Positions 1-22,645 of a stretch of DNA of 22,645 nt are shown here, piece after piece (the first letter of the stretch is position 1; the number at the start of each line of letters is the position of its first letter). Origin of the DNA: a virus; the IMG/VR virus record IMGVR_UViG_3300012685_000013, positions 1 to 22,645 of that record. One strand, written 5' to 3'. The translations under genes were made by a program, and so were the position numbers. The notes beneath the pieces were generated by a model. That model was not told the origin of the DNA, did not search any database, and worked only from the letters and a program-made list of their open reading frames with translations.

Positions 1-3000
1 ATTGTCTGTGTCGAACTTCATAACGCGCCTCTGTGCAGGATCGACGAGTTTTTCAATCTCAGCTGCGCCGACGGGGTTGAAGCTCGCAAGGCGCAGGCGA
101 ATATAGTCAACAGCCTTCTCCCACGTTGCATCAGTACTGCCATTCTTAATAACATCGTACATCTGGCTCAGAGCTTGCAAATATGATTTTTGAGGAATCG
201 CTTGAGCTTCCGCCTCGCCAAAAGCGAGCATGAGCTTTGTGAAGCTCGCTTCGGGGATCTGTGAAACGATCCTCGCCATCACCGCTCCAGAGGCAAGTAC
301 CGTGCTCAAGGGCTCAAGCCCAGCGTAGGAGCGATACTTCTGACTCAAGGGGTCCCAAAATGACATAGGAGGCATCCCCGCATCCTTCATCGCTTTAGCA
401 TCTTTTGGATCGCCGGGAGCAGGACCCGTAATATAACCTTGAGAAGCAAGCCAGACAGCGCCAGTAAACATCGCAACGCCCGCGTAAAGCTGCCCACGAG
501 CCATCTCCGCCTGTGCGCCTCCGGCGGCCATCGCCGCGCGATAGTTTGTACTTGCAAGATTCAATCCAGGAGTGAAGTCCGCATGCATCTCTGCGAGCCG
601 AATTGGCGTACGGACATAAGGTGCAACAAGAAGTCTATAACCTAGATTGAGCCAAGGGTCTTGAGGCCCGGCTTGGAGCATCTGCATAAATGCTCCCTCG
701 AACTTCTTGTTTGCCGTGTATTGATCCCTGGCTTCCGCCACACGGATGCGCGCTTCGCCCGAAAGTTCGTCGTAATTCGTTTTGAGGTTCTCGTACTTGT
801 CCCAAAAGCCTTCGTAGGTCTTCCCTTCACGTGCGGCAGCGTCCAGGGCCTCCCAATGTGTAAAGACTCGACCAAACCAAGCCTTGCCCATCCCATCAGT
901 TCTTGCAAGTATTTCGGGCGCCACGCCCGCCAGGCTGTGCATAAAATTGAGCCCCTGGCTCACGCCGTCGAGGTTGTAGTCACTCGCAATCTCGGCGAGC
1001 GCAGAAAAGCCACGAGGCGCGATCTCTACTTTTGTCGGTCCGAGAGCCGCTGCTTGGACTCCAAGAGAGTCCCATGAACGTGCGAGTCTGATCTGTTCAT
1101 ATAGTCCCTCAAGTGCAGCCACTGCACCTTGAGCCGCGCTGTCAAGTGGAGGCGCATTGGGCCTCCAAACGCGCATTGATGCGAAGCTCTTTCCCATGAT
1201 GGTCATGGGCATCGTCCCGATCATCGCGACGCCGTTCCTTACTAGCGCCGTTCCGAGTAGTTGCCCTGTATACATTGTCTCTAACAATGCATCTGGCACT
1301 GCATAGTACAATCGGGCGCCAAGCCCAACATCAGGGAGGTCCATAATCATCTCAGCAAGCCGGGCTTCGCTTGTCGAAGGGTCCCACTCCTTTGCGAGAC
1401 GATCAATCTGGCTCTTGGTCGCAAGAGCCGCCTCCCTTTCAGGGAGATTTCTGATTCCTACCTCTCGTCCAATCTTTCGCGTGGCCGTATGCAAGTCTCT
1501 TGCGAGCGCAAATGCCTGCTTAAGTTCTCCAGGTAGGACAGCTTCGCCATCGGTGATTCGTCGAGCGAGATCAACAACATTTTTGGAGGCTTCGGCCGAG
1601 ATTTGTTGAACTGGCCGAATGTCTGAGCGTTGAAGAGGTGGATCATTAGTCAATATCCGCTTGACTGAGACGTTCGTCCGATCTGCAATTCTCCCCATTA
1701 CCTCTGTTGTTTGAGCGTACTCAGGCACAGGGGGCTTTAGCCCTGCGTTGACGGGATTGCTTGTGTCGAGAATAGGCGCAGCCTCCGGGTTCTTCCGGAC
1801 TGCGTCAAGTAGTCGTGATGCCAGACGCCGAGCGAAGATTCCACCGACTAACCCTGTAAAAGCGTAAGTCAGACGCTCTTCAGGCGTCGTACCTTGCGTA
1901 CCTCCGATGATGGCCCCGACAGCCATATGTGCGAGAAGAGCAGGGTCAACGCGCCCTGCTTGGTCGCCTAGATAATGCTTCATTGCGGCTTCGACATCCG
2001 AAGCGATTGTTTGAAGATATCTTGCTTGCGAAGCAGGAATCTTAGTCTCTTGCAACATCGAGCCTTTGACATCTTGAGGTAAAATCTGCTCGCCCGCGCG
2101 CATGGCTTCGTCCATTGAGCCGAAATGCCCGATGTCTTCACCTTTTTGATTTCTAATAATAAACGACTCACCTTCTTTGACAATCACGGCAGGTGATTTC
2201 TCAAATGCCATCCCCGGAGTATCAAGATAAGCGAGAGGCTCTCCAGGCATAGCATCATGCATTTCTGTCCAACGTGGTTTTGGCGTTGTGGGCTCTTGTG
2301 ACTTCGTCAACGTCTCCTTCACCGCATCGATCGCCACGCGCATGTTCTCGGACATCTGAGATATTGGACCAAGTGCCGTTGGTGGCGTCTCGCCAGAAGG
2401 CGCTCCAGGTGTCGATGGAACACCGGCGATAGGTGGCTCAGCAGCTGAGGGCTTGACAGGAGCTTCGCCCGTCGGCGCCTTTGGCGCGAGGGCCTCAGGC
2501 GTATAGTCCTTGCTAATCTCACTCAATTGCTGCGCGATCGTATCGACACGTTGCGCGATCTGAGAAGGATCGATATTTCCAGTTTGTCTCGTACTCGTCG
2601 CATCACGAACATAAGACGACCAATTAGAATCGCTCAACGTCACGGCGCCAGTTCGTGGTGTTTCAACATAGGGTGAGTATGTCGCCCCTGGCGGCGCCTG
2701 CGGCGGAGCCGCAGCCCCCTTGACAGCATTTTGAATTTGAATCGGTTCTGGAGTCATTCTCTCCGCCGCAAAACGAAATCCTCGGACAGCGACCTTGTTG
2801 ACGAAAGGCGCAGCCCCGAATGCGATGATGTTTTCAAACAATTCCTTATACGTCATCGGCCTGTTAAGTTCTTGCTCCACAAGCTCGGGATGATCTTTCA
2901 ATGTCTGGCGCATCTTTGCGCCTAGAAGAAGCGACGGAACACCTAAAAATGCACGAACATATCCAGCAGGTGAGGAGTCGCCAATACGTTGCGCACCGGG

Positions 3001-3606
3001 CAAAGCGATGGTCATATCCATATTTGGAATATATCCATCAATTGCCTTTGTGACAGCAACCCCAACACCCGAAGGGATTGCCATTAGCATCGTCAATCCC
3101 CCGAGGATTGCCTCAGAGCCGTATCCCTGGGTTTTCTTCCCCATGAAGGGTTCCATCGCATACGCTGCATCGAACATACCATCGACGAAATGTTGTCCAC
3201 CCTTCAAAAACATCGCCCCTGCCGTTTGCGCCCCAGCCGCGATAGCTCCAGGCTTTGGCTTCGGCGGTTCTACCGAAGGCGTCAGAGGCTCTCCAAGATT
3301 CGTCGAGGGCGTCTTCATCTCTTGGTCTATAAATTTATTGAGTTCTTGATCCTCTTTCTGCCTCAACATCTGTTTGTATCTGACGAGGCCCATGCCTTGT
3401 GTAGGCGCGTCGTTTGAGTACGGTACGCCCATGCCACTCGTGGCGAGAGGTACCTCAGTACCTCCAGGCACAACTTCGATACCTCCACCCTTTGGTGGAA
3501 ATTGCAATGCCGCCCATCCGCGACGAATATCGTCGTCACTATGCCCGGCCGCGCGCATGTCCTTCTCAAATTGCTCGAAATTCGCGATCGTCCAATTACC
3601 ACCCAT
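1..3606 (-). CDS. Large ejected internal virion protein (T7 gp16-like position, large polyvalent protein type), C-terminus outside the window
   Basis: The frame stays open for 1202 codons from ATG 3606 to the window edge, so the gene is partial at its 3' end. The start shares one base with the previous stop (TAATG), and AAGGGA lies 10 bases upstream. Hydrophobic segments lie near residues 165-190, 560-590, 800-830 and 1040-1060. A Pro/Ala-rich linker covers about 370-410. The block from about 990, VAPYVRTPIRLAEM followed by an Ala/Gly-rich amphipathic stretch, WLASQGYITGPAPGDP and SYAGLEPLS, is the pattern I recognise from very long phage polyvalent or ejection proteins. Such proteins are stored in the head and pass into the host envelope with the DNA. 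Size, membrane-prone segments and position after gp14- and gp15-like genes support this. I see no clear transglycosylase motif in the visible part. Confidence 0.8.
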   Translation of the reverse strand, partial: MGGNWTIANFEQFEKDMRAAGHSDDDIRRGWAALQFPPKGGGIEVVPGGTEVPLATSGMGVPYSNDAPTQGMGLVRYKQMLRQKEDQELNKFIDQEMKTPSTNLGEPLTPSVEPPKPKPGAIAAGAQTAGAMFLKGGQHFVDGMFDAAYAMEPFMGKKTQGYGSEAILGGLTMLMAIPSGVGVAVTKAIDGYIPNMDMTIALPGAQRIGDSSPAGYVRAFLGVPSLLLGAKMRQTLKDHPELVEQELNRPMTYKELFENIIAFGAAPFVNKVAVRGFRFAAERMTPEPIQIQNAVKGAAAPPQAPPGATYSPYVETPRTGAVTLSDSNWSSYVRDATSTRQTGNIDPSQIAQRVDTIAQQLSEISKDYTPEALAPKAPTGEAPVKPSAAEPPIAGVPSTPGAPSGETPPTALGPISQMSENMRVAIDAVKETLTKSQEPTTPKPRWTEMHDAMPGEPLAYLDTPGMAFEKSPAVIVKEGESFIIRNQKGEDIGHFGSMDEAMRAGEQILPQDVKGSMLQETKIPASQARYLQTIASDVEAAMKHYLGDQAGRVDPALLAHMAVGAIIGGTQGTTPEERLTYAFTGLVGGIFARRLASRLLDAVRKNPEAAPILDTSNPVNAGLKPPVPEYAQTTEVMGRIADRTNVSVKRILTNDPPLQRSDIRPVQQISAEASKNVVDLARRITDGEAVLPGELKQAFALARDLHTATRKIGREVGIRNLPEREAALATKSQIDRLAKEWDPSTSEARLAEMIMDLPDVGLGARLYYAVPDALLETMYTGQLLGTALVRNGVAMIGTMPMTIMGKSFASMRVWRPNAPPLDSAAQGAVAALEGLYEQIRLARSWDSLGVQAAALGPTKVEIAPRGFSALAEIASDYNLDGVSQGLNFMHSLAGVAPEILARTDGMGKAWFGRVFTHWEALDAAAREGKTYEGFWDKYENLKTNYDELSGEARIRVAEARDQYTANKKFEGAFMQMLQAGPQDPWLNLGYRLLVAPYVRTPIRLAEMHADFTPGLNLASTNYRAAMAAGGAQAEMARGQLYAGVAMFTGAVWLASQGYITGPAPGDPKDAKAMKDAGMPPMSFWDPLSQKYRSYAGLEPLSTVLASGAVMARIVSQIPEASFTKLMLAFGEAEAQAIPQKSYLQALSQMYDVIKNGSTDATWEKAVDYIRLRLASFNPVGAAEIEKLVDPAQRRVMKFDTDN

Positions 3607-5270
3607 TATGGCGAGATCCCTTCACGACGTCCCGCGGGGGTATTGATTAGATAGTTCTGGCGAGAGTTTTGGAGGTCTTTGAGCAGTTTCATCATACCCG
3701 CCTGACGACGAAACTCGTCCTCGCCAATTCTTCCCCTATCAGCGACGAGCTCAGGCATCGTTTTGTAGGTAATTTGACCTTGAAGCTTCGCCACGTAGTT
3801 TTCAAGACGATCATTTGCAGGCGCAAGGTACTTCGGGAGCAATTCGTTGAAAATATCCGTGGGATTATCTTGCCCACCCATGTATTTTGCCCGACGATTG
3901 ATCTGTTCGAGCAAAAGCTCTTTGTTAATAGTCAAAACAGCGTCGAAATTGTCAAATTTACCCGTAGGTTGGAAAACTTGATTGATCTGACTCACAACAG
4001 CACGATAATTGTGCTCATCAAGGCGACGCATCTCTGTCTCTTCAGTGTTTCGCGTACTTTTGGAATCATTACGCCTTCTCTCAATCTCTGTACTCCAAAG
4101 AGACGAGTATGGAATGTAGAGATCCGTCCCAATTCGCCCCTCAGCATATTGCTGATTTAGCCAATGAAGCTGTATCTGTGGGTCAATAACAAGACTTGTA
4201 CGATTTCCTACTCTTGCCGCCGCTTCGCGTCCGACTAACGCATCTTTTGTGAGCGTGTGCCGACCAAGTTGTTGATCGTTTAAGAGTTTATACATCGTCT
4301 GAAGATGCTCGCCTGTGTAGGCGTCCTTGTAGTCGTCAAGAAACTCAGTCGTGAGTTTTCCTTCGGAAACGAGGCGTGAGCCCACTCTTTGCACGCTTTC
4401 AGCCCAATCCTTAATGGCAGTCTTTCTTGCTGTTTCCGAGCGTGCAATGGCTGTATCATTGCGCACAATTAGATTGTCAAGCGTCCCCGGGTCGAGGCGC
4501 CCCTCGTACTTTGTTTGCAGGTCTTCATTCGTGATGCCTCCACGAATATCGAGGCGCGCCTCATGCGTCGCAACTTCTTTGTCAAACGCTTGCCTGATGG
4601 TTTCCGCTCTAGCAGCGCCACCAGCAATGGCGTTGGATTTCCCTGCAAGATAGACACGGAACAAATCCGCACGTGTTTGGGCGTCCGCAGCAGTGGGAGC
4701 CGCGCCAACGAGCCGAAGCGTATCATGATAGTTTTGTGTCACCTCGGCGGTTTGTTCACCTTGAAATAATTGAAATCGATAATGCCCGGCCTGAATCGCT
4801 TGAGAAGCAGACTCGCGCGCCCAACTCTTCCTGAAAATATCCCGGACACTAGGTTTCTCGAGCCCATTAGCGATCTCATCGCCAATGTCTTTCATTCCTG
4901 TGATTGAACGAGTCGCGTAGTCTTTCGACGTTGCGGGTGGCTCTAGTAAAGCTCCATCTTCGTCGTACTTTCCGCCCTTGAGATCAATCTCAAGCTGCGA
5001 ACGTTTCTTTGCACCCTCCAACATTGCATTATAAGCGTCCGAGGTATCCTGTTGCCGCTGCTTCTCCGCGTCCATCGCGGCAATGTGACTTAACGCGTGC
5101 TGGAGGTTCTGCTCGGTATTGTGCATTCCTACAGCGAACGTCTTTTCAGGCAAAGCGTTGATGTCGGGACTCATCTGCGGTCCTGGAATCAATGGTACGC
5201 TCTGCGTGCTGACGTAGTCGGGGATCTTAGGAATTGGGGTATCCTCCACGATCGTTACGATAGTAACCAT
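3606..5270 (-). CDS. Internal virion protein, T7 gp15-like by position (554 aa)
   Basis: A 554-residue, charged, mostly helical protein rich in Gln, Asp and Arg, with no signal peptide or membrane span. It lies between a gp14-like gene and the giant ejected protein, the place of the gp15-type core/ejection protein in T7-like phages. The first 35 residues are Pro-rich (PIPKIPDYV, VPLIPGP). Heptad-like stretches occur around 45-75 and 385-430. The ATG at 5270 lies 44 bp inside the upstream gene and has no convincing ribosome site, so initiation may rely on coupling or on an internal start such as the Met near residue 33. The assignment rests on order and composition, because I recognise no enzymatic motif. 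Confidence 0.7.
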   Translation of the reverse strand: MVTIVTIVEDTPIPKIPDYVSTQSVPLIPGPQMSPDINALPEKTFAVGMHNTEQNLQHALSHIAAMDAEKQRQQDTSDAYNAMLEGAKKRSQLEIDLKGGKYDEDGALLEPPATSKDYATRSITGMKDIGDEIANGLEKPSVRDIFRKSWARESASQAIQAGHYRFQLFQGEQTAEVTQNYHDTLRLVGAAPTAADAQTRADLFRVYLAGKSNAIAGGAARAETIRQAFDKEVATHEARLDIRGGITNEDLQTKYEGRLDPGTLDNLIVRNDTAIARSETARKTAIKDWAESVQRVGSRLVSEGKLTTEFLDDYKDAYTGEHLQTMYKLLNDQQLGRHTLTKDALVGREAAARVGNRTSLVIDPQIQLHWLNQQYAEGRIGTDLYIPYSSLWSTEIERRRNDSKSTRNTEETEMRRLDEHNYRAVVSQINQVFQPTGKFDNFDAVLTINKELLLEQINRRAKYMGGQDNPTDIFNELLPKYLAPANDRLENYVAKLQGQITYKTMPELVADRGRIGEDEFRRQAGMMKLLKDLQNSRQNYLINTPAGRREGISP

Positions 5271-5742
5271 AACGACCGTAGTAAGAACTGGCCGCTATAC
5301 CAGCGCCGCTGCTTAATAGGCTGGTTCCTGCCCCATAGGCGCCTGCTTGGCTGTATCGGCGCGCATAAAGGGCCTGTAAGCCTGCTTCCGCCTCGAAGGC
5401 AGCCGCCCGCGCCTCGCCCCCATAGCGGACCAGATACAGATCCCGGGCTTGCTGCGCCGCAGTATCAGCCATCACAAGAAGAGGAGACCCCTCGTCGGAT
5501 TCAACGCCGGAGGCGCCAAATGCGACATTTTGCGCCGCACGCAGACGACGTTGTTTTTCGGATAAATTTTGTGCGTCAATTTCAGCTTGCTGAGTAGCAA
5601 GACGCGCGTTGTCTTCTGCAACTCTTTTGTTATAGTCTGCCGCTTCAGACTGTGCTTGGCCCGAAGCGTATGCGCCATACGCAGACGCCGCAGCAGCCGC
5701 GACAGCAGCAACAGCGACAATGACACCAGCGTACTCAGCCAT
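5227..5742 (-). CDS. Internal virion core protein, T7 gp14 family (171 aa)
   Basis: An N-terminal Ala/Val hydrophobic segment (residues 5-28) is followed by a long amphipathic helix with the family pattern of Gln/Ala-rich repeats (YNKRVAEDNARLATQQAEID). Then comes the conserved block FGASGVESDEGSPLLVMADT near 74-93 and a Gly/Tyr-rich C-terminus. This combination is typical of the small phage core proteins equivalent to T7 gp14, which are ejected and form part of the channel across the outer membrane. The length is normal. The start overlaps the GNAT-like gene by 8 bp and the end overlaps the gp15-like gene by 44 bp, so the three are translated as a unit. Confidence 0.85.
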   Translation of the reverse strand: MAEYAGVIVAVAAVAAAAASAYGAYASGQAQSEAADYNKRVAEDNARLATQQAEIDAQNLSEKQRRLRAAQNVAFGASGVESDEGSPLLVMADTAAQQARDLYLVRYGGEARAAAFEAEAGLQALYARRYSQAGAYGAGTSLLSSGAGIAASSYYGRYGYYRNDRGGYPNS

Positions 5743-6298
5743 CGAATTTCCTCAGAATGACATAACGTTTGAAGTCCTGACCTTGCGGCCCAAACAGCGG
5801 TATATCACTCTCATATTTGAATCCGAGCTTTTCAATCCAACGTTGTCCAACAACAAAGCTCTCGTCAACACAAGCCTCGATCCTTCTGAGGTTATATGCC
5901 TCAGCAAGGTCCATCAATCCATTCGCAATTGAATTGTGCGTCATAATCACATGTGGACGCTTTAATGCCACGGGGGAAATAACGGCCCACGCAAATGCGA
6001 GGCCCGGCCACGGCATGTGTAGACCCGCAGAGGCAATCGGATCAGTATTGTAGAATAGTGTTTTGCCCACGCCGCTTTCTTTGTACGCACGTGCGATGCG
6101 CCGCGCCTCTATCGGATATGCACCCAATCCACGATGCGCTCCAACAAGTGCGTCGAGGCGCATAAAATGCCATGTCTCGAAATTTATGATAGAGTAATCA
6201 CTCAGGCTCCTCCAACGTTTGTGAGTCCGGTCATGTACGTTACCGTCAACGGCAACGGCTGCTTCTGGCGGATCGTGAGTCGTCCGGTCGTATCCCAT
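5735..6298 (-). CDS. GNAT-fold N-acetyltransferase-like protein (187 aa)
   Basis: The segment from residue 38 on (IINFETWHFMRLDA) resembles the first strand and helix of small GNAT-fold proteins found between nozzle and core genes in many podophages. The end (RRIEACVDESFVVGQRWIEK LGFKYES, residues about 140-165) fits GNAT motif B. The acetyl-CoA loop is not obviously conserved, so the protein may be structural, comparable in position to T7 gp13. The start is uncertain. ATG 6298 has a good AGAGGG site 9 bases upstream but lies 97 bp inside the nozzle gene, and its first 35 residues look unlike the fold. No normal in-frame start lies just behind the GGAGGA at the nozzle stop. The next ATG (6163) would cut into the first strand. 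Confidence 0.7.
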   Translation of the reverse strand: MGYDRTTHDPPEAAVAVDGNVHDRTHKRWRSLSDYSIINFETWHFMRLDALVGAHRGLGAYPIEARRIARAYKESGVGKTLFYNTDPIASAGLHMPWPGLAFAWAVISPVALKRPHVIMTHNSIANGLMDLAEAYNLRRIEACVDESFVVGQRWIEKLGFKYESDIPLFGPQGQDFKRYVILRKFDG

Positions 6299-9081
6299 CC
6301 AAGTAGTCCCTCTGATCTGATGTCTTCGGTACGAAGAGGAGGTGGTTGACCGTTTACATCGGTTGTAACTCTGAACACAACATCATCTTGATCGTTAACT
6401 TGCACACCTAGCGTCTCAAAGACTCGAACAGTAACCTCACTGATGGACTTAGGAAGTCCCTGAGAGCTTCCACGTGGTCCACCGGGTTCTGGACGAACTG
6501 TCTGTAGAACGCTTTCGTAATGTATGCCAACTTCCATCCGAATCGCGAAATCTTGCGCCGTTGCAAAACCATTGAGAATTGTCACAGATGCTTGAGGCGC
6601 ACCTTCGCCTACGACATCGAGAACTTTACCTTCAAGTTGTGGAATTGGTCCAATGTCTTTGCGTGCGATGCCCCATGTCCCTGTCGCAAAAGGCCCCACG
6701 CTTGCGAATGGTGTAACAACACTTGCAGAAACGACCGTGGGAGATGTAAACGCAGTGATAAGAGCTTGTCCCGGGCCTCCAATAAGCTGAATCTGTCGTC
6801 CGACATCTGCAATTGTAAATTGCGCCACGCTCAACGTGGCGGTGATATTGCCACTCACGCCTGAGAGCGTAAGGATAGAGAGCCCCGTGCCATTGTATGT
6901 TGTCGCACAGTCTGTGTGCAAGCGATCATAGACGAACTGCCCATCGTCGATATATTCAACAAATCTCTTTGCTTGTCCTCCAACAATCCGTTGAACAATA
7001 AGCCAGACTTGCTCACGATCACCGTTTGGATGGGGAATTATACAAACTGATTCTACGATCCCATCACCTGCGATCTGATGACCAGACCGTGAGTCAATTG
7101 TTGTTGATCCAGAGAGTTGTCGAGTCCACGCAATAACATTTTGATCCCTTAGATATGTTGCTGAAAGAAGAACACCGTCGTCGCGAACGGCCCAAATCAA
7201 TGACCAGGGTTCCCTTTGATAAGCCAGCTCGAGAAGTCCATTGCGCCTCGTAAGATGCTCACTAAGTACCAATAGGTCAGGAGAAACATAAGCATCAATG
7301 CTATAGTCGTACACAAATTCACGAACACGACGTGTCGATGCCGCCACGTAGATAACGACTGCGCCGATCTTAAGAGGAGCGACGTCATCTGTAGACCCAT
7401 TGGCTGTCTCCGGTCTTGCCTGAATATTTAGTGGCGTAATCGCCGCATCTTGTGAGCCAAAGACGTTGAACTCACCCGCGGTGGTTCCAATAAGCAAATG
7501 TCTAGCAGAACGCAACCATACAATTGCATTTAGTTGATTATCGCCAATCGTGTATTCGACACCATCATCATCAAGAACACCGACGGCGAAGTTCTCGAGA
7601 TCATTAACCTTAGATCCCCAGAAAGTCATCGGCTGTGCGATAGTTCCACCGTAATAATGCCTCTGATCGTGAAATTCGTCGCTTGTAGCAAAACCATTAG
7701 TCGAAGACCAAGCGTTCTCTTCGAGAGACCAAGCATCGCTTTCTGCTTTAGCAACGCTGTTTAATTCACTTCGTAGAATTGCATTCACCACGGTAGTGGA
7801 GGTAATCCCTGTGATTTCGGCGATCCCACCATTGAGGAATGCAAACTTGCCAATGTCTCCTGTGCGCCATCCTGCAACATCTAATGTTAGTGTGATCGCA
7901 GTACCGGCAGATGTTTTCGCCGAAGGCGTGATCCCCGTCTTGTAAGAATCAATCATCTTCCAGTCAACGACAGCAACGGGACCTACGGTCACAAAATTGT
8001 TTGTGATTGTAATTGTAACAACTGTTGTTGATGTAAAGCCGGTAATCGTTGCCCGAGCGCTGACGTTTGGGCCATTAAAAACGATAATTTCGCGCCCAAC
8101 ATCCGCGTTCTGAAATGTCGCCGCGCCCGCCGTCGCAGTTACGCCTGCTCCACTCACAGCTGAGACAGTGAGTGTTGCACCGCCAAGAGGACGTGAACCA
8201 TACTCATAAGATGGAGGAACTCTAAAGGCATCACCTTGTTGAGCTTTGCCTAAGAATGTCAATTGCCACACAGTGTCGCTGTAGTGGAGCAATTTACGTG
8301 ACTCGTAGAAAAGTGACGAAATATACAGCACGTCATTAAGTTGGCTAAAGTTTAATAGTCGCAAATCACCTGAGACATAAGGCGTGGCGATCTCTACGAT
8401 TCGTCCGAGTTGAACCTCGTTAATCGCGACACCAGGACCTGGTGTATTAAGAAGACGCATCCGCCAAAAACGATGTGCGACACCATGTTGGAAGCTAAAT
8501 TGTGTCGTAGCATTTGCCGGAGGACGAAATGTTGTTACTGTAAAGTAGGCGACATCATTGTCAGAATATTCCCAAGCCCAGTCGGCAAGAGATGTGCCTA
8601 CGGCAGTAGTGAGCACAATAGAACCAAGAGCAACGGGCGAGCCATTATCAAATCGCAAAACAGCGCCCGGTATCGCAGCGTCAGTGTTAAAAGCATTGAG
8701 GACTAAAAGGCCATCGTTGACTTTTGTACCATCAAACGCCCCAAGACCTACCTGGGACCAAAAGCCCGTCGTGAACAAAGGGAAGTCGAGGACAGGAAAA
8801 TTGTTCTTGTTGAATCGAATATAGTTATTGCCAAATTCCAAAGTGAACGCAGAGTTTTTCGACGCGATAAATTTAACGATTCTGGTTAATTGCGAAGAGT
8901 TCTTAACCTCATTGACCCGCCGAGTCCCAGGGCGTCGCTGAAAAGGTCCCTGATTGAGGACAATACCATTCTCGAGTGTTTTGCCACTGTTGAAATACTG
9001 CTCGAGGTCTGTACGTCCTTCGAGGAGCTCGGACATCTCTCCTTTCGACCAATTAGTGACGGGCGGGCTTGTCAGAGCCAC
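6202..9081 (-). CDS. Tail nozzle protein (T7 gp12 / tail tubular protein B-like), 959 aa, with inserted beta domains
   Basis: The N-terminus has the nozzle signature: GEMSELLEGRTDLEQYFNSG (14-33), GPFQRRPGTRRVNEVK, LEFGNNYIRFNK (81-92), and after an insertion IATPYVSGDLRLLNFSQLND (231-250) and VLYIS. The protein forms the lower tail tube below the adaptor. At 959 residues it is longer than T7 gp12 (about 790). Residues 103-230 look like a galactose-binding/discoidin-like domain (see findings). Three similar beta modules carry the core DVGR or DIGK, GG/NG, then ITGFTSTTVV, at about 302-376, 386-440 and 730-805. The start is GTG, 3 bases after the adaptor stop, with a weak ribosome site. The gene ends in GGA GGA GCC TGA, which may act as the ribosome site for what follows. 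Confidence 0.9.
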   Translation of the reverse strand: MALTSPPVTNWSKGEMSELLEGRTDLEQYFNSGKTLENGIVLNQGPFQRRPGTRRVNEVKNSSQLTRIVKFIASKNSAFTLEFGNNYIRFNKNNFPVLDFPLFTTGFWSQVGLGAFDGTKVNDGLLVLNAFNTDAAIPGAVLRFDNGSPVALGSIVLTTAVGTSLADWAWEYSDNDVAYFTVTTFRPPANATTQFSFQHGVAHRFWRMRLLNTPGPGVAINEVQLGRIVEIATPYVSGDLRLLNFSQLNDVLYISSLFYESRKLLHYSDTVWQLTFLGKAQQGDAFRVPPSYEYGSRPLGGATLTVSAVSGAGVTATAGAATFQNADVGREIIVFNGPNVSARATITGFTSTTVVTITITNNFVTVGPVAVVDWKMIDSYKTGITPSAKTSAGTAITLTLDVAGWRTGDIGKFAFLNGGIAEITGITSTTVVNAILRSELNSVAKAESDAWSLEENAWSSTNGFATSDEFHDQRHYYGGTIAQPMTFWGSKVNDLENFAVGVLDDDGVEYTIGDNQLNAIVWLRSARHLLIGTTAGEFNVFGSQDAAITPLNIQARPETANGSTDDVAPLKIGAVVIYVAASTRRVREFVYDYSIDAYVSPDLLVLSEHLTRRNGLLELAYQREPWSLIWAVRDDGVLLSATYLRDQNVIAWTRQLSGSTTIDSRSGHQIAGDGIVESVCIIPHPNGDREQVWLIVQRIVGGQAKRFVEYIDDGQFVYDRLHTDCATTYNGTGLSILTLSGVSGNITATLSVAQFTIADVGRQIQLIGGPGQALITAFTSPTVVSASVVTPFASVGPFATGTWGIARKDIGPIPQLEGKVLDVVGEGAPQASVTILNGFATAQDFAIRMEVGIHYESVLQTVRPEPGGPRGSSQGLPKSISEVTVRVFETLGVQVNDQDDVVFRVTTDVNGQPPPLRTEDIRSEGLLGWDTTGRLTIRQKQPLPLTVTYMTGLTNVGGA

Positions 9082-9084
9082 GTG

Positions 9085-9666
9085 CTATCGCACATCTCTG
9101 GTCAACGTTGTTGACTTGTAACGATCCTTCGTTCCAATCGAACCATTACGCGCACCGGCAGTTCTAATAACTTGATCTCGTTCCTTCGCCCACTGTTCTT
9201 GAGCTGCTCCACTGTTTGTCAATGGATAGGCGAGCTTCGCAGCGAGGTCGTAAGTGATCGCCTTCGAAAGAAGGCTAGAGAACTGCTTCGTATCAGTGAG
9301 TCGATAAATATACAGCGCTTTTAGCGCACTCACTGTCGTAGCGACGAAGCCATTCTCCATCGCCCAGTTGATGCTACCGTCTCCACCTTCTTCAATATCT
9401 AGAGAAGTTCTCCAAACCCATATGCAGTCTGGAGGCGTGGCAAAGTATGCAGACCAGCCGAATAATGGAATTGTCGCGCTGAGCGCAAGCTCGACGCGCT
9501 TTCGTGCTTCGCGCCACGGTACGCGCCCGAGCATTTCATCGCGCGAGTTTGGATAGTGCTGACGACACAAAAGTGCCCTGGGATTTTGTTCATTCAACGC
9601 AGTAATCGGCTGCGCCCTTAACAGAGTTAAGGCGTCGGAACAGATCGTCGCTTCGCTTTCAGCCAT
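9085..9666 (-). CDS. Tail adaptor (T7 gp11 / tail tubular protein A-like), 193 aa
   Basis: The order of motifs matches the gp11 adaptor family: an N-terminal ICSDALTLLRAQPITALNEQ, then ALLCRQHYPNSRDEML, PWREARKR, YFATPPDCIWVW, a middle YDLAAKLAYPLTNSGA and a terminal Arg-rich helix. The adaptor ring joins the portal to the nozzle, and its gene lies directly before the nozzle gene as usual. The length is normal. ATG 9666 has no clear ribosome site. The 47 bases before it hold a small GGC-TTCG-GCC hairpin (9695-9704 on the minus strand). Confidence 0.88.
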   Translation of the reverse strand: MAESEATICSDALTLLRAQPITALNEQNPRALLCRQHYPNSRDEMLGRVPWREARKRVELALSATIPLFGWSAYFATPPDCIWVWRTSLDIEEGGDGSINWAMENGFVATTVSALKALYIYRLTDTKQFSSLLSKAITYDLAAKLAYPLTNSGAAQEQWAKERDQVIRTAGARNGSIGTKDRYKSTTLTRDVR

Positions 9667-9713
9667 GTTTTATGTGGCCGCTGATAGGCTCAACGGCCGA
9701 AGCCCTTTTGAGT

Positions 9714-9875
9714 CTACGGCGCTTCCTCTTCCTCGTCTGGTACTTCCTTCACCGCCGGCACCATACCGACGAGTGGATCGTACTTGTCGTGGACGACCGC
9801 ATGTTGAACGACATGTAGCTTCGCGGTGTCCTCGTCTGTGAACTTCTCCTTGCAATGCGTGCACCCGATTGCCAT
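9714..9875 (-). CDS. Small C2H2 zinc-finger-like protein (53 aa)
   Basis: The ATG at 9875 is preceded by AGGAGGG at ideal spacing. The frame gives 53 residues ending in an acidic tail (DEEEEAP) and TAG. Residues 5-25 have the exact classical spacing Cys-X2-Cys-X12-His-X3-His (C5, C8, H21, H25), with a further His29. The gene sits 8 bases after the signal-peptide gene's stop and fills an otherwise empty stretch before the adaptor. Single C2H2 fingers with acidic tails occur as orphan phage proteins, and no function is claimed. It could bind DNA, RNA or a protein partner, or be a minor virion part. Ribosome site, spacing and motif together make it a real gene despite its size. Confidence 0.75.
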   Translation of the reverse strand: MAIGCTHCKEKFTDEDTAKLHVVQHAVVHDKYDPLVGMVPAVKEVPDEEEEAP

Positions 9876-9883
9876 GATCCCTC

Positions 9884-10324
9884 CTACAGTCCGTAGTATC
9901 CGGTGACGTTGATTCGAACGTTTTGGGTCGCTTGTCCTCCACTGGTCACGATTGTAAACGCCGTGTTAGATATTGATGTTCGCATACCCGTAGGCCACGC
10001 AAGCTGGATGATCGAACGTTGCTGCCCAATCGTCAGAGACGAGTTATCACCCCAAAACACAAGGTTGTTCTGGAGATTTGTCGTCGTGAAGATTGGTGCC
10101 GGGCCAGCTGCACCTGTTACGGCAGCGTTTGCGACCATCGAGATGTCGATTGTGCAGATGTAGAAGAACAGTCCCGAACCACCCGCAGGAACCGTTAACG
10201 TTACCGCGGTGCTTGCCAAACCTGTCGCAGTCTGTGTAATACGACAGGTCTGTTCTGGCTGTGGCAACGTAGGCGTTGCAAGCGCCAAGACTAGAACGAG
10301 AGCGAGCGCAAGCCTACGCAACAC
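9884..10324 (-). CDS. Exported or virion protein with Sec-type signal peptide (about 146 aa)
   Basis: From GTG 10324 (GGAG 7 bases upstream) the protein begins with two Arg and a run of about 14 Leu/Ala/Val residues (LALALVLVLALA), followed by TPTLPQPEQ. This is a typical signal peptide with cleavage near residues 20-25. The mature part is Thr/Val/Ala-rich beta sequence ending in NVRINVTGYYGL, with two Cys (TCRIT and YICTID) that could pair. A TTG at 10321 is an alternative start, and a longer frame from 10372 is less likely because it overlaps the upstream gene by 59 bp. The gene overlaps its neighbour by 11 bp. The family is not recognised. It could be a surface decoration, or a protein sent to the periplasm. 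Confidence 0.7.
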   Translation of the reverse strand: MLRRLALALVLVLALATPTLPQPEQTCRITQTATGLASTAVTLTVPAGGSGLFFYICTIDISMVANAAVTGAAGPAPIFTTTNLQNNLVFWGDNSSLTIGQQRSIIQLAWPTGMRTSISNTAFTIVTSGGQATQNVRINVTGYYGL

Positions 10325-10529
10325 GACTGATCTCCAGGATGTATTTGTATGCGCTCTTGAAGTACGACGCATCAGGCGTCACACCCTGTGTGAGTACGAC
10401 TGTACCTGTGCCCCACAATCCAGGATTGCCACCCTCAGTACCAAGCGAAGCCTCAAAGCCAGTTTGCGGCGTGAACGTCACCGACGTCCCGCCGATGGCT
10501 GTAATCGTGAACGCCTTCGTGATCTTCAC
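10314..10529 (-). CDS. Small structural protein of unknown function (71 aa)
   Basis: The start is GTG 10529, with AGGGAG 5 bases upstream. An ATG a few bases earlier in another frame stops after two codons. The product is 71 residues of beta-rich, Thr/Gly-rich sequence with FTITAIGGTSVTFTPQTGFE at the N-terminus and YKYILEISRVA at the end. It resembles small head-surface or stabilising proteins, but I recognise no family. It follows the decoration-like gene after a strong stem-loop and overlaps the signal-peptide gene by 11 bp. Confidence 0.65.
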   Translation of the reverse strand: MKITKAFTITAIGGTSVTFTPQTGFEASLGTEGGNPGLWGTGTVVLTQGVTPDASYFKSAYKYILEISRVA

Positions 10530-10540
10530 GCCATCTCCCT

Positions 10541-10569
10541 GTGGCGTGCGTCAAGGGCACGCACGCCAC
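10541..10569. repeat. 11-bp perfect stem-loop between capsid-cassette genes
   Basis: GTGGCGTGCGT and its exact complement flank a 7-base loop (arms 10541-10551 and 10559-10569). It lies in the 52-bp gap after the 161-residue protein's stop and just upstream of the next gene's AGGGAG site. There is no T-run, so a transcript barrier, RNA-processing site or 3' exonuclease block is more likely than an intrinsic terminator. Confidence 0.75.
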
Positions 10570-10581
10570 CAGTAACGACCG

Positions 10582-11067
10582 TTAATCGCCGATGTAGTAG
10601 AACGCCATCTTGAACGTCTGGCCGTTGGCATACGAGCCGCCACCGCCCGCAGTTAGGGCGATATAGACTTGGTCCAACGTCTGAACGTCCAAGAAGTTCT
10701 GCGCGTCCGTCGCCGCAATGGCGTTCTGCCCCGCCGCGACGACCGACTGCGCGTTGAGGTAGCGCGTCGAGGCGACAGCAGTGAATACGTTGCCGACACG
10801 AGAATACGTGCCGATGCTTGCAGTTGCGGCACCGCCCATCGCACCGTTGGTCTGCAAACCGTTGAGCACTTGCTCGTCCTTGTGCATCAGGCCGAGCACG
10901 ACCACGTCGCCAGAAGCTACTGTGATGAGGCCCGAGCCCAAAGCACCAGGCGTCGCAGTCGTGGTGAACGTCCCCTTGATGATCCGCAACTTCCCCTGGT
11001 ATTGCGGCGGATTCGGATGCCGACCCGCCTCGACCAGGCCCTGCTCGAGACCGAAAACTGTTGCCAT
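10582..11067 (-). CDS. Probable head decoration or minor capsid protein (161 aa)
   Basis: The first gene after the major capsid gene: ATG 11067 with AAGGAAAAGAC upstream, 161 residues. Ala/Gly/Val/Thr-rich beta sequence with VASGDVVVLGLMHKDE near 50-65 and a C-terminal GQTFKMAFYYIGD. There is no Cys, signal peptide or membrane span. Position and composition suit a capsid-surface or cement protein made in large amounts, and it is isolated by stem-loops on both sides together with the major capsid gene. The family is not recognised, so the role is inferred from context. Confidence 0.65.
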   Translation of the reverse strand: MATVFGLEQGLVEAGRHPNPPQYQGKLRIIKGTFTTTATPGALGSGLITVASGDVVVLGLMHKDEQVLNGLQTNGAMGGAATASIGTYSRVGNVFTAVASTRYLNAQSVVAAGQNAIAATDAQNFLDVQTLDQVYIALTAGGGGSYANGQTFKMAFYYIGD

Positions 11068-11081
11068 GTCTTTTCCTTTCT

Positions 11082-11098
11082 ATAGCGCCGGGCGCTAT
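11082..11098. repeat. 8-bp inverted repeat at the major capsid stop codon
   Basis: ATAGCGCC, one G, then GGCGCTAT: arms 11082-11089 and 11091-11098 around base 11090. On the minus strand the TAG stop of the major capsid gene (11097-11095) lies inside the arm. In RNA the loop would open to at least three bases. No U-tract follows on the minus strand (ATAGAAAGG), which argues against a terminator and for a 3' stabilising or processing structure. Confidence 0.6.
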
Positions 11099-11979
11099 TG
11101 AGTTTCGTCGATGTCGATAGACACCACGCCCGCGTCGTCGATTCGCGTGCCGCCGGCCGAGAGCTTGATAACGCACTGCTTGTTGTTCCACTTGTGCGGC
11201 GCGTCTGAAACAGTGACGTCTTGCTCAGTCACTGCGGCGATGGCACCGCCCACGGCGTTCTTCTGCCAGGCGATGCACGTCCTGATGTTGCCCGTCTTCG
11301 GGAGGCGCGTCGACATCCGCCACCGGAAGCCCATCCAAGACTGATCCATGGCGAAGCCTCCTCTGCTCAACGCTTGAATTGTTGAGAAGTCAGAGGAAGT
11401 GACCACAGTGTTGTTGAGAAGGTTGGTCATCGCGTGTGCAGAGTAGAAGAAGTATCTGTCGTCCGGGTCGACGTCCTGACCGTTCATGATCTCGGCCGTT
11501 GAAAGAATCTTGGCGAGAGTCAGGCCCGTACCACCGTTCGCGATCGTCTGGCCGCCCGGGAGCGCGACCGTTGACGTGGACTCACCGGCCTCATCGACCG
11601 AGGTAGCAGCGCCGATAGAAGCCGCAAGGATGATGTCGTCCAGCGCCCTGTTTCTTGCGTTGGTCAGATTTGCGGCGTGCTCGCTGTCGAGATTGACGAT
11701 GGTTTTGAGCTGATCGAGCTCATCGATAAGGACAGCTGCGCCTTGGTCTGCGAGCTGTGCGCGACGCTTCGAGGAGGCAGGATTGATGTACGTGGTGTCC
11801 GCGTCACGTGCGAGCGGGGACATCACAGCAGGGCCGATGCGGTTGAATGGGTATGTCTTGCCGACCACGCCCATCTTCACCCGGTACGAGCCCTGTGTCT
11901 TCTGGATCTTCTGCTGGGCCAGTTGAACGAGGGTATCGTTCAGCTGATGGATGAACCAGGCTTCGTTGAAGAATGCCAT
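11095..11979 (-). CDS. Major capsid protein (294 aa)
   Basis: A 294-residue protein with the layout of short HK97-fold podophage capsid proteins. It has an N-terminal helix (NEAWFIHQLNDTLVQLAQQK), a Gly/Val beta segment, RAQLADQGAAVLIDELDQLK (73-92), the loop GGQTIANGGTGLTLAKI (142-158), then DVDPDDRYFFYSAHAM, a Trp-rich beta segment (MDQSWMGFRWRMSTRLP), and IAWQKNAVGGAIA before a beta C-terminus. It builds the head shell on the scaffold. The ATG has GGAGAA upstream. It is set off by 157 non-coding bases on the 5' side and a hairpin at the stop, as expected for the most highly expressed virion gene. Confidence 0.9.
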   Translation of the reverse strand: MAFFNEAWFIHQLNDTLVQLAQQKIQKTQGSYRVKMGVVGKTYPFNRIGPAVMSPLARDADTTYINPASSKRRAQLADQGAAVLIDELDQLKTIVNLDSEHAANLTNARNRALDDIILAASIGAATSVDEAGESTSTVALPGGQTIANGGTGLTLAKILSTAEIMNGQDVDPDDRYFFYSAHAMTNLLNNTVVTSSDFSTIQALSRGGFAMDQSWMGFRWRMSTRLPKTGNIRTCIAWQKNAVGGAIAAVTEQDVTVSDAPHKWNNKQCVIKLSAGGTRIDDAGVVSIDIDETQ

Positions 11980-12022
11980 GCCGGAATCTTCTCCATCATG
12001 TTTGAACGCTTACAGCCATGAC

Positions 12023-12118
12023 GGAGAATTGTCCGGACAACCCGGATTCTCCTTCTGCCCTCGTGGGGGCAGTTACCCCACCGTGTCTTTCCACGGCGTC
12101 GTCGGATCTCTCGCGAGA
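12023..12118. promoter_or_regulatory. Structured leader of the major capsid gene (several hairpins)
   Basis: The 157 bases between the neighbouring gene and the capsid start hold no gene but a row of inverted repeats: GGAGAAT/ATTCTCC (12023-12029, 12046-12052) enclosing the 12-bp palindrome TTGTCCGGACAA (12029-12040); CTGCCC/GGGCAG (12055-12060, 12067-12072), which competes with GTGGGG/CCCCAC (12063-12068, 12076-12081); CCGTG/CACGG (12081-12085, 12092-12096); and the palindrome TCTCGCGAGA (12109-12118). ATTGTCCGG occurs twice. I found no good promoter here. It may be an RNA-processing or stabilising leader. Confidence 0.6.
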
Positions 12119-12136
12119 TTGTCCGGCGCTTTTCTA

Positions 12137-12373
12137 CTAGACTTTGATTCCTTTCATCACATGCACCGCATGGCCGTCGGCGGTCACTAGAGGTGCAGGG
12201 TCTTCGATCTTTGTTTCGTTCTCGGCAACGTACTTGACGACCTGTTCCAACTGAGGCGATCCTTGAAGCAAATTGAGAATGCCAAGGACCCACGCCTCGG
12301 TTGGAGCGTCGATGCGTGTTCCGTTATCGAGGTCCAGCATGATTCGCCCTGTGATTACTTTGGGCTTTGGCAT
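12137..12373 (-). CDS. Small protein, second of a tandem paralogous pair (78 aa)
   Basis: A 78-residue protein that starts on the stop of the preceding gene (TGATG). Residues 10-35 (IMLDLDNGTRIDAPTEAWVL) match the neighbour's AIKLRNGHKIVAPAEVWVWA in spacing and key residues (NG, I, AP, E, WV), and the later QLEQVVKYV matches QAQKVVDKI. The pair looks like a duplication followed by divergence. A short beta strand then a helix is likely. The function is unknown. It is the last gene before the capsid leader. Confidence 0.7.
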   Translation of the reverse strand: MPKPKVITGRIMLDLDNGTRIDAPTEAWVLGILNLLQGSPQLEQVVKYVAENETKIEDPAPLVTADGHAVHVMKGIKV

Positions 12374-12588
12374 CAGTTCATCCCTATGATGATCGCGGCC
12401 TTACCGCCGGGCGCGATCTCATCGACGATTCGTTGCGTCGCGAAGGTGTTCGACTTCAATTGAATGATCTTGTCGACGACCTTTTGCGCTTGCTCGCTAG
12501 TCATAGACTCGAACATCGCCCACACCCATACCTCGGCAGGCGCCACGATCTTGTGTCCGTTTCGGAGCTTGATTGCGACTTGGGCCAT
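12373..12588 (-). CDS. Small protein, first of a tandem paralogous pair (71 aa)
   Basis: The ATG at 12588 shares its A with the previous TGA, so a 71-residue product is preferred over a longer GTG frame from 12612. The N-terminus MAQVAIKLRNGHKIVAPAEV and the helix EQAQKVVDKI match the next gene. The C-terminal APGGKAAIIIGMN differs. I recognise no family. Both ends are 1-base overlaps, so expression is tied to the scaffold-capsid block. Confidence 0.7.
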   Translation of the reverse strand: MAQVAIKLRNGHKIVAPAEVWVWAMFESMTSEQAQKVVDKIIQLKSNTFATQRIVDEIAPGGKAAIIIGMN

Positions 12589-12815
12589 CAGACTCTCGCC
12601 GGCCAGCTCCACGTACTGGGTTGAGGCGCCTCGATTGAGCTCTCGCTCACGTTGTGGTTGAAAAAGAAGCCACCATAGACCGATAAGACGACCATTTCAA
12701 TGGTTCCGTCCTCGTTGACGCGCTGGATGATCCCCGGAGACTGCTTGGGTAGAAATTTGCCGTCGGCAGAGCCCGGATGATTGTAGATCACGATCCGACC
12801 AATTGAAGGCTTCAT
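12588..12815 (-). CDS. Conserved phage protein of unknown function (75 aa)
   Basis: 75 residues starting IGRIVIYNHPGSADGKFLP, with SPGIIQRVNEDGTIEMVVLS in the middle and a Trp-rich end (QPSTWSWPARV). I recognise this pattern (IGRIV-Y, an IV-V-G strand, ending in GTWHWP-like) from small hypothetical proteins in many phages and prophages. It is all-beta and probably SH3-like. The function is unknown. ATGA overlap with the upstream gene and TGATG with the downstream one. Confidence 0.75.
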   Translation of the reverse strand: MKPSIGRIVIYNHPGSADGKFLPKQSPGIIQRVNEDGTIEMVVLSVYGGFFFNHNVSESSIEAPQPSTWSWPARV

Positions 12816-13234
12816 GCGGCTTCCTCCGCGTCATCGACCAGAACCGTCACGCCTCTGATGTCCTTGCCAAGTTCGCGACCGTCCATCGTGATGCTTTTGT
12901 GGACGCCGCCTTCGACGATGATGTTGACCTTGCATCGGATGCAGGGGCAAATCTCGTGTTGGAGATTCCACTTAGCCGGGTCGGGACCAAGTTGGACCGG
13001 CCAGTTGCGTGGTGTGATGACATGTCCGCCTGCCATCTCACACGCGAGGACCACAGGGTCTTTCGGAGGTGGCGGTAGCGGTTTGTTCAGAGGATCTTTC
13101 TTGATGTCCTCGCATCGACACGATGCGAACGTCTTACCTGTTGGCGGGCCTCCCGCCACTGGCGCCTCGTCGCTCCAGATCGGCTTCTTGCATTCACCGC
13201 AAGAGCCGACTTTGTACCACTTTGTCGTGGCCAT
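12812..13234 (-). CDS. Cys-rich putative zinc-binding protein (140 aa)
   Basis: A 140-residue protein with Cys at 12 and 15 (CGEC), 39 and 41 (CRC), 65, and 96, 98 and 101 (CPCIRC), enough for one or two zinc sites. A Pro-rich linker (PLPPPPKDP) lies near 52-60. The acidic end is DDAEEAA. The ATG at 13234 lies 1 base after the scaffold stop, and the end overlaps the next gene by 4 bp. It resembles rubredoxin- or zinc-ribbon-like orphan phage proteins only in its Cys spacing, so no function is assigned. Confidence 0.7.
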   Translation of the reverse strand: MATTKWYKVGSCGECKKPIWSDEAPVAGGPPTGKTFASCRCEDIKKDPLNKPLPPPPKDPVVLACEMAGGHVITPRNWPVQLGPDPAKWNLQHEICPCIRCKVNIIVEGGVHKSITMDGRELGKDIRGVTVLVDDAEEAA

Positions 13235-13235
13235 G

Positions 13236-14177
13236 TTACGACCTCCGTCCTACGACAGGTTCGGGATGCCGAGCTTTGTAGAGATCCTGGAGTTGCTTCT
13301 CCAGTACGTCTCGTGCCGCGCTTCCTTGAGGGGCCGCCGCGATCTTTCCGCGTGTCTCGCTGATCTGCTTGTCGAGGTCTTCCATTGTTGGTGCTCCGAT
13401 ACCCGAGCCGTCGATGATACCATCCTCAGCGAAGTTCTTCCCGATGGCATGGAATCCCTGGAGAAAGTCCGGATGCGCATCGAGCCCCGCGGCTTGAATC
13501 AGCTTGATGAATGGCTGGGGAAAGAATTTCTCGAGTGTTCTGTAAGCCAAATTTGTGTTGGAGTCAAAGGCGAGGCCCCACTTGTCCATGAGGGAGTCTT
13601 GCCCCTCCATGAAGCTGTCGAGGGTTGCCTTTTCTGACTGTTGAATGTAATCCGCAAAGAGACCCAAGGCCTCTTGAGCTTGTTGTGGTGTCAAACCCAT
13701 CTTGTGAAACGCGGGCTTTGCCATGCCATCGATTCTGGCGACATCCCATGTCTTTCCTGGAACATCAGGAAGTTTCACATCTTTATACCCACTGATGTCC
13801 TTAGGGACACCGATCTTCTCACGAAACGCCGCAACCTCTTCAGGTTTCGCGTCGGCGCCTGGAATACGCACAGAGGAGCCGACGAGCTTCGACTGCGAGG
13901 CTACAGTCTTAGCGAGAACGGGTCCGACTTCGTTCCAGTCTTTTCCTTTGAAGACCTCGAGGCTTTTCTCTGTTCGTAACGGCTCAAACTCTCCTGTAAG
14001 ACCTGCGCGCCAGTCAGAAACTGTCCCCCCTGGCGCTGGCGCCCCCGCGGCTGGTGCTGGAGCGCCACTCGTACCAGACCCGCCAGTACCTCCTCCAGCG
14101 CCACCTCCCACGCCTCCATCGGCCGTTCCTCCACCGGCACCTCCTCCGAAAAGTAGGATAGGGAACCTAGGTCTCAC
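13236..14177 (-). CDS. Capsid scaffolding / assembly protein (313 aa)
   Basis: A GTG start with GGAGG 6 bases upstream, 11 bp inside the previous gene. Residues 10-50 are an almost pure Gly/Ala/Pro/Thr linker. The rest is charged and helical: DWRAGLTGEFEPLRTEKSLE near 54-75, IPGADAKPEEVAAFREKIGV near 105-125, a Gln/Ala-rich middle, and a C-terminal helix with LDKQISETRGKIAAA and EKQLQDLYKARHPEPV. The EF/DW start, 'VPKDISGYKDVKLP' phrase and position between portal and capsid genes are typical of podophage scaffolds equivalent to T7 gp9. It would guide procapsid assembly and leave before or during packaging. Confidence 0.85.
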   Translation of the reverse strand: MRPRFPILLFGGGAGGGTADGGVGGGAGGGTGGSGTSGAPAPAAGAPAPGGTVSDWRAGLTGEFEPLRTEKSLEVFKGKDWNEVGPVLAKTVASQSKLVGSSVRIPGADAKPEEVAAFREKIGVPKDISGYKDVKLPDVPGKTWDVARIDGMAKPAFHKMGLTPQQAQEALGLFADYIQQSEKATLDSFMEGQDSLMDKWGLAFDSNTNLAYRTLEKFFPQPFIKLIQAAGLDAHPDFLQGFHAIGKNFAEDGIIDGSGIGAPTMEDLDKQISETRGKIAAAPQGSAARDVLEKQLQDLYKARHPEPVVGRRS

Positions 14178-14526
14178 GTTCTGCCTCCGTAGTGTTGCTG
14201 AGAGCTACGCTCTGCATCGGTTGCTTTTCTGTTCCTTTCGCATGACGCGTAACGAATCCCTGAGTTTCGAGGACGAACATCCGCATCCCTTCGCGCATGT
14301 CCCTGACATGTTGTGGAGGATTGCCGAGCAACGTGGAATGTTCAAAAAACGCGCGCTTCTTCATATGGTCAAGAACCTCTTGACCCGTAGGGTTCGCGAA
14401 GACAAGATAGTATTTCTCACACCACAAAGCACGTTGTCGTTGGGCCTCTTCATTGACGGAGGGCTCAGCAGCTGAGCCCCGCATATCAAAGGGATCTTGT
14501 GTCGAATTAACCTGTTCGTTGGGCAT
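14167..14526 (-). CDS. Bbp19-like virion-associated protein (119 aa)
   Basis: The core ALWCEKYYLVFANPTGQEVL (33-52) followed by a helix ending FFEHSTL and DMREGMRMFVLETQ is the pattern of Bbp19-type proteins, small proteins coded between portal and scaffold genes in BPP-1-like podophages. They are virion-associated but of unknown function. ATG 14526 has a weak ribosome site. The 45 bases upstream contain the small inverted repeat GGGA/TCCC and an A/T-rich stretch. The end overlaps the scaffold gene by 11 bp. Confidence 0.72.
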   Translation of the reverse strand: MPNEQVNSTQDPFDMRGSAAEPSVNEEAQRQRALWCEKYYLVFANPTGQEVLDHMKKRAFFEHSTLLGNPPQHVRDMREGMRMFVLETQGFVTRHAKGTEKQPMQSVALSNTTEAERET

Positions 14527-14571
14527 ATTTTTTGAGATATGTTAAAATTTTGCTGATGGGAATATCCCGAT

Positions 14572-16260
14572 TCATGCGGCCCCGGCAAAGGCATTGTCCA
14601 TCCGACCTGCGGTTTTAGGCATTGACTTCAATGCCGGTCCTGCCTTGCCCATACCCTCGGCGACTTGACCCATTTGGGTCAATGCGGCGTTCTTGGCAGT
14701 CTCAGAGGCACGCTTTGCTCTGATCTCATCACGCACTTTGTCTGATCGAACAATATTTGCTGGGAGGCCCGTCAGCATTGCGATCTCGTGGGCCTCCTCG
14801 TCCGCATCAAAGTTGTCGACGGCGTTGGAATTCCCAAGTTGACTCTGAGTCAGAAGCCAATCATTCTTGCGTTGAATTGCTACGAGGTCAGCCGAGCGCT
14901 GCGCTCGGGCTAGAGGCCCTTCAAAAGTAACATCAATATCAGCTCCAACATATTGAAGAAGGACAGGAGGCGGAGGCGGCAACGCACCCGCGCGCTGCAT
15001 GATGTTGAAGCCCCTGTCTATGACAGTTGCCAGAAGTTCGATCTGAACTCGTCCCATCGTGGGACCAATCATACGCTGCATAATCTCTTGACGCCCGGCA
15101 AACTCTGTCGCGGACATACGATCGGACATAGGCATGTCAAGATGATCGTTGAAAAATGCCTGCCTTATTTTTTGTTCGAGCCTCTCAAGGCGATCCTTGG
15201 CCCACGTGAAGTTGGAAGCAGACTCGAGAGGTGCAATAACGTTGCGGACATTACCTCCCGCGAGTGAAGGATCAACATAGTTAATACCGGCGGGGTTGAG
15301 TGTTGTGTCTCCCATGATCCCTTCATACATCTGAAGGAGCGGAGGATCCACGGCTTTTGAGCCAGCTTCAAGCTCAAGTTCAACGAGGCGATTCTGGCTA
15401 CGTACGTCAGGATAGGCCTGATGTCCGGGACCGCGGCCGTACGTTTCACCGGGCGCTTTCGTCCACCTGGCAACCGAGTACGGGAACTCAGGGAAGCCTC
15501 CTTCTGCAACTATGTGATTGCTACGTTGAAGTAAGTAACAGGATGCGAAAGGCATGTTTGCCTGGTTCTGCAAACGCCGGTCGTAGCGATCACGTGGATA
15601 TGTCGCGTGGAGAATTTTGCACAAATCATATTTGTTGTCAGTGTAATGATTCAAGGCATCGGTGCCAATGGCCTGAGGCCCAAACTGACGAAACAGTGCA
15701 TCATACGTAAGCTCAAACTCGCGATAAAGAGTGTTTACACGTCCGAACTGATCTTCAGAGATCCAAAACTCTCCAAAATCGAGTGCACGGAACCGGAATC
15801 CACCGAAGAAAGCACGACTTCTGATCTGAGCCTCTTCCATGAGAATGGCTGCTGTTCCAATGTAGACAAGATCGAGATAAACCTCGGCCATTTCAGCTTG
15901 GAAGTTAGAAGGTTGGTTGTTAAACGCAGCATACAGTCGATCGGCACATTCCTCAAGCCACTCGATGACTTCTTGCAACTTTCGCAGTTGAGTATCGCGA
16001 GGGACAAGCCCGAACCACTTCGCAGCTGCCGATGACATGGTGCCAGCCATTGTGGCAGCGAGCTTTTGTCCGGCGTTTTCCCCGGCACTGTCGAACTGTT
16101 TATCTGTTTGCTTGGTTCCATCTGGCCTTCGGCCTTGGATTCTATTTGTTTTCCTTGGACAGAGGTAGTCCAACATCTGCGAAACAGTGCTGTCCCAATT
16201 GGCCTTGTTGGCTTTGAGGCGCATCCAATTCGCTTTGATTTCTTCGGCGCTGGCGGCCAT
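14572..16260 (-). CDS. Portal protein (head-tail connector, T7 gp8-like), 562 aa
   Basis: Normal length for the podophage head-tail connector family. Characteristic runs are LKANKANWDSTVSQMLDYLC (15-34), the DSAGENAGQKLAATMAGTM block (57-75), WFGL, the 'VYLDLVYIGTAAILMEE' segment, an FPYSVARWTKAPGETYGRGP motif (about 257-276) that names this family well, and the C-terminal wing helices with MSATEFAGRQEIMQRMIGP. The protein forms the ring through which DNA enters and leaves and binds terminase and adaptor. It begins 2 bases after the pre-portal gene's TAG. Confidence 0.93.
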   Translation of the reverse strand: MAASAEEIKANWMRLKANKANWDSTVSQMLDYLCPRKTNRIQGRRPDGTKQTDKQFDSAGENAGQKLAATMAGTMSSAAAKWFGLVPRDTQLRKLQEVIEWLEECADRLYAAFNNQPSNFQAEMAEVYLDLVYIGTAAILMEEAQIRSRAFFGGFRFRALDFGEFWISEDQFGRVNTLYREFELTYDALFRQFGPQAIGTDALNHYTDNKYDLCKILHATYPRDRYDRRLQNQANMPFASCYLLQRSNHIVAEGGFPEFPYSVARWTKAPGETYGRGPGHQAYPDVRSQNRLVELELEAGSKAVDPPLLQMYEGIMGDTTLNPAGINYVDPSLAGGNVRNVIAPLESASNFTWAKDRLERLEQKIRQAFFNDHLDMPMSDRMSATEFAGRQEIMQRMIGPTMGRVQIELLATVIDRGFNIMQRAGALPPPPPVLLQYVGADIDVTFEGPLARAQRSADLVAIQRKNDWLLTQSQLGNSNAVDNFDADEEAHEIAMLTGLPANIVRSDKVRDEIRAKRASETAKNAALTQMGQVAEGMGKAGPALKSMPKTAGRMDNAFAGAA

Positions 16261-16262
16261 GT

Positions 16263-16487
16263 CTATCCAGATGTCGGTGGCTCACCACCGCCGAGTAGCG
16301 AAGGATTGGGCCTCGAATTAGAAAGATCCACAATTGGATCAGTCAAGCGTGTTGCTTGCCTCCCGTAGCGTTTACGCTTCAACTTGCGGGCCTCGGCCTC
16401 TGCGTCAGACTTCTGCTTTGCCAATGCAGTCTCATCGACCTTTGGTTGCTGTTGTGGTGGCGCACCACCGCCGCCTCCGCCAAACAC
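16263..16487 (-). CDS. Small pre-portal phage protein (74 aa)
   Basis: The start is most likely GTG 16487, which shares its first G with the TAG stop of the upstream gene. A TTG start at 16508 would be longer. Sequence order: a Gly run, a Pro/Gln segment (APPQQQPKV), a charged helix (ALAKQKSDAEAEARKLKRKR) and a terminal R-Y-G-R-Q-A-T-R-L-T ... SLLGGG. This plan (short Pro/Gln linker, Lys/Arg helix, 'RG-AST-LTG ... LLG' end) recurs directly before portal genes in many podophages. The function is unknown. It may be a virion or assembly factor. Confidence 0.65.
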   Translation of the reverse strand: MFGGGGGGAPPQQQPKVDETALAKQKSDAEAEARKLKRKRYGRQATRLTDPIVDLSNSRPNPSLLGGGEPPTSG

Positions 16488-16708
16488 TAGACGACCTCGC
16501 TCAACCAACGATTCTCGGGAGGAACGTTTTGAGAGTCAAGGATTCGTTTCGCTTCGAGGAGCTTCGCGAGGGTCAAGCCGTTGCCATTCTCAATTAGTGT
16601 CCCCCCGTGCATGTAGAAGCCCATGACACGCTTAATAGGGACGACTGATGGCATTAGCGGTGCTAATGGCAATAACGCAAGAAATTCGAGGAACTTCCTA
16701 CGAAGCAT
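16487..16708 (-). CDS. Signal-like segment fused to a major-capsid-like fragment (73 aa)
   Basis: ATG 16708 overlaps the upstream gene by 11 bp. Residues 1-20 (MLRRKFLEFLALLPLAPLMP) look like a signal or membrane anchor with a double Arg followed by K-F-L, reminiscent of Tat signals. Residues 35-68 (GGTLIENGNGLTLAKLLEAK and RILDSQNVPPENRW) align with residues 142-175 of this phage's own capsid protein (GGQTIANGGTGLTLAKILST and AEIMNGQDVDPDDR), without gaps except one residue. The rest of the capsid protein is absent and the frame stops at TAG 16489-16487. It is either a relic of capsid-gene recombination or a small functional paralogue. The intact start, chain position and closed frame favour translation. 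Confidence 0.6.
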   Translation of the reverse strand: MLRRKFLEFLALLPLAPLMPSVVPIKRVMGFYMHGGTLIENGNGLTLAKLLEAKRILDSQNVPPENRWLSEVV

Positions 16709-16868
16709 AACGACGCTTCTTTTTCTTTGCCGCGTCTGCGGCAAACTCGGCAGGCGTGTGTGTCTTGCTAGTCTTCATGTTCTTGGCCTCGACAACCTTG
16801 CCATCCTTGAACGCAAGTCTGACAGTGCCGCCTGGAGCGTAACGATATCGCACGCCGGCAATGGGCAT
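16698..16868 (-). CDS. Small basic phage protein (56 aa)
   Basis: ATG 16868 follows directly on the TAG of the upstream gene with no gap. The 56 residues begin MPIAGVRYRYAPGGTVRLAF, then VVEAKNMKTSKTHTPAEFAAD and a Lys/Arg-rich end (AAKKKKRRYAS). The 'VVEAKN-K-HTPAEF-AD' phrase is familiar from very small proteins in podophage packaging clusters. The basic tail could bind nucleic acid. The function is unknown. Confidence 0.65.
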   Translation of the reverse strand: MPIAGVRYRYAPGGTVRLAFKDGKVVEAKNMKTSKTHTPAEFAADAAKKKKRRYAS

Positions 16869-17429
16869 CTATTTCATTCGAGCGTACGCTCTCCCACTGC
16901 GGGAGATGGGTACGTCAACCTTGCCACCTTTGCCAAAGTGTTGTGCGGCTTCGCTGCGTTTCATGATCTTGATCTTGCCAGCGTTGACCGCTTTCATGAA
17001 GGCATCACCGTACTTCTTGACGGCGGATTCTTGGATGATCCATTCGCCCTTTTGAGCGGTGATTGGATGCTCGCCTTCGCTACCAGTGACCTTTCGGCCC
17101 CGGGCGGACGTTGCGTCACTTGGCGGTCCAGAGTCACTTGGAGGCCCATCGGGTGGGCCTCCGGGAGGGGCACCAGTATCAGAGCCAGGATCACCCGAAG
17201 GCCGTGAATTGTCCGGCACTACTACGACGATCTCGCCTGCGGGTGCCTCGGCAGGAGGCGCAGCCGGAGGTGTCTCTGGAACTGCCTCGGGCGTGGGAGG
17301 CTGATATGGACGTACCTCGCCTCGCGTAAACTCACCACGCGCATTGGGATCACCACCCTGACCTAAGGTTTCGTCCCGCGATAGCGGGCCAGCAGCACCG
17401 ATCTTGAACCGCCTGCCACTACGGGCCAT
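16869..17429 (-). CDS. Phage protein with Pro/Gly-rich linker and conserved C-terminal domain (186 aa)
   Basis: An Arg-rich start (MARSGRRFKIG) is followed by 70-110 residues of low-complexity Pro/Ala/Gly/Asp (about 40-110), then GEHPITAQKGEWIIQESAVK KYGDAFMKAVNAGK (120-155). This last block resembles the 'GEFVV-KSAVQKYG-L-ALN-G' motif seen in tail-associated and other virion proteins of many phages, where it marks a small helical unit. The start overlaps the previous gene by 11 bp. It is probably a virion or assembly protein, and the exact role is unknown. Confidence 0.65.
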   Translation of the reverse strand: MARSGRRFKIGAAGPLSRDETLGQGGDPNARGEFTRGEVRPYQPPTPEAVPETPPAAPPAEAPAGEIVVVVPDNSRPSGDPGSDTGAPPGGPPDGPPSDSGPPSDATSARGRKVTGSEGEHPITAQKGEWIIQESAVKKYGDAFMKAVNAGKIKIMKRSEAAQHFGKGGKVDVPISRSGRAYARMK

Positions 17430-17757
17430 TTTTCACAATCTCCTTTGGCTGGAAGATTGGCAGAGCTAGACGCTCTGCTTCGCCGATTACCACGATGCTC
17501 TTCCCCACATGCTCGTCGCTTACCTTAAAAACGGTGCGGCAGGTGGGGCACTGGGTCTCTTTTGATATGAAGGTGTTGATGGGGACTTCTTGTCCGACAA
17601 CTGGCCAGAAGTGTGGAGAATGTTCGACGATCGTAAAAGGTTTCCCAATACACCAGTGTAGATTACCACCATGACCAGGAGGCAGATTACAATGACAATC
17701 AGCCCGACCTTCAGTGGGAGATGGGTCAAAACAGAGATCACCAGCCTCCCTAGCCAT
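17419..17757 (-). CDS. Cys/His-rich putative zinc-binding protein (112 aa)
   Basis: ATG 17757 lies 8 bp inside the terminase end, with AAGGA 9 bases upstream. A longer frame from 17898 would lie within the terminase and is not used. Cys at 9, 21, 23 and 36 plus His22 and His34 form one cluster (CHC ... LHWC). C70 and C73 (CPTC) start a second, zinc-ribbon-like one. The C-terminus is beta/basic (IFQPKEIVKNGP). I recognise no family beyond 'CHC-LPPGH' orphan phage proteins. Overlaps on both sides tie it to packaging genes. Confidence 0.65.
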   Translation of the reverse strand: MAREAGDLCFDPSPTEGRADCHCNLPPGHGGNLHWCIGKPFTIVEHSPHFWPVVGQEVPINTFISKETQCPTCRTVFKVSDEHVGKSIVVIGEAERLALPIFQPKEIVKNGP

Positions 17758-19171
17758 TGTATGCCGTCCTTGAAGAAGCATAACGTTGACCAGGTATTTG
17801 GCCTCTGCCAAATGGATCATGGTCAGTGCGCGCTTCGCGCTGGGTGTTGTTTGTTGCGAACTGCGCCGAGCGCGGTTCACGAATACCGACACAAGCATAA
17901 CGGAACATATCGGCGAAGTGTGATGTCTCGTCCGCTTTGGGCGCTCCGTTCTCTTCGTGATACAATTTTAATGCATTTAACATTGGCTGGCAAGTGTGCT
18001 GGTTGAACCACATCCTTGGGAAGAGCCTCTGTGCCACGCTTATGCCGTCGGCTGGACCCAGCTTTTGAACAACGACAATGTCTCGGAAGCCCAGGCCCCG
18101 AAGAGTCTCAACACGAGTTTTGCCTGTTCCGATTTCGTGAGTGCGCGCGTCGTGTGGAACATACACTCGACCGAAAGAGTAATGATTCCCTTCTCGTATT
18201 GCATGTACGTAGGCAGGAATACCGCGTCCCACATCGCTCCAGCAATTGATCCAGCGTATCTCCTGCCCAACAAGCTGGAAAGCTCCAACGGCCATTGTGA
18301 GCTTCTTTGCTCCCAAGTCCCAGGCAAGGTTGACAGGAGAGTTTGGAGCCACTGGTACGAAGCCAATCCGTCCGTCCCGATCAGCTTGGAGGATAAGGTC
18401 CCCATAATAGGAACCTTCAACTGGTGTCTCGAAATCACAGTAGTATTCGCGGCGGACGTGTCGTTTTCCTTTTTCGACGAGGTCTTCGGCGACTTCAGAT
18501 TCTGGGATGACACGGGTGCCATCCTCTCCCTCGGCGTCGCGCCGAGTTTGCTCGACAGTCAGGAGGCGCGAGAACCACGAAGGTGTCGCCTTCGCGTACT
18601 GATATTGATAAAGGGCGTGGTTCCCTTTGCATCTGTTTTCTTTAGGGTCACCCTTAACACAACAGGAGGGGAGGATCTTTGGAGGCGTGTAATTGAACGC
18701 TGCCCAACCACCGTTCTCTGCGAGAACTGGTGAGAGAGTGTCCCAGGCGCCAATGAGCATGTCGCCGAATTCGCTGAAGACAATCCCTACGGGGTTTGGG
18801 CCTCTGAGGCGCGCTATCGCGCGTTCATCATCGGCACCCATCAACTGCCATACAGATCCGTTGATGTACGTGATCTGCATCTCAGTTTCGTTGTACTCGC
18901 TGACGAAATTGGGAGGCCCGATGATGTCTCGAAAACGAATGCCGTCCGTTCCGATGTTGTCCCAGACGTCACGCCTAGCCTGGTTGAGGCTTGGCAAGAT
19001 GTGGAAATACAAACCCTTACGTTTCAACATCTCTTCTGCGGTGAAGGCCAACCACGTACGGTCCTTACCTGAACGACGATGCCAGACCGTGACGAATCTC
19101 TTGCAGCCTTCTTGTCGGGCATCACGTACCTCGCGTTGATACGTGCGGTATGCGTGGAGAACGCCGGGCAT
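17750..19171 (-). CDS. Terminase large subunit (473 aa)
   Basis: The ATPase domain has a Walker A-like HRRSGKD (31-37), a Walker B GIVFSEF (129-135), and an MGADDERAIARLRG loop (111-124). The RNase H-like nuclease domain has WDLGAKK (284-290; Asp285), a middle acidic region, and SHFADMFRYAC (417-427; Asp421). This matches TerL proteins of T7/BPP-1-like phages, which cut concatemeric DNA and drive it through the portal. The length is slightly short but complete. Between NYTPPK (160-165) and GNHALY (183-188), where most relatives have a short GTP-R-RNH coupling motif, about 15 extra residues carry Cys170, 171 and 181. ATG 19171 shares one base with the stop of the 34-residue gene. Confidence 0.93.
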   Translation of the reverse strand: MPGVLHAYRTYQREVRDARQEGCKRFVTVWHRRSGKDRTWLAFTAEEMLKRKGLYFHILPSLNQARRDVWDNIGTDGIRFRDIIGPPNFVSEYNETEMQITYINGSVWQLMGADDERAIARLRGPNPVGIVFSEFGDMLIGAWDTLSPVLAENGGWAAFNYTPPKILPSCCVKGDPKENRCKGNHALYQYQYAKATPSWFSRLLTVEQTRRDAEGEDGTRVIPESEVAEDLVEKGKRHVRREYYCDFETPVEGSYYGDLILQADRDGRIGFVPVAPNSPVNLAWDLGAKKLTMAVGAFQLVGQEIRWINCWSDVGRGIPAYVHAIREGNHYSFGRVYVPHDARTHEIGTGKTRVETLRGLGFRDIVVVQKLGPADGISVAQRLFPRMWFNQHTCQPMLNALKLYHEENGAPKADETSHFADMFRYACVGIREPRSAQFATNNTQREARTDHDPFGRGQIPGQRYASSRTAYNG

Positions 19172-19275
19172 CAGTTTCGCTTCCAGCCGTCGGCGGTACG
19201 CCGCCAGGTGATATGATCGACACGGAAACCACCGAGAGGCCCATAGCCCTCAAGACATCGGCGCAAGAAGTTCAA
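19171..19275 (-). CDS. Micro-protein between terminase genes (34 aa)
   Basis: A TTG start at 19275 overlaps the stop of the previous gene by 4 bp (TTGA), and its TGA shares a base with the terminase ATG (TGATG). The frame exactly fills the 100-base gap. The product is 34 residues, basic and Trp-containing: NFLRRCLEGYGPLGGFRVDH then ITWRRTADGWKRN. Its fit at both ends, rather than any known family, is the reason for calling it. A non-coding spacer remains possible. Confidence 0.5.
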   Translation of the reverse strand: MNFLRRCLEGYGPLGGFRVDHITWRRTADGWKRN

Positions 19276-19841
19276 TCGACTATCTCGTCACTCAGGATTC
19301 GTTTCTCTTCCAGATCCTCTTTCAAGATGCGGTCAAGCTCAGAGAGTAGTCTAGGCGGCCCGGGGCCTTTGAGCTTGGGCATCCCAGGGTATTCATCCAG
19401 GAAGGCAGCAGCCGCAGATGTCAAAACAGGTGGGGCGTGCACTTGACGAATTGTAGACACAGGCAAAGCCTGTGCCGCCCCTCCAGCTCCGACAACAATC
19501 CGTAAGACGCCAGTGTTATTGTCGAACTCCATCGCGACGGTGCCATCCACCTTCGGTGGATCTTTCTCTCTCGTCAGAAGTGTCGCAATGCTGAAAACTT
19601 CTTTGCTTGCCGCAAGCCGCGTCTGATGGTCGACGACGACTTCTCTACTCTTGACATATCCTTTGTAAGAGAAGAACTTTGTCTCCGTCGCTGCCATCCC
19701 CGCGTCGAGTACTTGAAACGCCTTTGAAAGCAGTCCGGAGGGAATTTCCACTCCACCGGAAAAGAGCTCTTCGACGATACGCGCTCGCGCGGCGGGCGTG
19801 AAGATGCCCTCGAATGTTCCGTCTCGATGTAGCATACTCAC
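19272..19841 (-). CDS. Candidate terminase small subunit (189 aa)
   Basis: GTG 19841 (or ATG 19835) overlaps the preceding tiny gene by 4 bp (GTGA). Residues 14-85 hold a helical part, TPAARARIVEELFSGG, then AFQVLDAGMAATETKFFSYK and REVVVDHQTRLAASKEVFS. The 'ATET-K-F ... VVDH-TRL-AA' phrase resembles small-terminase and packaging proteins of podophages, where it forms the oligomerising core. A beta segment, VAMEFDNNTGVLRIVVG (102-118), and a charged C-terminal helix follow. No HTH is in this frame. One lies in the separate small gene just upstream. The call is inferred from position before TerL plus this pattern. Confidence 0.6.
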   Translation of the reverse strand: MSMLHRDGTFEGIFTPAARARIVEELFSGGVEIPSGLLSKAFQVLDAGMAATETKFFSYKGYVKSREVVVDHQTRLAASKEVFSIATLLTREKDPPKVDGTVAMEFDNNTGVLRIVVGAGGAAQALPVSTIRQVHAPPVLTSAAAAFLDEYPGMPKLKGPGPPRLLSELDRILKEDLEEKRILSDEIVD

Positions 19842-19954
19842 GCCTTCGGCCTCGAAGGACAGTAGACGTAATGCCTCACGAAACTTCCGACGACTTCAAG
19901 AGTGAGATCAAGGAGCCCGAAGGGCCGTCCGCATCGACCACAGATTCTGATCAC
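19838..19954 (-). CDS. Tiny Cys-rich, treble-clef-like protein (38 aa)
   Basis: A GTG start at 19954 overlaps the HTH gene's TGA by 4 bp (GTGA), and its own TGA overlaps the next GTG by 4 bp. The frame gives 38 residues: IRICGRCGRPFG near the start, HYVYCPSRPKA at the end. This follows the plan of small treble-clef fingers (C-x2-CGRPF ... YCS-RC), except that the final Cys is replaced by Pro, so zinc binding may be weakened. The double GTGA junction and the motif make it credible despite its size. Confidence 0.55.
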   Translation of the reverse strand: MIRICGRCGRPFGLLDLTLEVVGSFVRHYVYCPSRPKA

Positions 19955-20106
19955 GTTGCGCGCTCTGCGCGTAACACCTCACCCTGCGCCAGAGGTGAAC
20001 GCAGGATGAGGCGTACGGCCCCCAACGGTACTCCAGTCTCTCGGGCGATCACTTCATCGCTCTCTCCCTTCGATGCGAGTAGAATGATACGACGATTTAC
20101 GCCCAT
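19951..20106 (-). CDS. Small HTH protein, first gene of the late operon (51 aa)
   Basis: ATG 20106 begins 9 bases after a strong -10 element. A longer upstream frame exists but covers the promoter. The 51 residues hold a helix-turn-helix of the kind RRIILLASKGESDEVIARET followed by GVPLGAVRLILRSP, similar to the N-terminal DNA-binding parts of small terminases and phage regulators. It could be a free DNA-binding domain that recognises the packaging site together with the 189-residue protein, or a regulator of the adjacent promoter. There is no ribosome site upstream. Confidence 0.65.
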   Translation of the reverse strand: MGVNRRIILLASKGESDEVIARETGVPLGAVRLILRSPLAQGEVLRAERAT

Positions 20107-20144
20107 TGCGATACTACTATACCATAAAAAATTCCGAGGCGCAA
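20107..20144 (-). promoter_or_regulatory. Late-operon promoter, sigma70-type with extended -10
   Basis: On the minus strand: TTGCGC (20144-20139), 17 bp, TATAGT (20121-20116), with TGG directly before the -10 (extended -10). The ATG of the first gene lies 9 bases after the -10, so the expected start of transcription leaves only a 2-4 base leader. The whole late operon to the left has no other promoter this good. Confidence 0.7.
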
Positions 20145-20286
20145 GCCTTTTGTGCGGGCAAAAAGCCGCAAAAAATGCTAAGTACGCGATACTTCGCCGT
20201 ACTTGACGCCGCGTTGCGCGCTCGATGCCTCGACTTTCAAGGGGAAAAAGTCTGAAAAAATACAAGCGTAGCTTGCGCAAGTATCG
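20109..20286. promoter_or_regulatory. Repeated half-sites around the late promoter
   Basis: The motif AGTATCG/CGATACT occurs at 20109-20115 (on the expected transcription start), 20187-20194 and 20279-20286. An inverted pair, AAGTACG (20180-20186) and CGTACTT (20198-20204), encloses the middle copy. This arrangement suggests operator sites for a regulator, possibly the adjacent HTH protein. Confidence 0.4.
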
Positions 20287-20322
20287 TGCCAACTCGACTT
20301 TGGGGACCCGCCCCCCTTGTTA

Positions 20323-20347
20323 TATTTGAATATTTGAATATTCAAAT
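20323..20347. repeat. Direct repeats and 16-bp palindrome, AT-rich
   Basis: TATTTGAA occurs twice in tandem (20323-20330, 20331-20338). The second copy begins the perfect palindrome ATTTGAATATTCAAAT (20332-20347). It lies in the middle of the divergent control region and may be a regulator site or part of an origin. Confidence 0.6.
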
Positions 20348-20370
20348 GTTTGGAGGCGTGCTATATCTTA

Positions 20371-20405
20371 TATAACATGTATAACATGTATAACACGACG
20401 TGTTA
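20371..20405. repeat. Three tandem 9-bp repeats followed by an inverted repeat
   Basis: TATAACATG, TATAACATG, TATAACACG at 20371-20397. The last copy continues into the inverted repeat TAACACG-A-CGTGTTA (20391-20405). Iteron-like, AT-rich, next to the long inverted repeat. Confidence 0.7.
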
Positions 20406-20440
20406 GGTGCGCTTAAGCCGTGGGATTAAGCGCACCTAAC
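20402..20440. repeat. 15-bp perfect inverted repeat with 9-base loop
   Basis: GTTAGGTGCGCTTAA (20402-20416) and its exact complement (20426-20440). There is no T-run on either strand, so it is unlikely to be an intrinsic terminator. A weaker GGCGC/GCGCC hairpin follows at 20462-20476. Confidence 0.85.
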
Positions 20441-20487
20441 TTCGACGCCCTCGGTACCCGTGGCGCGCGGAGCGCCGCAAAATTATT

Positions 20488-20517
20488 TTGTTGCATAGGC
20501 TTTGTTTGTGGTAATGT
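20488..20517 (+). promoter_or_regulatory. Weak plus-strand promoter candidate
   Basis: TTGTTG (20488-20493), 18 bp, TAATGT (20512-20517), with TGG before the -10. It matches consensus only moderately. It is placed correctly for the isolated gene at 20608, giving a leader of about 85 bases. Confidence 0.35.
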
Positions 20518-20550
20518 AGGCATATGGAAAACACAGCGCAGGGCCGGGAA

Positions 20551-20601
20551 GGGGGTGAACAGAACAGGCTCCAAGCAACGCACAACTTACCCCCAACGGA
20601 G
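20551..20601 (+). promoter_or_regulatory. Leader hairpin and ribosome site of the 20608 gene
   Basis: GGGGGT (20551-20556) can pair with ACCCCC (20589-20594), just before the GGAG at 20598-20601. GGAG lies 6 bases before ATG 20608 and decides this start over an ATG at 20524, which has no ribosome site. Confidence 0.5.
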
Positions 20602-20607
20602 AAAATC

Positions 20608-21141
20608 ATGGCAACGCCCACAACCACAACCACCACAGTTCGCCCCGTCACGGTCCCGAAACCCGACGCCCGGAACGGGAACATCGGTACTTTCGAGACC
20701 ATCGCCAAGTGGAGCATGGGCGAGGGGCAGCCGCAAGGGTCGGCAAAGGGTACGTTTACCGGCCCCGCCGAGCCCTCGGTGCTCGTCGCGTTCTACAACA
20801 CGCTGGACCAGGAGGGCAAAAATCGCTTTTACCGCGACTGGTACTACGGTGCCGACCTCCGGAAAAAGGCCTCGCTGAGGCCCGCCGCGAGCCAGGACTC
20901 CCCGTGGCTCACGCGGGATAACATCCGGTACAACCTGTTCGACGGGCAGCGCATCAACATCAAGACCAATGCCAAGCTCCTGGAACTGCCACTCGCGAAG
21001 CGGATCGCGGCCATCAACACGGGATTCCAGGATGCCGACAATTTCGGCGCCGAGCCAAAGGATGCCTTCGTGGTCGCCAAGAAAATGCTGCTGGAGGCCA
21101 AGTTGGCCACGGAGACCAACGGCCGCCTCGCGATGAAGTAG
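20608..21141 (+). CDS. Isolated GC-rich gene of unknown function (177 aa)
   Basis: The start at 20608 is chosen for its GGAG site; the frame extends back to 20524. The first 25 residues are Thr/Pro/Val-rich (TTTTTTVRPVTVPKP). Then come a helical part with TFETIAKWSMGEG, a Trp/Tyr-rich stretch NTLDQEGKNRFYRDWYYGAD (about 75-95), and a Lys/Ala-rich C-terminal helix. There is no Cys, signal or membrane span. Codon use strongly prefers C/G at third positions, unlike the AT-richer late genes. It lies alone between a promoter candidate and a strong terminator, opposite to the late operon. I do not recognise it. It may be an accessory ('moron'-like) gene or an abundant early protein. Confidence 0.75.
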   Translation: MATPTTTTTTVRPVTVPKPDARNGNIGTFETIAKWSMGEGQPQGSAKGTFTGPAEPSVLVAFYNTLDQEGKNRFYRDWYYGADLRKKASLRPAASQDSPWLTRDNIRYNLFDGQRINIKTNAKLLELPLAKRIAAINTGFQDADNFGAEPKDAFVVAKKMLLEAKLATETNGRLAMK

Positions 21142-21157
21142 CGCTCTCACCAACGGG

Positions 21158-21190
21158 GGGCCGGTGCCTGTATGGGCCGGCCCTTTTTTT
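21158..21190 (+). terminator. Intrinsic terminator of the isolated gene
   Basis: GGGCCGG (21158-21164) pairs with CCGGCCC (21177-21183) around a 12-base loop, followed at once by seven T (21184-21190). It lies 17 bases after the stop codon. Confidence 0.92.
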
Positions 21191-21243
21191 GCCCACCGAT
21201 CCCGGGCGCATAAGTTAGACACTTACCGTGATGGCGTGTGCGC

Positions 21244-21259
21244 GCGCCGACATCGGCGC
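21244..21259. repeat. 7-bp GC-rich inverted repeat
   Basis: GCGCCGA, CA, TCGGCGC. The first of a row of inverted repeats between the terminator and the next promoter. The bases 21191-21243 show nothing recognisable. Confidence 0.6.
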
Positions 21260-21293
21260 TGTCGTCATGTTAAATATGGGGAACTTTGGGGAA

Positions 21294-21377
21294 AAGCATC
21301 TTTGGGGAAAGTCTACCTTTGGTGCGAGTTTACCTTTAAGGTCATATTTTGGCCTTAAAACTTTCCTTAAGATGCTT
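21294..21377. other. Long stem-loop 1 in the structured non-coding region
   Basis: AAGCATCTT (21294-21302) pairs with AAGATGCTT (21369-21377). After a 3/2 interior loop GGAAAGT (21306-21312) pairs with ACTTTCC (21360-21366). Inside, TTTAAGG (21335-21341) pairs with CCTTAAA (21353-21359), next to the small ACC-TTT-GGT (21315-21323). The repeat TTTGGGGAAA flanks the left arm. GGGG-ATT-CCCC follows at 21378-21388. Confidence 0.6.
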
Positions 21378-21422
21378 GGGGATTCCCCATTCCCCAGGTT
21401 TTTGCCCCACTTGTGCCAGACT

Positions 21423-21492
21423 GGCATCGCCTTTCGACGCCGCGAAGCGGCGACAACTTGTAAAGTGTCGCTTTGCTTCGCGAGGCGATGCC
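21423..21492. other. Long stem-loop 2 in the structured non-coding region
   Basis: GGCATCGCCT (21423-21432) pairs with AGGCGATGCC (21483-21492). After an 8-base bulge CGCGAAGC (21441-21448) pairs with GCTTCGCG (21475-21482), then GCGACA (21450-21455) with TGTCGC (21466-21471) and CTT with AAG, about 27 pairs in all. The left half can instead form CGCCGC-GAA-GCGGCG (21438-21452), so two exclusive folds are possible. Confidence 0.65.
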
Positions 21493-21508
21493 TTGTGCCA
21501 GGTCGATG

Positions 21509-21539
21509 CTTGTGTACAAGCTGATGCCTTGTACACAAG
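21509..21539. other. 12-bp perfect stem-loop in the structured region
   Basis: CTTGTGTACAAG (21509-21520), loop CTGATGC, CTTGTACACAAG (21528-21539). The phrase GATGC(C)TTGT recurs three times between 21488 and 21532 at about 17-20 base steps. Confidence 0.85.
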
Positions 21540-21540
21540 A

Positions 21541-21565
21541 GTGGGTTCTACCCCACATTTTGTGG
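21541..21565. other. Two exclusive small hairpins before the promoter
   Basis: GTGGG (21541-21545) pairs with CCCAC (21552-21556), followed by ATTTT, which is terminator-like. Alternatively CCACA (21553-21557) pairs with TGTGG (21561-21565). Sharing of CCCAC makes the two folds alternatives. Confidence 0.5.
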
Positions 21566-21595
21566 TTGCAGGCGCCGGGCGCCCCATGTTATAGT
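21566..21595 (+). promoter_or_regulatory. Plus-strand promoter with extended -10 for the right operon
   Basis: TTGCAG (21566-21571), 18 bp, TATAGT (21590-21595), with TGT before the -10. The spacer contains GGCGCC-G-GGCGCC (21571-21583), a possible operator. An ATG (21606) follows 10 bases after the -10, the same geometry as at the late promoter, in frame with the ribosome-site-led ATG at 21639. Confidence 0.65.
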
Positions 21596-21638
21596 CTGAC
21601 CATAAATGGCCTGGTTGAGGCTAGAAAGAGGTGACGAG

Positions 21639-21941
21639 ATGGAAGCAAAAGGTCGCAAGGCTCAGCAGGTGAGCCCCTCGTGGTTCAATGTTCTAGACCA
21701 TGTTCGCTGTGCTATCGCACAGGCAGAGCGCGACCAGGCATTCTACGTTGCACATCAAAACCTCACAAAGCGTACTGTACGATTCAACGTACAGCAGGAC
21801 AACCCAGGCTTCTGGTATCGTGTTACGCCCCTCAAGGTGTATATCCCTGGGCCAGAAGTCAACGCGTGGGGTTGTAGTTGCCCCAACGCCTCGGTGGACC
21901 TACACTTCACGGATTGCTCCGAAGTCGGGAGGCCACGCTGA
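21639..21941 (+). CDS. Small protein with C-terminal Cys/His cluster (100 aa)
   Basis: ATG 21639 with GAGGTG 6 bases upstream. An in-frame ATG at 21606 close to the expected transcription start would add 11 residues. An N-terminal helix (SWFNVLDHVRCAIAQAERDQ) is followed by a beta part with FNVQQDNPGFWYRVTPLKVY, and the end holds C79, C81, H89 and C93, a possible zinc site. The family is not recognised. The stop overlaps the next ATG by one base (TGATG). Confidence 0.65.
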   Translation: MEAKGRKAQQVSPSWFNVLDHVRCAIAQAERDQAFYVAHQNLTKRTVRFNVQQDNPGFWYRVTPLKVYIPGPEVNAWGCSCPNASVDLHFTDCSEVGRPR

Positions 21942-22456
21942 TGCCCGGCGTAGGTTCTATCATCTGCGCCTGCGGTGAGTCGTTCCTAACCGCCGAGCAG
22001 CATTCAAAGCACTACAACGCGACAAAGCCGCCAGAATTTAAGAAAGACCACGCGCTTCGCGCAGCCCATGCGCGCGCACACAATCCAAGCCTACGCGCGG
22101 TCTCTGTGCGAGAGGACGCGCGCCCGGTCGTGCGGCGTACCCTTCTGACTCCTGAGGAGCGCCTGCGCGCCATCGGGCGCGAGATCTCTGCCGCTTATGA
22201 AACGATTCAGATCCTCGAAGCAGAAGCTTCGGAGCTTCTGAAAGAGTGCTCTCCACTCCCGCCGTTCAAACCCTCGTGGTACAAAGGCCAGGCGGACGTC
22301 GCCTGCCTCACTTGTGGCAGAGAGACACGCTGGCGTCTCTCGGGTGTTCCCCGATGCATCAATGACATTCACAAGGAAGATATAAAGACGTCAAGAGACT
22401 CCAAGGGAGTCAGCGACAACGTCTGGGCGATCCTGATGGACGAGGAGGTAGAGTGA
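21941..22456 (+). CDS. Protein with two putative zinc sites and a helical centre (171 aa)
   Basis: ATG 21941 has GGGAGG about 9 bases upstream and overlaps the previous stop. N-terminal site: C9, C11, H21, H24 (CACGESFLTAEQHSKHY), finger-like. The centre (70-103) is a long charged helix, EERLRAIGREISAAYETIQI then LEAEASELLKE, probably coiled coil. C-terminal site: C122, C125, C139 with H144 (CLTCGRETRW ... PRC), ribbon- or treble-clef-like. It may bind DNA or another protein. The family is unknown. Confidence 0.7.
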   Translation: MPGVGSIICACGESFLTAEQHSKHYNATKPPEFKKDHALRAAHARAHNPSLRAVSVREDARPVVRRTLLTPEERLRAIGREISAAYETIQILEAEASELLKECSPLPPFKPSWYKGQADVACLTCGRETRWRLSGVPRCINDIHKEDIKTSRDSKGVSDNVWAILMDEEVE

Positions 22457-22644
22457 TGCCCGAATCGAAGAGCTCCCTAACGGCCGCTACGGCTTGCGGA
22501 CAAGCAAGGGATGGTTCGCGCATCGACATCGCCGGAGTCGTTCGCGGGCGACTCATGCAAGACTGGGACGCCTTGACTGAGGACGTCAATTTCAGCTACC
22601 CCGAGGCGTTCATCGCGAGCAACTATGATGGAGTTTCGAGATGA
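22456..22644 (+). CDS. Small acidic protein of unknown function (62 aa)
   Basis: ATG 22456 shares a base with the previous stop and follows GGAGGT by 7 bases. A GTG one codon earlier is possible. The 62 residues end ...TEDVNFSYPEAFIASNYDGVSR. No motif is recognised. ATGA overlap with the following gene start. Confidence 0.6.
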   Translation: MPESKSSLTAATACGQARDGSRIDIAGVVRGRLMQDWDALTEDVNFSYPEAFIASNYDGVSR

Positions 22645-22645
22645 G
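22641..22645 (+). CDS. Start of a further operon gene, cut by the window edge
   Basis: ATG 22641-22643 overlaps the TGA at 22642-22644 by the usual ATGA junction. Only five bases are visible. Confidence 0.3.

Follow-up and report, generated by a model that had tools for sequence, protein, structure and literature searches.

Introduction

Iteron-type replication origins, such as those of lambda-like phages and plasmids, combine short direct repeats with inverted repeats and a stretch of lower GC content. The gene-free phage locus described here, known from its sequence alone, shares with them direct repeats of 17–18 bp, inverted repeats and a lower-GC stretch, and replication genes lie near it in the relatives. 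It differs from such origins in that the standard DnaA box (TTWTNCACA) is absent from the gene-free DNA, in that Pfam and PHROG identified no initiator gene among the neighbouring genes (replication genes were seen only in the relatives), in having about three units per array and in the size of its inverted repeats, which is far larger. A pair of TTGTACACA words at 21511/21529 was considered as DnaA boxes and rejected, being present in this phage only, with no counterpart in the gene-free DNA of the relatives.

GOLLD, ROOL and OLE are large ornate phage and bacterial RNAs (PMC12286853). The locus resembles them in that phage DNA free of genes over several hundred nucleotides is predicted to form a large structure, but unlike them it has no Rfam match and no consistent strand preference, and the collections searched yielded no homologue in which conservation or covariation could be read. 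The likeness of the phage to HTVC010P-type podophages (Pelagibacter phages such as Baldr and HTVC010P) consists of homologous portal and capsid (32–38% identity) and tail-tube genes; unlike this phage, the HTVC010P-type records and loci searched yielded no homologue of its gene at 20611, and no sampled segment of these or other distant loci was as structured as the region (next z -4.4 vs. -6.2). Since no standard DnaA boxes and no Rfam match were found, the region is not assigned to any known family.

Results

The record IMGVR_UViG_3300012685_000013 is a 22,645-bp fragment of a viral genome, referred to below, at its full length, as the window. A podophage virion module occupies its minus strand, with the terminase (17750–19171), portal (14572–16260), capsid (11095–11979) and tail tube genes, while on the right side the plus strand carries the gene of a 176-aa protein (20611–21141) followed by more small genes without family matches; Pfam and PHROG gave zero matches for the window genes neighbouring the gene-free region. 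The source is an undescribed tailed phage, and the gene-free region separates two of its early genes. Cumulative GC skew drops along the left-strand genes and is flat near 21–22 kb, a shape that the opposite gene strands alone would give. Another strongly foldable 100-nt stretch (12226–12325, z -6.7) lies upstream of the capsid gene.

The preliminary description had placed the structured DNA between a strong terminator and a promoter and had seen no convincing gene up to 21606. The terminator was borne out: a GC stem followed by T7 at 21155–21190 on the plus strand (-22.1 kcal/mol) forms an intrinsic terminator of the upstream gene. The promoter needs correction: the plus-strand site read from the sequence at 21566–21595 (TTGCAG-18-TATAGT, with GGCGCCGGGCGCC in the spacer) has only 8 of 12 consensus bases, under the 9-of-12 threshold of the scan, and no clear promoter was detected within the region. 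A short weak plus-strand hairpin, GTGGG-6-CCCAC followed by ATTTTGTGG (21541–21556), appeared terminator-like by scan, with a fold z of just -1.6. No coding signal was found, in line with the earlier claim: all six open reading frames of at least 63 aa in the region have codon log-odds below 0, against 0.10 to 0.23 for the training genes, so that its codon usage is unlike that of the other phage genes and the region does not qualify as a protein-coding gene. The right border, however, moves, because the next gene probably starts not at 21606 but at the ATG at 21639, behind AGAGGTG. The gene-free stretch is therefore 21142–21638, about 500 non-coding bases packed with mirror-image and tandem repeats. 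The next early gene (21639–21941, plus strand) has a homologue in the relative L227 (tblastn, 48% over 33 aa, E 7.6e-6).

Situated after a strong terminator and ahead of the next early gene, the region could suit a boundary or leader acting at the RNA level, in which the stems insulate two early operons, serve as RNase III sites or take part in anti-termination in read-through transcripts, and stems of 20 bp are within the size that RNase III cuts. The region nevertheless lies behind the strong terminator, a structure of about 280 bp is far beyond what a boundary needs, and no other stretch of the window approaches it in structure; we regard a boundary or leader as highly improbable.

The chain of large stem-loops that had been described in 21191–21565 is real, and its stems are located where they had been claimed. 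Compared with shuffled sequences, this interval folds with z values of -8.7 as plus-strand RNA and -9.2 as minus-strand RNA, and of -11.3 and -9.9 with DNA parameters, under which the structure of the whole interval is strongest; in each of these tests none of 100 shuffles was as stable. It is the most foldable of 3,435 segments of 375 nt from this phage and its distant relatives, at 6.2 sd below expectation, against 4.4 for the next segment outside the interval. While the stems thus exceed chance, the first 80 nt of the 375 bp (21191–21270) are ordinary (z -1.1).

The hairpin previously delimited as 21294–21377 is present, and its extent is revised: it forms the core of a longer rod-like inverted repeat of 130 nt and 50 pairs at 21272–21401 (fold of 21268–21402, -56.9 kcal/mol), in which TGGGGAA (three copies) stands opposite TTCCCCA (two copies), AAGCATCTT pairs with AAGATGCTT, and an inner hairpin is formed by TTTAAGG/CCTTAAA. 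The second extended hairpin, GGCATCGCC...GGCGATGCC at 21423–21492, has 28 pairs (-42.1 kcal/mol, z -6.7) and, as had been stated, a competing inner hairpin (GCCGC-GAA-GCGGC). The perfect 12-bp stem, CTTGTGTACAAG-7-CTTGTACACAAG at 21509–21539 (-16.3 kcal/mol), was likewise recovered, both of its arms being nearly palindromic themselves. None of these inverted repeats is assigned to a strand.

Two tandem arrays, likewise without strand, are a new feature that the earlier account had not contained. The first, at 21284–21337, repeats CTTTGGGGAAAGTCTAC (17 bp × 3.2, TRF score 52, reached by 1 of 1000 shuffles); the second, iteron-like, at 21486–21539, repeats a unit of about CGATGCCTTGTGCACAAGC (18 bp × 2.9, TRF score 59, reached by none of 1000), and no shuffle out of 1000 gave two arrays each scoring at least 50. 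The GATGC(C)TTGT phrase, whose recurrence had been noticed before, proves to be the unit of the 18-bp array, with copies at 21487, 21505 and 21523, exactly 18 bp apart. The word CTTTGGGGA of the first array has three copies in the window (20298, 21284 and 21300), all of them in two gene-free regions, although the words common to both regions are only modestly above chance.

The other of these regions, 20287–20440, is structured as well, lies in the divergent intergenic DNA and has no assigned strand. It contains a counterpart of a conserved TGCCAA element at 20287, CTTTGGGGA at 20298 and a 15-bp perfect inverted repeat at 20402–20440. Within 20324–20440 we also observed a palindrome (ATTTGAATATT/AATATTCAAAT) and a 9-bp tandem repeat of TATAACATG (× 2.8), with a 100-nt z of -7.1. 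The conserved gene-free element, about GCAAWTYYCATGCCAAGTC and mostly followed by an A run and CCCC, occurs in the clade's divergent intergenic DNA (from L230 6411, L233 179, L234 8618, L270 8759, L227 6665 and L241 3738), its diverged counterpart in the window being CGTGCCAACTCGAC; it is possibly a regulatory or packaging site.

Relatives of the phage were found by aligning the window terminase together with its best distant match. The nearest is L227 (57% identity in the terminase, 56% in portal and capsid), followed by a series at about 40–45%. Single-protein scans of IMG/VR (the 20611 protein and the portal, and the terminase for close relatives) gave nothing near, portal and capsid alignments only relatives with identities up to about 39%, and portal alignment against GTDB genomes only matches of 28–38%. 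As a marker of the clade we used the 20611 gene, which an iterated HMM finds in six lineages (the window, L270, L228–L231, which are one phage, L234, L241 and L227), divergent from the terminase side in every one. Its protein, modelled by AF2 with the six-sequence alignment, reached a pLDDT of 80, and a fold search with this model gave no match at E ≤ 0.001; the single-sequence fold was poor (pLDDT 42).

In all six lineages with this gene the most structured 300-nt segment of the contig falls in early DNA without genes, to which about 1% of the segments belong. When 6,648 such segments, drawn from the window and from 80 relatives, are ranked by structure, the first four are L230 4301, L270 7501, window 21201 and L241 3401. 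Gene-free early segments are more structured than all others with a Mann-Whitney p of 5e-15 when the gene-free intervals are set by hand, as was done after part of the data had been seen; under automatic masking, which because of spurious open reading frames miscalls the strongest stretches of the window and of L270 as coding, the gene-free segments of the clade are more structured than those of other phages with p 4e-4. Since the automatic masking errs in this way, both versions are given.

The structured region immediately follows the marker gene both in the window and in L270; in the latter, a terminator after the 20611 homologue is followed by about 500 gene-free nucleotides with 60-nt arms that are 75% complementary (z -5.7). 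In L230 it is a 270-nt giant hairpin (z -7.5), three small genes further from the homologue, and in L241, L227 and L234 it is found on the opposite side of the marker gene. Some relatives have repeated motifs of their own there: the palindrome core GACACTGTCA occurs four times in the region of L241, and GTACACTCAC three times in that of L230, which also has repeat copies 142–143 bp apart and a poly-A tract. An operator-like 11-bp motif, TGACAGTGTCA, was noted in four copies in the gene-free DNA of L241 (2860–3300) and in at least two in L227 (5600–5760), and a long GA dinucleotide tract in L234 (6760–6836), within the gene-free DNA that follows the 20611 homologue and the gene next to it. In the L230 phage two contigs are interrupted within the giant palindrome, beside the poly-A tract (G001 (L231) at its ends, L228 at its start); there the 42,117-bp contig can be rejoined end to end almost completely, which suggests that this contig is a complete genome.

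No sequence similarity was found between the window region and those of the relatives. A search with the hairpin DNA pattern gave zero matches and blastn against phages and plasmids only short chance matches; the collections searched yielded no sequence homologous to the region. The regions of the relatives are unrelated and unalignable, which makes a covariation test impossible, and the copies of the L230 phage are of no use for it because they are 99–100% identical.

Discussion

Such unrelated sequences might be expected of repeats left by insertion or mutation, for example by MITE-like elements or template switching at palindromes, in tolerant gene-free DNA with no specific function; the spacing of the L230 repeat copies, the poly-A tract and the breaking there of two contigs, as repeat-rich DNA would cause in assembly, agree with this origin. 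On the other hand, the same neighbourhood is affected in six lineages, the structure is stronger than in the gene-free DNA of other phages, and a phage with a compact genome should tend to shed useless DNA. Functionless repeats are, in our estimate, unlikely.

A trans-acting, structured phage non-coding RNA of about 275–400 nt, read on the plus strand after the terminator and ahead of the following gene (e.g., a decoy or an RNA scaffold), would account for the very stable fold, and the folds of L270 (500 nt, multibranched, with a long closing stem) and L230 (one giant hairpin) are reminiscent, in their general outline, of the large ornate RNAs. The sense strand of the window is richer in G-U pairs (8/107 vs. 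2/100) and has the stronger z, as in L241, but the preference is reversed in L270 and L230 and is hence inconsistent. Of the native pairs, 92–99% are Watson-Crick in each of the four phages tested, and G-U pairs are fewer than in shuffled folds. This pattern leans to symmetry at the DNA level, though it is no proof of a DNA role, because a scarcity of G-U pairs is also possible in stable RNAs, and inverted repeats of recent origin pair perfectly whatever their use. Neither the window nor seven loci of the relatives gave a match at gathering score to any family of Rfam 15, GOLLD, ROOL and OLE included, and relaxing the threshold brought up nothing but chance matches below gathering score, such as miRNA models. 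With no clear promoter inside the region and no covariation support from relatives that lack sequence homology, such an RNA appears somewhat unlikely. Its wider form, a large structured RNA kept throughout the clade near the replication module, in which the architecture persists while the sequence is wholly replaced and each lineage has an unrelated giant fold, is quite improbable; if true, it would represent a class invisible to covariation methods and to sequence-based family searches. For a packaging element or, specifically, a decoy RNA, both proposed earlier, no positive support emerged.

We tentatively favour, at a little under even chances, a control region of the early genes acting at the DNA level, most likely a putative iteron-type replication origin or an operator array. 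The earlier suggestion of an origin, here widened to include a control region for the replication genes, gains support from the arrays, the inverted repeats, the lower-GC patch (43–44% at 21250–21400 vs. 53.7% overall), the recurrence in relatives and the operon found in two of them. Tandem direct repeats of the size of about 17–22 bp looked for in an iteron origin are present (17 bp × 3.2 and 18 bp × 2.9). In the two best-mapped relatives (L230/G001 and L270/G005) the region is followed downstream by a replication operon with an SNF2 helicase, a PD-(D/E)XK nuclease, an N6/N4 methylase with ParB_N and a UDG-DNA polymerase A, joined in G001 by downstream genes of an AAA protein and a DUF3987 protein. 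From these relatives we infer replication genes to the right of the region in this phage too, where the contig ends at 22645. Against an origin are the shifts of its exact position among lineages and the mere three or so units of the arrays; a literature search on similar podophage origins found nothing direct. DNA polymerase A fused to uracil-DNA glycosylase was also seen in L322 (10234–12843) and L323 (11328–14482), the polymerase domain being split over two open reading frames in the former, while in the latter the first frame likewise ends once the N-terminal part has been encoded; Rfam matched no intron at these split polymerases.

If the region is an origin or an operator array of this kind, the 17- and 18-bp units as well as the palindromes may serve as sites for a DNA-binding protein of the phage, the stretch of lower GC content (43% vs. 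54%) may open or be extruded as cruciforms, and rightward replication or early transcription would begin there. Fast turnover of the site together with its reader would fit the absent sequence conservation, and the occurrence of equally folded but different sequences nearby in the relatives suggests a fast-evolving origin or control region. The region would offer a concrete candidate origin for this phage group, and the case indicates that structure density combined with synteny can reveal functional non-coding DNA that is missed by alignment.
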